This document shows, in pieces, positions 1-64,000 of a stretch of DNA of 64,000 bases. This stretch comes from Gemmatimonadota bacterium (lineage in GTDB: Bacteria > Gemmatimonadota > Gemmatimonadetes > Longimicrobiales > Gaopeijiaceae). Location of the stretch: contig SHZR01000005.1 of NCBI GenBank assembly GCA_009692205.1, positions 62,001 through 126,000 of the forward strand, given 5' to 3'. The notes under the pieces were generated by a model. It was given only the letters and a program-made list of their open reading frames with translations, was not told the origin of the DNA and ran no database searches. The position numbers were made by a program, and so were the translations under genes. Within the stretch, counting starts at the first letter, position 1; each line of letters begins with the position of its first letter.

Positions 1-716
1 CCGGTTCGCTCCAGGAAGTCGACCACGAGGTAGAAGACTTCGTCGTGGCGCAGGAGGCCCTGGTGGGTCGGGCAGCAGACCGTGTGATCCTCGACCCCGG
101 GGAGCGTGGCGCTCTCGCCAGGCACGACGCGTGTGTCGATCGGCGTGCGGATGGTCAGGGCCTCGATCCCGGCGGGAAGCGCGGGGCCGTGGTTCAGTGC
201 TGCCAAGAACTCACTCTCCGGCATCATCTCCTCGCGGCCCTCGCCCCATGCGAGGTGGGCGGTGAGCGTGCCGCGGTGCGGAGAAGCGAGGAAGACGGCG
301 CGGCGGACAGGCGCTCCCTCTCGCGTCTTCAGATACCAGCGGGTGGCGAGCCCTCCCATGGAGTGCGCGACGATGTCGACATCGGTCGCGCCGGTCTCCG
401 CGAGCACCGTCGCCACGAGCGAGTCGACCTCCTCGGCGTGGTCGCGGTTGCTCCCCGTGGGGTCGCGGAACGTGAGCGTCTCTACATGCGACCAGCCCGC
501 GGCCAGAAGCCGAATCCTGAGCGCCGCCAGCTCTCTCGCCGTGTCGAACCAACCCGGCACGAGCAGGACGGGAACGTCGGTGCGCGCCGGCGTCGGCGGC
601 GTGGGCGCGCCAGCCGCGCCGGCCACCACGGCCAGCGGCAGCGCGACAGGAGCCGCGCCCGCCACTGCGACCCAAGCGACCACGGCGACGACCACGGACA
701 GGACGCTCCGTCTCAC
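1..716 (-). CDS. Secreted alpha/beta hydrolase (lipase-like), 3' end outside window
   Basis: Translated on the minus strand from a GTG at 716-714 that overlaps the TGA of the upstream aminotransferase (GTGA). The first ~30 residues form an alanine/valine-rich export signal. A hydrolase fold follows: an oxyanion-type loop LLVPGWFDT, then DIVAHSMGG, the nucleophile elbow G/AxSxG with the serine in AHSMGG, as in PGAP1-like and class 2 lipases. Later motifs FLASPHRGT and TPIDTRVVPGES place the acid-residue region, and the final visible residues include HQGLL, a plausible catalytic histidine. The frame stays open to base 1, so the last residues are missing. Substrate unknown; esterase or lipase activity in the periplasm or outside the cell is inferred. 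Last gene visible of the ligA-fabI transcription unit. Confidence 0.8.
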   Translation of the reverse strand, partial: MRRSVLSVVVAVVAWVAVAGAAPVALPLAVVAGAAGAPTPPTPARTDVPVLLVPGWFDTARELAALRIRLLAAGWSHVETLTFRDPTGSNRDHAEEVDSLVATVLAETGATDVDIVAHSMGGLATRWYLKTREGAPVRRAVFLASPHRGTLTAHLAWGEGREEMMPESEFLAALNHGPALPAGIEALTIRTPIDTRVVPGESATLPGVEDHTVCCPTHQGLLRHDEVFYLVVDFLERT

Positions 717-2059
717 GCCGGCGCTGCGATCGCTTTCACGAGAGCCTCCACCGCATAGTCGGCCTGTTCGTCGGTCAATGCGACCGAAGGAGTCAGTTCG
801 ACGACCTGCCCCACGTCTCCGGCGGGGAGCACGATCACGCCCTCACGGAGGGCCGCTACTGCCACCCGCGCGGCAGCTCCCGCCGGCAGCGCGCTCCGGT
901 CACCCGATACGAGCTCGATACCGAGCAGGAGCCCGAGGCCGCGCACTTCCCCTACACCGGGTACGCCTGAAAGTCGCGTCGCCAGGCGCGTCCGGAGGCT
1001 CTCGCCGAGCGCCTCCGCCCGCGTGAGCACGGACTCCGGGCCGTAGCGGTCGAGAGCGGCGAGCGCGGCGGCGCAGGCGAGCGGGTGGCCGAGGAACGTG
1101 CTGGTGTGCACCGCCTCACCGTCGCTCTCGGGCCAGGCGTCCATGACGGCGCGACGTCCTACACAAGCGGAGAGCGGCAGCCCGGCGCCCAGAGCCTTGC
1201 CGACGCACACGAGGTCGGGCTTGAGCCCCACGCGCGTGGAGGCGAGCATGGCGCCGCAGCGCCCCATCCCCGTCAGGATCTCGTCGGCGATGACGAGTGC
1301 GCCAGCCTCCGCCGCGAGCGCCGACACTTCAGCCATAAAGCCCGCGGGAGCCACGCGCGCGCCGGCCCTCCCCTGCACCGGCTCCACGATCACCGCCCCG
1401 ATCGGGTCGCCGTTGGGCGCGCCGTCCCTGAGCGCCCGCCGCACGAACTCGAGCGCCAGAGTCATGCTCGTGGCGCCGCGCGGGCCCGCCAGCGGATACG
1501 GCGCGAAGGCCACGCCCCGGTAGAGTCGTCGGACGAAGGGGCGTCTGAACGTCGAGCGCGCGGTCGTCGCGAGCGACCCCATGGTGAGGCCGTGATAGCC
1601 GCCCTCGAACGCGAGCACGCCAGGGTGACCCGTCGCGAGCTGCGCCGTCTTGAGCGCGATCTCCACGGCCTCCGAACCGGTAGACGCGAGCACCGCGCGG
1701 GCGTCGGGCCAGGGGCTCAGATCGCGGAGTCGCTCCAGCAGCTCGACGCGGATGCTCGGAGGGTGGACGTCGCCCATGCCGTGCGTGAGACGGAGCGCCT
1801 GGTCCGCGATCGCCGCCGACACGGCGGGGTGCGAGTGCCCTAGCAGCGCCACCCCGAACCCCGCGCACAGGTCGACGTAGACGTTGCCGTCCGCGTCGCG
1901 GACGTTGGCGCCCGCCGCCGACTCCCAGAAGATCGGCCAGTCGTCGGCCAGGTGCGTCACGTTGCGCGACTCGACGGCGCGGAGCCTGTCGGCCAGCGCC
2001 CTGGACGCCGGGCCCGGTGGCGGAATCCGCAGATCCGGGAGGCGTGACCCGAACGTCAC
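713..2059 (-). CDS. Class III PLP-dependent aminotransferase
   Basis: About 448 residues. It resembles the acetylornithine / 4-aminobutyrate / glutamate-1-semialdehyde aminotransferase group (fold type I). Visible family features: the N-terminal [20 protein letters not shown], the cofactor-phosphate loop [14 protein letters not shown], the PLP-binding [13 protein letters not shown], and the Schiff-base lysine in [14 protein letters not shown]. The start is GTG at 2059, overlapping the fabI stop as GTGA; longer open sequence upstream lies over fabI and is not coding. The amine donor cannot be assigned. The downstream hydrolase overlaps it by 4 bases, so these genes are probably co-translated. 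Confidence 0.88.
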
Positions 2060-2955
2060 GGAGGCGTGAGCTGCGGTGCCGCGGGCATCCCCATGATGTG
2101 GTATCCCTTGTCGACGTGCAGCGTCTCGCCGGTGATGCCCGACCCGAGCGATGAGCAGAGGAACGCGGCCGCCCACCCCACCTCGTCGGCGGTATTCGCC
2201 TCCGGGAGCGCGGCGTTCTCGCGGTAGTAGTCGACCATCTTCTCGATCGTGCCGATCGCCTTCGCCGCGCGGCTCGCGAGCGGCCCCGCGCTGATGGTGT
2301 TCACGCGCATGCCGAACTTCCGGCCGGCCTCGTACGCAAGCGTGCGCGTGTCGCTCTCGAGCGCGGACTTGGCCGAGCTCATGCCACCGCCGTAGCCAGG
2401 GACGACGCGCTCCGCGGCGAGGTACGAGAGCGATACGAGGGACGCCCCCGGGCGCACGAGCGGCCCGAGCCGCTGCACCATGCTCACCATCGAGTACGCA
2501 CTCGCGCTGACGGCCGCAAGGTATCCGCCTCGACTGGTCTCCAGGAGCGGTCGCTGCACCTCCGGCCCGTTCGCGAGCGAGTGCACGATGACGTCGAGGC
2601 ACGGCGTGCCGTAGTCCGCACGCAACTGATCGGCGACCTCTTGGATGGTGTACCCCGTGAGCTCGATGTACCGCTTGTCGGTCCTTACGTCCTCCGGGAC
2701 GTCTGCCTGCGTGTCGAACACGGCATCGAACGGATAGATCTTCTCGATCTCGATCTGGCCACCGCCCGGGAGCGACCTATCGAGCTTCCCGCGCTCCAGA
2801 CTCTTGGTGAAGATGCGCAACACGGGCGGCCACGTGCCGACGCAGATGGACGCGCCTGCCTGCGCCAACGCGCGGACGATGGCCCATCCATATCCCCTGT
2901 CGTCGGCGACGCCCGCGACGAAGGCGCGCTTGCCCGAGAGGTCGATCGGCAACAT
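2056..2955 (-). CDS. fabI: Enoyl-[acyl-carrier-protein] reductase (NADH), plant-type FabI
   Basis: 299 residues, against about 260 for Escherichia coli FabI. It reduces enoyl-ACP to acyl-ACP in the last step of each fatty-acid elongation cycle, using NADH in the cytosol. Seen: the glycine-rich cofactor loop [10 protein letters not shown] near residue 15, the long inserted segment (about residues 43-105, with [18 protein letters not shown]) typical of chloroplast and apicomplexan reductases, [10 protein letters not shown], and the active-site block [17 protein letters not shown], in which Tyr and Lys are 8 apart as in plant enzymes. The C-terminus keeps [17 protein letters not shown] start. 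The downstream aminotransferase overlaps by 4 bases. The closest look is to plant enzymes rather than to enteric FabI. Confidence 0.93.
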
Positions 2956-2988
2956 GAAGGTAAAGCTACCGGGCCCCCGCCGAGCCGC

Positions 2989-4134
2989 CTACCCCGCCCG
3001 TTCGCGCGGTCCGATGCGCCCAGACACCCAGAACAGGATCCCCGCGGTCGCCGCCAGCGCCGCGACCGCGCCGAGCGCGCCACCCCGCTCCACCCCCCAG
3101 TACCAGAGCGGGAGGATGAACGCGAGCGCCCCCGCGCCCATGAGGGCCCGCAACCCCGCACCGTTCGCGTAGACAAAGGCCGCGACGCCCACGCCACCCA
3201 CGAGCAGGAGCGGAAGCTCCGCAGGCCCGTCGAGTGCCTCCAGTGCCGTGAAGAACCCGAGGCCGATCCAGGCGAGTAGCAGACAGGCGAGCACGCCCCC
3301 GAGCCATTCCCGGCGCAGGGTCGCCGGACCCCACTCCATGCCCCACACAGCGAGCGCGGCGGTCATCACCAGCCAGGCGTCGAGCGGCCAGACCGCGGCC
3401 TCCCGGAGGCTGAGGGGCCCGAGGCCGGTGAGCGTCACCAGGACGAAGCCCGCGACCATCGCCATCACGAACGCATTCACCGCCCACGGGTGACGCTCGC
3501 CCGCCGGGTCTCGCGCGAGCGAGCGCGCCAGGACGAGGATCGCCACCCCCAGGACTGCATCCAACACCCATACGGTCTCGTCGCCGGACAGGTGCACCGC
3601 GCGATCGAGGAAGACGGCGAGGAACGCCATGCCCATCGCCAGGTGGACGGCGGGCATCACGACGTTGCGGCGCATCGCGCGGGGCGTGAGCACGATGGGA
3701 ACGATGAGCGACAGGATCCCGGCCACGAGCCCACCGCTGGTGGCGTCCGCCCACGCGTTTTCGGAGTAGATGAACGCGGTGAGCAGCAGGCCGAGGCCCG
3801 AGGTTTGTAGGAGATACGCGGCCGGACGCCAACGCTGGGTGCGTCCCTCGAGGCTCACCCCCAGCACCACCACCGCCACCCCCGCCGCTGCGAGGAGGAA
3901 CGAGCGGGCACCGCTGCCGAGGAGCGGCCATGCCCAGTCGACGAAGACGCCCGCCGCAATGAGAAGGACCGCACCCCCGGTGGCCGCGAGTACATACTGC
4001 GAGAGACGGCGGGTGCCTGCGCTCGCCTCCTTGGTCACGTCGGCGCGCAGCTTGCCCGCTACGACTCCGTCGATCAGGCCGTCGCGTTCCCACCGATCGA
4101 TCGCGGCGTGGAGGGCCTCCGCGTCCCGGCTCAC
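2989..4134 (-). CDS. Polytopic membrane protein, DUF2157-like
   Basis: About 381 residues. An N-terminal soluble stretch of roughly 45 residues (ALHAAIDRWERDGLID) resembles the start of DUF2157 proteins. It is followed by ten or more hydrophobic segments, several with glycine/alanine/leucine-rich cores. The end is basic (GRIGPRERAG). The chosen start is GTG at 4134, which overlaps the polX stop (GTGA); an upstream ATG in frame would lie inside polX. Function unknown. It sits between polX and fabI on one strand with only a 33-base gap to fabI, so it is probably co-transcribed with DNA-repair and lipid genes. The family assignment is tentative. Confidence 0.72.
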   Translation of the reverse strand: MSRDAEALHAAIDRWERDGLIDGVVAGKLRADVTKEASAGTRRLSQYVLAATGGAVLLIAAGVFVDWAWPLLGSGARSFLLAAAGVAVVVLGVSLEGRTQRWRPAAYLLQTSGLGLLLTAFIYSENAWADATSGGLVAGILSLIVPIVLTPRAMRRNVVMPAVHLAMGMAFLAVFLDRAVHLSGDETVWVLDAVLGVAILVLARSLARDPAGERHPWAVNAFVMAMVAGFVLVTLTGLGPLSLREAAVWPLDAWLVMTAALAVWGMEWGPATLRREWLGGVLACLLLAWIGLGFFTALEALDGPAELPLLLVGGVGVAAFVYANGAGLRALMGAGALAFILPLWYWGVERGGALGAVAALAATAGILFWVSGRIGPRERAG

Positions 4135-5894
4135 GACGGCTTCCTCGCCAACCACTTCCTGAACTGCTTCGCCGAACGCGTGTTCAGCACGTCCTTCGGC
4201 TCGAGCCACGCGCGGCCCGCCTGGTCGACCCCGAAGCGCATGTCGGAGAGGCCCGCTGGGGAGTGCGCATCTGTGCTGATGACCACCGGCACGCCGAGCT
4301 CCTTGGCCCTGTGCACGTGCGCGTCGCTCAGGTCGAGGCGGCGCGGGTTCGCGTTCAGCTCCACCGCCACCGACAGCTCGGCCGCGGCCTCGAGGACGGC
4401 CTCGACGTCAAGCGCGAACGGCTCGCGCTTGTTGAGCTGGCGGCCGGTGGGATGTGCGAGGATGTCCACCGCCGGGTGGTTCATCGCCCGCAGGACTCGA
4501 TCGGTCATGGTCTTCCTGTCCTGATCCATGAAGGAGTGGACCGAGATCACGACGATGTCCAGCTCCTCGAGGATGTCGTCGGGCAGGTCGAGCGTGCCGT
4601 CCTTGAGGATGTCGACCTCGGCGCTTCGCAGGATCTCGATCTCGGGCACACGCTCGCGCACCTGGTCGATCTCCTTCCATTGCTCGCGCGCGCGCTTCGG
4701 GTCCAGTCCCGCGAGCATCGCCATCGCCTGGCTGTGATCGGTGATCGCGAAGTACTCGTACCCGAGGTCCGCGCACGCCCGGGCCATCTCCTCGATCGAG
4801 GCCTTCCCGTCGCTCCAGGTGGAGTGCATCTGGAGATCGCCGCGCATGTCGTCGAGCTCCACGAGCCGAGGCAGCTTACCCGCGAGAGAGGCCTCGACCT
4901 CGCCGCGATTCTCGCGCAGCTCCGGCGGGACCCAGGCCATCCCCAGTGCCTTGTACACGGACTCCTCCGTCTTCCCCGCGAGGCGCTCGCCTCCCTCCTT
5001 CTCCAGTTCGTCCGGGTCGGCGCCCTCGGGCACGCGGAAGACACCCCACTCGTTCACGCGCAGACCCTCCCGCACCGACCGCGTGCGGATGGCCACGTTG
5101 TGATCCTTGGACCCCGTGAAGTAGACGAGCGCCGCGCCGAACGAGCGCGCGGGCACCACGCGCAGATCCACCTGGAGGCCGGACCCCAGCACGATGCTCC
5201 CCTTGGTCGGGCCGGCGGCCTCGGCGCGCGCCGCCCCCTCGAAGGCGACGAAGTGCTCCACGACCGGCGTGCCGTCTCCTTCGCACTGCGCCAGCAGATC
5301 GACGTCGCCGATGGTCTCGCGACGTCGCCGGAAGCTGCCGGCGACCTCGACTCGCTTGGCGCCCGGCGCGTGCCGCATGTGCTCGAGCACGCCGGCGATG
5401 AGCTGCTCCACCTCGTCGAGGCGGAAGCGGCCGGTGTGCTTGCGGTGGTCGCCGATGGCGTGGCGCAGCTTCTCCACACTCTTGGTCCCGAACCCCTCCA
5501 GCTTCTCGACCGTGCCCACATCGAGCGCCGCGACGAGGTCGTCGACCGTCCGGATGCCGAGCGCCCCGAAGAGCTTCCTCGCCTTCTTGGGGCCGAGCCC
5601 AGGCAGGGCCATGAGCTCGACGAGCGACCGTGGGAACTCGGCCTCGACCTCCTTCAGGCGGCCGATCGAGCCGGTCTCGATGAGCTCCACGATGTGCGCG
5701 GCCACGTTCTCGCCGATCGCGGGCAGCTCGGTGAGGTCTTCGCGCGCGGCGACCATCGCGTGCAACGGCCGGCTCAGCCCCTCCACCGTGTTGACGGCGT
5801 TGCGGTAGGCGCGGATGCGGAACGGGTTCGCGCCCTGGATCTCGAGCAGGTCGGCGAGCAGCGTGAGCTCGCGCGCGACGTCGAGGTTTTCCAT
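4131..5894 (-). CDS. polX: DNA polymerase/3'-5' exonuclease PolX
   Basis: 587 residues, normal for bacterial family X polymerases that carry a PHP domain. In order: helix-hairpin-helix DNA-binding region (LPAIGENVAAHIVE, MALPGLGPKKARKL; residues ~50-115); Pol beta nucleotidyltransferase domain with the metal-binding GDVDLL in GSFRRRRETIGDVDLL (~185-202) and a later acidic strand LQVDLRVV; and a C-terminal PHP phosphoesterase (~335-587) starting DLQMHSTWSDG, with ITDHSQAM and DILAHPTGR supplying metal ligands. It acts in base-excision repair and gap filling. The ATG at 5894 shares one base with the ligA stop (TGATG), so ligase and repair polymerase are translationally coupled. Confidence 0.95.
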   Translation of the reverse strand: MENLDVARELTLLADLLEIQGANPFRIRAYRNAVNTVEGLSRPLHAMVAAREDLTELPAIGENVAAHIVELIETGSIGRLKEVEAEFPRSLVELMALPGLGPKKARKLFGALGIRTVDDLVAALDVGTVEKLEGFGTKSVEKLRHAIGDHRKHTGRFRLDEVEQLIAGVLEHMRHAPGAKRVEVAGSFRRRRETIGDVDLLAQCEGDGTPVVEHFVAFEGAARAEAAGPTKGSIVLGSGLQVDLRVVPARSFGAALVYFTGSKDHNVAIRTRSVREGLRVNEWGVFRVPEGADPDELEKEGGERLAGKTEESVYKALGMAWVPPELRENRGEVEASLAGKLPRLVELDDMRGDLQMHSTWSDGKASIEEMARACADLGYEYFAITDHSQAMAMLAGLDPKRAREQWKEIDQVRERVPEIEILRSAEVDILKDGTLDLPDDILEELDIVVISVHSFMDQDRKTMTDRVLRAMNHPAVDILAHPTGRQLNKREPFALDVEAVLEAAAELSVAVELNANPRRLDLSDAHVHRAKELGVPVVISTDAHSPAGLSDMRFGVDQAGRAWLEPKDVLNTRSAKQFRKWLARKPS

Positions 5895-7954
5895 CAGACC
5901 TCCAGGTCGCCGCCGAGTTCGCGAAGCCTCGCCACGAATCCCTCGAAGTCGAGGACTTCCACGCCGAGCTTCTCCGCCTTCTCGAGCTTGGAGCCCGGGT
6001 CATCTCCGGCGACCACGAACACCGTCTTCTTGGATACCGAGCCCGTCGCCTTACCCCCAACTCGACGCCACGCGTCCTCGGCGACCACTCGCGCCACCGG
6101 AAGGGTGCCCGTGAACACCGCGGCGCCGAGATCCGGCAGGTCGGTGCGCACGGGCTCGCTCGACTGCGGCCGCACACCCCTCGCCAAGACCGCGAAGATC
6201 GCTCCTTGGTTGCGCGCGTCGGCGAAGAAGTCTGTGATGGCCTCGCTCATGCGCGGCCCGATCCCCGGTACCGCCTCCAGCTCCTCGCGGCTCGCGGCGC
6301 GGATACGCTCGAAGTCGCCGAACTGGCCAGCGAGGTCACGAGCGACCGAGACGCCGACCTCCGGAATGCCGAGCGCGATCAGGAAGCGCGCGAGCTCGGG
6401 CACCTTGCGCGCGTGGATCGCCGCCACGAGCGCGTGGGCGGACTTCTCGGCGAAGCCCTCGAGCTCCATCAGCTGCTCGGGCGTGACGTCGAAGAGCCCG
6501 GCGAGCTCTCTCACAAACCCACTCTCGACGAGCAGGTTGGCGGTCTCGTCGCCCAGGCCCTCGATGTCGAGCGCGTCGCGCGCGCTGAAGTGCACGATGC
6601 GGCCTTTCAGCTGCGCGGGGCAGCCGAAGCGGTTCGGGCATACGGTGCGCGGGCCGTCCTCCACCACGCGCGAGCCGCACGCGGGGCACTCGGAGGGCAT
6701 CTCGAACGGAGCGGCGCGGTGCGCGCCTTTCTCGACGACCTCGACGACCTGCGGAATGACGTCGCCCGCGCGCTGGATGCGCACCGTGTCGCCCTCGCGC
6801 AGGTCCTTCCGCTTCAGCTCCTCGCGGTTGTGCAGCGAGGCGCGCGACACCGTCACGCCGCCGACCACGACCGGCCGCAGCAGCGCCACCGGCGTGAGCA
6901 CGCCGGTCCGCCCCACCTGCACGTCGATCTTGTCGATGCGGGTGACTTCTTGGCGCGGCGGAAATTTGTACGCCAGCGCCCAGCGCGGATGGTGCGACGT
7001 GGTGCCCATCGCCGCGCGCGCGCCGAGGTCGTCGAGCTTGATGACTACCCCGTCGATCTCGTAGTCGAGGTCGTCGCGCACTTGGGCGAAGCTCGCCTGG
7101 TACGCGAGGATCTCCTCGACCGAACGCGCGACGCTCGTGCGCTCGGGCACCTTGAAGCCCCACTCGCGGATCGCCTGCACGCCGGCCGAGTCGGTCGCGA
7201 ACCGTGTGCCGTCCGCCGCGAGCACATCGTAGACGATGACGTCGAGCCTCCGGCTCGCGGTAATGCTCGAGTCGAGCTGTCGCACCGCACCCGCGGCGGA
7301 GTTGCGGGGGGAGGCATAGGGCTCGGCGCCACGCTCGACGAGTCGCGCGTTGAAGTTCTGGAAGTCGGAGATGTACATCATGACTTCGCCCCGGAGCGCG
7401 AGCAGGTCGGGCGCGGGGCGCGCCTCTGTGCGCAGTCGGAGCGGCACCGAGGCGATGGTGCGCACGTTCATGGTCACCGCCTCGCCCGCGCGCCCGTTGC
7501 CGCGCGTGACCGCGCGGGCGAGCACGCCCTGCTCGTAGACGAGTTCGATGGAGGCGCCGTCGAGCTTCGGCTGGAGCATGTAGCGCGGCTCGATGCCTTC
7601 GCCGAGGAGCTTGGCCACGCGGTCGTGGAAGCGCCGCACCTCGTTGGCATCCTGTGTGGAGTCGAGGGACAGCATCGGCGCCACGTGCTCCACGGTCTCG
7701 AGCTTCTCGAGCGGCTCTGCCCCCACGCGCTGCGTCGGCGAGTCGGGGGTGATCAGGTCCGGATGGTCGCGCTCGAGCTCCTGCAGTCGCCGGAAGAGCT
7801 CGTCGAACTGGGCGTCCGAAATCTGGGGGCGCGCCTCGACGTGGTAGAGGTACGAGTGCCTGTCGAGCTCCGCGCGCAGCGTTTCGGCCTCCTTCGCGAC
7901 GGCGCGGGGCGCGGCGGCGCGACCGGGGCGGTGGTCGGGATCGCGTGCGGTCAC
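5894..7954 (-). CDS. ligA: NAD-dependent DNA ligase LigA
   Basis: About 686 residues from the GTG at 7954, the usual LigA length. Domains in order: Ia NAD-binding domain (SYLYHVEARPQISDAQFDEL, residues ~34-53), adenylation domain with the nucleotidyl lysine in QPKLDGASIE (Lys ~130), OB fold (KFPPRQEVTRI, GRTGVLTPVALL), a four-cysteine zinc finger (CPACGSRV ... CPNRFGCPAQ), helix-hairpin-helix repeats (DIEGLGDETA, AVPGIGPRMSEAI) and a C-terminal BRCT domain (AAVFTGTLP ... DPGSKLEKAEKLG). It seals nicks in replication and repair. A longer in-frame reading upstream would cross the divergent promoter region (7955-8109) and was rejected. First gene of the leftward repair/lipid unit. Confidence 0.96.
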   Translation of the reverse strand: MTARDPDHRPGRAAAPRAVAKEAETLRAELDRHSYLYHVEARPQISDAQFDELFRRLQELERDHPDLITPDSPTQRVGAEPLEKLETVEHVAPMLSLDSTQDANEVRRFHDRVAKLLGEGIEPRYMLQPKLDGASIELVYEQGVLARAVTRGNGRAGEAVTMNVRTIASVPLRLRTEARPAPDLLALRGEVMMYISDFQNFNARLVERGAEPYASPRNSAAGAVRQLDSSITASRRLDVIVYDVLAADGTRFATDSAGVQAIREWGFKVPERTSVARSVEEILAYQASFAQVRDDLDYEIDGVVIKLDDLGARAAMGTTSHHPRWALAYKFPPRQEVTRIDKIDVQVGRTGVLTPVALLRPVVVGGVTVSRASLHNREELKRKDLREGDTVRIQRAGDVIPQVVEVVEKGAHRAAPFEMPSECPACGSRVVEDGPRTVCPNRFGCPAQLKGRIVHFSARDALDIEGLGDETANLLVESGFVRELAGLFDVTPEQLMELEGFAEKSAHALVAAIHARKVPELARFLIALGIPEVGVSVARDLAGQFGDFERIRAASREELEAVPGIGPRMSEAITDFFADARNQGAIFAVLARGVRPQSSEPVRTDLPDLGAAVFTGTLPVARVVAEDAWRRVGGKATGSVSKKTVFVVAGDDPGSKLEKAEKLGVEVLDFEGFVARLRELGGDLEV

Positions 7955-8109
7955 AGGACTCCGAGCGGATGCGGATGCGGGCGACGCGGCGGAATATGGA
8001 AAATCAGGTCGGTCTCGGCACCGTACGGCGGGAAGCCAGCAGGCGGCAACTTGAGTCCGAGCGCGTCCGTCGGCACACTGTCGCGCCGTCCACCTACTCC
8101 AAGGCATAC

Positions 8110-9291
8110 GTGAACCTCGGCGAGCTTCGGGCCGACACCCTGGGCTGCGCGCACCGCGTCCACCTCAACAACGCGGGTGCGGCGCTCATGCCCCGACCCG
8201 TCATCGACGCCGTGCTCGGGCACCTCGAGCGCGAGGCGACGATCGGCGGTTACGAGGCCGAAGCCGAGGTGCGGGATGCCATCGAGGACTCTCGTGTCGC
8301 CGTCGCGGGTCTCATCGGCGCCTCGCCGGACCGAGTCGCATTCATGGAGCACGCGACGGCCGGGTTCGTCGCTGCGCTCTCCGCCGTACGGTTCGAGTCC
8401 GGTGACGTCCTGGTCACGACGCAAAACGACTACGTATCGAATCAGATCCAATACCTCTCGCTCGCCAGCCGCTTCGGCGTCGAGGTGGTCCGGGCCCCCG
8501 ACGCGCCCGAGGGAGGGGTCGACCTCGTCGCGATGGAGGAAGTGATTCACCGCCGCCGGCCGAGGCTCGTGGCAGTGACGCACTCTCCCACGAACTCCGG
8601 CCTCGTGCAGGACGTCGCCGGCATCGGGACCATGTGCCGCGCCAGGGAGATCCTCTACTTGGTGGACGCGTGCCAGTCGGTGGGCCAGATGCCCTTGGAC
8701 GTCGAGCACATCGGCTGCGACTTCCTCTCCGCGACGGCGCGCAAGTACCTGCGTGGCCCGCGCGGCGTCGGATTCCTGTACGTCTCGGACCGTGCGCTCG
8801 ACGCCGGGCTCGAGCCGCTCTTCCCGGACATGCGCGGCGCGGACTGGATCACCGCGGACCTCTACCAGCCCGCGCCCGACGCGCGCCGCTTCGAGACGTT
8901 CGAGTTCGCGTGGGCCTTGGTGCTCGGCATGGGTGCCGCGGCGCGGTACGCCAAGGACATCGGGCTCGACCCGATCCGGGATCGGGCGCGCGCGCTGGCG
9001 TCGTCGCTGCGCGCGCGGCTCCCGGCCATCGACGGCGCCCGCGTGCTGGACCGCGGCCCCGAGTTGGGCGCCACCGTGAGCGTCGCGATCGAGGGGTGGG
9101 ACCCCGCGGACCTGGTCCGTGAGCTCAGGCGCCGCGGCATCAACACGTCATCGCAGGAGCGCACGGACGCCGTGATCGACTACGATGCCAAGGGCGTGGA
9201 GGGTGCGCTCCGCATCTCCCCCCACTACTACAACCTCGAGGCGGAGGTGGACGTGGTCCTGGGCGCGCTCGCGGAGATCGTCGGCCGGTGA
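8110..9291 (+). CDS. Class V PLP-dependent aminotransferase (cysteine-desulfurase / isopenicillin-epimerase-like)
   Basis: About 393 residues. Family features: N-terminal VHLNNAGAALMP, cofactor loop EHATAGFVAAL, THSPTNSGLVQDV, the PLP aspartate region YLVDACQSVGQMPLDV, and the Schiff-base lysine in SATARKYLRGPRGVGFLYVS. I chose the GTG at 8110 because the homologous core begins a few residues later; longer in-frame sequence overlaps the ligA promoter side. It is not SufS: it lacks the SufS active-site loop RAGHHC and lies apart from the suf genes. The substrate may be an amino acid or selenocysteine/cysteine. Transcribed divergently from ligA. Confidence 0.82.
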   Translation: MNLGELRADTLGCAHRVHLNNAGAALMPRPVIDAVLGHLEREATIGGYEAEAEVRDAIEDSRVAVAGLIGASPDRVAFMEHATAGFVAALSAVRFESGDVLVTTQNDYVSNQIQYLSLASRFGVEVVRAPDAPEGGVDLVAMEEVIHRRRPRLVAVTHSPTNSGLVQDVAGIGTMCRAREILYLVDACQSVGQMPLDVEHIGCDFLSATARKYLRGPRGVGFLYVSDRALDAGLEPLFPDMRGADWITADLYQPAPDARRFETFEFAWALVLGMGAAARYAKDIGLDPIRDRARALASSLRARLPAIDGARVLDRGPELGATVSVAIEGWDPADLVRELRRRGINTSSQERTDAVIDYDAKGVEGALRISPHYYNLEAEVDVVLGALAEIVGR

Positions 9292-9366
9292 AGGAATCCA
9301 CGGTCCCTCCCGTAGAGGCGGTCACGAGCAGCCTGGGTGACGCATCACCCGCGTGGCTCTAAAAAG

Positions 9367-9944
9367 GTGAACGCGTTGCAGCCGGATCTGGAGCGAGAGC
9401 TCATTCGTAAATGCAAGTCGGGGGACGCGCGGTTCTACGAGCCCTTGGTTCGGGCCTACGAACACCGGTCGGCCTCCGGCTGGCCGTCGCCATGATGGGC
9501 AACACCGAAGACGCCCAGGATGCGCTCCAGGAGGCGTTCATCAAGACGTATGACACGCTCCACCGTTTCGACCTGCGCAGACCGTTCGGCCCCTGGTTCT
9601 TCCAGATCCTCCGGAACCAGTGCCGCGACATGCTGCGCAGCCGCAAGGCGAAATTCCGGATGGAAGTGGTGGACGAGACGATCGAGCAGCGCCCGGCGGA
9701 CGCCGAGCGCGGCCCCGAGCGGGCCAACCAGCGCAACGACGCGCGCGCGGTGCCCTGGAAGGGACTCGAGCGCATCGGCACGGAGCACCGGGAGATCTTG
9801 GTGCTCAAGGAGTTGGAGGGCTTCCGCTATGGGGAGATCGCACAGATCCTGGAGATCCCCGAGGGCACCGTTGCGAGCCGGTTGTACCACGCACGCCACG
9901 CGCTGCGCGAGGCGCTGGTCGAGATGAACGTGGAGTACCCATGA
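9367..9944 (+). CDS. ECF-family RNA polymerase sigma factor, reading frame broken near 9468
   Basis: Sigma-70 region 2 and region 4 protein. The first part is in one frame from GTG 9367 (LERELIRKCKSGDARFYEPL, then VRAYEHR) and stops at TGA 9493. The rest is in another frame and continues GLRLAVAMMGNTEDAQDALQ, EAFIKTYDTL, a region 2.4-like FQILRNQCRDMLRS, and a region 4 helix-turn-helix RYGEIAQILEIPEGTVASRL. Adding one G to the CGG/TCG run at 9466-9470 restores HRVGLRLA and a full ECF protein of about 193 residues. So either there is a one-base deletion (real or an assembly error) or translation begins downstream at ATG 9411 or 9494. The next gene overlaps it (ATGA), as expected for a sigma / anti-sigma pair. 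Confidence 0.8.
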
Positions 9945-10354
9945 CGACGCGCCCGATCACCACCGACGACCTCATGCGCTACCTCGACGGTGAGCTCGCG
10001 CCCGAAGAGCGCCAGCGCGTCGACGCCGAGCTCGCGACCTCGACGGAACTCCAGCGTGAGGTCGCGATCTTCCGAGCCCTGAAGTCGGACTTCCAGGAGC
10101 TGAGCTTCCACCCGGCGAACCGCTACACCTCTGTGTGGGACCGCGTGAACGCGCGGGTGACGCGCCCCATCGGGGCGCTGCTCCTGGTCGCCGGCCTGGC
10201 GGTGTGGCTCACGTACGGCGTGTACATCTTCGCGTCGTCGCCCTCCGATCCGTGGGAGAAGCTCGCGACGGGGGCGATCGCCATCGGGATCCTGATCCTG
10301 TTCGCTTCCGTGATCTGGGAGCGCTACCGCGAGTGGCTCCGCGATCCCTATTAA
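9941..10354 (+). CDS. Membrane protein with anti-sigma-like N-terminus
   Basis: 137 residues from ATG 9941, which overlaps the sigma-factor stop. The N-terminal ~50 residues (TTDDLMRYLDGELAPEER and following) match the start of cytosolic anti-sigma domains, but no HxxxCxxC zinc motif is present. Two hydrophobic segments follow (about residues 73-93 and 101-122), ending with a short basic tail WERYREWLRDPY. The likely role is membrane-tethered control of the adjacent ECF sigma factor; this is inferred from coupling and the N-terminal motif. Stop is TAA. Confidence 0.72.
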   Translation: MTTRPITTDDLMRYLDGELAPEERQRVDAELATSTELQREVAIFRALKSDFQELSFHPANRYTSVWDRVNARVTRPIGALLLVAGLAVWLTYGVYIFASSPSDPWEKLATGAIAIGILILFASVIWERYREWLRDPY

Positions 10355-10366
10355 GGACGTGCATCG

Positions 10367-10690
10367 ATGATCGTCGTGACGACCGCGGACGTGGCCGGCC
10401 AGCGCATCACCGAGACGCTCGGACTCGTGCGGGGGAGCACCATCAGGAGCCGGCACCTCGGGCACTACTTCATCGCGGTCCTGCGCAACCTGGCCGGCGG
10501 CGAGATCCGGGAGTACACGAAGGTCCTCGCGGAGGCGCGCGAACAGGCCATCGACCGCATGGTCGAGGAGGCGCAGGCGCTCAGGGCCGACGCGGTCGTC
10601 GCCGTGCGCTTCCAGACGTCGGAGGTGATGACGGGCGCGGCCGAGATGCTCTGCTACGGGACGGCGGTCCGGCTGGAGCCTACGGCCTAG
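10367..10690 (+). CDS. YbjQ/UPF0145 family protein
   Basis: 107 residues, full length for this small family. Family features include the start VTTADVAGQRI, GLVRGSTIRSRHLG, the REQAIDRMVEEAQALRADAVV helix, followed by the strand VAVRFQTSEVM, and a terminal CYGTAV. The family is described as a possible heavy-metal-binding domain forming pentamers, but its biological role is unproven. Only 12 bases separate it from the membrane protein upstream, so it may belong to the sigma-factor transcript. Confidence 0.85.
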   Translation: MIVVTTADVAGQRITETLGLVRGSTIRSRHLGHYFIAVLRNLAGGEIREYTKVLAEAREQAIDRMVEEAQALRADAVVAVRFQTSEVMTGAAEMLCYGTAVRLEPTA

Positions 10691-10697
10691 CTTCCCT

Positions 10698-10734
10698 TTG
10701 CCATGTTATCATACGGACGTATAATGATAACATG
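10698..10734 (+). promoter_or_regulatory. Promoter-operator of the PIN toxin-antitoxin pair; probably leaderless
   Basis: TTGCCA (10698-10703), 16-base spacer, perfect TATAAT (10720-10725). A perfect 11-base inverted repeat, CATGTTATCAT (10702-10712) and ATGATAACATG (10724-10734), covers the -10 box and the ATG itself; a nested ATACG-GA-CGTAT palindrome lies at 10711-10722. The predicted transcription start (~10732) falls on the start codon. AT-rich palindromes over the promoter are typical of antitoxin autoregulation. Confidence 0.75.
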
Positions 10735-10959
10735 ATTCGGACTCAGATTTCGGTGGACGAGAAGCTCTACGAGCGCGCCAAGGCGGTCGCGAGGCGTCAC
10801 GGCATCTCCTTGGCAGAGTTGGTTCGACGGGGTCTCCAGGAAGTCGTGTCCCGGGAGCCGACCAAGCAGCCATGGATGGCTTACGCCGGAGTGTTCGACG
10901 GTAACAAGAGCGACAGTTCGAGCGTGGACGACGTGGTCTACGGGCGTGAGGCGCCGTGA
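10732..10959 (+). CDS. Antitoxin, ribbon-helix-helix type (VapB-like)
   Basis: 75 residues. N-terminus MIRTQISVDEKLYERAKAVA followed by RRHGISLAELVRRGLQEVV is a ribbon-helix-helix DNA-binding fold (beta strand then two helices). The acidic tail (GNKSDSSSVDDVVYG) is the likely toxin-binding part. The ATG is the right end of a perfect palindrome in the promoter, so the product probably represses its own operon. The stop overlaps the start of the PIN gene (GTGA), the usual antitoxin-first arrangement. Confidence 0.88.
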   Translation: MIRTQISVDEKLYERAKAVARRHGISLAELVRRGLQEVVSREPTKQPWMAYAGVFDGNKSDSSSVDDVVYGREAP

Positions 10960-11366
10960 GGGCCTCGGAGGTCTTCCTGGATAGCGGAATCTTCGTCGCG
11001 TTCCTCAACCGCAAGGACCGACATCATTCACAAGCCGTCGCCCTTTTCAGCGGTCCTCCCGTGCGTTGGTTCACGTCCGCGCTCGTGCGTTCGGAGGCCT
11101 ACTCGTGGTTCCTTCACAAGTACGGCGAGGAAGCCGCAAGGCATTTCCGGCTGTTCATCGACAACCTGGATCACCTGAGGATGTTCGACACCGACCCTGA
11201 ACATCACGAAAATGTCGGCAAGGTTCTGGATCGCTTTCGAGGGACAAAGCTCACCTATGTCGATGCGTCGAGCTTGGCTTTCATGTCGAGGCAGAACATC
11301 AAGCGCGCCTGGGCAACGGATCACCACCTCGGGCTGACAGGCGCGGAGGTGATGCCCAGAGGCTGA
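10956..11366 (+). CDS. PIN-domain toxin (VapC-like RNase)
   Basis: 136 residues, typical VapC length. The acidic residues of the PIN active site are visible: Asp in FLDSGIFVAFLN near residue 9, Glu in LVRSEAYSWF, Asp in TYVDASSLAFM and Asp in AWATDHHLGLTG near the end. Such proteins are Mg-dependent endoribonucleases, often cutting tRNA or rRNA, kept inactive by the paired antitoxin. GTG start overlapping the antitoxin stop. RNA target unknown. Confidence 0.88.
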   Translation: MRASEVFLDSGIFVAFLNRKDRHHSQAVALFSGPPVRWFTSALVRSEAYSWFLHKYGEEAARHFRLFIDNLDHLRMFDTDPEHHENVGKVLDRFRGTKLTYVDASSLAFMSRQNIKRAWATDHHLGLTGAEVMPRG

Positions 11367-11374
11367 AGACGGCC

Positions 11375-13750
11375 GTGATCAACAGCGAAGTGGCGTTGGG
11401 ATGGGGCGTGACCCACTACCGCGACGCCGCGTCGCTTGCTGACGGTCCCAAGGTCCCGGCATCTTCGCGCTCTAGCGCGTTCCGTCCCGGGGGTACCTTG
11501 GCGACGCTGGCCATTCTGCAAGCCGACGCACGAGCCGTCGCGCGCCTCTACCCGGCGCTGAGCGGCGAGCACGAGGTCGTGGTGTGCTCGTCCTGGGAAT
11601 CGATGGGACGCATGTTGGGCCGTAACGACTTCGACGGCTGCCTGGTCGACGCGGACCACCCCGACCGCGAGACCGCGAGCCGGGAGATCGAGTCGCTTCG
11701 GATTCGCCATCCCGGCGTGGCGGTCATCGCGTACGTAGAGGCCAACTACCCGCTCGCGTACTACGACCTCGGCGGGCTGGGCGTGGCCGGCATCCTAGCC
11801 ACCGACGCCGCGCCCCCGGCCATTCGAGCCGTGATCGACCGTGCGCTCGCCACCGCGCGTGCGGACCGCATCGCGCGGGGCCTCGAGGGCCGCTACGCCT
11901 CGCCCGGGCCCGATGCCATCGGATGGGCGGTCGAGCACGCGGGCCCGGACACGAGCGTGGAGAAGCTCGCCGCTGCGCTCGGCCACACGCCGCGGAGCCT
12001 GCGGCTGGCACTCGAGAACGCGGGCTTCCCGGCGCCGACGCGCGTGCTCCTTTGGGGAAGGCTTCTTCTGGCGGGCGCGCGCCTCGGCAGGGACGGGCGG
12101 ACGGTGGAGGACGTGGCGTTCTCCTTGGGATACGCCACCGCGACCTCGCTCGCGCGGGCCATGAAGAGCCAGACCGGACTCACGCCGCACGAAGTGTCCG
12201 AGCGCGGAGGAACGGAGCGCGTGCGCGACGCGCTGTTCCCCGAGACGGGCGACTCACGTTCGCCGACTGTCCGCTTGGGCAAGATCGCGTCGGTCGCGCT
12301 CTTCGCGTTCCTCACAGGGTGCGCCACACTCGGCGTCGGCGGCTCGGGAGTCGACCGCGGGTCCATCGACGCGCTCCTGGGTACGTCGCCCCTTGACCGC
12401 GCGCACTTCGGGGTCCTCGCGATCGACGCCCGCACGGGACGCACACTCTACGCGCGCGACGCGCAGCGCTGGTTCGTGCCCGCGTCGAACCAGAAGATCC
12501 TGATCACGGCCGCAGCTTGGACGCTACTCGGACCCCAGTACCGGTTCCGTACGGAGATCTGGGCGTCGGGCCCGCTGGAGAACGGACGGCTCGACGGAGA
12601 CCTCGTGCTGGTCGGCTCCGGCGATCCCTCGCTGTCGGCGCGCTACTGGGAGTCGGGCACGGAGGCGCTCCGCGCGCTCTCCGACAGCGTGGCGACGGCC
12701 GGCGTGAGGCACGTCACCGGCTCGCTCCTCGTCGACGTATCGGCCTGGGACTCCGCGTCCGTGGCGCCGACGCGCGAGGTCGACGACCTGATCTTCGACT
12801 ACGGCGCCACCGGTGGCGCCTTCGCCATCGACGAGGGCGAGATCCGTGTGGTCGCGCGGCCGGGGCCGTGGCCGGGGTTGCCGGCAGAGGTGGAGTGGTC
12901 CCCTCGAGGCACCGACGACTTCGTGCTGTCGCGGGTGAGGACCGGGCGCGCGGACGCGACGACGCGCATCACGGCCCGCTATCTCCCCGAGACTCGGCAA
13001 CTCGTGCTCGACGGGAACGTCGCGTTGGGAACGGTCGACACGGTCGCCTTCGCGCAGCGCGACCCGGTCAGGCAGGCGGCCGCCGCGCTCTCACGCTCCA
13101 TCGAGGACGCCGGAGTCACGGTCGAGCAGGGTTGGGGTGTGCGGTGGACCCCGGGGGAAGCCGTGGGCCGGCAATGTCTCGCGGGCGCCGTGAGAGGGTG
13201 TCCTCGCGCTCGCCTCCTGGCCAGCCTCGAGTCCCCGCCCCTCCAGGAACTCGTCAGGGGCGTGCTCGGGCCGAGCCAGAACTGGATCGCGGAGCAGCTC
13301 ATTCTTGCTCTCGGGGCCGAGCGCGGCGAGCGCGGTAGTTGGCCGCAGGGCATTGGCGTCGTCGAGGCGTTCCTCCGGGAAGCGGGCGTCGACTCCCTGG
13401 ACGTGTCGGCGCGGGACGGGTCGGGTCTTTCCGCCTACAACCTCGTGACTCCCCGAGCGCTCATCCGCGTGCTTCAGTACATGGCCGCGCGGCCGGACGC
13501 GCCGATCTATCGCGCCGCGATGGCTGAGCCGGGCGAGAAGGACTCGACGCTCGAGGAAAGGCTCTCGGGGCTCGAGGGTCGCGTCTTCGCGAAGACCGGA
13601 ACGATCTCGAACGTCAACTCTTTGTCGGGATATCTCGTACGGGAGAGCGGCGAGGGTGTGATCTTTGCGATCCTCGCCAACGGAGCCGGGCTCGACGACG
13701 GCGAAGTCGAAGCGACGATCGACGAGATCGTCCGCGTCCTGGCGAGATAG
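11375..13750 (+). CDS. AraC-type HTH region joined in frame to PBP4-type D-Ala-D-Ala carboxypeptidase
   Basis: 791 residues without a stop. Residues ~43-165 resemble a degenerate receiver-like domain. Residues ~190-275 are an AraC-type DNA-binding region (SVEKLAAALGHTPRSLRLAL; DVAFSLGYATATSLARAMK; TGLTPHEV). Residues ~301-320 are a hydrophobic segment ending in a lipobox, FLTGCATLG. The rest is a peptidase S13 (DacB/PBP4) domain: SxxK in PASNQKI (Ser ~371, Lys ~374), SxN in SGLSAYN, KTG in FAKTGTISNVNS. A TTG at 12275 in the same frame would give a normal lipoprotein carboxypeptidase, so this may be a one-protein membrane regulator, or two overlapping products without a stop between them. GTG start 9 bases after the PIN gene. 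Confidence 0.75.
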   Translation: MINSEVALGWGVTHYRDAASLADGPKVPASSRSSAFRPGGTLATLAILQADARAVARLYPALSGEHEVVVCSSWESMGRMLGRNDFDGCLVDADHPDRETASREIESLRIRHPGVAVIAYVEANYPLAYYDLGGLGVAGILATDAAPPAIRAVIDRALATARADRIARGLEGRYASPGPDAIGWAVEHAGPDTSVEKLAAALGHTPRSLRLALENAGFPAPTRVLLWGRLLLAGARLGRDGRTVEDVAFSLGYATATSLARAMKSQTGLTPHEVSERGGTERVRDALFPETGDSRSPTVRLGKIASVALFAFLTGCATLGVGGSGVDRGSIDALLGTSPLDRAHFGVLAIDARTGRTLYARDAQRWFVPASNQKILITAAAWTLLGPQYRFRTEIWASGPLENGRLDGDLVLVGSGDPSLSARYWESGTEALRALSDSVATAGVRHVTGSLLVDVSAWDSASVAPTREVDDLIFDYGATGGAFAIDEGEIRVVARPGPWPGLPAEVEWSPRGTDDFVLSRVRTGRADATTRITARYLPETRQLVLDGNVALGTVDTVAFAQRDPVRQAAAALSRSIEDAGVTVEQGWGVRWTPGEAVGRQCLAGAVRGCPRARLLASLESPPLQELVRGVLGPSQNWIAEQLILALGAERGERGSWPQGIGVVEAFLREAGVDSLDVSARDGSGLSAYNLVTPRALIRVLQYMAARPDAPIYRAAMAEPGEKDSTLEERLSGLEGRVFAKTGTISNVNSLSGYLVRESGEGVIFAILANGAGLDDGEVEATIDEIVRVLAR

Positions 13751-13773
13751 CCCGCTCACCCCGCACCGCCCAC

Positions 13774-16392
13774 ATGGCCGACTACAAGCTCCCCAAGCTC
13801 CCATCCGATGCCGAACTGGGCATCACCGACGAGGACCGTGAACTCGCCGACGAGATCCCGTCGGAAGGTGAGCTGTCGAAGGCAGAGTTGCTCTCGCTCC
13901 TCGGGGAGTCGTCCTCGCCCGGCGGCGCCAAGAGCGGGAGCGCGAAGGCCGCCAAAGGGAAGGCCAAGAAGGCCAAGAAGCTCGGCGGGGCGGAGTCCAA
14001 GCCTCCAGCGGAGTCCAAGCCCGCGGCGGCCGAAGGGCCGAGCAGCCGCTGGAGGGGAGCACTGACCGCCGTCGCTCTTTTGGCCATGGCGTTCGTCGGT
14101 AGCAGTCGCATGGCCCTCCCGCGCCCGGTCCCCGCCAACGCAGCCGACACCGCGTTCTCGTCCGCCCGCGCGATGTCCATGCTCGTCGAGATCGCCAGGG
14201 AGCCCCACCCGACGGGCTCGCCCGAGAACGCGCGGGTCCGCGAATACTTGCTCGACCGCCTGCGCTCGCTCGGCCTCGAGCCCGAGGTCCAGACCACCAC
14301 CAGCATGGTCCAACGCGGTTCGGCCGTCCGTTTCGCGACCGTGCGGAACGTGATGGCGCGCCTGCCCGGGACCCGCTCCAGCGGCGCCATCCTGATCACG
14401 GCGCACTACGACAGCCGCGAGCTGGCGCCCGGTGCGGGCGACGACGGGTCAGGCGTCGTCGCGATCCTCGAAGCGCTACGCGCCCTGCGCGCGGGCACAG
14501 CGGTGACCAATGATGTGATCGTGCTCTTCACCGACGCGGAGGAGCTCGGCATGCTCGGTGCGCGCGCGTTCGTGGACGAGCATCCGTGGCTCGCGGACGT
14601 ATCCGTCGTGCTCTCGTTCGAGATGAGGGGCGCGGGGGGTCCCTCGATCATGTTCGAGACCAAGGACCAGAACGGGTGGGTCGTGCGGGCGCTCGCGGAG
14701 TTCGATCCGCGGCCGTTCGCAAACTCTCTGGCGTACGAGGTCTACCAGCGACTCCCGAACGACACCGACTTCACTCCGTTCAAGGAGGCCGGCAAGCAGG
14801 GGCTGAACTTCGCGGCCATCGGCCGAGGCCACATCTATCATCAGGCCAGCGACACGCCGGAGAACTTCTCCGAGGCCACACTCCAACATCACGGCCTACG
14901 CGCACTGGCTGCGCTACGCTACTTCGGCGAGGCCGACCTCAGCGCGGTCGACGCGCCGAATCTCGTGTACTTCAGCGTGCCGATGCTCGGCCTCGTGGTC
15001 TACGATCCGACGTGGGTGCTGCCGATCACAGGTGGCCTGGTCGCGGCCTTCGCGCTGTTGATGCTGCTCGCGCTGCGCCGCGGGGCCCGGCCGGCAGGCG
15101 TGGGCGCCGGTCTCGGCGTGGCGGTGCTCGGCGGTGCGCTCGCGTACGGCGCCGGGCTTGGCCTCGTGCGCTGGACGGCGGCGTTCCATCCCGAAGCGGG
15201 AAGCCTCAGCGGCGCGCTGTATCACAGCGAGGGATGGTACGTGCTCGGCCTCGCGGCAGCGGTCCTCGTGGTCGTGACCACGCTGCACGGCGTCTCGCGT
15301 CGATGGCTGCGCCCGCACGAACTCATCGCGGGCGCGCTGCTGCTCCCACTCGGGCTCGCGGCGTGGCTCGGGTTCGCCGCGCCGCTCGGCGCCATGAACG
15401 TGCAGTGGCCCGTCGCGGCGGCGCTCCTGGCGGCACTCGCGGTCGTGCTCCTGGGCTCGCGAGCGAGTGGGCCGATCGGCTGGATCGCCACGCTCCTGTT
15501 CGCGCTTCCGGTGATGGTCCTCCTGGTCCCCGTGATCGAGCTCCTCTGGATCACGCTGAGCATCCAGCAGGCCCCCGTGTTCGCCGTCCTCATGGCGATC
15601 GCGGCATACCTCTGCCTTCCTGCCCTCGAGTCGCTTCGGCACCCCAACGCCTGGTGGGCGCCGCTCGCGGGCTTGGCCGTGGCCGCCGGCGCGCTCGGCC
15701 TCGGCACGTGGGCGGCACGCCCGAGCGCCGCCCGCCCGGCCCCGAGCACATTGATCTACGCGTACGACCACGAGACCCACGCCGCCGTTTGGGCAACCGA
15801 CCGGGCCGCCGATCCGACGCTCGACTCCGTCGCGATCGCCTGGGCCGCAGGCGGAACCGGCGCGAGCTTCGCCCCGACGCGCGATCTCACGCAGTTCGGC
15901 TTCGAGGCCGAAGCGCTCTCGGTCGCGGACGCCCCCGTGTTTGCTGCGACCCCTCCGTACGTCGCGATCCTATCGGACAGCACCGAGGGCGCGTCGCGCC
16001 GCGTGACCCTCGGCGTCCGGTCCGAGATCGGCGCCGAGCTGCTGCGCTTCCAGCTCGACCCACTCAGTAGCACGCGCCTGCTGGCCCTCAACGGCCGCGC
16101 GGTGACGGACTCGGGCAGCCTCACCTGGGCGGAGCACTGGGGCGAGCCGGACAGCCTCGTCATGCTGGACCTCGCGTTGAGCGCGGGCGAGCCACTCGGG
16201 CTCCATATCGTCGAGCACCTGCTGAGGCCCGAGGAGATCGTGGGTCTGGACGGGATGTTTCGCCGCCCGCCCGAGTTGGCGCCCGATGTGAACGCCGCGA
16301 GTGACAGGGCGGTATTCCGCTCTTCCGTGTCGGCGCTCCTCGGGGCCCTACCTGCCGACACCCTTGTCGGAACGGCGCCGCCGGCCATTTAA
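13774..16392 (+). CDS. Membrane-anchored M28 family zinc aminopeptidase
   Basis: 872 residues. The cytosolic N-terminus (~1-90) is acidic then lysine/alanine-rich (AKAAKGKAKKAKK); a membrane segment follows (~92-110). The M28 domain (~125-400) carries the two-zinc ligands in ITAHYDSRE, GAGDDGSG, FTDAEELGMLGARAF, FEMRGAGG (Glu at the usual Asp/Glu position) and GHIYHQASDT. Eight or so further hydrophobic segments (~405-650) and a C-terminal extracytoplasmic domain (~655-872) follow. This arrangement resembles Fxna/Pff1-type membrane M28 peptidases. Substrate unknown; peptide breakdown outside the membrane is inferred. 23 bases after the PBP4 gene. Confidence 0.85.
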   Translation: MADYKLPKLPSDAELGITDEDRELADEIPSEGELSKAELLSLLGESSSPGGAKSGSAKAAKGKAKKAKKLGGAESKPPAESKPAAAEGPSSRWRGALTAVALLAMAFVGSSRMALPRPVPANAADTAFSSARAMSMLVEIAREPHPTGSPENARVREYLLDRLRSLGLEPEVQTTTSMVQRGSAVRFATVRNVMARLPGTRSSGAILITAHYDSRELAPGAGDDGSGVVAILEALRALRAGTAVTNDVIVLFTDAEELGMLGARAFVDEHPWLADVSVVLSFEMRGAGGPSIMFETKDQNGWVVRALAEFDPRPFANSLAYEVYQRLPNDTDFTPFKEAGKQGLNFAAIGRGHIYHQASDTPENFSEATLQHHGLRALAALRYFGEADLSAVDAPNLVYFSVPMLGLVVYDPTWVLPITGGLVAAFALLMLLALRRGARPAGVGAGLGVAVLGGALAYGAGLGLVRWTAAFHPEAGSLSGALYHSEGWYVLGLAAAVLVVVTTLHGVSRRWLRPHELIAGALLLPLGLAAWLGFAAPLGAMNVQWPVAAALLAALAVVLLGSRASGPIGWIATLLFALPVMVLLVPVIELLWITLSIQQAPVFAVLMAIAAYLCLPALESLRHPNAWWAPLAGLAVAAGALGLGTWAARPSAARPAPSTLIYAYDHETHAAVWATDRAADPTLDSVAIAWAAGGTGASFAPTRDLTQFGFEAEALSVADAPVFAATPPYVAILSDSTEGASRRVTLGVRSEIGAELLRFQLDPLSSTRLLALNGRAVTDSGSLTWAEHWGEPDSLVMLDLALSAGEPLGLHIVEHLLRPEEIVGLDGMFRRPPELAPDVNAASDRAVFRSSVSALLGALPADTLVGTAPPAI

Positions 16393-16463
16393 CGGACCAC
16401 TTGCCTCGATCATCCGGACGTCAGTACACTTGGAGTATCAAACCCGAGGTTGGAGAGAAAGCG

Positions 16464-17225
16464 ATGATGAGGAAGCGCGATAAGTTGACCACGGTAGGGT
16501 GGACCGCGACGGCACTCGCGCTTGCGCTCGTCGCGGGCGCATGCAGCGACGCGACCGAACCGGATGCACTCGACTCTGCCATCAACTACGACATGGCGGT
16601 CCTGGCGGCCGACGCGACCCTCGAGGACGTGGCGCTCTGGAGCCTGCCCTTCGGCTTCGGACCCGTGCCGGCGCCGGGAGCTCCGGGCGGCCACGACTTC
16701 CCCAAGACGCGCGAAAAGACGCGCGAAGTGACGTTCTACGACGCCGCGGGAACCGAGCAGACCGCCTACGACTCCCTCACCACGGACGTCATCCATATCC
16801 TCCACAACGTGGAGGGCGAGGTGACGCGCGACGGCTGGACCGTCCTCGTCGAACGTGAAAGGGACAAGACGGTATCCGGTCTCGCGGGAACGGAGACGCA
16901 CAGGACCTGGAACGGCACCGGAAGCGAGCATGTGAGCCGCAGCGGCTTCACCCTTGAAGGTAAGGAGCGCTCCTACGACGCCCTGGGCGCGTTCACGCAC
17001 ACCGACGTGGTGGTGCCCATTCCCGGCTCAGTGCCGCGCTATCCCGTGTCCGGCACGATCACGCGGGCTCTCACCGTGACCCTCACCGGTCCCAACAGCA
17101 CCCGCACCCGGACCGTCGATGTCGTGATCACGTTCGACGGGACGAGCACCGCCACCGCCGTGGTGAACGGCGTGACCCGCCAGATCGACCTCACCGCTCG
17201 GGACGGCCGGTTTCCCCTGCGTTAA
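16464..17225 (+). CDS. Putative lipoprotein of unknown function
   Basis: 253 residues from ATG 16464, preceded by GGAGAGAAA as ribosome-binding site; upstream in-frame codons have no such site. MMRKRDKLTTVGW plus a hydrophobic run ends in VAGACSDATEP, a lipobox with the cysteine about residue 27. The mature part is rich in Thr, Val and Asp and probably beta-stranded (TLTGPNSTRTRTVDVVITF). No recognised family. TTGCCT (16401) and TACACT (16425) with an 18-base spacer are a possible promoter. A hairpin terminator follows at 17262. Confidence 0.68.
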   Translation: MMRKRDKLTTVGWTATALALALVAGACSDATEPDALDSAINYDMAVLAADATLEDVALWSLPFGFGPVPAPGAPGGHDFPKTREKTREVTFYDAAGTEQTAYDSLTTDVIHILHNVEGEVTRDGWTVLVERERDKTVSGLAGTETHRTWNGTGSEHVSRSGFTLEGKERSYDALGAFTHTDVVVPIPGSVPRYPVSGTITRALTVTLTGPNSTRTRTVDVVITFDGTSTATAVVNGVTRQIDLTARDGRFPLR

Positions 17226-17261
17226 CGCCGGCCCTAAGCGCGTCCGCACTCACGGACTGCC

Positions 17262-17299
17262 AAGGGGTGGCTGGCCTCGCGCCCGCCACCCCTTCTTGC
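17262..17299 (+). terminator. Intrinsic terminator after the lipoprotein gene
   Basis: A perfect 10-base stem, AAGGGGTGGC (17262-17271) pairing with GCCACCCCTT (17285-17294), with a 13-base loop, then TTCTT within the stem end and CTTGCT after it. The T tract is weak. It sits 36 bases past the lipoprotein stop and separates it from the NIPSNAP gene. Confidence 0.6.
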
Positions 17300-17362
17300 T
17301 GGAATGCGTCCCGGGGCTGAATCTCGTCCCTCGGAGACACACCCTCGGGAAGGAGACCGACG

Positions 17363-17821
17363 ATGGCTGCGAAGCGAGTCCTGCTGATCGGAACGATGGC
17401 CGCGCTGTTCGGAACGGGTTACGCGTTCGGGCGCATGGACCCGGTAGCGGACGCGGAGGCGAGCCCCATGGCTTCCTTTCAAGCCGCGGACCGCGTGTTC
17501 GAGCTGCGGACGTATACCGCGCCCGAGGGTAAGCTCGACGCCCTCCTGACTCGGTTCCGCGACCACACCATGCGGATCTTCGACAAGCACGGGATGACCA
17601 ACGTCGGTTACTGGCTCCCCCAGGACACGACGCTCCGTCAGAACACGCTCGTCTATCTCCTCGCGCATCCGTCTCGCGCCGCGGCGGACCAGGCCTGGCT
17701 CGACTTCCAAGCCGACCCCGAGTGGCAGCGGGTGTACGAGGAATCGCAGAGGGACGGACGCCTCTCGACGAGCGTGGTGAGGATGTATCTCGACCCCACC
17801 GACTTCTCGCAGATGCGGTAA
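17363..17821 (+). CDS. Secreted NIPSNAP family protein
   Basis: 152 residues with a signal-like N-terminus (MAAKRVLLIGTMAALFGTGY, ending near AEASPMAS). The mature part begins RVFELRTYTAPEGKLDAL, the classic NIPSNAP opening, followed by LTRFRDHTMRIFDKHGM and GYWLPQD, with the family's WLDFQADPEWQ motif near the end. This is a ferredoxin-like alpha/beta-barrel fold of unknown biochemical role. AAGGAG stands 8-10 bases before the ATG. Six bases separate it from the next metallohydrolase gene. Confidence 0.85.
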   Translation: MAAKRVLLIGTMAALFGTGYAFGRMDPVADAEASPMASFQAADRVFELRTYTAPEGKLDALLTRFRDHTMRIFDKHGMTNVGYWLPQDTTLRQNTLVYLLAHPSRAAADQAWLDFQADPEWQRVYEESQRDGRLSTSVVRMYLDPTDFSQMR

Positions 17822-17827
17822 TAAGCC

Positions 17828-18898
17828 ATGAAGCCGAATACCGCGGGGTTGGCCGCCGTGCTCGCGATCGCGTCCGTCGCCTTCGCCGAGCCAGGGGCCG
17901 CGCAAGCCAACAGGGCAGGTCGCGACTTCGATGCGGAGATCGAGGCGGCCTTGCGGTCGGCGAAGGAGGCCGCGGGCTTCGAGCACCTCGGCACGCTCAA
18001 CCGGATCTGCCTCCTCCCGGCGAGCGGTGGCGAGAACACGAATGACAATGTGCCGCGCTATGTGACCGACCCCTCGGCAGCTCCGCCGCGAGAGAGCTGG
18101 TACGCGGACCCCGCCCGCGTCTTCGACAACCTCTACTTCGTGGGCGGGAGCGAGCACTCGTCGTGGGCGCTGGTGACGGACGAGGGCATCATCATCATCG
18201 ACACGATCTATCCCTACAACTCCGAGGAGTTGGTCGTCGGGGGACTCCGGCGCCTCGGGCTCGACCCCGCCGACATCCGGTACGTCATCATCTCGCACGC
18301 ACACGGCGATCACATCGGCGGCGCCGAGATGCTCCAGCAACGCTACGGCGCGCGCGTCGTCATGGGCGCCGCGGACTGGGACCTCGTCGAGCGCTATCCG
18401 AACCGCTACCGGAGCATGGCGCCCAGGCGCGACATCGTCGGAGTCGACGGCATGGAGATCACGCTCGGCAACACGACCGTGACCCTCTGGGAGACGCCTG
18501 GACACACGCCCGGTACGCTCTCGTACACGTTCACGACCTACGAAGGCGGGCGCCCAGTGAACGTCGTCTACTCGGGCGGCACCGCGTTCAACTTCGTGAA
18601 CAACACGCCGGACCCCGGCGTCCGCAACTTCCAGACGTACATGGACTCCCAGCGCCACCTCGCAGAGCAGGCCGCGCGCACCGGCGCGACTGTGCTCCTG
18701 TCCAACCACTCCGAGTTCGACAACGCAGTGGACAAGAACCTGATGCTCGCGGGGTGGAGGGCGCTTTCGGCCATGGGCGCGGCTGCGGGCCCTCACCCGT
18801 ACGTGAACGGGGCCGAGTCCGTCGAGCGCTACTTCCAGGTCATGCAAGGGTGCGCGCGCGCCGCGCAACTCGGCCTCGAGCGACGGCTCATGATGTAG
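17828..18898 (+). CDS. Periplasmic metallo-beta-lactamase-fold hydrolase
   Basis: 356 residues with a signal peptide (to about GAAQAN). Zinc ligands: ISHAHGDHIGG (HxHxDH), ETPGHTPGT and LLSNHSEFDN, with the substrate-side YSGGTAFNF in place of the more usual GDxxF aspartate region. The spacing and the PGHTPG and SNH motifs resemble subclass B3 enzymes and their quorum-quenching or lactamase-like relatives. Whether it cleaves beta-lactams cannot be read from sequence. Likely co-transcribed with the NIPSNAP gene. Confidence 0.82.
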   Translation: MKPNTAGLAAVLAIASVAFAEPGAAQANRAGRDFDAEIEAALRSAKEAAGFEHLGTLNRICLLPASGGENTNDNVPRYVTDPSAAPPRESWYADPARVFDNLYFVGGSEHSSWALVTDEGIIIIDTIYPYNSEELVVGGLRRLGLDPADIRYVIISHAHGDHIGGAEMLQQRYGARVVMGAADWDLVERYPNRYRSMAPRRDIVGVDGMEITLGNTTVTLWETPGHTPGTLSYTFTTYEGGRPVNVVYSGGTAFNFVNNTPDPGVRNFQTYMDSQRHLAEQAARTGATVLLSNHSEFDNAVDKNLMLAGWRALSAMGAAAGPHPYVNGAESVERYFQVMQGCARAAQLGLERRLMM

Positions 18899-18983
18899 GG
18901 GTGGTCTTGTCCATCTTGGAGAGCGCTCCTACCGTCGAAGGCCCTGCCGGCGGCCAGATTCGTCCATCCCGACCCAAATTCCG

Positions 18984-20009
18984 ATGACCCACCGAAAGCC
19001 CGACCGCGACACGGTCGAGCGCTGGAACCGCCTCCTCGAGCCGTACCTCGGGGCGGACACTCGCAAGAGTGTCACGCAGTTGCTGACATCCGTGCTTCCG
19101 TTCGTCGCCCTCTGGTGGCTCGCGTTGCGCAGCCTCGAGGTCGGTTACTGGCTGACGCTCCTGGTCGCGATCCCGGCGGCGGGGTTCATGATGCGGATGT
19201 TCATGATCCAGCACGACTGCGGGCACGGATCGTTCTTCAGGTCACGAGCCGCGCGCGACTGGGTCGGACGCGCCATCGGCGTCGTGCTCCTCACGCCCTA
19301 CGACTACTGGAAGCGCACCCACGCGTACCACCACGCGCATTCGGGCGACCTGGATTTCCGGGGCTTCGGCGATGTCGACACCCTCACCGTGCGCGAGTAC
19401 TTGTCGTCGCCGCGTGCGCAGCGCTTTCGCTACCGCCTCTACAGGCATCCCCTCGTGCTCTTCGGGATCGCCCCCTTCTTCCTGTTCCTCGTCAAACACC
19501 GCTTCCCCTGGGACATCCCGAGGGACTGGAAGCAGGCTTGGGCGGGCGTGTGGTGGACGAACCTCGCCATCGTCGGCGTCGTGGTCGCGATGGGCGCGAC
19601 CATCGGGCTCGAGCGCTTCCTGCTGGTCCAGGTCCCGATCACGCTGCTCGCGTCGACGGCAGGGGTTTGGATGTTCTACGTGCAGCACCAGTACGAGGAC
19701 ACGTACTGGCAACGGCACGAACAGTGGGACTACTACGACGCGTCTCTCTACGGAAGCTCGTACCTCGTGCTTCCGAAGCCCCTCCAGTGGCTGACGGCGA
19801 GCATCGGCGTCCACCACGTGCATCACATGAGCGCGCGCATCCCCAACTACAAGCTGCAGCAGGTTCACGACGAGAACCCCGAGTTCCAGATCGTGGAGCG
19901 CGTGCGCTTCCGAGACACGCTGAAGCTGATCAACCTCGCGCTCTGGGATGAGGAAGGCGGCCGGCTCATCCGGTTCAAGGATCTGAGGAAAGCGCGGGCA
20001 GCAGCCTGA
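18984..20009 (+). CDS. Membrane fatty-acid desaturase
   Basis: 341 residues. Three histidine boxes for the diiron centre: QHDCGHGSFF (residues ~75), HAYHHAHSGD (~113) and GVHHVHHMS (~275). Hydrophobic segments lie between them (~35-70, ~155-215). The HDCGH/HxxHH/HxxHH pattern matches delta-12 / omega-6 acyl-lipid desaturases. It introduces a double bond in membrane acyl chains using O2 and an electron donor. ATG start. Followed 7 bases later by a polytopic protein, so probably an operon running into lutABC. Confidence 0.88.
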   Translation: MTHRKPDRDTVERWNRLLEPYLGADTRKSVTQLLTSVLPFVALWWLALRSLEVGYWLTLLVAIPAAGFMMRMFMIQHDCGHGSFFRSRAARDWVGRAIGVVLLTPYDYWKRTHAYHHAHSGDLDFRGFGDVDTLTVREYLSSPRAQRFRYRLYRHPLVLFGIAPFFLFLVKHRFPWDIPRDWKQAWAGVWWTNLAIVGVVVAMGATIGLERFLLVQVPITLLASTAGVWMFYVQHQYEDTYWQRHEQWDYYDASLYGSSYLVLPKPLQWLTASIGVHHVHHMSARIPNYKLQQVHDENPEFQIVERVRFRDTLKLINLALWDEEGGRLIRFKDLRKARAAA

Positions 20010-20016
20010 CCCGGCG

Positions 20017-21591
20017 ATGAAGCGTGCCGCGACGCTGCCGGGGATCGTGCTCGTCCTGGCCGTGCTCGGGGCGCACCTCACTCTCTTCCCCAAGATCGCC
20101 GACCTCGACGGCTTCTATCACCTCGGTCACGCCGCCGCGTACGCCGAGGGCTCGATCTTCGATACGTCGTTTCCCTGGGCGACGCAGTCGATCATCGCCG
20201 ACCGTGGCGCGGATCTGTGGTGGGGCTTCCACGTCCTGCTCGTGCCCTTCACGGCGCTCGGCACCGTCGACTGGGGAATCAGGGTCGCCGCGCTCACGCT
20301 GACACTCGTGCTGCTCGGGACCTTCCACGGCGTGCTTCGGCGTCACGGCGCGACCTCCAGCATCTGGTGGACGCTGGTCTTCTTCCTCGCGGTGCCGAAC
20401 GTGCTCTTCCGGCAAGTGATGCTGCGACCTCACATGCTCTCGCTCGCCGGCGCGCTGCTCCTGCTCTCGGTACTCGTTCGGGGGCGGTGGTGGCAGGTGG
20501 CAGCCGTGAGCGCCGCGATCGCTTGGCTCCACCTGGGCCTGGCGTGGGTGGCCCCTGCGATCGCCATCGCCTACGCGCTGGTGCGCGCGTCGGAACGCGC
20601 CCTCGGGCTGGCGCGCCAACCTTCGAGCGTGGCGCCTCTGACGGCGCTCGCGGCGGCCGTGCTCGGTGTGACCGCGGGTTGGCTGCTCCGTCCCCACCCC
20701 GTCGATACCGGGGCGCTCGCGGGGGTGCAGCTCATTCGGCTACTCGCCGCAAAGGCCACCGAAGAGCCGCTGACGTTCGCGACCGAGTTGTTTCCGTTGT
20801 CTCTCGGTGAACTCGTGCGGACGTCCTGGCTCTTTCTCGTCGCATGGCTCGGTGCGGTCGCAGCAGCAGCGTACGGCCTGGTGAGCGGCAAGCTCGAGGG
20901 CCGGGGCGAGGAGCGGACGCTCGTCGTCACCGCATTGATCGTGTCGGCTGCGTTCCTGCTCCTCGCGATGTTTTCGGCTCGCAGGGCCATGGAGCAGTGG
21001 GTGGCGTTCGGGGCGCTCGCGTTCCCGTTCCTGTGGAGCGTGGTCGCTCCGCTCGCGCGGCGGCGTGCGGTGAGGGCCGTCGCCTTCGTACTGGTCGCGC
21101 TCCACCTCGGCTGGGGTGCCCGGCGACACGCGCTGAACGTCGAACTGGTGGCGTCCCCGCCCGACACCATGACCGGGGTTGCCGCCTTCCTCGCCGAGAG
21201 CAGCGATCCTGGCGACATCGTCTTTCACGCGAGGTGGGACAACTTCGGCCCCCTCTTCGCGCAGAATCGCACGAACCTATACCTCGGCGGCATGGACCCC
21301 ATCTTCCAGCTCGCGCACGACTCGCGCCTCTACTGGGAGTTCTTCTATCTGTCCGTCGACGTGAACGTGGAGTGGACGTGCGACGCCTTCCCGTGCGCGA
21401 GTGGCGGAGCCACGGACACTCATGAAGTCCTGACCGATCACTTCGGTGCGCGCTGGGTGGTCGTCGAGCCGCGCCGTAACCCGCGCCTCGCCCTGTATCT
21501 GCTGAACGACTCGCGATATCGCCTCGCGCACGAGAGCCAGCGTGAGGCGGTCTTCGAGGTGCTTCCGGTTCTGGAAGTCCCGGTGGCATGA
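20017..21591 (+). CDS. Polytopic membrane protein, glycosyltransferase-C-like
   Basis: 524 residues with about ten hydrophobic segments over residues 5-375 and a C-terminal soluble domain (~385-524). An acidic first loop (FPKIADLDGFYHLGHAAAYA) with its Asp pair resembles GT-C type membrane glycosyltransferases, and the C-terminal part contains DIVFHARWDNFG and HFGARWVVVE. No specific family can be named. ATGA overlap joins it to lutA, so its translation is coupled to the lactate genes. Confidence 0.68.
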   Translation: MKRAATLPGIVLVLAVLGAHLTLFPKIADLDGFYHLGHAAAYAEGSIFDTSFPWATQSIIADRGADLWWGFHVLLVPFTALGTVDWGIRVAALTLTLVLLGTFHGVLRRHGATSSIWWTLVFFLAVPNVLFRQVMLRPHMLSLAGALLLLSVLVRGRWWQVAAVSAAIAWLHLGLAWVAPAIAIAYALVRASERALGLARQPSSVAPLTALAAAVLGVTAGWLLRPHPVDTGALAGVQLIRLLAAKATEEPLTFATELFPLSLGELVRTSWLFLVAWLGAVAAAAYGLVSGKLEGRGEERTLVVTALIVSAAFLLLAMFSARRAMEQWVAFGALAFPFLWSVVAPLARRRAVRAVAFVLVALHLGWGARRHALNVELVASPPDTMTGVAAFLAESSDPGDIVFHARWDNFGPLFAQNRTNLYLGGMDPIFQLAHDSRLYWEFFYLSVDVNVEWTCDAFPCASGGATDTHEVLTDHFGARWVVVEPRRNPRLALYLLNDSRYRLAHESQREAVFEVLPVLEVPVA

Positions 21592-22307
21592 GCGTTCGCG
21601 TCGCACTCTTCGCCACGTGTCTCGGGGACCAGTTCTTCGCGGAGGCGTGTGCCGACTCGGTACGTCTCCTTCGCCACGTCGGCGTGCACGTCGACGTTCC
21701 GGCCGGCCAGACGTGCTGCGGACAACCCGCCTACAACGCGGGCCGCCGTAGCGAGGCCGAGCGCATGGCGCGCCACACGCTCGATGTCCTCGCGGACGCC
21801 GAGTACGTCGTGCTCCCCTCCGGGAGCTGCGCCGGAATGATCCGTTGCTTCTATCCCTCGCTGGTGGGTGACAGCGACGGCCGCGCCGAGGCGGTGGCGA
21901 ACCGCACGTACGAGCTGTCGCAGTTCCTCGTCGAAGTGATCGGCGTGGACCGGCTCGGCTCGGGACTCGACGGTACACGCGTCGCGTACCACCACAGCTG
22001 TCACGCGCTCCGAGAGCTCGGAGTTCGCGAGGCGCCGCTGACCCTGCTGCGCGGCTGCGGCGCGACCGTCGAGCCGTGGATCGCGGCCGAGGAGTGCTGC
22101 GGGTTCGGCGGGCTCTTCAGCGCCAAGCTCCCCGAGGTGTCTGCGGGCATGGCAGATCGCAAACTCGACACGATGCCCGCCGTAGACTTCGTCACGTCCA
22201 CCGACGCGGGGTGCCTCCTCCAGCTCTCCGGCCGCGCCGAGCGTCGCCGCTCCGGCGCGCGCTTCCGGCACCTCGCCAGCGCGCTCTGGCAGGGGGTGGG
22301 CGCTTGA
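21588..22307 (+). CDS. lutA: LutA-type iron-sulfur oxidoreductase subunit
   Basis: 239 residues with two cysteine-rich CCG domains: first QTCCGQPAYNAG (~43) with LPSGSCAGMIR (~83), second HHSCHALRELG (~133) with AAEECCGFGG (~170). These bind the unusual iron-sulfur cluster of heterodisulfide-reductase-like proteins. LutA with LutB and LutC oxidises L-lactate to pyruvate in the cytosol. The start ATG overlaps the upstream membrane-protein stop, and its own stop overlaps lutB (TTGA). Confidence 0.9.
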   Translation: MSVRVALFATCLGDQFFAEACADSVRLLRHVGVHVDVPAGQTCCGQPAYNAGRRSEAERMARHTLDVLADAEYVVLPSGSCAGMIRCFYPSLVGDSDGRAEAVANRTYELSQFLVEVIGVDRLGSGLDGTRVAYHHSCHALRELGVREAPLTLLRGCGATVEPWIAAEECCGFGGLFSAKLPEVSAGMADRKLDTMPAVDFVTSTDAGCLLQLSGRAERRRSGARFRHLASALWQGVGA

Positions 22308-23701
22308 GCGACGGGTCGTCTCCCGGTCAGTACCGCGACCAGTCAGCGCGTACGCTCGCGGAGCGGCCGGGCGTGCGCGCCGCGGTCACCTCCGCGACCG
22401 ATCAATCCAACGTCAATCGGGGACGGGCGTACGGGGACATCGACGTCGAGCGCTGGCGCGACTGGGCACGCGACGTGAAGACGCACGTCTTGACGCATCT
22501 CGACCACTACCTCGAGGAGGCCGAGGCCCGGCTCACCGCGAACGGCGTGCGCGTGCACTGGGCCGAGACCGCGGACGACGCGTTGACGGCGCTACGCGGC
22601 ATCGTGCGCGAGCACGATCTGAAACGGGCGATCAAGGGCAAGAGCATGCTCACCGAGGAGCTCGGCGTGAACGCGCACCTCGAGGGGCTCGGTGTGCACG
22701 TGCGCGAGGGTGACCTCGGCGAGTACATCGTCCAGATGCTGGGTCAGCCGCCCACGCACATCGTCGGACCTGCAATCCACTTGAGCCTCGCGGACTGCCA
22801 GCAACTCTTCCACGAGCGGTTCGGGACGCCACTCGACGCGGATCCGGATTCGCTGGCGCGCGCCGCTCGCGAGGTCCTCCGCCAGGAGTTCCTCATCGCC
22901 GACCTGGGGATCAGCGGAGCGAACTTCCTCGCGGCCGACACCGGCACGATCGCGTTGATCGAGAACGAGGGTAACATCCGCCTGAGCACGTCACTCCCGC
23001 GTGTCCACGTGGCGTTCGTGGGGATCGAGAAGCTCGTTCCCCGACTCGAGGACATCGCGGGGTTCGTGCAGCTGACGACGCGCGCGTCGACGGGCCAGCC
23101 CATCGGCAACTACGTGTCGCTCATCCAGGGGCCGCGACGGCCCGGCGAGATCGACGGGCCCGACGAGGTGCATGTCATCCTCGTGGACAACGGCCGCACG
23201 CGCTTGCTTGCGGACGTCGTCGCGTGGGAGGCGCTGCGCTGCGTGCGCTGCGGCGCCTGCCTCAACATCTGCCCCGTGTATCGGCAGACTGGCGGACACG
23301 CGTACGGGTGGACGTACTCCGGCCCCATCGGTGCGATCATCGCTCCTGCCATGCTCGGTCTAGAGGAGGCGATGCCGCTCCCGTTCGCGTCCACGCTCTG
23401 CGGGGCCTGCGCCGACGTGTGCCCGGTCCGCATCCCGATCCCCGACCTGCTTCTGCATTGGCGGGAGCGAGCGGTGGAGGCGGGACTCGCCCCCACGAGC
23501 GAGGCGCTCGGCCTCGCGGCGTTCACGACGGCCGCCGAGCACCGCGACCTCTTCGACGTCGGCGGCGCCATGCTCCGCTGGCTTCCGTGGCGGCTGGGTG
23601 GGCGCGCCTTGCCCATGCTCGGCGGGTGGATGCAAGAGCGGAGCGCACCCCGGCCGAGCCCGAAGAGCTTCCAGTCCCTGTGGAAGGACGGCATCGAGTG
23701 A
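22304..23701 (+). CDS. lutB: LutB-type iron-sulfur electron carrier
   Basis: 465 residues from TTG 22304, overlapping the lutA stop. The N-terminal LUD domain (~60-300) contains the family motifs KSMLTEELGVN and GISGANFLAADTGTIALIENEGN. A ferredoxin-like part follows with two four-cysteine motifs, CVRCGACLNICPVY and CGACADVCPVRIP, for two [4Fe-4S] clusters, and a C-terminal helical region. It carries electrons from lactate oxidation, probably to the quinone pool. GTGA overlap with lutC shows one coupled operon. Confidence 0.92.
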   Translation: MSDGSSPGQYRDQSARTLAERPGVRAAVTSATDQSNVNRGRAYGDIDVERWRDWARDVKTHVLTHLDHYLEEAEARLTANGVRVHWAETADDALTALRGIVREHDLKRAIKGKSMLTEELGVNAHLEGLGVHVREGDLGEYIVQMLGQPPTHIVGPAIHLSLADCQQLFHERFGTPLDADPDSLARAAREVLRQEFLIADLGISGANFLAADTGTIALIENEGNIRLSTSLPRVHVAFVGIEKLVPRLEDIAGFVQLTTRASTGQPIGNYVSLIQGPRRPGEIDGPDEVHVILVDNGRTRLLADVVAWEALRCVRCGACLNICPVYRQTGGHAYGWTYSGPIGAIIAPAMLGLEEAMPLPFASTLCGACADVCPVRIPIPDLLLHWRERAVEAGLAPTSEALGLAAFTTAAEHRDLFDVGGAMLRWLPWRLGGRALPMLGGWMQERSAPRPSPKSFQSLWKDGIE

Positions 23702-24288
23702 GCGCGCGGGAGCGGATGCTCGGGAGCGTGCGCGACGCGATCCAGAAGCGCGCCAAGACCGAGCACCCCGGTGCCTTCGAGGGATGGCGACCCGCCGCGT
23801 CCGTCCGAGCGGGTGTCGCCGGCTTCGCGGCGATGCTCGAGGCCGCCGGCGGCAAGGTCGTACGACTGCCGGACGACGCGGCGGCCGTCGCGTGGCTCGC
23901 GCGCTTCTGTCGCGACTTTCCTGCGGCCGCCTTTGGGCACACGGTACCCGTGGAGCTGCGGCCACCGCTCCCGACCGCCCCCCCGGATGCCGCCCCCCTG
24001 GGCGTGTCCATGGCACGGGGCGCCATCGCCGAGACCGGCTCGCTCCTCATGGATGCGCGCGATGGGCGGCGCGCCCAACTGCTTCCACCCACGCACGTCG
24101 TCTTCGTGCGAGCGACGGCCGTGCACGCCACGTTCCGCGAGGCGCTCGTCGCCATGCGCGACGATCTGCCATCCGCGATCGGGCTGCATTCGGGGCCTTC
24201 GAAATCGGCCGACATCGGCCACATCATGGTGGAGGGCGTGCACGGACCCGGTAGGTTGATCGCCGTCGTCATCGGCGGGGAGCCCTAG
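23698..24288 (+). CDS. lutC: LutC-type LUD-domain protein
   Basis: 196 residues from the GTG that overlaps the lutB stop. Family features include GVSMARGAIAETGSLLMDA, LLPPTHVVFV, and the near-terminal KSADIGHIMVEGVHGPGRL, all characteristic of LutC/YkgG. Third subunit of the lactate-oxidation complex. It is followed after 16 bases by the thiamine-diphosphate decarboxylase pair, on the same strand. Confidence 0.92.
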   Translation: MSARERMLGSVRDAIQKRAKTEHPGAFEGWRPAASVRAGVAGFAAMLEAAGGKVVRLPDDAAAVAWLARFCRDFPAAAFGHTVPVELRPPLPTAPPDAAPLGVSMARGAIAETGSLLMDARDGRRAQLLPPTHVVFVRATAVHATFREALVAMRDDLPSAIGLHSGPSKSADIGHIMVEGVHGPGRLIAVVIGGEP

Positions 24289-24304
24289 CACCCGAGCGTC
24301 GCCC

Positions 24305-24844
24305 ATGAGCAAGCCCACGGAGACCCTACGAGCCCTCACGGCCCGAGGCGTGACGCACGTGGTCGGGCTGCCGGACAGCGTCTCGGGGCCGCTCTTCGAC
24401 GTGGTCGAGCGCCACCCCGCCATTCGCATGGTCACGGTGACGCGCGAGGGAGAGGCCTTCGCGATCGCCACGGGGCTCTGGATGGGCGGGGCGTCGCCCC
24501 TCGTGGTGATCCAGAACACGGGACTGCTCGAGTCCGGCGACGCGCTGCGTGGGACGGCGCTCCGGATGTCGGCACCTATTCCGATTCTCGTGACGGGTCG
24601 GGGCTACACGAAGATGCGCGCCGCGGGCATCGATCCGGCCGAGCCCCTCACGCGTGAACTGCTCGCCCAGATCGATATCGACTCGGCCGCACTCCTGACC
24701 GCGCGCACCCTAGACGCCTGGGGCATCCCGCACGCATCCTGCGAAGGCGACGACGACCCGGCCCAAGCGGTGTACGACACGATCGGCGCGTCACGGGAGG
24801 GCGAGCAGCCGGTCGCGCTCATCATGGCACGCTCGTTCACGTGA
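24305..24844 (+). CDS. Thiamine-diphosphate decarboxylase, alpha (PYR-domain) subunit; ComD-like
   Basis: 179 residues comprising only the thiamine PYR domain: GVTHVVGLPDSVSGPLFD, the catalytic glutamate in TVTREGEAFAIATGLWMGG (~55), and QNTGLLESGDALRGTALRM. Sulfopyruvate decarboxylase (ComDE) has just this split organisation; phosphonopyruvate decarboxylase is a related single-chain form. It would decarboxylate a 3-substituted pyruvate to the aldehyde together with the next gene. Substrate assignment is by family resemblance only. Confidence 0.8.
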   Translation: MSKPTETLRALTARGVTHVVGLPDSVSGPLFDVVERHPAIRMVTVTREGEAFAIATGLWMGGASPLVVIQNTGLLESGDALRGTALRMSAPIPILVTGRGYTKMRAAGIDPAEPLTRELLAQIDIDSAALLTARTLDAWGIPHASCEGDDDPAQAVYDTIGASREGEQPVALIMARSFT

Positions 24845-24854
24845 CGGCGCGCGC

Positions 24855-25457
24855 ATGATGACCATGGCCCAGCTCATCGCGCCTCTTCACGAGGCGCGTA
24901 AGGACGAGGTCGTGGTCACGACCATGAGCGCGGCGCGCCCCTGGGGCCGCGTCTCCGATCATCCGCTCGACTTCGCCTCGGTGGACAGCGCGATGGGGCA
25001 CGGAGCCGACCTCGCGCTCGGCATCGCGCTCGCGCGCCCGGAGCGGAAGGTGATCTGCCTGAACGGAGACGGCAGCATGCTCATGACGCTCGGCACGCTC
25101 GTCACCGCAGTCGGCGCGAACGCGACGAACTTCGTCCTCATCGTGTGCGACAACGGGCGCTTCGAGATGACGGGCAACCAGCCCGTCGCGGGCGCGGGCC
25201 GGATCGATCACGCCGTGTTCGCGGAGGCCGCCGGCTTCCGCAGCGTCTATCGCTTCGACGACGCGCGCGCTTATGCCGAGGCGCTCCCCGCGGTGCTCGC
25301 GGCGCCCGGGCCGACCTTCGTCCATGCGGTCCTCAAGCCCGGCACCGAGGGTCCCATAAGCCGTGGCGCGCCCGAGGACCCCGCCTACCTACGGATCTCG
25401 CTGGCCGAATCGGCCAGGATCGTGCGAGCCGCGCTCACGACCCGGCGGCGGACTTAA
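24855..25457 (+). CDS. Thiamine-diphosphate decarboxylase, beta (PP-domain) subunit; ComE-like
   Basis: 200 residues carrying the pyrophosphate-binding domain: AMGHGADLALGIALARPE, then the cofactor motif starting CLNGDGSMLMTLGTLVTAV and ending with VCDNGRFEMTGNQP (GDG followed about 28 residues later by DN). It pairs with the preceding PYR subunit to form the active site at their interface. The position right after lutABC suggests a pathway in which a lactate analogue is oxidised and then decarboxylated. ATG at 24855; ATG 24858 in the same frame is an alternative. Confidence 0.82.
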   Translation: MMTMAQLIAPLHEARKDEVVVTTMSAARPWGRVSDHPLDFASVDSAMGHGADLALGIALARPERKVICLNGDGSMLMTLGTLVTAVGANATNFVLIVCDNGRFEMTGNQPVAGAGRIDHAVFAEAAGFRSVYRFDDARAYAEALPAVLAAPGPTFVHAVLKPGTEGPISRGAPEDPAYLRISLAESARIVRAALTTRRRT

Positions 25458-25545
25458 CGCCTCCGCTTCTGCGACGCTCCAATACGCACGAGGGACGACG
25501 GTCGAGTCGGCCTGAATTCATCAGGGTGCGTAGGGAGTAGGTACG

Positions 25546-26106
25546 ATGATGGGAATGAAGAGCGTGGCGATCGCAGCGTGCGCGCTGGCGGTGTTCGGCG
25601 CGAGGGGCGTCGCGGCCCAGGGAGTCGAGAGGATCATGCAGGCGCGCGAGGAACTCGCCCTGACGGATGACCAGATCACGGGCCTGGACGCCATTCGGAG
25701 AGAGTTCGTTCAGGAACGGACGGCCGAGATGGCGGAGATGGCAGAACTGCGCTCGCAGTTGGAGGCGGGGCAGATCCAGCGCAGCGACGTGATGGCAGCT
25801 CAGGAGGACCGTGTGGCCGCCACCGAAGGTCGCGTCGAAGAGCGGATGGCTCGCGTCGACGCGGTCCTTACGGAGGTACAGCGTACGCAGGTCGAACAGA
25901 TGCGGACGCGCGCGGATCGAGTGCGGGGGCGCCGCCAGGACATCGCGCCGAACGGGCCCGGAGGCTTCGGAGGTGGAGCCGGACGCCCGGGCTTCGCGCC
26001 CGGTGGACGCGGCGGGTTCGGCCCGGGAGGGCGGGGGCCCGCAAGTCCGCGAGGCCAGCGCGGGGGCGCGGGGTTCGGCGGACCGAGGGGGTTCGGGCCC
26101 CGCTGA
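25546..26106 (+). CDS. Periplasmic Spy/CpxP-like protein with Gly/Arg-rich tail
   Basis: 186 residues. A signal peptide ends near ARGVAAQGVE. The central helix-rich part begins with an LTxxQ-like motif (LALTDDQITGLDAIRREF), then long charged helices with regular Met/Glu spacing (residues ~60-125), as in Spy/CpxP chaperones. Residues ~130-186 are a low-complexity tail rich in Gly, Pro, Phe and Arg (repeats such as GGFGPGGRG). GGGAG precedes the ATG. Likely binds unfolded envelope proteins or metals; this is inferred. Ends before a strong bidirectional hairpin. Confidence 0.72.
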   Translation: MMGMKSVAIAACALAVFGARGVAAQGVERIMQAREELALTDDQITGLDAIRREFVQERTAEMAEMAELRSQLEAGQIQRSDVMAAQEDRVAATEGRVEERMARVDAVLTEVQRTQVEQMRTRADRVRGRRQDIAPNGPGGFGGGAGRPGFAPGGRGGFGPGGRGPASPRGQRGGAGFGGPRGFGPR

Positions 26107-26128
26107 TCACCCACCCAGCGGGCCCGAA

Positions 26129-26170
26129 AGCCCCGTCCGGCCTCGCGCCGGGCGGGGCTGTTGTTCTTTA
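26129..26170. terminator. Bidirectional intrinsic terminator between convergent genes
   Basis: A 13-base stem with one G-T wobble: AGCCCCGTCCGGC (26129-26141) and GCCGGGCGGGGCT (26147-26159), loop of 5, followed by GTTGTTCTTT on the plus strand. It lies between the Spy-like gene (stop 26106) and the convergent M6 protease gene (stop 26168). Confidence 0.85.
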
Positions 26171-28048
26171 CGGCGCGTGCGTTCGCAGCCATTTCCTCAG
26201 GTCGCCCACGTCGTAGTCCCCGTTGGCATTGCCCGCCGCGTCGAGATAGTCCGCCTGTCCATAAGAGATCGGGGGCCCCTGAGACCCCAGCAGCGGGCGT
26301 AGGAGTTCGGACACCTCGACCTCCCACACGAAGGAGCCCGCAGCCCAGGCGACCAGCGGCGCCGAGGCGGTGCCGGCTGCGTCCGTCACTGACACAACGA
26401 CCTGCACGGCACCCCCAGTCGCGGTGGGGCCCGAGAGCGTGATGTCGTCGCCGCTCACCGCCAGCAGGACGCCCTCGGTGGAGGACCCGACCACCGTATA
26501 CGGCATGGTGCCGCCCGCGATGCGGAGCGAAGCCGGGAGCGAGCTGATCGGCACGGCGGGCGGAACGAGCCTCGGTATCGCCGACGTCGACAGCACCAGA
26601 CGCGCCTGCCCGTTCACGACGCTCACCTCATGCACGGTGACCGACGCGGCGGCCCCGTTACTGAGCCTCAGCGCCGGCACGGACAGCGCGTGCAGTTCAT
26701 TCGCGCCGCCGCCCACACCCCAGACATCGCCGGCTTCCCCACGGTTGCCACCCTCGAAGTGCGTCTTGAGCAGACCACGGTTGCCGTCGCGTTCGAGCAC
26801 CGACAGGTAGTACGGCGCGCCGCTGGTGGGGTCGGGCTGGCGGGCCGCATCGGTATCCTGCTTGTAGAAGAGCACGCCCTGCGCCGGTAGCGCCTGGTCG
26901 AAGCCGCTCCGCGCGCGGTACTCGGCGATCAAGAACTCGGTGCCGTCGCCGCCCATCGGGACGCGCAGCGCCACCCCGGAGCTCTGGATCGAGGGGAGCA
27001 CGAACTCCTGGTTCCACACTTCTCCGACGTCGATGTATCGGCTCCACCCGAGCTGCTGCTTGAGCGGCGCGGACAGGTGCGTCGGACCGAACGCGCCCGT
27101 CGGGTCGTCCACCGCCCCGCACCCCCACGAGCCTGCGGCCATCAGCTCCCAGCAGCCCAGGACCCAGCGGCGGCCCCGCGCGCCTGCGTTGAAGTCGATC
27201 CAGTGGTAATAGTCCGCCAGGCCGAGCGCATACCCGAACTCGTGCGCGAGCGTTCCCGCACCCTGCACGCCGAGCCCCGAGCAGTCCGTGGCACCCTGCG
27301 TGATGTAGTCGTTGATGCGGATGGTGTCGCCACGAGCACCGACGTCCTTGGTCTTGTAGGGCGCCCCGAGGCGGGCGCCGAGCGTCCAGCGGTGCGGCCA
27401 GATCGAGGGCCCACCGCACGAGGCCGCGACCTCGAGATACTCGAACGTGATCACGTCGACGAAGCCGTCGTCGTCCCCGCTATTGGAGATCCCGTCGGGA
27501 CCGTCGCTGTCGTAGACGGCGAAGTCCACCGTGGCGTCGAGGGAGTCGAGAGCCTCCCGGAAATACGGACCGACCTGGCCATCGTTGCCGAGTCCGTCGC
27601 TCGCGCCGACGACCTGGGCCAACGTGTAGCTCGTGCGCACCCAAGGGAGCACGTCTCCGCGCACATCGAGCGCGCCTCGTGAAATCTCCCGGTAGGCGTC
27701 GGTCATCGTGCCGTAGGGGGACGGTCCGTCGAAGAGCGAAGCCTGCACCATCGCGCGGGTGATCGACGGGGTCGGAGGCGAGTCGGCGAAGAGCGCCAAG
27801 ACCACCGGAAGGCGCACCGGCCCCGCGGCCGGCGTGCGCTCCGGAGCGGATCGCGCGAAGAGCGCCCGCGAGAACTCGTACGCGGTCGGATCGACGCGAA
27901 CCTGCTCATAGTAGGCGGCGGGCAGCGACAGGCCCCGAATCTCCGCGGCGGCCGCGATGTCCTGCGCTTCGGCGTGGAAGGCGGTGACGCCCGTGACGAC
28001 CGCGCCCATGGCGAGGCCATAGCCGAGCGCCCGTAGGCGGGCGCTCAC
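26168..28048 (-). CDS. Secreted M6-type metalloprotease homologue with altered zinc motif and dockerin-like end
   Basis: About 626 residues from GTG 28048. A signal peptide ends near FHAEAQ. The M6 (immune inhibitor A-like) domain shows VVLALFADSPP, SIWPHRW, INDYITQGA and AHEFGYALGLADYY. The family motif is HExxHxxGxxD; here the second His is Tyr (HEFGY, codon TAT where CAT would be His). Next is a beta-rich region, and the last ~25 residues (DAAGNANGDYDVGDLRKWL) look like one dockerin-type calcium loop. Either an inactive pseudoprotease or a single-base mutation. Two ATG/GTG starts further up lie in the neighbouring gene. Confidence 0.78.
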   Translation of the reverse strand: MSARLRALGYGLAMGAVVTGVTAFHAEAQDIAAAAEIRGLSLPAAYYEQVRVDPTAYEFSRALFARSAPERTPAAGPVRLPVVLALFADSPPTPSITRAMVQASLFDGPSPYGTMTDAYREISRGALDVRGDVLPWVRTSYTLAQVVGASDGLGNDGQVGPYFREALDSLDATVDFAVYDSDGPDGISNSGDDDGFVDVITFEYLEVAASCGGPSIWPHRWTLGARLGAPYKTKDVGARGDTIRINDYITQGATDCSGLGVQGAGTLAHEFGYALGLADYYHWIDFNAGARGRRWVLGCWELMAAGSWGCGAVDDPTGAFGPTHLSAPLKQQLGWSRYIDVGEVWNQEFVLPSIQSSGVALRVPMGGDGTEFLIAEYRARSGFDQALPAQGVLFYKQDTDAARQPDPTSGAPYYLSVLERDGNRGLLKTHFEGGNRGEAGDVWGVGGGANELHALSVPALRLSNGAAASVTVHEVSVVNGQARLVLSTSAIPRLVPPAVPISSLPASLRIAGGTMPYTVVGSSTEGVLLAVSGDDITLSGPTATGGAVQVVVSVTDAAGTASAPLVAWAAGSFVWEVEVSELLRPLLGSQGPPISYGQADYLDAAGNANGDYDVGDLRKWLRTHAP

Positions 28049-28073
28049 CGGAGCAACTCCAGTCGGTACGCCG

Positions 28074-28424
28074 CTACGTCGACGCGAAGCTCGTCGCCGG
28101 TCCTGCGACCTGCTGGATGACCGCGGTCGGCAGGCGCGTCGTATCCGCCATCTCGATCCGGAAGGCGAGGCCTCCTCCCACACGGTTCATGAGCACGACG
28201 CGGGTGGAGCCCGAATCGTCGGAGCGGTACACCTCTGTGTCTCCGAGCCCCACGGCCCGGCCAATCCCCCCGCCTGTGAGCACGACCAACGCCGCGCCTT
28301 CGGCTCCGTGCGGCGACACGAGGACCGCGTCGATGGTGCCGGGCCCGGACACCGGTCCGGCATCCGTGCACGCCGCGAGCGCGGTGAGGGTTACGAGGAG
28401 CCCGCCAGCCGCTCGCCGCGTCAT
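28074..28424 (-). CDS. Small putative lipoprotein
   Basis: 116 residues from ATG 28424, which overlaps the patatin stop (ATGA). [23 protein letters not shown] is a short signal with a lipobox cysteine near residue 19. The mature part has alternating strand-like segments (TIDAVLVSPHGAEGAALVVL, and DTEVYRSDDSGSTRVVL) reminiscent of cohesin-like or carbohydrate-binding folds, but no family is certain. The following gene encodes an M6 protease with a dockerin-like tail, so an interaction is conceivable; that is speculation. 25 bases separate the two. Confidence 0.65.
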   Translation of the reverse strand: MTRRAAGGLLVTLTALAACTDAGPVSGPGTIDAVLVSPHGAEGAALVVLTGGGIGRAVGLGDTEVYRSDDSGSTRVVLMNRVGGGLAFRIEMADTTRLPTAVIQQVAGPATSFAST

Positions 28425-29365
28425 GATGCCGCGAGCGCCTCTTTCGTCGCGCGGCAACCCTCTTCCAGGAAATACGGGATGTGCTCGAAGTCGAACGTAC
28501 CGTAACTGGCCAAGCGCGGACGCACGTAGAGGAGCGGCGGACCCTGCCAGCCGCTGACCAGATCGTGCCTTCGCGCCGACATCATGATCGAGATGACGCG
28601 CTGATGCACCCCGATCATCCCTCCGTCGAGGATCTCGCTCACGTCGGCGTCCCCGCTCGATCCCACGTCCACGGCGATGATCCTCTCGGCTCCTGCGTCG
28701 GCGGCCCTCCCAATCGCCAACTGGCCGAGGATGCCGCCGTCCACGTAGGCGTGTCCGTCCGACTCGTGCGGCGGATAGAAGACCGGCAGCGCCGAGGAGG
28801 CATACACGGCATCCGCCAGGGAGAGGTCGGTCCGCGCACCCGGGCCGAACCACGCAGTCGACCCGTCGCCGAGATCGACGGCGTTGATGAGCAGCGGAAT
28901 CCTGAGCGCGTCCCACCCCTCGGGCGGCAGGATCTCGGCGTAGAGCGCCCGCAGCGCATCCCCGCGAAAGATGCTCGGCTGCCGGATGCCGTTCATCCAG
29001 ATGGCCCGCCGGTTCACTCTGGCAATGTCGGCGCGCTCGAGGGAAAGGCCGCGGGCGCGCATCGCCTCGACCGGCACCCCGCTGGAGGCCAGGGCGCCCA
29101 CGAGGGCGCCGATACTCGTGCCCACGATGCCGTCGAGCTGGACTCCGGCCTCCTGCAGGACCTGCCAGGCTCCGATGTGGGCGAGGCCCTTCAATCCCCC
29201 CCCGCCGAGCACGAGCCACGTGCCGCTCCGGCAGCCACCGCCCCCCCGAAAACCCGCTTCCTCAGGGGCCTCCTGGGCCCCGTCCGCATTCACTTGACCC
29301 CCGTTTTGCCTGGGTCTACGTTTCGGGCCCTGAAATAGAGAATCATTATTGATAGCGGAGCCCAA
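28421..29365 (-). CDS. Patatin-like phospholipase
   Basis: 314 residues if started at ATG 29365; the conserved domain starts around residue 50, and a GTG at 29293 is an alternative start. Motifs: oxyanion hole [15 protein letters not shown], nucleophile elbow GTSIGALVG (GxSxG, Ser in the Ser-Asp dyad), and the dyad aspartate in [15 protein letters not shown]. Cytosolic or membrane-associated acyl hydrolase acting on phospholipids or acyl esters. The start region overlaps an AT-rich Fur-box-like sequence shared with the divergent suf operon. Confidence 0.87.
29332..29350. promoter_or_regulatory. Fur-box-like site upstream of suf operon
   Basis: An AT-rich 19-base stretch in a GC-rich background, matching the classical Fur consensus at 14 of 19 positions by eye, with the half-site AATCATTAT exact (29341-29349). 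It lies 45-63 bases before sufC and upstream of the probable patatin start. SUF operons are often under iron control, so an iron- or cluster-responsive repressor site is plausible. Not proven. Confidence 0.45.
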
Positions 29366-29394
29366 GGCTCCGTGCCCTACTGCCCGAGGGTCGG

Positions 29395-30198
<804 letters not shown>

Positions 30199-30216
30199 CG
30201 GGAAGGAGACCCTCCC

Positions 30217-31632
30217 ATGCCGCTAGACACCACGATCACCGAGCTCAACCTCGACGAGTACAAGTACGACTTCATCACGAAGGGAGAGCCGGTCTTCCGG
30301 GCGAAGAAGGGCCTGTCCGAGGAGGTCGTGCGTCAGATCTCCGCGCACAAAGAGGAGCCGGCATGGATGCTCGAGTTCCGGCTGAAGGCGCTCAAGACCT
30401 ACGAGTCCAAGCCGATGCCGAAGTGGGGCGGCGACCTCACGGATCTCGAGCGCGTGCTCGACGAGATCTACTTCTACGTGCGGCCGCAGGACCGGATGGA
30501 GCGCTCGTGGGAGGACGTGCCCGACGAGATCAAGGAGACGTTCGAGAAGCTCGGGATCCCCGAGGCCGAGCGTAAGATCCTGGCGGGCGTGGGCGCACAA
30601 TACGAGTCCGAGATGGTGTACCACTCGCTCAGAAAGGAGTGGCAGGACAAGGGCGTCATCTTCGACTCGATCGAGGACGGCCTGAAGAACCACCCCGAAC
30701 TCTTCCGCGAGCACTTCGCCACGATCATCCCTCCGGAGGACAACAAGTTCTCCGCGATGAACTCGGCGGTGTGGTCGGGCGGGTCCTTCGTCTACGTCCC
30801 GAAGGGCGTGTCCCTCGATACGCCGCTCCAGGCGTATTTCCGCGTGAACCAGGAGCGGATGGGCCAGTTCGAGCGGACGTTGATCATCATCGACGAGGGC
30901 GCGCACGCGCACTACATCGAGGGATGCACCGCGCCCGTCTACTCCACCGAGTCGTTCCACTCGGGCGTGATCGAGATCGTCGTCAAGAAGAACGCGCGCT
31001 TCCGCTACACGACCATCCAGAATTGGTCGAACAACATGTACAACCTCGTCACGCAGCGGGCGATGGTGGGCGCGCACGGACACATGGAGTGGCTCGACGG
31101 GAACCTGGGCTCGAAGCTCACGATGAAGTACCCGTCGTGTTACCTGATGGGCGAGGGCGCGCACGGAGAGATCCTCTCGATCGCGTACGCGGGCAACGGG
31201 CAACACCAGGACACGGGCGGCAAGGTCGTCCACGTCGCGCCGAACACGACGTCGTCGATCGTGTCCAAGTCGATTTCCAAGGGCACCGGACGCGCGACCT
31301 ATCGCGGCCTCTGCAAGGTCTACAAGGGCGCGCACCACGCGCGCTCGAACGTCGTGTGCGACGCGCTGCTCATCAACGACACGTCGCGCACGGACACGTA
31401 TCCCTACATCGAGATCGACGAGAGCGACGCCAACGTCGGACACGAGGCCTCGGTCTCGAAGATCGGCGAGGAGCAGCTCTTCTACCTCACGAGCCGAGGC
31501 ATCGCCGAGGACGAGGCGATGGCGATGATCGTGCGCGGCTTCATCGAGCCGATCGCCAAGGAGCTTCCGCTCGAGTACGCGGTGGAGCTGAATCGGCTCA
31601 TCGAGATGGAGATGGAAGGCTCGGTTGGGTAG
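30217..31632 (+). CDS. sufB: SufB, Fe-S scaffold subunit
   Basis: 471 residues, full length. Family motifs: the beta-helix core begins at [17 protein letters not shown]; the conserved [18 protein letters not shown] (~233) includes a cysteine; and the C-terminal part has [18 protein letters not shown] with the scaffold cysteine, then [12 protein letters not shown] and the end [16 protein letters not shown]. With SufC and SufD it builds clusters. It has a strong ribosome-binding site (GGAAGGAGA). An 8-base overlap with sufD (TTG start) couples their translation. Confidence 0.96.
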
Positions 31633-32974
31633 CACGCTGACGACTGAGCTCATCGAGGGCGTGACGTCCGCCCTGAACCCGGACGCCGTCGCGACGATCG
31701 CGATCGGCGAGCCGGCTTGGCTGCGCGAGCGGAGGGAGCACGCCTGGTCCGTGTACGAGCGCACGCCGATGCCGTCCACGCGGCTGGAGGAGTGGCGCTA
31801 CACGGACCTCCGCAAGAAGCTCGACCTGGGGGCGCTGCGTCTCCCTGACGGCGGGTCCGGGTCCGACGACCCCGAAGCGTGGCCGGAGCGGCTGCGCGAG
31901 GCGATGGACGAGGACCACGAAGCCTCGGGACACATCGTGCTCATCGACGGGCACGTCGTGCACGCCGACTTGGACACCTCGCTGGCCTCCAAGGGGGTCG
32001 TTCTCTGCTCGCTGCACGAGGCCGTCGCGAAGCACGCATCGACGGTCCGGGAGCACCTCGCGATCACCGTGCCCGCCGAGGACGGGAAGTTCGCGGCGCT
32101 GAACGCCGCGCTGTGGGCGGACGGTATCTTCCTGCACGTTCCGCGCGGAGTTCGTCTCGAGCAGCCCGTGCGCGTCACTCGCTGGTTCAGCGAGTCGGCG
32201 GCCGCATACTTCAGCCGCGTCCTCATCGTGGCCGAGCGAGAGAGCCAGGTATCCTACGTCGACGAGATCCTCTCGGAGGACTTCGCCGAGCCGACGCTCG
32301 CGTCGACCGCGGTCGAGGTGATCGCGCGCGACGGCGCACAGGTCCAGTACGTCGCGGTGCAGCGCCTCGGTAAGGGGGCGTTCTATCAGTCCGTGCAGCG
32401 CACGCTCGCGGGGCGGGATGCCAAGCTCGACACGCTCAACGTCGGCCTGGGTGCTTCGGTGAGCCGCGTCGACCTGAACGCACGGCTGCTGGGTCCGGGC
32501 GCGAACTCGGATATGCTGGGGCTCTACTTCGGCGACGGCACGCAGCACTTCGACTTCAATACGAGCCAGGACCACGTCACGCCGAACACCTCGAGCGATC
32601 TGCTCTACAAGGGCGCGCTCGACGGCTCGAGCCGCGCGGTCTTCCGCGGAATCATCCGGGTGCATCCCGGGGCGCAGAGGACCGACGCGTACCAGAAGAA
32701 CCGCAACCTGCTGCTCTCTCCGAAGGCGCACGCCGACTCGCTGCCGAACCTCGAGATCCAGGCGGACGACGTGAAGTGCTCGCACGGGGCGACCGTAGGC
32801 GAGCTCGACGAGGAGGCGAAGTTCTACCTGATGTCGCGCGGGCTCGATCGCGTGACGGCGGAGCGGCTCGTGGTGCTCGGGTTCCTGGGTGAGGTGCTGG
32901 CGCGGCTGCCTTTGGGCGGGGTGTCGGAGAAGGTGACGCGGGTGATCGAGGAGAAGTTGGCCCAGCATGGGTAG
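31625..32974 (+). CDS. sufD: SufD, Fe-S assembly scaffold subunit
   Basis: 449 residues from TTG 31625. It shows the SufD N-terminal helix ([18 protein letters not shown]), the beta-helix core ([33 protein letters not shown]) and the C-terminal SufBD signature ([40 protein letters not shown]) with the conserved histidine. The TTG start overlaps the sufB stop by 8 bases; no better start is visible before the conserved region. It stabilises SufB and takes part in iron acquisition. Confidence 0.94.
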
Positions 32975-32975
32975 G

Positions 32976-33156
32976 GCGACGCTGCGGGCATCTCTCCTTC
33001 GGGGACCGCTACGCCGGCGACCTGGAAGGTACTCGGCCACCCGTGCGGCTTCGCTTAGCGGCGCCGGGTCGTCCGGGCCCCGGCGCCGATGTCCCCTACG
33101 GAGAGATGCCCGCAGCGTCGCTTTCCGGACGGGCGCCGATGTCCCCTACGGAGAGA
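32976..33156. repeat. Inverted plus direct repeat cluster between sufD and the Rieske gene
   Basis: Arm 32976-33006 pairs with arm 33091-33121: 31 bases each, two mismatches, 84-base spacer. In addition a 25-base direct repeat starting GGCGCCGATGTCCCC and ending ACGGAGAGA occurs at 33082-33106 and again at 33132-33156, exactly 50 bases apart. The second copy contains an in-frame ATG (33139) that could serve the Rieske gene. REP/BIME-like or a remnant of a miniature element; it splits sufCBD from sufS. Confidence 0.8.
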
Positions 33157-33177
33157 CGTGCCCACCGCGAGCCACCC

Positions 33178-33489
33178 GTGGGTAAGTGGGTGCGGGTGGC
33201 GGGGCTCGCCGACTGCCCCGTCGGCCAGCTGAAGGCGGTGGATGCGGACGGGACGGCGGTGGTCTTGGCCAACGTGGAGGGGACCGTGTGCGCGCTCTTG
33301 GACCGATGCTCGCACGAGGAGTTTCCGCTGTCGGACGGTGAGCTCGACGGGGGCCACGTGGTGTGCGCTTACCATGGCGCGCGGTTCGATGCGTGCACGG
33401 GGGCTCGCAAGTCGCTGCCGGCGGTGCTGCCGGTGCGGTCGTTCCCGGTCGATGTGCGGGACGGGGACGTGTACGTGGACGTGGAGTAG
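33178..33489 (+). CDS. Rieske [2Fe-2S] ferredoxin of the suf operon
   Basis: 103 residues from GTG 33178. The Rieske cluster ligands are CSH (in DRCSHEEFPLSDG) and CAYH (in VVCAYHGARFD), i.e. CxH ... CxxH. The core KWVRVAGLADCPVGQ starts directly at the GTG; an ATG at 33139 inside the repeat would add 13 residues. Related to small ferredoxins such as NirD-like or biphenyl-dioxygenase ferredoxin types, frequently linked to suf genes. It probably passes electrons for cluster assembly or desulfuration; inferred. Three bases separate it from sufS. Confidence 0.88.
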   Translation: MGKWVRVAGLADCPVGQLKAVDADGTAVVLANVEGTVCALLDRCSHEEFPLSDGELDGGHVVCAYHGARFDACTGARKSLPAVLPVRSFPVDVRDGDVYVDVE

Positions 33490-33492
33490 CCT

Positions 33493-34719
33493 ATGACCTT
33501 CGATCCGGTGCGCATCCGCGCGGAGTTCCCGGCGCTGGCCCAGAACGTGAACGGCAAGCCGCTCGTGTATCTAGACAGCGCGGCTACGTCGCAGAAGCCG
33601 CGGCACGTCCTCCGGGCCATGGAAGCGTATTACGAGCACGACAACGCCAACGTGCACCGGGGCATCCACGAGCTCTCGCGCCGTGCCACGGAGGCGTTCG
33701 AGGAGGCGCGCGGCAAGGTCGCTCGCTGGATCGGCGCGGCCGACCCGGCGGAGTTGATTTGGACGAGCGGCACCACGGGGTCGATCAACCTCGTCGCCAG
33801 CGCATGGGGCTTGGACAACGTCCGCGCCGGGGACGAGATCCTGCTCTCGGTGCTCGAGCACCACTCGAACATCATCCCGTGGCAGCTGCTCGCACGACGC
33901 ACCGGAGCGCGGCTTCGCTACATCGAGATCGACGACCAGGGTCGTTTGATCCTCGACGATCTGCCCTCGCTCCTCTCGGACCGCACGAAGGTCGTCGCGA
34001 TCTCGCACGTCTCGAACGCGCTCGGCACGGTCAATCCGATCAAGGCCATCGCGGCGGCGGCCCACGAGGTGGGCGCGCTCATGGTCGTCGACGGGGCCCA
34101 AGGCGCGGTGCACGCGAAGGTGGACGTGCAGGAGCTCGGCGTGGACTTCTACGCGCTCTCCGGCCACAAGATGTGCGGGCCGACCGGGAGCGGTGCGCTG
34201 TGGGGACGCCGCGATCTCCTCGAGGCCATGTCACCGTATCAGGGCGGCGGCGAGATGATCCACTTCGTCGGCCGCGACGAGAGCACCTGGGCCGAGCTGC
34301 CCCACAAGTTCGAGGCCGGCACGCCCAACATCGCGGGCGCGATCGGGATGGGCGCGGCCGTCGACTTCCTGTCGGAGATCGGCATGGAGGCGATCCAGGT
34401 TCACGAGCGTCGCCTACTCGCGTACGCGATGGACCGCGTCGGAGCGATCGAGGGGATACGTATCTACGGGCCCGAGTCGCTCGACGAGCACTCCGCGGTC
34501 GTGTCGTTCACGCTCGGCGATGCCCACCCGCACGACATCTCGACCATTCTGGACTCCGAGGGCGTTGCGATCCGCGCCGGACATCATTGCGCGCAGCTCG
34601 TCATGAAGCGCTACGGCATTGCCGCCACCGCGCGTGCGTCTTTCTATCTGTACAACTCAGAAGAAGACATCGACCGCCTGGTAGAGGGGTTGGGGGTCGT
34701 GCGGGGCATCTTCGGCTGA
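33493..34719 (+). CDS. sufS: SufS cysteine desulfurase
   Basis: 408 residues, PLP-dependent class V enzyme. YLDSAATSQKP near the start, the Schiff-base lysine in ALSGHKMCGPTGSGALWG (Lys ~225), and the active-site loop IRAGHHCAQLVMKR with the catalytic cysteine (~366). It takes sulfur from cysteine and hands it on; in this genome the acceptor is probably SufU, encoded about 10 kb away at 44829. ATG start. Last gene of the main suf block. Confidence 0.95.
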   Translation: MTFDPVRIRAEFPALAQNVNGKPLVYLDSAATSQKPRHVLRAMEAYYEHDNANVHRGIHELSRRATEAFEEARGKVARWIGAADPAELIWTSGTTGSINLVASAWGLDNVRAGDEILLSVLEHHSNIIPWQLLARRTGARLRYIEIDDQGRLILDDLPSLLSDRTKVVAISHVSNALGTVNPIKAIAAAAHEVGALMVVDGAQGAVHAKVDVQELGVDFYALSGHKMCGPTGSGALWGRRDLLEAMSPYQGGGEMIHFVGRDESTWAELPHKFEAGTPNIAGAIGMGAAVDFLSEIGMEAIQVHERRLLAYAMDRVGAIEGIRIYGPESLDEHSAVVSFTLGDAHPHDISTILDSEGVAIRAGHHCAQLVMKRYGIAATARASFYLYNSEEDIDRLVEGLGVVRGIFG

Positions 34720-34822
34720 GAGCGGCGCGAGCGAGCATCACTCACGCAGCTGCCACGTGGCCAATTTCAATATTCGACGTTGGATCTGGCCAGGACGGGC
34801 GCGGGTTGCACACCGCCGAGTG

Positions 34823-34838
34823 CCCCCCGCATTCTGGT
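34823..34838. repeat. 16-base element upstream of a hypothetical gene; second copy at 35831-35846
   Basis: CCCCCCGCATTCTGGT occurs here and again at 35831-35846, and a TCGTAGGC follows each copy some 14-18 bases later. The copies stand 98 bases before the GTG at 34936 and 71 bases before the ATG at 35917. They may be shared promoter elements or leftovers of a duplicated upstream region. Confidence 0.55.
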
Positions 34839-34935
34839 CGCGTCGTAGAGGCAGGGTCGTAGGCCGACGGGAATGGGGGACGCAGGCTTCGCTCGTCAGC
34901 CGACCCTTATTCCCCCCAAGGGATCGAAACATCTC

Positions 34936-35295
34936 GTGAACGCACGCGCAGGCCGGTGGGTCGCGGAGTTCGTGCTCTTCGTTCTCCGCTCGGCCATCGC
35001 GGCTCGGTACTACGGGGCTCTCCGAATCAGCAGCACCATCGACGAGCGGCTCGGTTCTGCCGTACCACGCTTCGTCAGCAGCCTCGAAGAGGCTGGACTC
35101 TCGCCCGCTGGCGGGGCATCGGACGCGCAGGTGGCCGCCGTCCTGCGGCAGAACCCAAGCCTCGTCGCCGGCCTGAAGAATGTGCGCTACTCGGCGGCCA
35201 GGATGATGGGGTCCTACGTCGGGGCGCTGACGAGAGCGTCGGGCTTGTTGGAGGAAGTGACCGGCGCGATCGAGTCCCCGGACTCGGCCCAGTGA
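34936..35295 (+). CDS. Hypothetical protein
   Basis: 119 residues from GTG 34936 (an ATG at 34873 would give 140). One moderately hydrophobic helix near the N-terminus (VAEFVLFVLRSAIAARYYGAL), then helical charged sequence with VPRFVSSLEEAG and RYSAARMMGSYVGAL. No recognised family. Base composition is a little lower in GC than the suf genes. It lies in the accessory interval between sufS and sufU. Moderate doubt that it is expressed. Confidence 0.45.
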   Translation: MNARAGRWVAEFVLFVLRSAIAARYYGALRISSTIDERLGSAVPRFVSSLEEAGLSPAGGASDAQVAAVLRQNPSLVAGLKNVRYSAARMMGSYVGALTRASGLLEEVTGAIESPDSAQ

Positions 35296-35461
35296 CGCCG
35301 ATGCACGACATCGCCGCGCACCAGGAGCCACGTGCAAGCATTCTTGGTAACACACGCCACCTTGCAGCGAGGAACAGTGGGGGCGTCCCATCCGAGCATG
35401 GTCTGCGCACTCCGACACGAATAGCTTGAGCGTTCCTCCATCCTCACCGGACCGGACCCGG

Positions 35462-35794
35462 ATGACCTCCAGCGAATACAAGGAGCTGACGGACTTCTTC
35501 ATCGAGCACGTCACTCGCATCGGGGACGAAACCCGGACCATCGTCCAGGTGACGGTGGAGTCGCTTCGCCACGAGATCCGCTTGGTCGCCGACGGGGTCC
35601 TGCAGAACGGACGCCGCATCGATGAGAACGGACGCCGCATCGATGAGAACACCGGCCGCATCGAAGCAAATGGACAGCGCATCGAGGCGTTGACCATCCG
35701 CGTGGACACCCTGACGGAGCGGGTGGACACCCTGGAGACGAGCGTGTCGGGCCGCTTCGCGGACCATGAGAGTCGCCTCGTACGCTTGGAATAA
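35462..35794 (+). CDS. Small coiled-coil protein with internal tandem repeats
   Basis: 110 residues from ATG 35462 (TTG 35426 in frame is an alternative). The C-terminal two-thirds is a repeated seven-residue pattern (NGRRIDE-NGRRIDE-NTGRIEA-NGQRIEA-LTIRVDT-LTERVDT), a clear coiled coil. The DNA contains two tandem copies of a 21-base unit (GAACGGACGCCGCATCGATGA) near 35606-35647. Function unknown; probably oligomerises with itself or a partner. Confidence 0.6.
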   Translation: MTSSEYKELTDFFIEHVTRIGDETRTIVQVTVESLRHEIRLVADGVLQNGRRIDENGRRIDENTGRIEANGQRIEALTIRVDTLTERVDTLETSVSGRFADHESRLVRLE

Positions 35795-35916
35795 ACGGCG
35801 ACCGAAGCACCCGAATAGCCCACCGCGCCCCCCCCCGCATTCTGGTTCCTCCGTGGGGGCGCCTTCGTAGGCGCGGCCTTCGCGGATGGCGAGTGACGCG
35901 CTAGTCTGACGTTCCC

Positions 35917-36672
35917 ATGACGATGGTCGACTGGCTCCTCACGGAGCAGCTCGTGCAGATCTGTCGCGACGCGAAGGCGAAGCGCCCCGATCTGAACGTA
36001 GAGATCGAGGCGCGGAGTCCCCACGGTGAGGACGACGTGCTGGCCGGCGCCGGGACTGCGGTGCGCATCGACGCAACCGACGGCGGAGTCTACCTCCTCA
36101 CGCCGCGGCGGCTCATGCGGATCGTCGGCGACGACGCCTACGAGATGGTCACCTATTCCGATCTGGTCGGATACGACTGGATCTCGCCGGAGATGTCGGA
36201 GAAGGTCGCGCTCAAGGACGAGCACTTCGATCGTCTGTATCTGTATCCGCGTTCCGAGCCGCCGATCACGCTCGACCACCTCGGCCAGGCCGTGTATCCG
36301 CTGCTGGCATTCTTCGCCCGCGTGTTGGAGTACCAATCTCAGAAGGTGCTGCTCCGAAAGTTGGACGAGGACGTCGTGGCACTGCTCGGCAGGTGTCTGG
36401 CCGCTGCGGCCCGCGGGCCGTTCTTCTCCGATGTGGAGCTGACCTCACTCTTCGGACGGAGCCGCGAGTCCATGCAGGTCGTGGCCGGGATGTGGCCCCG
36501 CATGAACCTGGCGACGCCCGACCTGCAGGAGCTGCTCCGGCGCGTGGCTGAGGAGCTGATCGCTCTCGGCGACCCCGAGTCCCAACACTGGCGAGAGTGG
36601 ATCGCGGCGAGCCCGCAGCAGCTCGAAGCCGCGGTGGAAGTCTTCCGGATGGTGTCGACCGGGGAGGTCTGA
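35917..36672 (+). CDS. Hypothetical protein; decayed paralogue of its 3' end lies at 42532
   Basis: 251 residues with no recognised domain. The N-terminal half is mixed (GGVYLLTPRRLMRIVGDDAYE) and the C-terminal half helical and acidic, ending WREWIAASPQQLEAAVEVFR and then MVSTGEV. It has no signal or clear membrane span. The last 41 codons (36547-36669) match 31 of 41 residues in a fragment at 42532-42654, on the other side of the MoaA/radical-SAM module. A GC-rich hairpin (36691-36714) follows the stop. ATG at 35917; 16-base shared element at 35831. Confidence 0.62.
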   Translation: MTMVDWLLTEQLVQICRDAKAKRPDLNVEIEARSPHGEDDVLAGAGTAVRIDATDGGVYLLTPRRLMRIVGDDAYEMVTYSDLVGYDWISPEMSEKVALKDEHFDRLYLYPRSEPPITLDHLGQAVYPLLAFFARVLEYQSQKVLLRKLDEDVVALLGRCLAAAARGPFFSDVELTSLFGRSRESMQVVAGMWPRMNLATPDLQELLRRVAEELIALGDPESQHWREWIAASPQQLEAAVEVFRMVSTGEV

Positions 36673-36804
36673 GCTAGGCGGGCTGAGGCGGGCGCGGCGC
36701 GAGGTCCCCGCGCCGCCGCTCCCCCGATCTCTGTAAGGGATTTCCCTACAAGTCGGAGCCGCGATTCCCTGACTCACCTCTTGCCAGGGGCCCCTTTGGA
36801 TGTC

Positions 36805-37143
36805 CTATCCGTGAAGCAAATCTGTCTTCGCTGCCATGACGAAGTCATTGCGGTGAAGCCCGTGGATCTTGTGGGTCCACCAGTTCACCGTCACCCGCCC
36901 CCACTCGGTAAGCAGGGCCGGATGGTGGCCTTCCTCCTGGGCGAGGGCGCCAACGCGATCGGTGAAGGCCAGGGCCTCGACGAAGTCAGTGAAGCGGAAC
37001 GCGCGCTCCAGCCTCTGGATCCCGTCTCGCTCCACAAGTTCCCAGTCGGGAATCTCCGGCTTGAGTTGTGCGATCTCCGCTTCGGTCACCCGCGGAGAGT
37101 CTCGGCGGCAGGCAACACACCTTTCACCGTTCAGACGACCCAC
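36805..37143 (-). CDS. Pterin-4a-carbinolamine dehydratase family protein
   Basis: 112 residues from GTG 37143, normal length. Starts with the cysteine pair CVACRRDSPRVTEAE seen in many bacterial members. The catalytic signature is EEGHHPALLTEWGRVTVNWW followed by THKIHGLHRNDFVMAAKTD. Classical members recycle tetrahydrobiopterin, but comparative genomics tie a subgroup to molybdenum-cofactor metabolism. No aromatic hydroxylase is in view, and moaA lies 85 bases upstream on the same strand, so a role in Moco or a related pterin is more likely. Convergent with the hypothetical gene ending at 36672. Confidence 0.9.
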   Translation of the reverse strand: MGRLNGERCVACRRDSPRVTEAEIAQLKPEIPDWELVERDGIQRLERAFRFTDFVEALAFTDRVGALAQEEGHHPALLTEWGRVTVNWWTHKIHGLHRNDFVMAAKTDLLHG

Positions 37144-37227
37144 TGGTGCACCTCCGCATGGCGAGTCATGGCCTCAGCGCTGCGCGGCCGACAAGTTCGC
37201 CTTTGGCTCCCCGCGGGGTAACATCGT

Positions 37228-38334
37228 CTAGCCTCCGACATAGGACATTTCGATCTTGGGGAGCGTGACTGTTTCCTCCGAGCGAATCTCCGAGTAACGG
37301 TCGCCCCGAGATTGCCACACGCCAGAAATGGCGTCCGTGATGTCGTCGTCGCTGGCGCCGCCGCGCAGGAGAGACCGCAGGTCGTGGCCATTGGTCGCAA
37401 ACAGGCAGGTGAACAGCTGACCGTCCGCCGACAGCCTGGCGCGACTGCAATCGCGGCAGAAAGGCTGCGTCACCGACGCAATGATTCCGATCTCGCCGCC
37501 GCCGTCGCGATAGCGCCACCGCCTTGCGACTTCTCCGCGATAGTTCGAGTCGATTGGCTCAATGGGCAGTTCGGCATGGATCGTCGCGAAGATCTCCGCG
37601 GCCGAGACGACATCATTGAGACGCCAGCCGTTCGAGTGCCCCACATCCATGTACTCTATGAAGCGCAGGATCTGGCCTGTGCCACGGAAGTACCGGGCCA
37701 TCGGCAGGATGCTGTGCTCGTTCACGCCCCGCTTGACCACCACGTTGATCTTGATGGGGGTGAGGCCGACCCGAGCGGCCGCGTCGATTCCGGCCAGCAC
37801 TCGCTCGACCGGGAAATCGACATCGTTCATCGCCCGGAAGACCTCATCATCCAGCGAATCGAGGCTCACCGTCACGCGACGAAGGCCGGCTTCCTTGAGC
37901 GCGTGCGCCTTCTCCGCGAGCAGGGAGCCGTTGGTCGTCAGCGTAAGGTCCAGCCTGGGGATGGGCGCCAGCATGGCAATCAGGTCTTCGAGCTCTCGGC
38001 GAAGTAGCGGCTCACCGCCGGTGATGCGGACCTTTTCCACACCGAGGGCCGCGAAGATCCGAGCCAGGCGGGCGGTCTCCTCGAACGTGAGGAGCTTCTC
38101 GCGCTCCAGGAAGTGGTGGTCACGGCCGAAGACCTCCTTCGGCATGCAGTAGATGCAGCGGAAGTTACAGCGGTCGGTGACGGAGATCCGAAGGTCTCGC
38201 AAGGGCCGCTGCAGACTGTCGGTCAACGTGTGACGGGTCGCCGGGCAGATCCCTGGTAGCCTCTCGGGACCAGCAGATAGGTGTGTCGCACCAGGCGCGT
38301 GGTGGTGGTCAGGATGCGGGTCGGTGTTCAGCAT
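37228..38334 (-). CDS. moaA: GTP 3',8-cyclase MoaA (radical SAM)
   Basis: 368 residues from ATG 38334. N-terminal radical SAM motif [12 protein letters not shown] (CxxxCxxC), [13 protein letters not shown], and a second cluster in the C-terminal part, [19 protein letters not shown]. The chain ends in Gly-Gly (SYVGG), the tail needed for activity in true MoaA. The first step of molybdopterin synthesis from GTP. The N-terminal ~45 residues are His/Pro-rich and atypical. No moaC, moaD, moaE or moeA gene is in the window. In a divergent arrangement with nfuA (217-base intergenic region). Confidence 0.93.
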
Positions 38335-38551
38335 GCCTAGGGTCCCTTTCTTCGCACCACGCTTGTCCTCTTTTACACCTCGACCTCGATATCGGTCTCC
38401 GTCACGCAAACGCCGCGGCGCACAACGGCTTGCTTGGCCGGTGGACCCAGGACTTCGCCCGTCCGGACGTCGAACGTGGTGTGACGGCCGCCACATGATG
38501 CCGCTAGATTGAGTCCTGTCCATCGACCAGCCCAGAGCCGCCGCCTGAGCC

Positions 38552-39163
38552 ATGAGCCACAGCACGAAGGCGCCCGTCGAATTCACTGCTGTCGCGCGCG
38601 ACACGGTCCGCCGGTTCATGCAGGCGAGCGAGGATGCGAACTTCGCTGTCCGAATCCGGGTTGGGAGCCCAAGTCCGCTTGATCCCCGTTACGAAATCAC
38701 GCTGATCGAGCGCGATGAGAAATCCGACGAAGATGTCGTGTTCGACGAGGATGGGTTCGAGGTCGTCATGGACCCCGAAAGCGCGAGGATCCTTGATGGC
38801 GCCCGTATCGATTGGATCGAGACCATGATGGAGAGCGGGTTCAAAGTGGAGAACCCGAACCTGGCGCCGATCGGCTCCAAGCCGTTGGAGGGCCCTCTCG
38901 CCGACCGGGTTAGGCAGGCGATCGATCAATACGTGAACCCTGGCGTCGCGCAGCATGGCGGTCACGTGACGTTGGTCGAGGTGAGGGACGACATCGTCTA
39001 CCTCCAGATGGGCGGGGGCTGCCAGGGATGCGGAATGGCGTCCGTAACCCTGAGCCAGGGGATCGAGAGAATCCTCAGGGAACAGGTGCCGGAGATCGCT
39101 GGCATCCAGGACGTAACCAACCACTCGGCTGGCGATAGCCCTTACTTCGCTGCCGCGAAGTAG
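38552..39163 (+). CDS. nfuA: NfuA-type Fe-S carrier protein
   Basis: 203 residues, near the 191 of Escherichia coli NfuA. Residues ~8-105 are a degenerate A-type (IscA-like) domain lacking cluster cysteines. The C-terminal NifU domain (~115-190) has the CxxC motif in [14 protein letters not shown]. NfuA delivers [4Fe-4S] clusters to target enzymes. It lies between two radical SAM genes (moaA and the B12-type enzyme) and upstream of an ATP-grasp gene, so the likely clients are these two. ATG at 38552; 25 bases before the ATP-grasp gene. Confidence 0.88.
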
Positions 39164-39188
39164 CGAGCCCTCGCACGGTGAGCCGGTC

Positions 39189-40430
39189 GTGCCAAGGGTC
39201 CTGCTCCTGTTCGCCCGAACGAGCTATCGAGCCGAAGCTTTCCTCGTAGCGGCCCGCCGCCTCGGCGTGGACGTGACCGTGGGTTCGAATCATCGGCAGG
39301 TGCTGGCCGATCTCGCTCCAGGTAGCACTCTGACTGTCGGAGTTAGTGACGTCGAGCGATCCACGGCCACTATCGTGCGGTTCGCCTCCGACTACCCGCT
39401 GGCGGCGATCGTGGCGGCAGAGGACGACTTCACGCCGCTGGCGGCAGCGGCGTCCGAGGCTCTCGGACTGAGGCACCATCCGAGTGACGCGGTCCGATGC
39501 GCGCGAAACAAGGCCCTGATGAGGAGCCGACTCTCCGCGGCGGGATTCTCATCACCTTGGTTCCACGTGGCCTCACTCCACGACGATCCGGTGCGTGTGG
39601 CGTCGAGGACCGGCTTTCCCTGTGTTCTGAAGCCGCTCTCGCTCTCGGCCAGCCGCGGTGTGATCCGGGCCGATGCGCCCGAGGAGTTCGTCCGCGCCTG
39701 GCACCGCATTCGGGGAATTCTCGAAGCAAGCGACGTCGTTGAGCGAAGTGGAAGCTTGGCGGCCGAAATCCTGATCGAAGCTTACCTGCCGGGGCGTGAG
39801 GTGGCCGTCGAAGGGATCGTGGTCGGTGGCGAGCTCCTTACGCTTGCCCTCATGGACAAGCCGGACTCCATGGAGGGGCCATTCTTCGAGGAGACCATCC
39901 TCCTGACTCCTTCGCGTTTTCCAGATAAGGTCCAAGACGACATAGTGTCCGTGGTGCGGCGCTGCGCTGCCCATCTGGGCCTCGATGACGGCCCCATCCA
40001 CGCGGAGTTGCGTGTTGACGCGGACCAAGTCTCACTGCTTGAGATCGCCCCGCGCTCGATCGGCGGTCGTTGCTCCGCGATCCTCAGGTTCGACCCAGAT
40101 GCCACACTGGAGGAGCTTATTGTTCGCCACGCGCTGGGCATGCCGCTTCAGGGCTTCAAACGAGAGCCGCGGGCCTCGGGGGTCATGATGCTGCCGATTC
40201 CCATGGCCGGTATCCTGCGCGAGGTCGCCGGCGTTGACGCGGCGCTGCAGGTGGCGGCCATCGAAGGGCTCGAGCTCACGATCCCGCTCGGCCAAACCGT
40301 GGTGCCGCTCCCCGAGGGCAATCGATACCTGGGGTTCCTGTTCGCCAGGGCGGACAGCCCGGATCAGGTGGAGACCGCTCTCAGGCTCGCGCACGCTCGA
40401 CTCGACGTGAAAGTCGAGCCACCCGGATGA
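39189..40430 (+). CDS. ATP-grasp ligase, amino-acid-ligase-like
   Basis: 413 residues. N-terminal preATP-grasp domain (PRVLLLFARTSYRAEAFLVA), ATP-binding region with FPCVLKPLSLSASRGVIRA, AYLPGREVAVEGIVVGGELL and the metal-ligand strand SLLEIAPRSIGGRCS (Glu and Arg/Asn-type ligands), and a C-terminal domain (~310-413) resembling the L-amino-acid ligase extension (SGVMMLPIPMAGIL). It would join a carboxylate to an amine through an acyl phosphate. No biotin-type or carbamoyl-phosphate context. Convergent with DUF2203; follows nfuA by 25 bases. ATP-grasp plus radical SAM suggests modification of a small molecule or peptide. Confidence 0.85.
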   Translation: MPRVLLLFARTSYRAEAFLVAARRLGVDVTVGSNHRQVLADLAPGSTLTVGVSDVERSTATIVRFASDYPLAAIVAAEDDFTPLAAAASEALGLRHHPSDAVRCARNKALMRSRLSAAGFSSPWFHVASLHDDPVRVASRTGFPCVLKPLSLSASRGVIRADAPEEFVRAWHRIRGILEASDVVERSGSLAAEILIEAYLPGREVAVEGIVVGGELLTLALMDKPDSMEGPFFEETILLTPSRFPDKVQDDIVSVVRRCAAHLGLDDGPIHAELRVDADQVSLLEIAPRSIGGRCSAILRFDPDATLEELIVRHALGMPLQGFKREPRASGVMMLPIPMAGILREVAGVDAALQVAAIEGLELTIPLGQTVVPLPEGNRYLGFLFARADSPDQVETALRLAHARLDVKVEPPG

Positions 40431-40441
40431 CGCGCAGGAAG

Positions 40442-40945
40442 TCACCGACTTTCGTCGAAGGTGCCGGGTGCCGGATCTTCGCGGCGGGGCGGGTCATCCG
40501 ACCGACCCAACCTCTGACCTTGCCTCGCAGTAATCCGGCGCCGACCGGCGTAGCCTCCGCTCAATTCGTGCCAATACGCCACCCTGGGCTCGTTTGACTG
40601 CCAACAGAGGTAGACCCAACGGCCGTCCAGAGTGGTCGGAAAGTCGACCAGTCCGTGCTCGAGGCCGCCGACCGGAAAGCGGATGTCCCGGCCGATGAGT
40701 CGCCCTTGGATGAGCTCCTCGATCGCCCGACCGTACTCCGCGAGTGAATGACGATGCTGCATGTATTCCTCGTGGTCCGGGTTGGCGCTTTGCGAGACGA
40801 GGTCGCCCCAAAGAGCGTCCAGCACGGCCAGCTGGTCCATCTTGCTGCGCGCCGCGTCGCGAAGACCGTGGATCTCGTCGAGGACGGCCCGTACGTCCGG
40901 CAGCATCGCGTTTGCCTCGTCGACCGTGAAGGCATGATGGCGCAA
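40442..40945 (-). CDS. DUF2203 family protein
   Basis: 167 residues from TTG 40945, with GGAGAG ahead. The family opening FTVDEANAMLPDVRAVLDEI, the helical middle LRDAARSKMDQLAVL, and the ending segment DFPTTLDGRWVYLCWQSNEP with AYWHELSGGYAGRR are typical. Function unknown. It begins 5 bases after the stop of the radical SAM selenoprotein, so the two are co-transcribed and the SECIS-like hairpin sits just upstream of its start. The C-terminus extends beyond the usual family end with charged residues. Confidence 0.82.
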   Translation of the reverse strand: MRHHAFTVDEANAMLPDVRAVLDEIHGLRDAARSKMDQLAVLDALWGDLVSQSANPDHEEYMQHRHSLAEYGRAIEELIQGRLIGRDIRFPVGGLEHGLVDFPTTLDGRWVYLCWQSNEPRVAYWHELSGGYAGRRRITARQGQRLGRSDDPPRREDPAPGTFDESR

Positions 40946-40949
40946 TCGT

Positions 40950-42392
40950 CTAGCTCTCCGATCCTCTCACCGTGGTCACAGAGCCGAACTGGCTCTCGGT
41001 CGGCTCAGCTCAACAGAACCACGCTTCGGTCAACTGAGGCGGCCTGACACGTCGACGGCGGTATCTGGGTCGGGCCACGGCTGGCTGGTCGGAAAGAGTC
41101 GCAAGCGTAAGCTCCTTGATCCGGTAGAACGTCGTTGCCGGATCTTCACTCGAGCTGGTCGCTTCTTCCGCGACTCGCGCGACCTGCCGTTGTAGCATGT
41201 CCACACGGGGATCCGGATGCTGCCACGAGTACACGAAGTCCTCCTGAACCAGGCTCCCCAGGTGAGGTTGGATCTCCGGAATGTCGAGCAGCCATGAGCC
41301 TCGAGGCAGGAGGAGCCTGATGGAGTAGTGCACCGGATCGACCTGATCGATCAGATCGTGGTCCTGCACGAACTCGAGCAGCTCCAAATACCCCGACAGC
41401 GTTGTCCAGGGCGTGAACGGCAGCAGCGAGGGGCGGAGCGCTACGTTGGTGGCTCGCGTAATCGACAGGGCAGCAACCACATCACTGCGGGTGTGACCCT
41501 TGTCGAGATAGCCAAGAATACGGTCGTCCACACTCTCCACAGCGGACAGAACGAAGATGCACCCGAGCGCTGCCAGCTCCCTGACCGCGTCACGATGCTC
41601 GATCAGGTGCTCGATCTTGGCCGTGAAATCGAAGCTCAGCTCGGGGTGGCGCTTACGCATCTCTCGAACAATCCCGAGCGAGTGCTTCACGGCGTTCAGG
41701 AAATCCGGGTCACCAAAATCGATGTGCTGCGCGCCCCGACGCACAAGGTCGTCGATGTCTGCAAGCACGACATCCTGCTGCACTATGCGAAGCCTCCCCT
41801 CATAGACAGCGGGGATCGGGCAGTGGCGGCACCGGTGAGCACAGCCGCGGCTGGCCTCGACATAGCCCACCAGCCGGAGCTCCCCCTCCGATGTCCTCAG
41901 GCGGGCATACTTCTCCAGGGGAGGCAGCAGGTGTCGCGCTGGTGGGAGAAACTGCTGCCGAGACAGGTTGGGCGGACCACGCTGCGCGGCGAGAGAGACA
42001 CCTCCCGGACGAGGCAGTTGATTCTCGGCTAACCGGTCGACGTGCTGAGTAAGCGGCGTCTCGAATTCACCGCCGATCACGCTGTCGGCAACGCCGTCGA
42101 GGAGGTAGTCCTCGTTAAGAGAGGCGTAGAGCCCGAAGTAGCAGATGTGGCAACGCGGATTCAATCTCCGGACCAGCTCACCGGCTTTGACGCCGAGTCG
42201 GAGCGCGGTGTGCATGGGAGTCGAGATCCCGACAAAGTCGGCTCGACGGACTTTGGCTTCGTCGAGAACCTCGACCGCGAGATCCAGGCACTCCACTCGA
42301 TGGCGGCCTTCAGCGAGTAAGTGTGCGCCAGCGGACGCTACTCCGAACGGCTGATGGCCGAGCTCGTAGCAGGAGATGAGGAGCACGTTCAT
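40950..42392 (-). CDS. B12-binding radical SAM protein with Cys-Sec-Ala-Glu-Pro tail (probable selenoprotein)
   Basis: 480 residues if UGA 41012-41010 is read as selenocysteine (residue 461). The N-terminal ~130 residues form a cobalamin-binding-like Rossmann domain (MNVLLISCYELGHQPFGVAS). The radical SAM core starts VEASRGCAHRCRHCPIPAVY (CxxxCxxC) and contains HIDFGDPDFLNA. The chain would stop at ...LTEAWFC with TGA, but the same frame continues Ala-Glu-Pro and 16 more residues to TAG at 40952-40950, giving CUAEP. A family of radical SAM proteins with CUAEP or CCAEP tails is recognised, to my knowledge without known function. A hairpin 14-30 nt after UGA fits a bacterial SECIS. The following gene starts 5 bases after TAG. 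Confidence 0.85.
40980..41012 (-). promoter_or_regulatory. Candidate SECIS element at the UGA of the radical SAM gene
   Basis: UGA at 41012-41010. From 14 to 30 nt after it lies AGAGCC-AGTTC-GGCTCT (40996-40980): a perfect 6-base stem, 5-nt loop, with G as second loop base, and the loop starts 20 nt after UGA. This agrees with the known bacterial SECIS pattern (short apical stem, G in the first two loop bases, 16-37 nt from UGA). An alternative longer stem uses GAGCCGA near the UGA. Confidence 0.55.
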
Positions 42393-42519
42393 GGTCGAGG
42401 ATGCCTCATGCGTCCGACCCAGGGGGACGCCAGGTTACGGTAGCTGTCGCTAATCAATTCTTCTCGGGAATGTACCCTCAGAACTGACGATGGGCAGTTG
42501 ACGGCTCGCTGCCCGGGCA

Positions 42520-42533
42520 TCGCCTAAGCTCGC
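42520..42533. repeat. Left copy of a 14-base direct repeat flanking the CPA2 transporter gene
   Basis: TCGCCTAAGCTCGC at 42520-42533 recurs identically at 44698-44711. The two copies bracket the transporter gene (42679-44679) and the fragment at 42532. Could be insertion-type duplication or a shared regulatory word upstream of sufU. Confidence 0.5.
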
Positions 42534-42654
42534 TGACGAGCTGATCGCTCGGGTCGACCCCGACTCCCGCCCTTGGCAGGAGTGGATCGCCGCGAGCCCG
42601 CAGCAGCTCGAAGCGGCGGCGGAAGTTTTCCGGAGGGTGTCGACCGGGGAGGCC
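42532..42654 (+). pseudogene. Remnant of a paralogue of the 35917-36672 gene (3' end only)
   Basis: 41 codons beginning ADELIARVDPDSRPWQEW and ending RRVSTGEA match the last 41 residues of the hypothetical protein at 35917-36672 at 31 positions. The equivalent stop codon is changed to CAG and reading runs on, antisense to the transporter gene. No upstream part of the gene is present; it breaks at the TCGCCTAAGCTCGC repeat. The rest of the interval 42393-42678 holds only the upstream region of the radical SAM gene, with no other feature I can support. Confidence 0.75.
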
Positions 42655-42678
42655 CAGGACCGGGCGGCGCCTGGCCGC

Positions 42679-44679
42679 TCACCCCCCGACTTTCGGCGCG
42701 GCCGCGAGCGCGCCAGCCGCCGCGATCTCTTCTCCCAACCCCAGAACGACCAACAGATCGCCCGCCTGCACGCGCTCTTCTCCGCGCGGGTTCGGGACCA
42801 GGTCCTCGTTCCTCCGGATCGCGACGACGCTCACGCCGTAGATGCGCCTGAGGTCCGAGTCCATGAGTCGCTGGCCGGCCAGTTTGCTCCCCGGCTCCAC
42901 CCGCAGGGTCGTAATCTCGACGTCGGTGAGAGTCCGCTTCAGATCGAGGAGGTTCGGGCCCGTCGCCGCCGGAGAGCGCCACATCTCGTAGTTGCCGGCG
43001 CGGATCTCCGAGACGAACGCGTCGATCTCGGTGCGCGGGACGAGATAGCCCGTGAGCACTCGCGACACGATCTCCACCGAGGTCTCGAGTTCCTCCGGCA
43101 CGACGCTATCGGCACCGAGCGCCCTGAGCGCCTCGACTTCGCGCACGTACCGAGTGCGGGCGACGATGGAGCACGTCGGGTTGAGCGCGCGCACGAGAGA
43201 GGTCACCTGCCGGGTCGCGGCGGCATCGGACAGCGCGATCACCACCGCGCGCGCCCGCGGGACGCCGAGGTGCTCGAGCAACGCCTCTCGGGTTGCGTCG
43301 CCGTAGTGGATCGGCACTCCACGGGCGCGTTCGGCGGTGACGAGCGCGGGGTTCATGTCCACCGCCACGTGTGGGATGCCTGCCACGCTCGCGGCCCGGC
43401 AGACGTTGCGTCCGTTGACGCCGTAGCCGATGACGACCAAGTGGTTCTCGAGCGGCTTCGACGTCCGCTCGGCTTGCCCGACCCTGCCGCGGCTCTGTAG
43501 CCGTTCCGGCAGCGGCAGGCGATGCAGGAGGCTCGCCATCCTTGGGGCCGCCCCCACCATGAACGGTGTCAGGCCGATCGTCGCGACCGCGGTGGCGACG
43601 AACCACTGGTAGTTGGAGTCGTTCACGAGGCCCGCCGCGATGCCCGCGCCGGCGAGTACGAAGGAAAACTCGCCGACATGGCTCGTCGCCATCCCGGTGA
43701 TGATCGCGGTGCGGAGCGGCGAGCCGACCACCAGCACCGCCACGGTTCCAGCCACCACCTTGATCGCCAACGCGCCCACGACCAGGGCGAGCAGGAAGAA
43801 GGGTTGGCCGGCAGCGAGCTGAAGGTCCAAGAGCATGCCGATGCTGATGAAGAAGAAGCTCGCGAACACGTCGCGGAACGGCAGGATGTCCGCGAGCGCC
43901 TGATGGCTGTATTCCGACTCCGACACCAGCAGTCCCGCGAGGAACGCCCCGAGCGCGAGGGAAAGGCCGGCCAGCGACGCAAGCCAGGCGATCGAGAGGC
44001 ATAGCGTGAGGACCGTCAGCAGGAAGAGATCACGGCTGCGGGTGTGAATCACGCGATCGAGCAACTGCGGTACCACGAAACGCGCCAGCAACGTGACGAG
44101 AACGAGGATCAGGGCCACCTGAGCGAGGAAGCCCCCGAACGCGCTGACCAACCCTCCGGACGTGCCGGCCAGGACCGGAATGAGGAGCATCATCGGCACG
44201 ATCATCAGGTCCTGATAGACAAGCATCGCGAGGCTCATGCGGCCGTGTGGGGCGTCTACCTGTGCGCTCTGCTGGAGCAGACGCAGCACGACGGCAGTCG
44301 AGCTCAGGGACGCCGTCATCCCCATGAAGAGCGCACCGTTGGACGGGACCCCCATCCCGATGAGCGCCCCATACACGGCAAGCGTCACCGCGACGATCTG
44401 CACCGAGCCGCCCACGAGCGCCGCTCGCCGCATGCGCAGGAGATCGGCCAGGGAGAATTCGAGGCCGATGGTGAAGAGCAGCAGAACGACGCCGATCTCG
44501 GCCAACTGCTGGACCTGGTCGGCCTCGCGCACGAGCCCGAGCCCGTGGGGGCCGAGCAGCATGCCCGAGACCAAGAAGCCGACGATCGGGGGCAGTTTGA
44601 CGCGATGAGACACGTAGAGCACGCCGATCGAGACGACGAGCAGCGTGACCAGATCGGCGAGCAGCGGTGCGTGCATCAC
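42679..44679 (-). CDS. CPA2-family monovalent cation/proton antiporter with TrkA-N and TrkA-C domains (KefB-like)
   Basis: 666 residues. About 12 membrane segments (residues 5-390) with the family sequences GFLVSGMLLGPHGLG, TASLSSTAVVLRLLQ and ALGAFLAGLLVSESEY. A TrkA-N NAD-binding domain follows (~413-540; NHLVVIGYGVNGRNV) and then a TrkA-C ligand domain (~560-650). Likely exports K+ or Na+ in exchange for protons under nucleotide control. Start taken at GTG 44679 with ATG next. Oriented away from sufU; the 14-base direct repeat borders both sides of the gene. Confidence 0.9.
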   Translation of the reverse strand: MMHAPLLADLVTLLVVSIGVLYVSHRVKLPPIVGFLVSGMLLGPHGLGLVREADQVQQLAEIGVVLLLFTIGLEFSLADLLRMRRAALVGGSVQIVAVTLAVYGALIGMGVPSNGALFMGMTASLSSTAVVLRLLQQSAQVDAPHGRMSLAMLVYQDLMIVPMMLLIPVLAGTSGGLVSAFGGFLAQVALILVLVTLLARFVVPQLLDRVIHTRSRDLFLLTVLTLCLSIAWLASLAGLSLALGAFLAGLLVSESEYSHQALADILPFRDVFASFFFISIGMLLDLQLAAGQPFFLLALVVGALAIKVVAGTVAVLVVGSPLRTAIITGMATSHVGEFSFVLAGAGIAAGLVNDSNYQWFVATAVATIGLTPFMVGAAPRMASLLHRLPLPERLQSRGRVGQAERTSKPLENHLVVIGYGVNGRNVCRAASVAGIPHVAVDMNPALVTAERARGVPIHYGDATREALLEHLGVPRARAVVIALSDAAATRQVTSLVRALNPTCSIVARTRYVREVEALRALGADSVVPEELETSVEIVSRVLTGYLVPRTEIDAFVSEIRAGNYEMWRSPAATGPNLLDLKRTLTDVEITTLRVEPGSKLAGQRLMDSDLRRIYGVSVVAIRRNEDLVPNPRGEERVQAGDLLVVLGLGEEIAAAGALAAAPKVGG

Positions 44680-44828
44680 GCGTGCGGTTGGGGGGGGTCG
44701 CCTAAGCTCGCGAGCGCGCGACGCGGCCGAAATGGGCGTGAGCCTTCCGGCCCGTGACCCGGGACGCGATTGGAAGTGCGGGGCTCAGCGCCCTAGATTT
44801 GGGGCCCGACCCTCCGACCGGCCCACCG

Positions 44829-45281
44829 ATGGAAACGCCGCAACTCAACTCGCTCTATCAGCAGCTCATCCTCGAGCACTATCGCAACCCGCGGAACAAG
44901 GCGGAGCTGGAGGAGAAGACCGTCGAGGTGCACCTGGCGAATCCCGTCTGCGGCGACGAGATCCGTCTGCAGCTCCGCATCGAAGACGACCACATCGCCG
45001 AGGCGAAGTTCGTCGGTCAGGGCTGCTCCATCTCGCAGGCCGCGGTCAGCATGATGACCTCGCTGCTCAAGGGACGGTCCCTCGCCGACGCGGACGGAGT
45101 CGCCAAGCGCTTCACGCAGATGATGCACGGCGATCAGGACGCCGCGAAGGACAAGGCACTCGGAGATCTGCGCGCGCTCCAGGGCGTGAGCAAGTTCCCC
45201 GTGCGCATCAAATGCGCGTTGCTGGGCTTCGACGCGCTTCAGGAGGCGCTCAAGAAGAACCTCGCCGGAGAGGAGCACTGA
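44829..45281 (+). CDS. sufU: SufU, sulfur-transfer protein of the SUF system
   Basis: 150 residues from ATG 44829. Zinc/sulfur ligands: NPVCGDEIRLQL (Cys and Asp), VGQGCSISQAAVSMM (Cys) and FPVRIKCALLGFDAL (Cys), the three-cysteine pattern of SufU. It receives persulfide sulfur from SufS and passes it to SufB. Usually next to sufS; here separated from it by about 10 kb of other genes. The C-terminus is shorter than that of NifU and lacks an Nfu domain. A methylguanine transferase gene follows within 6 bases. Confidence 0.93.
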   Translation: METPQLNSLYQQLILEHYRNPRNKAELEEKTVEVHLANPVCGDEIRLQLRIEDDHIAEAKFVGQGCSISQAAVSMMTSLLKGRSLADADGVAKRFTQMMHGDQDAAKDKALGDLRALQGVSKFPVRIKCALLGFDALQEALKKNLAGEEH

Positions 45282-45286
45282 CGGCC

Positions 45287-45826
45287 GTGGAGATTCACTC
45301 CGCGCACCTCGGCGCGACGCGGGCCGGGCCGCTCACCGTGTGGGTGTCTCTCTTGGGAGTCCGCAGGATCGAGTTCGGGGCGCTTCCGCGTGACCACCGC
45401 AACGAGCCGCGCGAACAGTGGCCCACTCGTCTCGCGGACGCCGTCGCGCAGCTCGAGGAGTATTTCGCGAAGGCGCGCAGGTCGTTCGACCTCGAGCTCG
45501 ACTGGCTCGACTCGCTCACCGACTTCCAGCGCGATGTCTACCGTCGCCTTCTCGAGATCGACTACGGTCACGTCGTGTCGTACGGGCAAGTGGCGCGTGA
45601 CGTCGGCAAGCCCGACATGGCGCGGGCGGTGGGGCAGGCAGTGGGTGCGAACCCGATCCCGATCGTCGTGCCGTGTCACCGGGTGGTGGCGTCGGACGGT
45701 GGCCTGACGGGGTTCGGCGGCGGGCTGAGCGCGAAAGTCGCGCTGCTCAAGCTCGAGGGGATCGACGTGAACGGCGCGAGCCCGAGCAGCAAGGTCCACC
45801 CCGAGGTGATTCCGCTGGACTTGTAG
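45287..45826 (+). CDS. Methylated-DNA-[protein]-cysteine S-methyltransferase
   Basis: 179 residues from GTG 45287, five bases after the sufU stop. C-terminal domain: TDFQRDVYRRLLEIDYGHVV, YGQVARDVGKPDMARAVGQA, then the active-site PIPIVVPCHRVVASDGGLTG with the acceptor cysteine. The N-terminal ~75 residues form the degenerate RNase-H-like half. It repairs O6-alkylguanine in DNA by a single suicide methyl transfer. Downstream of the end, GGGGGGCCCC is self-complementary but has no T tract. Confidence 0.92.
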   Translation: MEIHSAHLGATRAGPLTVWVSLLGVRRIEFGALPRDHRNEPREQWPTRLADAVAQLEEYFAKARRSFDLELDWLDSLTDFQRDVYRRLLEIDYGHVVSYGQVARDVGKPDMARAVGQAVGANPIPIVVPCHRVVASDGGLTGFGGGLSAKVALLKLEGIDVNGASPSSKVHPEVIPLDL

Positions 45827-45879
45827 GGGGGCCCCTCAGCTCCCTTGGAGCGGCCTCAGCTCTTCCTCTCCGTAGAACC

Positions 45880-45933
45880 TTGACACCTGGCGACCAACTA
45901 CTAATACTACTGGCGATAGTAGTATGATTAGTA
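45880..45933 (+). promoter_or_regulatory. Promoter and operator-like inverted repeat of the fic gene
   Basis: A perfect -35 TTGACA (45880-45885), a 17-base spacer and AATACT (45903-45908) as -10. Over the -10 lies an AT-rich inverted repeat: TACTAATACTACT (45899-45911) against AGTAGTAT-GAT-TAGTA (45918-45933), complementary apart from a 3-base insertion. The AT-rich stretch is foreign to its surroundings. A repressor probably controls the Fic gene here. Confidence 0.65.
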
Positions 45934-45950
45934 ATGTGTTAGGAGTTACG

Positions 45951-47366
45951 ATGAAAATCCCCCTCGCGCCGCCGGATCCGGAGGCCACCCTAAGTCAGTT
46001 GATGATGACAAAGGACGGCGCAAATCGGACTCTGCAGCTGCTGACGCGCGGCATGGACCCAGCGCCAGGCGGCAAGTACCGGCATTGGGACGTCCTCCGA
46101 CACCTCACCCCTCCTGGCGGACTGACCCCGGAGGAATGGTGGGTCGCCATGAAGGTCGCCCGCCGACAGCTGTACCGGCGGTTGCCGCTGAAGGACGTGG
46201 AAGGAAGACCATTCCGGTTTGCGGTTGCGGACCCCGTCATGGAAATGCTGCACTTCATTGATCAGGCGGGTGGAGCGGTCAAAGGATCGGACATCGTTAC
46301 CGACCCGGAGACGCGAGAGACATACCTCATGAAATCGCTCCTCGAGGAGGCCATCACCTCGAGCCAACTCGAAGGCGCGTCCACGACGAAGGAAGTCGCG
46401 AAGGACATGCTGCAGCGCGGTCGTCAGCCCCGCGATCGAAGCGAGCAGATGATCTACAACAACTACCAAGCCATGCTGTTCATCCGGTCCGCAGTCAATC
46501 GGCCCTTGACTCCTCAGACGGTCTTCGAGCTTCACAGGATACTCGCGGACAAGACACTCGATGATCCGTCAGCTTCCGGACGCTTCAGGAATCCGGAGGA
46601 AGCGATCCATGTGGTGGACAATATGGGCAACGTCCTTCACGTCCCGCCGGCGGCGGCGGAATTGCCCCAGCGGCTGGACACGCTCTGCGCTCTCGCAAAC
46701 GACAAGAGCAACGAGCTCCACATCCATCCGGTCGTTAGGGCCATCCTCCTCCATTTTGGACTGGCGTACGACCACCCCTTCATCGATGGGAACGGCCGCA
46801 CCGCGCGCGCCCTCTTCTATTGGGCGATGGCAGCACGAGGGTACTGGCTGTGCGAGTCCCTTTCCATCTCGAGCATCATCAAGACGGGGCCCAGCAAGTA
46901 TGCGAGGGCGTTCCTCTACACGGAAACGGACGAGGGGGATGTCACCTACTTCATCCTGAACCAACTGCGCGTAATCGTGCGCGCGATCGAGACGCTGCAC
47001 GAACGGGTCACACGGAAGGCCGAGGAAATCCGCGAGACCCGCATGATGATTCAGCAGGCGACCTACATCAACGCGATGCTGAATCATCGACAGCTGGCCC
47101 TTGTCACGCACGCCCTTAAAAATCCGGGCTTCGTCTACGCCATTGAGTCACACAAGAGATCCCACAACGTGAGTTACCAGACCGCGCGAACGGACCTACT
47201 ACAACTTGCAGAACTCGGCTTCGTCGACCGCGGGAAGAGCGGAAGGGCGTTCATCTTCGTGGCTCCACAGGACCTGCGTGACCGCCTCACCAGCATTGCG
47301 CGTAACAAGCAGGCTATTGGGCGGCAGACGCCCTCGCTGAGCACTTCAGATGAGCCGAAGCAGTAG
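45951..47366 (+). CDS. Fic-domain protein (AMP transferase), class II self-inhibited
   Basis: 471 residues from ATG 45951, which has AGGAG 7 bases before it. The core motif HPFIDGNGRTARALF (HPFxxGNGRxxR) carries the catalytic histidine. An N-terminal inhibitory motif ITSSQLEGAST (S/TxxxE[G/N], Glu ~143) precedes the Fic core, making it class II. A C-terminal winged-helix-like part (about 395-460; HNVSYQTARTDLLQLAEL) resembles those of DUF4172/Fic-DNA-binding relatives. It would AMPylate a protein target. Solitary, with an inverted-repeat promoter; lower GC than neighbours points to recent acquisition. No separate antitoxin gene seen. Confidence 0.9.
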   Translation: MKIPLAPPDPEATLSQLMMTKDGANRTLQLLTRGMDPAPGGKYRHWDVLRHLTPPGGLTPEEWWVAMKVARRQLYRRLPLKDVEGRPFRFAVADPVMEMLHFIDQAGGAVKGSDIVTDPETRETYLMKSLLEEAITSSQLEGASTTKEVAKDMLQRGRQPRDRSEQMIYNNYQAMLFIRSAVNRPLTPQTVFELHRILADKTLDDPSASGRFRNPEEAIHVVDNMGNVLHVPPAAAELPQRLDTLCALANDKSNELHIHPVVRAILLHFGLAYDHPFIDGNGRTARALFYWAMAARGYWLCESLSISSIIKTGPSKYARAFLYTETDEGDVTYFILNQLRVIVRAIETLHERVTRKAEEIRETRMMIQQATYINAMLNHRQLALVTHALKNPGFVYAIESHKRSHNVSYQTARTDLLQLAELGFVDRGKSGRAFIFVAPQDLRDRLTSIARNKQAIGRQTPSLSTSDEPKQ

Positions 47367-47395
47367 GTTCTGCATACAGGGGCTGTTTGCCTCCC

Positions 47396-48667
47396 TCAGC
47401 CGAACCGCCCCGGCGACAGCCCTTCGAGTCGCGCCTTCCCCGTTGCCAGCACGTGGTTCGCGATCATCTGGCCCGTGACCGGCGCGAGCGTGAGCCCGAG
47501 CATGCCATGGCCCGTGGCGACGCTCACGCCTTCGACGCCCGGGAGCGGACCCACGATCGGCAGTCCGTCGACCGACATCGGGCGTAGCCCACACCACTCG
47601 GAGACCGGGCGGGCCGTCCCGATCTTCGGGAAGTAGAGGCGCCCGGCGCGGGTGAGCTGCTCGAGACGAGGACGGCGCATCACCCGGTTCGCGCCGGAGA
47701 ACTCCATGGTGCCCGCGAAGCGCACGACGGTCTCCATGGGCAGGCAGAACACGGAGGCCTCGTTCAGCACGCAGGCGATCCGCAGGTGCGGCGCTCCGTT
47801 GGGTCCGATCGGGATGTCGCGGTGGTATCCCTTCCCTGGCTGCACGGGAATGCGCGTCCCGAGGCGCCGGGCGAGCTCGAGTCCCAAGGGGCCGGTCGCG
47901 AGCACCACCGCGTCCGCCCGCTCGATACCTCCGCCCGCGAGGGCGACTCCGGTAGCGCGACCGCCCTCGATGAGGACGGAGGTCACTTCCACGCCTTCCC
48001 TCAGCTCCACGCCGCGGCGCTCCGCCGCGCGCGCGAGTTGCTCGAGGAAGCGCGCGGGGTCCATCGACGAGGCCTCCGGGTGGAAGACCGCGCCGATCGC
48101 GTGGGGCCCGAGCGCGGGCTCACGGCGCACGAGCTCGTCCCGGTCGAGCGTCTCGGGCTTGTATCCGTGCGGCGCGATCAGCGACGCCTCGTGGCGTGCC
48201 TCGCCGAGCCCGGCCTCCGTGGCGCACACGTCGTAGTAGCCCTCGCGCCGGTACTCGCATTCGATGCGCTCCTCGACGATGAGCTGGTCGAAGAGCGCGA
48301 GGGACTGCATGCCCAGCGGTGCCATGATCCCCACGGCTCGCTCGACGTGCTCCTGCGTGCAGTAGCGCGCGAAGCCGATCAGCCATCGCCATAGCGCCGG
48401 GTTCCAGCTCGGATGGACGTAGAGCGGGCTCGTGGGATCGAGCATCTGGCGGATCCCCTGGGCGACCCGGCCGGGCCTGTTGAGCGGCGGATGCCCCGGC
48501 GTGGCCGTGCCCGCGTTGCCCCATGAGGCACCCGCGCCGAGCCGCTCCCGCTCGAGAACCACCACGCGCGCACCGCCCCGAGCGAGGTAGTACGCGCAGC
48601 TGATGCCGATCACGCCCCCGCCCACGACGACGACCCTGGGGGCGCTCACGGTCGACGCCGCCACCAC
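47396..48667 (-). CDS. FAD-dependent D-amino acid dehydrogenase / glycine oxidase-like oxidoreductase
   Basis: 423 residues, DAO/DadA family. N-terminal FAD-binding dinucleotide fold VVVVGGGVIGISCAYYLARG, then LERERLGAGASWGNAGTATP; the C-terminal motif GLRPMSVDGLPIVGPLPG with SVATGHGMLGLTLAPVTG is typical of DadA. It oxidises an amino or imino acid; substrate not decided. The GTG start directly follows the TGA of the upstream dehydrogenase (TGAGTG), so the two form an operon. Convergent with the Fic gene, 29 bases apart. Confidence 0.88.
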   Translation of the reverse strand: MVAASTVSAPRVVVVGGGVIGISCAYYLARGGARVVVLERERLGAGASWGNAGTATPGHPPLNRPGRVAQGIRQMLDPTSPLYVHPSWNPALWRWLIGFARYCTQEHVERAVGIMAPLGMQSLALFDQLIVEERIECEYRREGYYDVCATEAGLGEARHEASLIAPHGYKPETLDRDELVRREPALGPHAIGAVFHPEASSMDPARFLEQLARAAERRGVELREGVEVTSVLIEGGRATGVALAGGGIERADAVVLATGPLGLELARRLGTRIPVQPGKGYHRDIPIGPNGAPHLRIACVLNEASVFCLPMETVVRFAGTMEFSGANRVMRRPRLEQLTRAGRLYFPKIGTARPVSEWCGLRPMSVDGLPIVGPLPGVEGVSVATGHGMLGLTLAPVTGQMIANHVLATGKARLEGLSPGRFG

Positions 48668-49924
48668 TCAGCCGATCGTCGGGTCGAGCAGCACCTTGAT
48701 CGACCCCGTGCGGCGCCGGTTCGCGGCCGCCGAGAGCGCGTCCTTGTACTGACCCAGCGGGTAGACGTGCGTCACCATCCGCTCGACCGGGGCCTGGGTC
48801 TCCAGCAGCATGTCGTGCACGATCTGGAACGTGTGCTGCCGCCCGCCCCGCCACTCCTCCTGGCCGTAGCACACGTAGCCTTTCACGTCGAGCTCGCGTG
48901 CCCACACGAAGGTCATGTCGAGCTTGCGGATCTCGGCGGCGCACCCGAGCAGCACGATCCTGCCCCGCGGCGCGGCGAACCGCAGCGCCTGCTTGATGGT
49001 CTCGCCGCTGCCCACGCAGTCGAAGATCAACGGGAAGCCGCCGCCGGAGTACACCTCATCGCCGAGGATCGGCATGTAGCCCTGTGCACCCGTCTCGACC
49101 AGCGCCTGCCGCGCCTCGTCCCCGGGCGCGAGTGTCGCAGTCGCGCCCAGGCTGCGGGCGATCTCGGCTTCGTGCCCCCGCTTGATCTGCGCGAGCAGCT
49201 CTCCCTCGTACCCCGCGGCGCGAAGCGCCCAGATGGCGCCGAGCGCGATCGGTCCGCTACCGATCACGAGCGCGGGCCCGGATCCGAACGGACGCGACCC
49301 CAACGCGGCGTGCATCCCCACAGCCAGCGGCTCCATGAGCACGCCCGTGCGATCCGAGATCGCGTCGTCGAGCGGGAAGAGCTGACTCTCGTGCGCGATC
49401 ATCCGCTCGGACCAACCGCCCGGAAGGTCCGTCTGATAGCCGACCGTGAGCCCACGGCCCAACGGCCTGCCAGCCACCACCGTCTCCCCGACTTCGCCCG
49501 AACGCTCGCAGGTGCCGTGGTGACCGCCCACGCACGAAGGGCACTGAGCGACACCTAGAAAGCCGCGCATGGTGCACGAGATCACGGGGTCCACCGCCAC
49601 CCGCTGACCGCGCTCGACGCGCCGAACGGCGGAGCCGACCTCGACGACGCGCGCGAGAATCTCGTGGCCCAGCACGGCTGGAAAGGAGCCGAACGGCTCC
49701 ATCGCGGGACTGCTCTTGTACGTGAGGTTGCCGATGTCCGAGCCGCAGATGCCCGACATGAGCACCTCGAGTCGGACCCACTCGGGGCCGGGGAGCGCGG
49801 GCTCGGGGACGTCCCCGTAGCGGAGCCCGCTCAGTCCCCCGAACAGGGCCGACTCCGTGACGCCACCCAGCGTCTTGCCGGTCAGGTAGCCGGGGACCGA
49901 GACGTTGAACGTGACCGCGCGCAT
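48668..49924 (-). CDS. Zinc-binding alcohol dehydrogenase family protein
   Basis: 418 residues, medium-chain dehydrogenase/reductase. Catalytic zinc ligands in SGICGSDIGNLTY and LGHEILARVVEVGS. A structural-type cysteine cluster VAQCPSCVGGHHGTCERSGEV is present but altered. NAD-binding region ALVIGSGPIALGAIWALRAAGY (in two pieces). Sequence near the end DVKGYVCYGQEEWRGGR is unusual. Unknown alcohol or polyol substrate. Co-transcribed with the FAD enzyme. ATG start. Confidence 0.85.
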   Translation of the reverse strand: MRAVTFNVSVPGYLTGKTLGGVTESALFGGLSGLRYGDVPEPALPGPEWVRLEVLMSGICGSDIGNLTYKSSPAMEPFGSFPAVLGHEILARVVEVGSAVRRVERGQRVAVDPVISCTMRGFLGVAQCPSCVGGHHGTCERSGEVGETVVAGRPLGRGLTVGYQTDLPGGWSERMIAHESQLFPLDDAISDRTGVLMEPLAVGMHAALGSRPFGSGPALVIGSGPIALGAIWALRAAGYEGELLAQIKRGHEAEIARSLGATATLAPGDEARQALVETGAQGYMPILGDEVYSGGGFPLIFDCVGSGETIKQALRFAAPRGRIVLLGCAAEIRKLDMTFVWARELDVKGYVCYGQEEWRGGRQHTFQIVHDMLLETQAPVERMVTHVYPLGQYKDALSAAANRRRTGSIKVLLDPTIG

Positions 49925-49927
49925 GCG

Positions 49928-50203
49928 CTACCTCGTCTCCTCGTCGGGTTCGTCCGACGGGCTTGCGTCGTCTTCGCCGAGACTGAGAACCTCGCGCGCC
50001 TCGGCCGCGTCCTCCTCGCGGACCCAGAGGATAGGCGGCCGCGTGAACGTCGCGCCGAAGTCCACGCCACCCGCGTCGTCGATCTGCAGGCGATACGGGA
50101 TCCCCGCGTCGATGAGGAAGCCGGCCGCGAGTTCCGCCTCGTGTCGGTAGCGGAACCTCGCGACGATCACCTCATGTGCCTCATCATCCACGGCCTTGTT
50201 CAC
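49928..50203 (-). CDS. DUF2007-like protein
   Basis: 91 residues from GTG 50203, overlapping the DinB stop (GTGA). Short alpha/beta domain: EVIVARFRYRHEAELAAGFL then DAGIPYRLQIDDAGG, with a C-terminal acidic tail. DUF2007 is described as a putative signal-transducing domain; no function known. A longer frame is open upstream but lies inside the next gene. Confidence 0.7.
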   Translation of the reverse strand: MNKAVDDEAHEVIVARFRYRHEAELAAGFLIDAGIPYRLQIDDAGGVDFGATFTRPPILWVREEDAAEAREVLSLGEDDASPSDEPDEETR

Positions 50204-50745
50204 AACGACTTCGGCCCCCTCTCCATCGTCGGGTTCGCGTTGTAGGCGACCGAAGTGCCCGGCGGGATGCTCAGGTAGGTCCACTGGTCGCGCCGGAGCA
50301 TCTTCCCCAGGAACGTCATCTGACCGACATGATAGCTGGTGTGCGCGAGCGACCTCTCGAGGGCCTCACCGACACTCGCGGCCACGCCGCGAACGCTCAC
50401 CGTCCGTGGTAGATCCTCGTCCGACAGCGGAGCCAGCGCGGCCAAGAGGATCCCCCATCCCCGCTCCCACTTCGCGAGCATCTCCTTCCGGCTCACGCGC
50501 CTCCCCTCGAACTCCGAGTCGCGATTCCGCCACGGCTTCTCGCCGTCCGTGGTGAGGAAGTCGGTGAAGCGCGACTCGAGATTCCCGGATACGTGCCACA
50601 CGATCATCGCGATCGAGAGGCTCTCCGGCGTGGGCTGCACCAATAGGTCTTCGTCACCGAGTTGGGCCATCGCTCCCTCCCCGAGCTGCTTGTAGCGCCC
50701 GTACTCAGTCTCGATCGCCGCGAGGATGTGGCGGGAGTTCGTCAT
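50200..50745 (-). CDS. DinB-fold protein (DUF1572-like)
   Basis: 181 residues from ATG 50745 (an upstream in-frame start would extend beyond the conserved opening). Four-helix bundle with metal-binding histidines: MIVWHVSGNLESRFTDFL, and SLAHTSYHVGQMTFLGKML near the end, with the His triad typical of DinB/YfiT. The family acts as thiol transferases or is of unknown function. It has GAGAG as ribosome-binding site. Followed by the DUF2007 gene. Confidence 0.85.
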   Translation of the reverse strand: MTNSRHILAAIETEYGRYKQLGEGAMAQLGDEDLLVQPTPESLSIAMIVWHVSGNLESRFTDFLTTDGEKPWRNRDSEFEGRRVSRKEMLAKWERGWGILLAALAPLSDEDLPRTVSVRGVAASVGEALERSLAHTSYHVGQMTFLGKMLRRDQWTYLSIPPGTSVAYNANPTMERGPKSL

Positions 50746-50764
50746 CTCTCGATCATCTCCTGTG

Positions 50765-53383
50765 TCAGCGTCCGGGTCCCAATAGCACCGCATTCATGAA
50801 GAGGAGCTGCGTCGCCTCCGCGTACGCCCGGTAGTTCGGGTCCTCTGCGAACGCGATGATCTGTCCGTTGCCCACGGGCTCGTGGATGAGGAACGCCTTG
50901 CTCGCGAGCTGCGGGCGCGCCTCTTCCCAGACCACGCCGCTCAGGACGAGATCCTCCAGCTCGGCGTAACGGCCCACGTTCGTCCCGTCGCCCAGCTTGA
51001 TCGGGCTGAACACGCGCGAGCCGTCCACCAACGCCCCGATCTCACCGTCCGTGCCGGCCGACAGCCAATGCTCGGTGTCCAGCACCACCCTCAGGATCGC
51101 GCCGGGCAAAGCCTCCGGCGACTCGTCGTCGGGAACGATCTGCTCGAGGTAGTCGATCGGCTGATCGGGGGTGTCCGGCTCCTCCGGTTCGTCGCCCACG
51201 GGTCCCCCGCCCCGTCGCTCCGCGGTGGTCGAGAGCAGCTCGGCGCGGGTCGCCCACGCGGTCGAGCCCGCCATCGTGATCAGCGTCCCTCCGTCGCCCA
51301 TCCAGTCGCGCAGATCCTCGATCAGCTCCTCCCCCACCTCGTCGGAATAGTCCCCGCTCGGGAAGATGATCACGTCGTGCTCGGCGAGACGCGCGGCGCC
51401 GAGGCTCGACGCGCGCACCACCGTCGTGCGCTGTCCGTAGCGCTGCTCGAGCACGTAGCGAGCCCACCCCGCCGAGTAGACGTCGGCCGGTTCGTCGTAA
51501 ACCAGCAGCACGGAGGGCTCGCGGAGTGCACGACCCAGAGCGCTTCCCAGCGACGGGCCCTCCGTCACGTACGAGTCGTCGACGGGGACCACCTCGACCC
51601 CGTGCAATCCGGCGATACGCCCGAGCCGCTCTCGCAGGTCGGCGTCGTTCTCGCTCACGCGCACGATCGCCGTCCCGATGCCGAAGCGGCGGTCGCCGAG
51701 CGTGAACGCCCCTCCCGCGGTACGTACGCGAATCCCCTCGCGTAGCGCCTCCGCCACGGCCGCGGCGGCGTTCGTGCCCCACGGGACCAAGTAGCCGACC
51801 CGCGCCTCGGGCAGCACGCGAGCCGCCAGATCGGGCTCGGCTGTCAGGCGCTCCCCCGCGGCTCCGGTCACCCGCCTGACGGGGATCGCCTCGACGTCCC
51901 AGAGCAGCGACTGGCTCCAGGCCGTCAGATCGTAGATCTCGTCCGACTCCCGTCGCGCGCGCAGCTCGATCTGGCGCGCGACGAACTCCTCGTCCATGGC
52001 CACGTGCGCATCCAGCAGGTTACGTGCAAATCTGCCCGTGGGCTGGGACAGCGGCACGATGAACGTGCCGGCCGCAGGGAGTGTGCGCCCCTCTATACTC
52101 ACGGGCCTCGTCGCGGCGCGAACCTCGATCCCATTCCTGACGAGCAGCCGGGCAAGCCGCTCCGCCATGCCCGGATCGTGCGCAGAGTGGAGCACGTACT
52201 CGGCGACCCCGTCGTCGCCCGGCTCGAGGCCATCCCGCTGGAAGGCGAGGTAGTCGCGCAGAATGCGCTCGCGGTTGCGCGCCGCCGTCTCGGCGGTGGT
52301 GATCGCGGCTGTGAAGTGATGGAGCACGCCGTCCCGGTAGGTCAGCAGGTCGCCGTCGGCGCGCTCGAGCACGAGCGCCCGCGCCGAAGCCTGCTCGTAC
52401 GTCATGCCGAGCGCCCCGTGGCCCATCGCCCACCCATCGATGTAGCCAGGATAGAAGAGGTCGTACGTAGCGCGGTTGAAGTACGCGAAGCCGCGGGCAT
52501 CGAACGCCCCCGCGTTGGCACGACCGAACAGCTCCATGAGGCCGATCTGCCGTTCGCCGAACCAAGGATTCTCGGGCGGAGCGGTCGGCGGAAAGAAGTA
52601 CGTCGAGTTTCCCCCCATCTCGTGCATGTCGACCACGATGTGCGGCCGGTACTCGAGGAGGACCCCAACCCTGCCGCGACTCTCGGGCTGGCTCTGGATG
52701 AAGAGGTCGCGGTTGAGGTCGAACAGGTAGTGGTTGACCCTGCCACCCGGCCACGGCTCGTCGTGCTCCGCCGAGTAGGGCGCGGCGTCCGGCCAGCGCG
52801 CGCGCGCCATGAGGTTCTGCTGGACGAACCGCGCCCTCCCGTCGGGATTCTCCAGCGGATCGATCAGAACGAGTGATTCCGAGAGGATGAGATCGACGGC
52901 CGCGTCACCTCTCGCGGCCAGCACGTGGTACGCTGCGGCCATCGCTGCGCCGCCAGAGCTGATCTCGTTCCCGTGGATGCCGGCCATGAACGCCGTGACC
53001 ACGGGGAGCTCGGCAATCAGTCGGTCCGCCTCCGCGTCCGAGAGGCCCGCGGGGTCGGCGAGCCTGGCGAGCCCGGCCTTCACCTCATCGAGTCGTGCGA
53101 TTCGCGCCTCGGATCCGATCAGCAGCACGACGAGCGGGCGTCCCTCCCAGCTCTGCGCGTACCGAAGCAGCCGCGTGCGGTCCGGCGCCGCCGCGGCGAG
53201 GGCCTCCATATAGCGGACCACCGCGTCGGGAGCGGTGATCTCCGCACCGAAATCATGGCCGGCCACCTGCTCGAGCGTCGGGACCGACGGGTCGTAGCGG
53301 ACGCCGGGCGCGAGTTCCTGCGTGGCGGTCGGAGCCTGGAGCAGCGCGAGGAGGGTGAGCGTGCCCAGCATGGGATGGCGCAT
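50765..53383 (-). CDS. Secreted M14-family zinc carboxypeptidase, long form
   Basis: 872 residues from ATG 53383 with AAGGA ahead; signal sequence to about PTATQEL. Zinc ligands: AGIHGNEISSG (HxxE, residues ~136-139) and a later HIVVDMHEMGGNS block (H ~260). The catalytic Glu region is not obvious to me. After the ~400-residue peptidase part there is a long C-terminal region with a ThuA/DUF1593-like or glutamine-amidotransferase-like segment (DVIIFPSGDYSDEVGEELIE). Such large M14 proteins are common in Gemmatimonadota and Bacteroidota. Secreted; protein breakdown is inferred. Confidence 0.85.
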   Translation of the reverse strand: MRHPMLGTLTLLALLQAPTATQELAPGVRYDPSVPTLEQVAGHDFGAEITAPDAVVRYMEALAAAAPDRTRLLRYAQSWEGRPLVVLLIGSEARIARLDEVKAGLARLADPAGLSDAEADRLIAELPVVTAFMAGIHGNEISSGGAAMAAAYHVLAARGDAAVDLILSESLVLIDPLENPDGRARFVQQNLMARARWPDAAPYSAEHDEPWPGGRVNHYLFDLNRDLFIQSQPESRGRVGVLLEYRPHIVVDMHEMGGNSTYFFPPTAPPENPWFGERQIGLMELFGRANAGAFDARGFAYFNRATYDLFYPGYIDGWAMGHGALGMTYEQASARALVLERADGDLLTYRDGVLHHFTAAITTAETAARNRERILRDYLAFQRDGLEPGDDGVAEYVLHSAHDPGMAERLARLLVRNGIEVRAATRPVSIEGRTLPAAGTFIVPLSQPTGRFARNLLDAHVAMDEEFVARQIELRARRESDEIYDLTAWSQSLLWDVEAIPVRRVTGAAGERLTAEPDLAARVLPEARVGYLVPWGTNAAAAVAEALREGIRVRTAGGAFTLGDRRFGIGTAIVRVSENDADLRERLGRIAGLHGVEVVPVDDSYVTEGPSLGSALGRALREPSVLLVYDEPADVYSAGWARYVLEQRYGQRTTVVRASSLGAARLAEHDVIIFPSGDYSDEVGEELIEDLRDWMGDGGTLITMAGSTAWATRAELLSTTAERRGGGPVGDEPEEPDTPDQPIDYLEQIVPDDESPEALPGAILRVVLDTEHWLSAGTDGEIGALVDGSRVFSPIKLGDGTNVGRYAELEDLVLSGVVWEEARPQLASKAFLIHEPVGNGQIIAFAEDPNYRAYAEATQLLFMNAVLLGPGR

Positions 53384-53483
53384 TCCTTGGAGGAGGGGGC
53401 GCCAATATAGCCCGGCCCGCAGCCCCGGGCAGGCACGCCACGGCCGGTTTGATTCCCGGCCCGCCGCGCGCGAGCTTGAGGCC

Positions 53484-54761
53484 ATGAAGACCGCCATTCT
53501 CGCGGGGTGCCGGACGCCGTTCGTGAGGTCCGGCATCGACTTCGCCGACCTCAGCGCGATCGAACTCGGCAAGGTCGCCGTGAAGGACGCGCTCACGCGG
53601 AGCGGTCTCCGCGGCGAGCAGGTGGATCATCTCGTGTACGGCACCGTGGTGCACGACACCCGCGCGCCGAACATCGCGCGCGAGGTCGGACTCGCCGTGC
53701 TGCCGAAGACGGTACCCGCAGTCACGGTGTCGCGGGCCTGCGCATCCGCGAACCAGGCGATCACCGATGGGGTGCACCTCATCGAGCTCGGCCTGGCCGA
53801 CGTGGTCGTCGCGGGCGGGGCGGAGTCCCTGTCGCACATCCCGATCACGGTGAGCACGCGTCTGTCGAAGAGCCTCGTGTCCGCATCCAAGGGCAAGACC
53901 CTCGGGCAGAAGCTCTCGGCGTTCAGGCCCGTGCGACCCAAGGACCTCCTTCCCGTGCAACCCGCCATCGCGGAGTTCTCCACAGGCGAGTCGATGGGGC
54001 AAGCGGCAGAGCGCATGGCCAAGCTCAACGGGATATCGCGCCAGGCCCAGGACGACTGGGCGCTGCGGTCACACCGACTGGCGGCCGCCGGCACCGAGGA
54101 CGGACGTCTCACCGCGGAGATCTCCGTGGTGTACGTGCCGCCTTCCTTCTCGAAGGTCGTCGATCGCGACAACGGGATCCGCACCGACTCGACGCCGGAG
54201 AAGCTCGGGATGCTCTCCCCCGTCTTCGACCGGAAGTTCGGCTCGGTGACCGCGGGGAACGCCTCCCCGCTGACCGATGGAGCGTCGGCTCTGGTTCTCA
54301 TCAACGCCGAGAAGGCGCGCGCCGAGGGGCTCGAGCCCCTCGGGTACGTGCGAAGCTGGGCGTGGACCGCGCTCGATCCCGAAAGCCAGCTGCTGCAAGG
54401 CCCCGCCTACGCCGCGCCGCTCGCGCTCGACCGCGCCGGCCTCGGCATGGCCGACATCGGCCTCATGGAGATGCACGAGGCGTTCGCCGCGCAGGTGCTC
54501 TCGAACCTCCAGGCGCTCGACTCACGCGAGTTCGCTCAGCGGGAGCTCGGCCGCAGCGCCGCGGTCGGTCATCCCGACCTGGACCGGATCAACGTGATGG
54601 GCGGATCGCTCGCGATCGGGCATCCGTTCGGCGCGACCGGCGGAAGGCTCACCGTCACGCTCCTGAACGAGATGGCGAGGCGCGACGTCCAGTTCGGCCT
54701 CATCACGGTGTGCGCGGCCGGCGGAATGGGCTTCGCGATGGTGGTGGAGCGGCGCGGCTAG
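53484..54761 (+). CDS. Acetyl-CoA acyltransferase (thiolase)
   Basis: 425 residues from ATG 53484. Active-site cysteine in VSRACASANQAITDGV (~92), HEAFAAQVL region (His ~334), C-terminal GHPFGATGGRL with His and VCAAGGMGFAMV with the second cysteine. Length is nearer to FadI-type trifunctional-protein beta-chains (about 435) than to PhaA (about 390), so a fatty-acid beta-oxidation role is likely. A solitary gene, divergent from the M14 gene. No FadB/FadJ neighbour in the window. Confidence 0.9.
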   Translation: MKTAILAGCRTPFVRSGIDFADLSAIELGKVAVKDALTRSGLRGEQVDHLVYGTVVHDTRAPNIAREVGLAVLPKTVPAVTVSRACASANQAITDGVHLIELGLADVVVAGGAESLSHIPITVSTRLSKSLVSASKGKTLGQKLSAFRPVRPKDLLPVQPAIAEFSTGESMGQAAERMAKLNGISRQAQDDWALRSHRLAAAGTEDGRLTAEISVVYVPPSFSKVVDRDNGIRTDSTPEKLGMLSPVFDRKFGSVTAGNASPLTDGASALVLINAEKARAEGLEPLGYVRSWAWTALDPESQLLQGPAYAAPLALDRAGLGMADIGLMEMHEAFAAQVLSNLQALDSREFAQRELGRSAAVGHPDLDRINVMGGSLAIGHPFGATGGRLTVTLLNEMARRDVQFGLITVCAAGGMGFAMVVERRG

Positions 54762-54782
54762 CTCACCCGCCCCGCGGGGATC

Positions 54783-56024
54783 CTACGGGATCGGACCGCC
54801 GGCGGCTCCCGCCCACCGCACTGCGTTTCTCCACAGCGTCAGCACGTCACCCGTCGCGGCAGCGCCCGACGCGGGGAACAGGCCCACCGCCACCATGCGC
54901 GATCCCCACGGCTGGATCTGGAATCCGACGAGCGGACTGCCGTCGTTCCACCTCGCCACGACGGTGCTCCCCGGCTTCGCCGCAACCGAGCCTCTGAAGC
55001 CCGTCGACGTGAGTGTCAGGAGGCCCGTGGTGAGCGGGTGCGCGACCGTCGCGGTCGCGTTCAAGCTGGCAGCCTGGTAGGTCTGGCCGGCACCGGTGGT
55101 GAACGCGTCCAGGGCCTCGAGCGTGCCCCACCCGACCGAGCCCAGCCCACTGTCGGTGCGGTTCTGCCAGTAGAACGTCGCCGTGATGACGTTGCCGCCG
55201 AGCTGGACGTAGCTAGCGATCTCGGAGCCGAGCGCGGCCGACTGGTTGAACAAGCCGTTCGCAAACAGCAGCACCACGTCGTACTGGCGGAGCACACTCA
55301 GCCCGGGCGTGTTGTTCACGAAGAAGAACGCCGACGTGTTGACGGTCGTGCCTCCCGCGAAGAGCCCCTTCACGACCGCAGTGTCGCTCGCAAAGCCCAA
55401 GTCGCCGCCGGATAGGATCAGGAGATCGACTTTGCACGTCGCCGTTTGCGTCGCGAAATCGGCCAAGAGCGAAGACGCGGCGTTCACCAGGTTGACGTTC
55501 CGAATGGCCGGGCACACGAACTAGCCGGCCGGGGGCGTCGGCTCCACCTGATAGAGTCCGGTCGGGCGGCCGACGAACAGATACGTGCCGTCGGCCTCCG
55601 TGGTCGCCCCTGCGATCGAACTGTTCCCTTGTTTCAGAGCGACCGCGATGCTCGGTAGCGGAGCGCCCGCCGCGGTGGCCACCCTACCCCGAATGCCTGG
55701 GCCGGTGTAGCGCACCGAAAGCGCCACGGGCGTCGAGGCCGCCGCGTCCTGCACGCGCATGTATGTGGACGTGCGATAGAGCTCTTGGCTGCCGTTGCGG
55801 CCGACGATCGTGACGAGGACGGACCGACCCACGGTCGACGGCGGTAGCGCCACGTCGAGCGCATGCTGCGAGCCATCTGCCGTGAGGGTCAGCGTGGCGT
55901 CGACGAGCGGGGACTAAGTGGCGCTGTCCTGAACCGTCACCTGGTACGTGTTGACGAGGGCAAAGGCCGCCGCGAGCGGGGCCAGGACCAGGGCTAGGGC
56001 AGCCATTTGGTATGTGTTTCGCAT
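54783..56024 (-). pseudogene. Secreted two-domain protein interrupted by two in-frame amber codons
   Basis: One frame runs from ATG 56024 to TAG 54783, with internal TAG codons at 55916-55914 and 55523-55521. Signal peptide MRNTYQMAALALVLAPLAAA, then the first TAG soon after. A carboxypeptidase regulatory-like beta domain follows (PGIRGRVATAAGAPLPSIAV; EADGTYLFVGRPTGLYQVEP), the second TAG right after PTPPAG, and then FVCPAIRNVNLVN and an ThuA-like domain (KVDLLILSGGDLG; GGNVITATFYWQNR). Without the ambers the reading frame and domain order make sense. Ambers elsewhere in the window are ordinary ends (sufB, sufD), so genome-wide recoding is unlikely. Confidence 0.68.
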
Positions 56025-56078
56025 GCCAACAAAATTGACCCCGCCCCCGACGCAGCCGCAATGATCTCCTGAAACGCC

Positions 56079-56573
56079 TCAGCCGGGGCGCGCCTCCAGC
56101 TCCCGGTCGAGCGCTTCCCGGACTTCGCGTCGACGTTTCCCCTCATGGAAGCGGCGCTCGTCCTCGGGATCGGACACGTTGAGCGGCGGGACCCGGCACG
56201 GGCGATGCTTCGCGTCGATCGCGACGAAGGTCAGAAAGCACGTATTGGTGTGGCGCTTCGTTCCCTCGAGCAGGTTCTCGGCCTCTACCCTCACGCCGAT
56301 CTCCATCGAGGTGCGTCCGACGAAGTTCACCCGCGCCGTGCAGGTGACGAGCTCGCCCGTGTAGATCGGCTCGCGGAAGTCGACCCGGTCGATCGAGACC
56401 GTGACTGTCGGACACCGGGCGTGGCGCATGGCGGCCACCGCCGCGGCGCGGTCCACCATGGAGAGCAGCTCACCGCCGAACACATGCCCGAGGTTGTTCA
56501 CCTGGTGCGGCATCATCAGCTCGGAGACAATCGACACCGAGTCCGCGGGCTTCTTGGGGGTTGGGTCGGCCAT
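56079..56573 (-). CDS. Acyl-CoA thioesterase, hotdog fold (YciA/BACH-like)
   Basis: 164 residues from ATG 56573. Motifs SELMMPHQVNNLGHVFGGELL (in two pieces across ~18-38) with Asn/His, MVDRAAAVAAMRHA, and SIDRVDFREPIYTGELVTC; the catalytic aspartate in LLSMVDRAA region. Cleaves acyl-CoA to free acid and CoA in the cytosol. The C-terminus is charged and helical (RREVREALDRELEARPG). Upstream longer frame lies over intergenic sequence. Confidence 0.88.
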   Translation of the reverse strand: MADPTPKKPADSVSIVSELMMPHQVNNLGHVFGGELLSMVDRAAAVAAMRHARCPTVTVSIDRVDFREPIYTGELVTCTARVNFVGRTSMEIGVRVEAENLLEGTKRHTNTCFLTFVAIDAKHRPCRVPPLNVSDPEDERRFHEGKRRREVREALDRELEARPG

Positions 56574-56626
56574 GGTACGGCGAGTACACCTGAATCCGCG
56601 CGACGGTTCGGTGTCGGCCGGTGCGG

Positions 56627-57100
56627 CTAATCCTGAGTTCGTCGGTGCTGGGCTCCTGATGCGCGAGCTGTGCGACTCGTGCCGCGGGGGCGTCCGCCCT
56701 TTCGCCCGTTGATGCGCGCCGCGTTCGCCTTCGCCTCGCTCCGGACACGGCCGAGCGTGCGACCGACCTCGCTCATCCAGCGCCTCGAGCCGAAGACGCC
56801 TCGGAGCAGATCCGGGACCAGGAGGTCGGCATCGAGTCTCTCCCAATGGAGTCCTTCACCGTCGAGCTCGATTTCGATTGCCTCGAGCTCGCCTGCGGTG
56901 GCGCCGCGCAACCCTTGGGCGACGTCGACGGGGAAGGCGAACGAGTACCCGTTCGTCAGCTCGACCTCCACGCGTCCGGACTTTCTGTCATAACGCGCAC
57001 CCCTCGCCCTGGGCTCCCTCTCCGCCTCAAGCTTCGCCGCTCTGCGCGCCCGCGGGACTTGAGCCAGGATCTCTTCATCCGTCAGCATCCTCTTCACCAT
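56627..57100 (-). CDS. DUF2442 domain protein
   Basis: 157 residues from ATG 57100 with GGAGGAGGG ahead. Central DUF2442 domain: ARYDRKSGRVEVELTNGYSF then PVDVAQGLRGATAGELEAIE and HWERLDADLLVPDLLRGVFG, as in the small proteins often paired with DUF4160. The C-terminal ~45 residues are basic (RINGRKGGRPRGTSRTARAS), suggesting nucleic-acid binding. No DUF4160 partner is adjacent; so a solitary member. Role unknown, toxin-antitoxin-like pairing is known for the family. Confidence 0.82.
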   Translation of the reverse strand: MVKRMLTDEEILAQVPRARRAAKLEAEREPRARGARYDRKSGRVEVELTNGYSFAFPVDVAQGLRGATAGELEAIEIELDGEGLHWERLDADLLVPDLLRGVFGSRRWMSEVGRTLGRVRSEAKANAARINGRKGGRPRGTSRTARASGAQHRRTQD

Positions 57101-57161
57101 GCACCCTCCTCCAAGCCGCCAGGAACAGGCTCCACTCCGAACGTGCCACCGCGCTCTCGAC

Positions 57162-58028
57162 CTAGAGACGCCGCGCAGTGTCGAGGGAAGCCACGAAGCT
57201 CTCCACCAGCTCGACCGTTAACGGTGCCGCCAGCACGTCCGTGTGCTCGCAGTCCGGGATGATCTGATAGGGGACACCTGCGGCGAGCGAGAGTCGCTCC
57301 GCATGCCCCCGGTGCACGCGCGTGTCGTGCTCCGGCTGGAGGATCAGCACCGGCACATCGAGCTCTCCAAGGCGTCGCTCGGGCGAGTGCGGCCGGAACG
57401 TCCCCCCGATCCGCCACCACCAGAACGGCCGCAGCACCGCCACCAGAAGACTCCCGGGCATGCCCTTAGCGGTGAGGAACTCCGCCGTGATCCGCCGCAC
57501 GTCCGACGGCGTCGCGATGAGGACGAGGCCCGCCACGCGAGCGCCCTCGGCCGCAGCCAGCACGCTGGCTGCACCTCCGAACGAGTGGCCGACGAGGACC
57601 AGCGGCCGTCCCGGAAATCGCTCCCCGGCGTAGCGCACCACCGCCATGACGTCGTCGCGGAGATGGCGCACCGTCACGAAGGGCGCGGCGCGGTTGCGGC
57701 CGTGCCCGCGCATATCGAACAGCAGGACCTCGTGTCCGCTCCGCACCAAGGGCTCGGCGAGCTGCAGCACGGTCCCGTAGCTCGCGCCCCACCCGTGGGC
57801 GATCAGTAGGAGCGGCTTGCCCGTTGCGGACGACCCACCGATCAGCCAGGCCGCAAGCTCGTGACCGTGGTGGCGGATCACGAGGTCCTCGTGCTCGAGC
57901 CCCGAGTCCGGCACCGAGCGGTCGGGCAGGCGCGGAACCGGTCGCACGATCGAGTTCGCGACGCGGTCGAGCGCATAGACACCCCCCGCCACGGCCAGGC
58001 CGAGCGCGAGGAGCGCGAGCGGGTTCAC
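57162..58028 (-). CDS. Alpha/beta hydrolase with N-terminal membrane anchor
   Basis: About 288 residues from GTG 58028, which starts 16 bases after the DUF1460 stop. N-terminal hydrophobic stretch (VNPLALLALGLAVAGGVYAL). Oxyanion loop LLIAHGWGASYG, catalytic serine in LVGHSFGGAASVL, acid in LQPEHDTRVHRG, and His in CEHTDVLAAP. The acyl or ester substrate is unknown. On the same strand as DUF1460, likely an operon. Confidence 0.82.
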   Translation of the reverse strand: MNPLALLALGLAVAGGVYALDRVANSIVRPVPRLPDRSVPDSGLEHEDLVIRHHGHELAAWLIGGSSATGKPLLLIAHGWGASYGTVLQLAEPLVRSGHEVLLFDMRGHGRNRAAPFVTVRHLRDDVMAVVRYAGERFPGRPLVLVGHSFGGAASVLAAAEGARVAGLVLIATPSDVRRITAEFLTAKGMPGSLLVAVLRPFWWWRIGGTFRPHSPERRLGELDVPVLILQPEHDTRVHRGHAERLSLAAGVPYQIIPDCEHTDVLAAPLTVELVESFVASLDTARRL

Positions 58029-58044
58029 GAAGCGCGGCGCGGCG

Positions 58045-58992
58045 TCAGGGGCGGCCCTCGACGGGCCGAGCCACGATGATCCCGTCCTGTCCCTCGATCC
58101 CGAGGATGCGCTCGGCGAGCGACACCGTGCTGATCTCGACGGAGTCCCCCACGAGCGGCGCATGAAGCAGGTGGAGCGTGCCGTCCACCCAGAGCGCGAG
58201 CCCGGTGTGCGCGACATCGAGACCCGCCACGGTGCTGGTCGCCGCGATGATGTCGCCGTCCTGGATCCCATCCGCCGCCTCGGCAATCCGGTCCTCGGGC
58301 ACGAATGTGCGGCCCGCGGCGTTGAGCCGCGCTTCGTCCTGTCGCACACGCGCCAGGTTCGCCGGGTCGGCGAGCTGTCGGTAGGCGTCCGGGTGTGTGC
58401 TCATGAAGTCGATCTGTTCTTGGTCCCGCTCCCCGCCCAGCTCGCCGCTCATGTCTGTGACGAGTCCCCGCCGCGCATTGTCGGCCACCCACTCGCTGAA
58501 GTAGTGGAGCCGGCTCGGATAGCCGTCCACGACGCCGTCGCGGTACCGGATCTCCGCGAGCAGCCCGACGTACGCGGCCTCGGCGTCGGGGCGGCTCGCC
58601 AGTCGGTCGATGCCGCCGGCCCGCACGAACCGGGCGAGCGCGAACGCGTTCTCGACGAAGGTCACGCAGTCGAGTCCGCGAAAGTCGATGACCACGCGCT
58701 CCGGACCCTCGACCTCGAGCGTCCTCGGAACGTAGGCCGTGCCGACGAACGACCGTCCGATCTCCGCGATGGCCTCGTGCAGCGGCACAGTATCGAGCCC
58801 CGCATCGACAGCCCACCGCACCTTCTGCTCGAAGATGCCCCAGTCCTCGTCGAGCCAGGTCTGGGTCAGCCCGCCGGTCGTCGCCTCGGTGACCGGGGGG
58901 CGATGCGGCTCGAACGGCGACCATAGCCTCGCCGCTCCCACGAGGAGGAGAATCGCCACGGGACCCAGCAGCCCCCGATACTTGAACATCAC
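58045..58992 (-). CDS. DUF1460 family protein, NlpC/P60-like amidase fold
   Basis: 315 residues if begun at GTG 58992 (ATG at 58989 is an alternative). N-terminal hydrophobic anchor MMFKYRGLLGPVAILLLVGA. The catalytic cysteine lies in FRGLDCVTFVENAFALARF and the histidine in GLDVAHTGLALW, with GTAYVPRTLEVEG upstream. DUF1460 members act on N-acetylmuramoyl-peptide links; probably periplasmic cell-wall cleavage. TATGAT on the minus strand (59010-59005) is a possible -10. Upstream region 58993-59233 has no gene. Confidence 0.8.
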   Translation of the reverse strand: MMFKYRGLLGPVAILLLVGAARLWSPFEPHRPPVTEATTGGLTQTWLDEDWGIFEQKVRWAVDAGLDTVPLHEAIAEIGRSFVGTAYVPRTLEVEGPERVVIDFRGLDCVTFVENAFALARFVRAGGIDRLASRPDAEAAYVGLLAEIRYRDGVVDGYPSRLHYFSEWVADNARRGLVTDMSGELGGERDQEQIDFMSTHPDAYRQLADPANLARVRQDEARLNAAGRTFVPEDRIAEAADGIQDGDIIAATSTVAGLDVAHTGLALWVDGTLHLLHAPLVGDSVEISTVSLAERILGIEGQDGIIVARPVEGRP

Positions 58993-59233
58993 GATAGCGT
59001 GCTAATCATAAGTCGGACCTCATGTTACAACACCGCTAACCCTTCTCCGCGGGGGCCGATTTCTGCCACTTTCCGCCGTCCCGCTGGCACACGATAAGCC
59101 CGCTCCTCCACACTACGCCACGCCGACACGACCGCCACGTGCAGGCCCGATGGACAGCCCCTGACCCGGACGTGAGCTTACATCGTCCCACCGAACGTCA
59201 CCGCCGACCTGCCCCGTCGGGAGGAGCATTGCC

Positions 59234-59650
59234 ATGCCGTATCCAGAGATGATGGTCGCACCGATGCGTCAGGACCTCGTCCGCATCGGTTTCAAGGAGT
59301 TGAAGACCCCCGCGGACGTCGAGGCGATCCTGGGGTCGGAGCGCCGCACCACGCTGCTCGCGGTCAACTCGGTCTGCGGGTGCGCCGCCGGGATGATGCG
59401 CCCGGGCGTCTATCTGTCGCTCCAGGGCGAGCGCAAGCCCGAGGTTCTCACCACGGTCTTCGCCGGACAGGACATGGCGGCGACCGATCGGGCTCGCGAC
59501 TACATCGCCGGCTACCCGCCGTCGTCTCCCTCCGTCGCTCTCTTCAAGGACGGCGAGCTCGTCTATTTCATGCAGCGACACCAGATCGAGGGTCGCTACC
59601 CCGAGGAGATCGCGGCCGATCTCCGGGCCGCCTACGAGAGCCATTGCTGA
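59234..59650 (+). CDS. Bacilliredoxin-family (BrxA/BrxB/YphP) disulfide reductase
   Basis: 138 residues with GGGAGGAG before the ATG. Thioredoxin-fold protein with the CxC motif in SVCGCAAGMMRPG (Cys ~53 and 55) typical of bacilliredoxins, and the family ending YESHC. Members remove bacillithiol or small-thiol groups from protein cysteines and contribute to redox homeostasis. Bacillithiol occurs outside Firmicutes only in some phyla, so the thiol used here is unknown. Solitary gene; hairpin-poor downstream region. Confidence 0.9.
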   Translation: MPYPEMMVAPMRQDLVRIGFKELKTPADVEAILGSERRTTLLAVNSVCGCAAGMMRPGVYLSLQGERKPEVLTTVFAGQDMAATDRARDYIAGYPPSSPSVALFKDGELVYFMQRHQIEGRYPEEIAADLRAAYESHC

Positions 59651-59711
59651 GGCTGCAGACGACACCCTTGCGGCCGAACCGCTCTAGCCTCAAAGTGGCG
59701 GGCCGCGAAAC

Positions 59712-60386
59712 CTAAGGGTCGCCGTACTCCAGGCCCGGCTGTAGCGTCAGTTCCACCATGTGGGCGTGGTAGCTGCGGCGGCGAACGGATTCCTGATGGG
59801 AGAGTCGATACGGCGTATGACGGTGGAACGAGCGCAGCACATCCACGGGGTCGAGCGTCGTCACGAGAGTGGCCGGGAGCAGGGGAGCGATCAGGCCTCC
59901 CCACGGACCCGGACGTCGAAAGATGACGTGAATCCTCCGCGCGTCGCCCTGGGCCAGCGCTCGGATCACGTCGAGCGTCTCCTCGGGCGAGTAGTCCTCG
60001 AGCACTTCCTGAAGAATGACGTCGTCGAACGCCCCGCGAGTGACGACCAGGTCCCTGAGATCCGCAACGGCCAAGGACGGCCGGCGACCTTCCCCCCCCT
60101 CACGAGCTTCTGATACGTGATCGGCCAATACGTCGACCGCGGTCACCAGGGCACCCTCGTTCGCCAGGCGTCGGGCGAGCAGACCCCTGCCGCACCCGGC
60201 ATCCAGGATGCGCCTGCCCGTGATCGGTTGGAGGCGGGCGAGCAGCGCGCGGTAGGTGTCCCAACGACCCAGGACCGCGTTGTCTTCCCAGTACGTCGCG
60301 GGGGTCTCGCGCTCGATGCGGGCCCAGACCTCCTCCACCTCGCCGGAGTACAGGGCGCGGAGTCGGGAATGAAAGTCGTGGCTCAT
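59712..60386 (-). CDS. Class I SAM-dependent methyltransferase
   Basis: 224 residues. SAM-binding motif I RRILDAGCGRGLLARRLANE (~58), then VTAVDVLADHV and an acidic post-I aspartate in VAVDV, motif II near FDDVILQEVLEDYSPEE. Opening helices with YWEDNAVLGRWDTYRALLARL, and the end SYHAHMVELTLQPG, resemble Mg-protoporphyrin-type methyltransferases, but the resemblance is weak. Substrate unknown. The start (60386) overlaps the opposite-strand cytochrome start (60369) by 18 bases, so the two are divergent with overlapping 5' ends. Confidence 0.78.
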   Translation of the reverse strand: MSHDFHSRLRALYSGEVEEVWARIERETPATYWEDNAVLGRWDTYRALLARLQPITGRRILDAGCGRGLLARRLANEGALVTAVDVLADHVSEAREGGEGRRPSLAVADLRDLVVTRGAFDDVILQEVLEDYSPEETLDVIRALAQGDARRIHVIFRRPGPWGGLIAPLLPATLVTTLDPVDVLRSFHRHTPYRLSHQESVRRRSYHAHMVELTLQPGLEYGDP

Positions 60387-60923
60387 GGAGTGGGGACGCG
60401 GGTCTCGGAGCGTCGGCGCGCGCGGCCGCGGCTCATGGTACTCGGGATGGCGGCCCTGGCGGCGATCGTGTCAGGGTGCTCCGAGGAGCTACCACCCCCG
60501 CCGCCGCAACCTATCGCCTTCAACCACTCGGTGCATATCGAGAACGAGATCGAGTGCAGCCGGTGCCACGAGGGCGCGGAGACGCAGGCGCAGGCGGGTC
60601 TGCCCGCGATGGCGGCGTGCGCATCGTGCCACCGCCGCCAGGCCGCGGACCACCCTGAAGTCGTGAAGTTCATGGAGCAGTACGCGAACGGGAACGGCGA
60701 GCCGATGGTGTGGCGCAAGGTGCACGTCATCCCCACAAAGGCGATGGTGCAATTCAAGCACAGCCCGCACATCCGCGCGGATGTCGACTGCGCCACATGC
60801 CATGGCGACGTCAGCCAGATGACGGTGGCCCAACAGGTCGTCGACGTTGCCAACATGGGCTGGTGCCTCGACTGCCACCGCGAGTCCGGCGCGAGCATCG
60901 ACTGCCTTACCTGTCACCACTAA
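60369..60923 (+). CDS. Pentaheme cytochrome c lipoprotein (ActA/QrcA-like)
   Basis: 184 residues from ATG 60369, with GGAG 6 bases before it. Basic n-region, then lipobox AAIVSGCSEELP (Cys ~37). Five heme motifs CxxCH: CSRCH, CASCH, CATCH, CLDCH and CLTCH, plus distal His in NHSVHIE and KHSPHIRAD. Five c-type hemes match the pentaheme subunit of alternative complex III. A periplasmic electron carrier for quinol oxidation. First gene of the respiratory operon; 22 bases to the next gene. Confidence 0.87.
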   Translation: MKVVAHGVGTRVSERRRARPRLMVLGMAALAAIVSGCSEELPPPPPQPIAFNHSVHIENEIECSRCHEGAETQAQAGLPAMAACASCHRRQAADHPEVVKFMEQYANGNGEPMVWRKVHVIPTKAMVQFKHSPHIRADVDCATCHGDVSQMTVAQQVVDVANMGWCLDCHRESGASIDCLTCHH

Positions 60924-60945
60924 GCATCAGAACGAAGGGGGAGGG

Positions 60946-63195
60946 TTGCGCAGAAGAGACTTTCTGAAGGCGTCGTCGGTCACCGCCGGCGTGACGCTGC
61001 TCGATGGGTGCACGAGCCCCGAAGAGCAGTTCATCGTGCAGCGTGTCCGACAGACCCCGGAGCTCCCCGGTCAGAGCGCGTGGCGTCTGGGCGTGTGCCG
61101 ACAGTGCTCGGCCGGCTGCGGCATCCAGGTGCGCGTGGTCGACGGCAACGCCAAGAAGATCGAGGGCAACGAGGCTCACCCCGTCAACCGCGGCGGCGTG
61201 TGCGCCATGGGCCACTCGCTGCTCCAGGAACTCTACAATCCCGACCGGCTGCTGCAGGCGCAGCGGCGCGTGGGCGATCGGGCCACGGGTACCTTCGAGG
61301 CCCTCGCCTGGGATGATGCGATCGCTCAGGTCGTGGCGGCCATCGGCGCCGTGCCCGCGAGCCGCATCGCGATCGTGGCCTCCGACCGCTCAGGCTTGAA
61401 CGGCGCGCTCTGGCGGCGGTTCGCGGCGGCACTCGGCGCGCCCGCGCCGGCGTTCCTCGAGGCTCCGGAGCTCGAGGTCGAGCGCCGAGCGGCGCAGATC
61501 GCGTTGGGCACCACGGACGTCCCCTACTACGACATCTCCCGCTCGGACGCCGTGCTCTCGATCGGCGCGCCGATCCTGGACCGCTGGCGGAGCCCGGTGC
61601 ACTACACCCGCGCGTTCGCCGACATGCGGCGCGCCCGACCCACGATCCGCGGTAGGTTGATCCAGGCCGAGGCGCGCATGTCGCTCACGGCGGCGAACGC
61701 GGATGAGTGGCTGCCGATCCGGCCCGGCACGGAGGGTATGCTGGCCCGCGCGATCGCAGGGATCCTCCTGTCGTCCGGGGGCGTGGCTCCCGACGCGGCG
61801 CGGCGCTATCGCGTGCTGTTCCCGGCTGATGCGCCGACAGCGGCCGAAGCCGCCGCGGCGTGCGACGTGCCCGAGGCGCGTATCGTGCGGATCGCCGAAG
61901 AGCTGGCCTCGGCTTCGAACCCGGTGGTGATCGGCGGCGGATCAGCGGCCGCGCACACGAACGGGCTCTACAACGTCACGGCGGCGCTCGGATTGAACGT
62001 CCTGCTCGGCAACCTCGGGCAGGAGGGTGGCGTGTTCGCGCCCGTCTCGCTCGGGCTGACGCGTGCCATCGAGCCCACCAACGCGTCCTCGACACCCATG
62101 GCCGACTTGGCCGCGCGTCTGCGAGGCGAGGCCGGGGAGCCGGTGGATCTACTGTTGGTCGCCGACGCCGATCCGGTGCATGCGCTCCCCGGCGGTTGGG
62201 GCGTGCGGGATGCGCTTGCGGGCGTGGGCATGGTCATCGCACTCGGCAGCTTCCGAGACGACACGGTGCTTCACGCGGACATCGTGCTTCCCCTGGCCAC
62301 CGAGCTCGAGCGCTTCGACGCGCACGAGCCCCCGGCGTCGGTCGGCGTGGCGGCGTTCAGCATCGTGGAGCCCGTGGTCGAGCCGCTCGGAGAGGGACGA
62401 CATCCGGCCGACGTGCTGCTCGCGGTGGCGCGCGCGCTTCCCGAGCCCGTGGCCTCGCGCTTCCCGTGGGCAGACTACGAGGCGCTCGTGCGGGCGAGGA
62501 TCAACGAGGACCTCGCGCGCATGCCCGGCAGCGCGGGCGCCACGGCGACCGCGTACGTCTCCGCCGCCGTCGAGCGCGGTGGCGTGTTCGGAGATGCCGC
62601 TCCCGCAGCCGCGCCGTCCGGACCTTCCGGTCCGGCGCCGCAGCCGGCCAACGCGCTTTCCGACGGCGAGCCGACGGAGTACGCGTTCAGCCTCCTGCCC
62701 TTCGAGTCGGTGAAGACCGGCGAGGGTCGCGGGGCGAACCGGCCGTGGCTCCAGGAGCACCCGGATGCCCTCTCGACCGTCATGTGGAACTGCTGGTTGG
62801 AGATCTCTCCTGTTGACGCACGCGAACTCGGCATCGAAGACGGTGACCGGCTGCGCATCGAGTCGCCCACGGGCGCCGTGGAGGCTCATGCCGTCATCGA
62901 CCCTGCGGTGCGCCCCGGCGTGGTCTCGATGCCGCTCGGGCATGGCTATATGGACAATGGCCGCTACGCACAGGGACGCGGCGTGAACGTGCTCGCGCTG
63001 ATCGGGTCGACCCCGGTGGACGGCACTTCAGCGCCCGCATGGGCCTCGACCCGCGTGTGCATCACCCGTCTCGCCGAGGGCGAGCTCGTGCGCTTCGGTC
63101 GCCGCTACGAGGGCGGTGAACCCGAGGTGCTGCCCGTAGGCTGGGCGCCGCACGACACCAGCCGTGAAGCTCGCACCCGGGAGGCCAGCGTATGA
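60946..63195 (+). CDS. Molybdopterin-oxidoreductase-family subunit (ActB1/QrcB-like), Tat-exported
   Basis: About 749 residues from TTG 60946 with GGGGGAGGG ahead. A twin-arginine signal LRRRDFLKASSV and lipobox-like LLDGC at the start. [4Fe-4S] motif CRQCSAGCGIQVRVVDGNAK with a later cysteine in NRGGVCAMGHSLLQELYN. MGD-binding-like regions (VIGGGSAAAHTNGLYNVTAA; DADPVHALPG) and C-terminal dinucleotide-binding-like domain (~600-720). Whether it carries molybdenum is uncertain: ActB1 and QrcB lack the metal. It forms the membrane-peripheral arm with the next two products. Stop overlaps the next start (ATGA). Confidence 0.85.
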   Translation: MRRRDFLKASSVTAGVTLLDGCTSPEEQFIVQRVRQTPELPGQSAWRLGVCRQCSAGCGIQVRVVDGNAKKIEGNEAHPVNRGGVCAMGHSLLQELYNPDRLLQAQRRVGDRATGTFEALAWDDAIAQVVAAIGAVPASRIAIVASDRSGLNGALWRRFAAALGAPAPAFLEAPELEVERRAAQIALGTTDVPYYDISRSDAVLSIGAPILDRWRSPVHYTRAFADMRRARPTIRGRLIQAEARMSLTAANADEWLPIRPGTEGMLARAIAGILLSSGGVAPDAARRYRVLFPADAPTAAEAAAACDVPEARIVRIAEELASASNPVVIGGGSAAAHTNGLYNVTAALGLNVLLGNLGQEGGVFAPVSLGLTRAIEPTNASSTPMADLAARLRGEAGEPVDLLLVADADPVHALPGGWGVRDALAGVGMVIALGSFRDDTVLHADIVLPLATELERFDAHEPPASVGVAAFSIVEPVVEPLGEGRHPADVLLAVARALPEPVASRFPWADYEALVRARINEDLARMPGSAGATATAYVSAAVERGGVFGDAAPAAAPSGPSGPAPQPANALSDGEPTEYAFSLLPFESVKTGEGRGANRPWLQEHPDALSTVMWNCWLEISPVDARELGIEDGDRLRIESPTGAVEAHAVIDPAVRPGVVSMPLGHGYMDNGRYAQGRGVNVLALIGSTPVDGTSAPAWASTRVCITRLAEGELVRFGRRYEGGEPEVLPVGWAPHDTSREARTREASV

Positions 63196-63875
63196 CCCGC
63201 TGGGGCATGGCGATCGACACGGATCGCTGCACGGGATGCGGAGCGTGCGCCGTGGCGTGTCACGCCGAGAACAACATCCAGACCGTGGGCGAGGAAGAAG
63301 CCGGCAAGGGCCGCGCGATGCATTGGATGCGCATCGAACGCTACTACGAGGGCGTCTTCCCGGACATCAAAGTCCGCTTCCAGCCGGTGCTCTGTCAGCA
63401 CTGCGCGCACGCGCCCTGCGAGCCCGTCTGTCCCGTCTACGCGACGTACCGGACGCCCGAAGGCCTGAACGCGATGGTCTACAGCCGCTGCATCGGCACG
63501 CGCTACTGCGCGAACAACTGCCCCTACACGGCGCGCTACTTCAACTGGTTCTCGCCCGAGTTCCCCGCGCCGCTCGAGCGCCAGCTCAACCCCGACGTGA
63601 GCGTCCGGCCCGCGGGCGTCATGGAGAAGTGCACGTTCTGCGTGCAGCGCATCCAGGACGTGCAGGACGTCGCGCAGACCGAGGACCGTCCCGTTCGGGA
63701 CGGCGAGATCAAGACCGCGTGTTCGCAGTCCTGCCCGGCGCAGGCGATCACGTTCGGCGACCTCGACGATCCCGCGAGTCTGGTAGCACAGCTCGGGCGC
63801 ACCGAGCGCGCCACGCACTTGCTCGAGGACCTCTCGACGGAACCGTCGGTGACCTACCTAAGGGGAGGACGCTGA
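63192..63875 (+). CDS. Four-cluster ferredoxin-type subunit of the respiratory complex
   Basis: 227 residues. Cysteine groups CTGCGACAVACHAE (cluster 1), CQHCAHAPCEPVCPV (cluster 2), SRCIGTRYCANNCPYTARYFN (cluster 3) and EKCTFCVQRI with ACSQSCPAQAI (cluster 4), as in DmsB/PsrB/ActB2. It carries electrons between the molybdopterin-fold subunit and the cytochrome. ATG overlaps the upstream stop. A fused ActB is split into two genes here. One base after the stop begins the gap to the NrfD gene. Confidence 0.9.
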   Translation: MTRWGMAIDTDRCTGCGACAVACHAENNIQTVGEEEAGKGRAMHWMRIERYYEGVFPDIKVRFQPVLCQHCAHAPCEPVCPVYATYRTPEGLNAMVYSRCIGTRYCANNCPYTARYFNWFSPEFPAPLERQLNPDVSVRPAGVMEKCTFCVQRIQDVQDVAQTEDRPVRDGEIKTACSQSCPAQAITFGDLDDPASLVAQLGRTERATHLLEDLSTEPSVTYLRGGR

Positions 63876-63876
63876 C

Positions 63877-64000
63877 GTGGCCGGGCCAGCGGCGAGCGTT
63901 CACGAGGAGGCCCTACTCAGGCCTCTCAGCAGCTTCCGTCCGAAGCTGTTCGTCGGGAGCCTGCTGACAGGTCTCCTGGTCGGCGTGCTGTTCTACTCGT
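63877..64000 (+). CDS. NrfD/ActC-like quinone-binding membrane subunit, 5' part only
   Basis: 41 codons in the window from GTG 63877, after AGGGGAGGAC as ribosome-binding site. Sequence begins VAGPAASVHEEALLRPLSS then a hydrophobic helix LFVGSLLTGLLVGVLFYS, typical of the first membrane helix of NrfD/PsrC/ActC. The gene continues beyond base 64000. It anchors the complex and oxidises menaquinol or ubiquinol. Confidence 0.82.
   Translation, partial: MAGPAASVHEEALLRPLSSFRPKLFVGSLLTGLLVGVLFYS

What the first reader, a model, noticed from the sequence alone, without database searches (positions are those of the whole stretch)
40950..42392. A radical SAM protein read through UGA: Cys-Sec-Ala-Glu-Pro tail
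The minus-strand frame ends in ...TEAWFC-TGA and continues Ala-Glu-Pro plus 16 residues to TAG 40950. That gives CUAEP, with U encoded by UGA. To my knowledge a family of radical SAM proteins with CUAEP or CCAEP tails exists and its function is not known. Standard gene calling cuts the protein at residue 460 and removes the probable redox-active end. The next gene starts 5 bases after TAG, so the region is short and coding on both sides.
Basis: partly seen in the sequence, partly recalled or inferred. Interest (0 to 1): 0.93.

Follow-up and report, generated by a model that had tools for sequence, protein, structure and literature searches.

The report
Selenocysteine-tailed relative of arsinothricin enzyme ArsL
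This gene's apparent stop codon almost certainly encodes selenocysteine, giving a radical SAM enzyme of a family already named in databases but of unknown function; new here are its kinship to the enzyme that joins carbon to arsenic in the antibiotic arsinothricin, and its old pairing with a peptide-bond-forming ligase.

Summary
The minus-strand frame 42392-41010 stops at UGA and continues Ala-Glu-Pro-Thr-Glu-Ser-Gln-Phe-Gly-Ser-Val to TAG 40950. The extended protein scores 626 bits against NCBIfam NF040546 'CUAEP/CCAEP-tail radical SAM (seleno)protein' (cut-off 500), so the family is already named. UGA=Sec is supported four ways: (1) the genome has tRNA-Sec, selA, selB, and a selD that itself carries an in-frame UGA; (2) 72 of 89 sampled relatives carry a Cys codon there, and WFC(C/U)AEP is invariant or nearly so; (3) codons after UGA change synonymously; (4) all 17 UGA members share an in-register covarying SECIS hairpin, only 3 of 72 Cys members do. 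UGA members fall in five places on the tree. Function: the nearest family is ArsL, which joins the 3-amino-3-carboxypropyl group of SAM to arsenic; both end in a vicinal Cys/Sec pair. An amino-acid-ligase-type ATP-grasp gene lies near the gene in 49/80 loci (ten groups); those sampled form one clade. ArsL clusters use a different clade. No ars operon is present. Best guess: the Cys-Sec tail holds a thiophilic substrate for SAM-derived C-X bond formation and the ligase conjugates the product. Selenoprotein status is near certain; chemistry is inferred.

The parts
40950..42392 (-). CDS of the CUAEP-tail radical SAM selenoprotein, 480 residues with Sec at 461
   Evidence: NF040546 626 bits; Radical_SAM Pfam hit residues 179-314
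41010..41012 (-). in-frame UGA read as selenocysteine (Sec461, after Cys460)
   Evidence: TGA in all sampled Gemmatimonadota members plus Rokubacteria, Actinomycetota, Acidobacteria and T. roseum members; TGC/TGT at the same place in 72 others
40980..40996 (-). bacterial SECIS hairpin: stem AGAGCC/GGCUCU, loop AGUUC starting 19 nt after UGA
   Evidence: in-register stem of at least 5 bp in 17/17 UGA members and 3/72 Cys members; 95% of cells paired, covariation score 0.556 vs 0.243 shuffled, 0/500 shuffles
40953..41009 (-). coding tail after Sec: AEPTESQFGSVTTVRGSES
   Evidence: AEP near-invariant in 61 homologues
41820..41843 (-). radical SAM cluster motif C184-x3-C188-x2-C191
   Evidence: invariant in 61 members and in ArsL
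40442..40945 (-). DUF2203 protein immediately downstream; not a conserved neighbour elsewhere
   Evidence: PF09969 91 bits; the homologue search of the 80 loci found nothing to build a profile from
39189..40430 (+). ATP-grasp_4 / L-amino-acid-ligase-like partner, convergent with the rSAM gene
   Evidence: PF13535 105 bits, LAL_C2 50 bits; closest solved structure 3vot L-amino acid ligase; homologue in 49/80 loci; CUAEP-linked ones one clade 97/97
38552..39163 (+). NfuA-like Fe-S carrier (IscA-like plus NifU domains), recurrent neighbour
   Evidence: TIGR03341 132 bits, below its cut-off; homologue in 22/80 loci of 8 groups
33493..34719 (+). SufS-like cysteine desulfurase in the wider SUF neighbourhood
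   Evidence: read from the sequence (not HMM-tested here); SUF genes also flank the rSAM in Ignavibacteria and Bacteroidota loci
44754..45281 (+). SufU/NifU-like scaffold protein
   Evidence: read from the sequence (not HMM-tested here)

Best explanation
The gene encodes a selenoprotein: a B12-binding-fold plus radical-SAM-barrel enzyme whose C-terminal Cys460-Sec461 pair is inserted by UGA recoding, directed by a hairpin 19 nt downstream. Probable mechanism (inferred): as in its closest characterised relative ArsL, the [4Fe-4S] cluster at C184/C188/C191 cleaves SAM reductively and a SAM-derived group, probably 3-amino-3-carboxypropyl, is added to a soft (thiophilic) acceptor held by the vicinal Cys-Sec (or Cys-Cys) tail. 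The alpha-amino acid formed is then joined to another amino acid or amine by the partner ATP-grasp ligase. NfuA/SUF neighbours would supply Fe-S clusters or sulfur. Sec encoding is shown computationally; family kinship and the ligase pairing are shown; the reaction, the acceptor element and the order of steps are inferred. My confidence is about 0.97 that UGA encodes Sec and about 0.4 for the ArsL-like group-transfer chemistry; the single figure given is for the whole statement.
For: Sec: tRNA-Sec, selA, selB and UGA-containing selD in this genome; every UGA-form whole genome checked has tRNA-Sec above 65 bits, while 10 of 19 Cys-form genomes have no convincing one; SECIS covariation and its near absence in Cys forms; synonymous drift after UGA. 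ArsL-like chemistry: NF040542 ArsL is the second-best family at 330 bits over residues 3-411, and ArsL proteins score 300-373 bits against the CUAEP model; 34-39% identity of CUAEP proteins to Priestia ArsL and a vicinal Cys pair at the C-terminus of both (...KRCCLKC vs ...WFC(C/U)AEP); ArsL moves the 3-amino-3-carboxypropyl group of SAM to arsenic (PMC8552651; PMC12159101 citing Yao et al. 2024). Ligase step: ATP-grasp in 49/80 loci of ten groups, within 3 kb in 33 of 46 loci with room; those sampled form one clade; 6 of 7 ArsL clusters read also hold an ATP-grasp gene. The model orders the tail: pLDDT 82-85 for residues 451-470 vs 67 for 441-450.
Against: It does not pass the ArsL model (330 of 450 bits). 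No ArsR, ArsM, ArsN1, ArsQ, aquaporin or CobW homologue lies within 8 kb in the 80 loci, apart from one weak ArsM-like hit and ArsB-family transporters about 4 kb away in five Ktedonobacteria, so arsenic as acceptor is not supported by context. The ATP-grasps of the two families are not one clade (AU p = 0.002), so the pairing probably arose separately. NfuA, SUF and DUF169 neighbours could instead point to Fe-S or sulfur metabolism. No coordinates were available to measure the distance from the tail to the cluster. In isolation the window SECIS region folds no better than shuffles (z -0.93, MFE a different stem); support is comparative.
Confidence: 0.5

Rival explanations
1. UGA is a plain stop; the active protein is the 460-residue form ending at Cys and the downstream match is a remnant.
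For: Gene callers end here; the annotated protein of Thermomicrobium roseum (WP_012643191.1) also ends at WFC.
Against: Tail codons after UGA are under purifying selection; full Sec machinery; Cys codon in 72 of 89 relatives; SECIS confined to UGA members plus Thermogemmatispora.
Confidence: 0.03
2. The Cys-Sec tail is a redox relay (thioredoxin-reductase-like): it reduces a disulfide, delivers electrons to the cluster, or protects it, and is not a substrate holder.
For: Cys-Sec pairs at C-termini act this way in mammalian thioredoxin reductase (established knowledge); a MsrB-like gene is next to two loci and a SaoD/DsrE-family gene next to two others.
Against: The closest characterised homologue, ArsL, also has a terminal vicinal Cys pair and acts on a thiol-binding element. 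That WFCxAEP is far more conserved than the linker before it does not by itself discriminate.
Confidence: 0.3
3. The protein works in Fe-S cluster or sulfur/selenium trafficking (a maturase acting with NfuA/SUF), with the ATP-grasp as a protein-modifying ligase.
For: NfuA-like neighbour in 22 loci of 8 groups; inside SUF operons in Ignavibacteria and Bacteroidota; SufS- and SufU-like genes near the window gene.
Against: The ATP-grasp partner matches small-molecule L-amino acid ligases (3vot E 1e-31, LAL_C2 domain) much better than RimK-type protein ligases; only 22 of 80 loci have NfuA; radical SAM enzymes need Fe-S supply anyway.
Confidence: 0.2
4. It is a cobalamin-dependent radical SAM methylase or cyclase like TsrM or OxsB, the tail being accessory.
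For: Structure matches to OxsB, TsrM and MgmA (Z 24.7-26.4); Pfam B12-binding hit, below cut-off.
Against: The best fold match is AprD4 (Z 28.1), a diol dehydratase that as far as I know does not use cobalamin; the B12 hit is sub-threshold (28.2 vs 32.1 bits); much closer by sequence to ArsL.
Confidence: 0.15

Closest known systems
NCBIfam NF040546 rSAM_CUAEP, CUAEP/CCAEP-tail radical SAM (seleno)protein
   Same: 626 bits over nearly the whole model (residues 3-470); CUAEP tail; radical SAM motif
   Different: Nothing structural: the window protein is an ordinary Sec-form member. The ATP-grasp pairing, SECIS and ArsL kinship are additions made here and were not found in the held literature.
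ArsL (NF040542, RCCLKC-tail radical SAM, arsinothricin biosynthesis)
   Same: 36% identity of the window protein to Priestia ArsL over about 410 residues; same radical SAM motif; vicinal Cys pair at the very C-terminus; ATP-grasp gene in 6 of 7 clusters read
   Different: Below the ArsL cut-off; tail CUAEP and not RCCLKC; roughly 40-residue longer linker before the pair; no ars operon around it; its ATP-grasp is from another clade
L-amino acid ligases (BL00235, PDB 3vot; BacD)
   Same: The partner ATP-grasp shares the sequence family and LAL_C2 domain
   Different: Substrates unknown; distinct clade tied to CUAEP genes
AprD4 / OxsB / TsrM / MgmA (Rossmann-like domain plus radical SAM barrel)
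   Same: Same two-domain fold (Z 24.7-28.1)
   Different: 15-19% identity; no CUAEP tail

Membership tests
NF040546 CUAEP/CCAEP-tail radical SAM (seleno)protein | curated score cut-off 500 bits | tested here: met
   626.4 bits
NF040546 CUAEP/CCAEP-tail radical SAM (seleno)protein | C-terminal C-(C/U)-A-E-P | tested here: met
Selenoproteins (UGA-encoded Sec) | Sec decoding machinery in the genome | tested here: met
   tRNA-Sec, selA, selB, selD
Selenoproteins (UGA-encoded Sec) | bSECIS: 4-16 bp stem, 3-9 nt loop with G in its first two positions, loop 16-37 nt from UGA (model as given in PMC13188914) | tested here: met
   6 bp, loop AGUUC, 19 nt; covariation
Selenoproteins (UGA-encoded Sec) | Cys homologues at the UGA position | tested here: met
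Selenoproteins (UGA-encoded Sec) | Sec detected in the protein | not testable with these tools
   needs mass spectrometry or 75Se labelling
ArsL (NF040542) | curated score cut-off 450 bits | tested here: not met
   329.7 bits
ArsL (NF040542) | RCCLKC C-terminus | tested here: not met
   WFCUAEP... tail
ArsL (NF040542) | ars gene context (arsR, arsM, arsQ or arsN1) | tested here: not met
   none in the window; one weak ArsM-like hit and five ArsB-family hits among 80 loci
ArsL (NF040542) | aminocarboxypropyl transfer from SAM to As(III) | not testable with these tools
   needs an enzyme assay
Cobalamin-dependent radical SAM enzymes | B12-binding domain with cobalamin bound | tested here: inconclusive
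   PF02310 28.2 bits under its 32.1 cut-off; folds with and without cobalamin both match

The most novel reading that the evidence does not exclude
The CUAEP/CCAEP proteins are a widespread sister branch of ArsL: Sec- or Cys-dependent C-element bond formers that build an unknown metalloid-, selenium- or sulfur-bearing amino acid from SAM, which a dedicated ATP-grasp ligase then conjugates. That would be a hidden small-molecule pathway in Nitrospirota, Chloroflexota, Gemmatimonadota, Actinomycetota and others.
Probability: 0.3. Interest if true: 0.85.

Novelty: new member of a known kind. Interest (0 to 1): 0.55.

Why it matters
The protein is a clear new member of a named but uncharacterised selenoprotein family. 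The family now has a testable function: an ArsL-like reaction with a ligase partner, in cultivable hosts (Thermomicrobium roseum with UGA; Thermogemmatispora with a Cys codon and a retained SECIS). It also shows how gene callers cut the conserved end off these proteins, even in a complete plasmid record of a cultured strain.

Tried and rejected
Code reassignment of UGA: rejected, 7 of 12 checked window genes besides this one or its like end in UGA. DUF2203 as functional partner: not conserved in the other loci (the count printed there for DUF2203 is a leftover of the previous query, because its own search found nothing to build from). Arsenic operon context: not found. One clade of ATP-grasps shared by ArsL and CUAEP: rejected, AU p 0.002, though long branches are in play. 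Viral carriers: none. tRNA-Sec on the T. roseum plasmid record: none; its chromosome could not be searched. Literature on CUAEP or RCCLKC: no hit in the held library; the two Haft papers are not held; a 2026 review of 119 selenoprotein families (PMC13188914) does not contain CUAEP or NF04054x in its main text. Measuring the tail-to-cluster distance: no coordinates given. Single-sequence folding of the SECIS region: not significant.

Full report
WHAT IS THERE. On the minus strand, ATG 42392 opens a frame of 460 codons that ends ...LTEAWFC at UGA 41012-41010 and stays open for AEPTESQFGSVTTVRGSES to TAG 40952-40950. The extended protein scores 626.4 bits against NCBIfam NF040546 'CUAEP/CCAEP-tail radical SAM (seleno)protein', cut-off 500, matching residues 3-470, that is across the UGA.

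IS UGA SELENOCYSTEINE? The genome (2.72 Mb, 97.9% complete) holds tRNA-Sec at 66.5 bits, selB at 323, selA at 554 and selD at 390 bits; selD itself has an in-frame UGA. In the order, seven further genomes have the UGA form. A scan of named genomes gave 80 relatives; their tail reads WFC-X-AEP with X = TGA in Gemmatimonadota, Rokubacteria, one Actinomycetota and one Acidobacteria member (there CUSEP) and TGC/TGT in the rest. The plasmid of the cultured Thermomicrobium roseum DSM 5159 also carries UGA, and its annotated protein is cut at WFC. One scan pattern spelled WFCCAEP with Cys codons, so the ratio of Cys to Sec forms is biased and must not be read as a frequency. Every whole genome with a UGA form that was checked has tRNA-Sec above 65 bits; of 19 Cys-form genomes 9 do and 10 do not. 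After UGA, codon differences in frame are 137 synonymous to 189 non-synonymous against 41:308 and 37:307 in the other frames; for A-E-P-T they are 98:18. UGA is an ordinary stop in other checked window genes.

SECIS. In all 17 UGA members a stem of at least 5 bp closes a loop (AGUUN; CGUCG in T. roseum) that begins 19 nt after UGA; among 72 Cys members only three do, all Thermogemmatispora. On ten distinct sequences 95% of cells pair, 4 of 6 pairs change on both sides, and the covariation score is 0.556 against 0.243 shuffled (0/500) and at most 0.181 when slid. The geometry fits the published bacterial model (PMC13188914). Alone, the window segment folds no better than shuffles and prefers another stem, so the case is comparative. 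On the rSAM tree, built without the tail, UGA members sit in five separate places. The shared position of the hairpin and the intact hairpin beside a Cys codon in Thermogemmatispora (which also keeps tRNA-Sec) suggest that Sec is old and was replaced by Cys repeatedly. The direction is an inference.

WHAT IT IS RELATED TO. The next family is ArsL (NF040542): 330 bits for the window protein, under the 450 cut-off, and ArsL proteins score 300-373 bits against the CUAEP model. The two align over about 410 residues, the window protein being 36% identical to Priestia ArsL, share C-x3-C-x2-C, and both end in a vicinal pair, KRCCLKC in ArsL and WFC(C/U)AEP here, with an extra linker in CUAEP proteins. 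ArsL is needed for making hydroxyarsinothricin from As(III) and is proposed to move the 3-amino-3-carboxypropyl group of SAM to arsenic (PMC8552651); a later review reports that radical transfer as established (PMC12159101). The AlphaFold model (mean pLDDT 93.6) matches AprD4, MgmA, OxsB and TsrM, i.e. a Rossmann-like B12-type domain plus a radical SAM barrel.

NEIGHBOURS. An ATP-grasp_4 / L-amino-acid-ligase-like gene occurs in 49 of 80 loci from ten groups, and within 3 kb in 33 of the 46 loci with room. In the window it is 39189-40430, convergent, and is the only PF13535 protein of the genome. The CUAEP-linked ATP-grasps sampled form one clade (97/97). Six of seven ArsL clusters read also carry an ATP-grasp gene, but from another clade (AU p 0.002 against one clade). 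Two sister radical SAM families thus appear to have been joined separately to ligases of the same kind, which fits a product that is an amino acid needing conjugation. NfuA-like proteins (22 loci, 8 groups), DUF169 (34 loci) and SUF genes are further recurrent neighbours. Ars genes are not.

HOW IT MOST LIKELY WORKS. Shown by computation: Sec encoding, family membership, kinship with ArsL, ligase pairing. Inferred: the Cys-Sec tail brings a soft acceptor to the SAM site, a SAM-derived (probably 3-amino-3-carboxypropyl) radical is added, and the ATP-grasp ligase conjugates the product. The acceptor is unknown; absence of ars genes argues against a dedicated arsenic pathway. A redox-relay tail and an Fe-S/sulfur role remain open.

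VERDICT. The finding is real and its reading correct; the family is already named, so the protein is a new member of a known kind. The functional lead is what makes it worth pursuing.

Noticed in passing
L091, L084, L075 (Thermogemmatispora), just after the Cys codon: A SECIS-like hairpin in the same register as in UGA members lies beside a Cys codon (8 bp in L091), in genomes that keep tRNA-Sec: a probable relict of recent Sec-to-Cys change.
   Followed up: partly
L132 7935-9440 (Thermomicrobium roseum plasmid NC_011961.1): Annotated CUAEP/CCAEP-tail protein WP_012643191.1 ends at UGA in the plasmid record; the frame continues AEPLEDPSGPV, so a conserved end is missing from a cultured strain's annotation.
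   Followed up: yes
G000 contig C27:29767-30690: selD of the window's genome contains an in-frame UGA, so SelD is itself a likely selenoprotein.
   Followed up: partly
L133, L134, L136, L139, L140, L141: Plasmid-borne ArsL clusters of Priestia, Alicyclobacillus, Pantoea and Klebsiella carry an ATP-grasp gene and a GTP-binding protein gene beyond the arsQML set described for Burkholderia; a ligated arsinothricin derivative is possible.
   Followed up: partly
L082 10001-12211: The CUAEP protein runs without a stop into the downstream DUF169 protein (fusion, or an error at the stop codon).
   Followed up: no
L079 3865-4230 and L086: A SaoD/DsrE-family protein (NF040913) lies just downstream of the CCAEP gene in two Actinomycetota loci; the Sao group has been linked to selenoproteins and metals.
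   Followed up: no
L047, L051, L053: In Bacteroidota and Ignavibacteria the CCAEP gene sits inside a SUF Fe-S assembly operon.
   Followed up: partly
G109-G112, same genus as the window genome: None of the four other genomes of the genus has a full CUAEP gene although all keep tRNA-Sec; the gene is patchy in the order (7 of 154 genomes over the cut-off).
   Followed up: partly

Follow-up and report, generated by a model that had tools for sequence, protein, structure and literature searches.

A radical SAM gene on the minus strand of the 64,000-nucleotide Gemmatimonadota sequence analysed here (the window) contains an in-frame UGA that is followed by a short hairpin. The question raised by this locus is whether the hairpin is a signal for reading the UGA as selenocysteine (Sec) or a structure with another origin or role. 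Judged by comparison with homologous genes, the hairpin is almost certainly a bacterial SECIS within the coding sequence of a radical SAM selenoprotein with a C-terminal Sec (rSAM_CUAEP, NF040546). The original prediction had also read it as a SECIS, and this is supported by the stem in UGA homologues, its loss in Cys homologues, agreement with the bSECIS constraints and the Sec machinery encoded in the genome. The features of the locus are collected in Table 1.

Table 1. Features of the locus; nt numbers of the hairpin count the U of the UGA as nt 1
Feature	Position in window	Strand	Evidence or remark
Radical SAM selenoprotein gene (predicted), CUAEP/CCAEP-tail family, 480 residues, Sec461, stop TAG 40952-40950	40950..42392	-	translation; NF040546, PF04055
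In-frame UGA, codon 461 of the radical SAM gene, predicted to be read as selenocysteine	41010..41012	-	context TTC TGT TGA GCT GAG CCG
Predicted SECIS stem, 5' arm AGAGCC, nt 17-22	40991..40996	-	partner is 40980-40985; over 41 distinct UGA sequences, 94.7% of cells are paired
Predicted SECIS apical loop AGUUC, conserved G-U at nt 24-25	40986..40990	-	homologue loop counts
Predicted SECIS stem, 3' arm GGCUCU, nt 28-33	40980..40985	-	pairs with 5' arm
DUF2203 gene, directly downstream; a neighbour, outside the SECIS	40442..40945	-	PF09969, 91.3 bits

The hairpin and the reading frame that contains it

When the UGA is read as a stop, the radical SAM reading frame has 460 codons and ends at Cys460. 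When it is read through, the protein ends in RPPQLTEAWFC-U-AEPTESQFGSVTTVRGSES; 19 codons follow Sec461, and the TAG lies four bases ahead of the upstream start codon of the DUF2203 reading frame, which starts at TTG 40945 or ATG 40935. The protein matches the NCBIfam model NF040546, 'CUAEP/CCAEP-tail radical SAM (seleno)protein', with 626.4 bits (cut-off 500) over positions 1-467 of 468, and its own tail, CUAEP, agrees with the C-[U/C]-A-E-P of the family. It also matches PF04055, while PF02310 is slightly under its cut-off.

From 41012 the minus strand reads UGA GCUGAGCCGACCG AGAGCC AGUUC GGCUCU GUG, with a spacer of 13 nt before the hairpin. The hairpin occupies 40980-40996 in plus-strand numbering, 14-30 nt after the UGA, and consists of six Watson-Crick pairs and a loop of five nucleotides of which the second is G. 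All measurements in the original prediction (a perfect 6-base stem, a 5-nt loop with G in second place, the distance of 14-30 nt from the UGA) were correct, and its loop position, 20 nt after the UGA, agrees with a loop that starts at the 20th nucleotide. The coordinates were also right, but the location of the whole element on the minus strand had been left unsaid.

The bSECIS constraints (PMC13188914) describe an apical loop of 3-9 nt on an upper stem of 4-16 bp, a G at loop position 1 or 2 that is usually followed by G or U, a loop 16-37 nt from the UGA and a hairpin energy no higher than -7.5 kcal/mol. The window hairpin falls within each of these limits: the loop has 5 nt and the stem 6 bp, the loop AGUUC follows the rule for G, the loop begins at the 20th nucleotide after the UGA, so that it lies inside the distance known for bacterial SECIS elements as had been claimed, and the energy is -9.8 kcal/mol (nt 12-39). 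No Rfam family matched the window hairpin.

Taken from the window sequence alone, the hairpin stands only weakly above chance. A hairpin with at least six Watson-Crick pairs and with bSECIS loop and spacing was found at 60 of the 1328 TGA trinucleotides on both strands of the window (4.5%), and the 53-nt fold was not significant (z = -0.15), for which reason single-sequence folding was dropped as proof of a SECIS. Synonymous recoding of the window gene gave P = 0.016 for a full stem given the encoded peptide. The minimum-energy structure of the 53-nt fold is a different pairing, of GGCUC at nt 28-32 with GAGCC at nt 7-11; this pairing needs nt 7-11, which are probably covered by the ribosome stopped at the UGA, and nt 1-9 were therefore left out of the fold. 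The local hairpin then had a probability of 0.95-1 of forming. The alternative GGCUC/GAGCC pairing (40980-41006, minus strand) competes with the predicted SECIS on ribosome-free mRNA and could be due to chance; pairings of the same type are also present in two relatives (L074 and L087).

Comparison of UGA and Cys homologues

Comparison with homologues is decisive for whether the hairpin is to be read as a SECIS. One scan of genome contigs seeded with the window protein gave 80 loci, 79 of which reach the tail; together with the window, 80 genes were compared. The codon at the position of the window UGA is TGA in 58 genes (window included) and TGC or TGT in 22, and AEP (GCN GAR CCN) follows directly in 80/80. 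Among 44 aligned sequences the radical SAM motif CxxxCxxC (C184, C188, C191) is invariant, as is the tail W458 F459 C460 U/C461 A462 E463 P464. These alignments show that the UGA sits at a position conserved in the family as Cys or predicted Sec.

All six pairs are present in 46 of the 58 UGA genes, five in 11 and four in one, so that 57/58 have at least five and about a fifth have five or four rather than six. None of the 22 Cys genes has six. The claim that the stem would recur at exactly the same position in UGA homologues, with compensatory changes, therefore held, as did its absence from Cys homologues, in which pairing matches what the protein sequence by itself would give. Hairpins with the named pairs and an energy within the bSECIS limit were found in 48/58 UGA genes and 0/22 Cys genes.

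The stem overlaps coding sequence, and the null model was therefore synonymous recoding, in which 1000 versions of each gene were drawn from that gene's codon usage. The UGA genes have a mean of 5.78 of 6 pairs vs 3.90 expected, and the Cys genes 2.59 vs 2.42. A non-redundant set, with one gene per cluster at <75% identity, comprised 33 UGA and 12 Cys genes. The 33 UGA genes have 193/198 pairs vs 128.9 +/- 4.7 under the null (z 13.7) and 28 full stems vs 1.3 expected, with a maximum of 6 in 2000 simulations. The 12 Cys genes have 30/72 pairs vs 29.2 (z 0.3) and no full stem (0/12).

Changes on both sides of a pair (G-C to A-U, C-G to U-A etc.) were found at five of the six pairs in the 41 distinct UGA sequences with a 5-nt loop. 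The covariation score of this set was 0.505 vs 0.265 after shuffling (0/500) and at most 0.186 when the partner was slid. No covariation was found in the Cys alignment (0.134 vs 0.122). Ten further UGA genes hold the stem in a different register, around a 4-nt AGUU loop. Same-phylum relatives from whole genomes agree, with compensated variants such as CGGACC/GGUCCG (L102) and AGAGUC/GACUCU (L105).

The UGA could be an ordinary stop followed by a chance match in GC-rich DNA, as the frequency of such hairpins at window TGAs and the fold z of the single sequence might suggest; with a conserved peptide after the UGA in every relative, Cys in place of the UGA in 22 of them and a covarying stem, this is extremely improbable. 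Equally improbable is that the pairing simply follows from the conserved peptide (EGQFGPL/ESQFGS), with no selection for an RNA structure. Random synonymous codons alone do give 3.9 of 6 pairs on average, but the excess over this null in the non-redundant UGA genes is large, the Leu codon at the loop is UUR in every case, and the Cys genes, several of which have a similar peptide, show no excess of pairs.

E. coli SelB reads the SECIS loop bases G23 and U24. Among the UGA genes, 55/58 have the G-U at nt 24-25 of the present hairpin, as do 9/22 of the Cys genes. UGA genes always encode the Gln before it by CAG (55/55), compared with 11/22 for Cys genes, and the Leu codon after it is UUA or UUG in 31/31 UGA genes, against a background of 550/3086 Leu codons (18%) in the same genes; in Cys genes the Leu codon at the loop is CUG or CUC. 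These biases are signs of selection on the bases equivalent to those read by E. coli SelB. Together, the stem and loop comparisons show RNA-level selection on the stem and on the loop G-U in UGA genes only.

In a tree of 79 proteins the Sec/Cys label requires four changes vs 19 for shuffled labels, and well-supported branches force only one of the four. Phylogenetically independent Sec/Cys pairs numbered one on well-supported branches and four when all branches were counted, which is not enough for a sign test. With so few switches on the tree, only a small number of independent events underlie the evidence that Cys genes lose the stem. SelB and/or tRNA-Sec is encoded in the genomes of four Cys genes (L057, L064, L079 and L080), which have only 1-3 of the 6 pairs; the absence of the stem despite the Sec machinery indicates that it tracks the identity of the codon, not the genome alone. 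The family provides a clean natural experiment on a SECIS, with Cys-using lineages that have no stem, have kept most of the peptide and in some genomes still decode Sec.

Selenocysteine machinery and neighbouring genes

The genome of the window encodes tRNA-Sec (66.5 bits; also called as tRNA-SeC by ARAGORN), SelA (554 bits), SelB (323 bits) and SelD (390 bits; L109, G000:C27:29767-30690) and on this basis is classed as Sec-decoding. The SelD gene has its own in-frame TGA, in SHGAG-U-ACK, and SelD is a predicted selenoprotein as well.

The hairpin could also drive generic read-through of the stop codon by a near-cognate tRNA, which would likewise yield the AEPT tail, Sec insertion being deduced from sequence. 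This has very little probability: the amino acid that replaces the UGA in relatives is always Cys, and SelB or tRNA-Sec was found in 28/28 UGA genomes tested vs 4/22 Cys genomes (Fisher p = 4e-10). Counted separately in the 28 UGA genomes, SelB was above the cut-off in 24 and tRNA-Sec in 23; the missing cases are probably assembly gaps.

For the preferred reading, Sec insertion, the established bacterial pathway suggests that SelB with GTP and Sec-tRNA-Sec would bind the hairpin when the ribosome reaches the UGA. SelB would deliver Sec, and translation would then go on through 19 further codons and end at the TAG right before DUF2203. The hairpin lies in the read-through coding sequence, and the same bases would therefore serve twice, as codons of the tail peptide AEPTESQFGS and as the SECIS.

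The original prediction had also placed the hairpin 35 nt ahead of the DUF2203 start. This is right for the upstream start, TTG 40945, but the nearness is not part of the signal. It is the one point in favour of the hairpin acting on the downstream gene, as a terminator or by controlling its translation. Such a role is most improbable: no terminator-like site was found in the hairpin region, and only two of the 80 genes, those of the window and L020, have DUF2203 nearby, although every UGA gene has the hairpin. A tie between the hairpin and DUF2203 was accordingly dropped.

Other genes recur at the locus. Two genes on the plus strand of the window are convergent with the radical SAM gene: one encodes an ATP-grasp/L-amino acid ligase-like protein (39189-40430; PF13535, PF18603) and the other an NfuA-like protein (38552-39163). 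Near the 80 radical SAM genes, an ATP-grasp protein with the L-amino acid ligase C-terminal domain was found 35 times, an NfuA-like protein 33 times and a DUF169 protein 21 times. The radical SAM gene and the ATP-grasp ligase-like and NfuA-like genes are likely to be one functional neighbourhood, and the recurrence of these neighbours suggests a biosynthetic pathway. The DUF169 protein (PF02596) is downstream of rSAM_CUAEP in L042 and beside it in 20 other loci. A MoaA gene (TIGR02666, 386 bits) is located at 37228-38619 on the minus strand of the window; four other loci also have a MoaA homologue close to their radical SAM gene.

Relation to known enzymes and SECIS elements

The AlphaFold model of the window protein is confident (pLDDT 91.4); a weaker linker precedes the block 451-460, which is at 83. 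The best Foldseek matches, OxsB, AprD4 and TsrM (E 5e-19 to 6e-18, query TM-score 0.58-0.70), are radical SAM enzymes of known structure that share the overall fold of the predicted model; identity in the structural alignments is 15-18%, and their reactions are not transferable to the window protein. OxsB and TsrM bind B12. The Cys460-Sec461 pair might serve, with less certainty than the decoding steps, as a thiol-selenol group in the chemistry of a radical SAM enzyme of the B12-binding type.

The closest other radical SAM family is ArsL of arsinothricin biosynthesis (NF040542; PMC8552651), the next profile after NF040546 with 329.7 bits over about 409 residues. The score is below the cut-off of 450, and the window protein was rejected as an ArsL. 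The name of the NCBI model for ArsL, rSAM_RCCLKC, suggests a Cys-rich motif there as well, but the Sec tail belongs to the window protein, and the identified neighbours of the latter are not arsQ or arsM. It is conceivable by analogy with ArsL, though unlikely, that rSAM_CUAEP and its ATP-grasp and NfuA-like neighbours make up an undescribed pathway in which the C-terminal Cys-Sec would hold a thiophilic substrate, e.g. a metalloid.

A literature search for the CUAEP tail or NF040546 returned no naming paper; key papers on new selenoprotein families lay outside its coverage, and an earlier description of this SECIS is possible. Standard stop-codon rules end the gene at Cys460, and the conserved Sec tail is then lost. 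The homologues provide strong comparative evidence for true UGA recoding in a radical SAM family with a C-terminal Sec.

The SECIS of E. coli fdhF has a bulged U in its stem, and the window hairpin has none. With the general bacterial SECIS model, as expressed in the bSECISearch constraints (PMC13188914), it shares the 5-nt loop, the 6-bp stem, the loop G-U, the spacing and the energy. The protein has the same full-length profile and C-U-A-E-P tail as rSAM_CUAEP (NF040546); no difference was found, and it is a member of that family. As the family is already curated by NCBI as Sec/Cys and listed as selenoprotein, there is little novelty in the predicted SECIS of the window, which adds a well-supported case to a known type of element.
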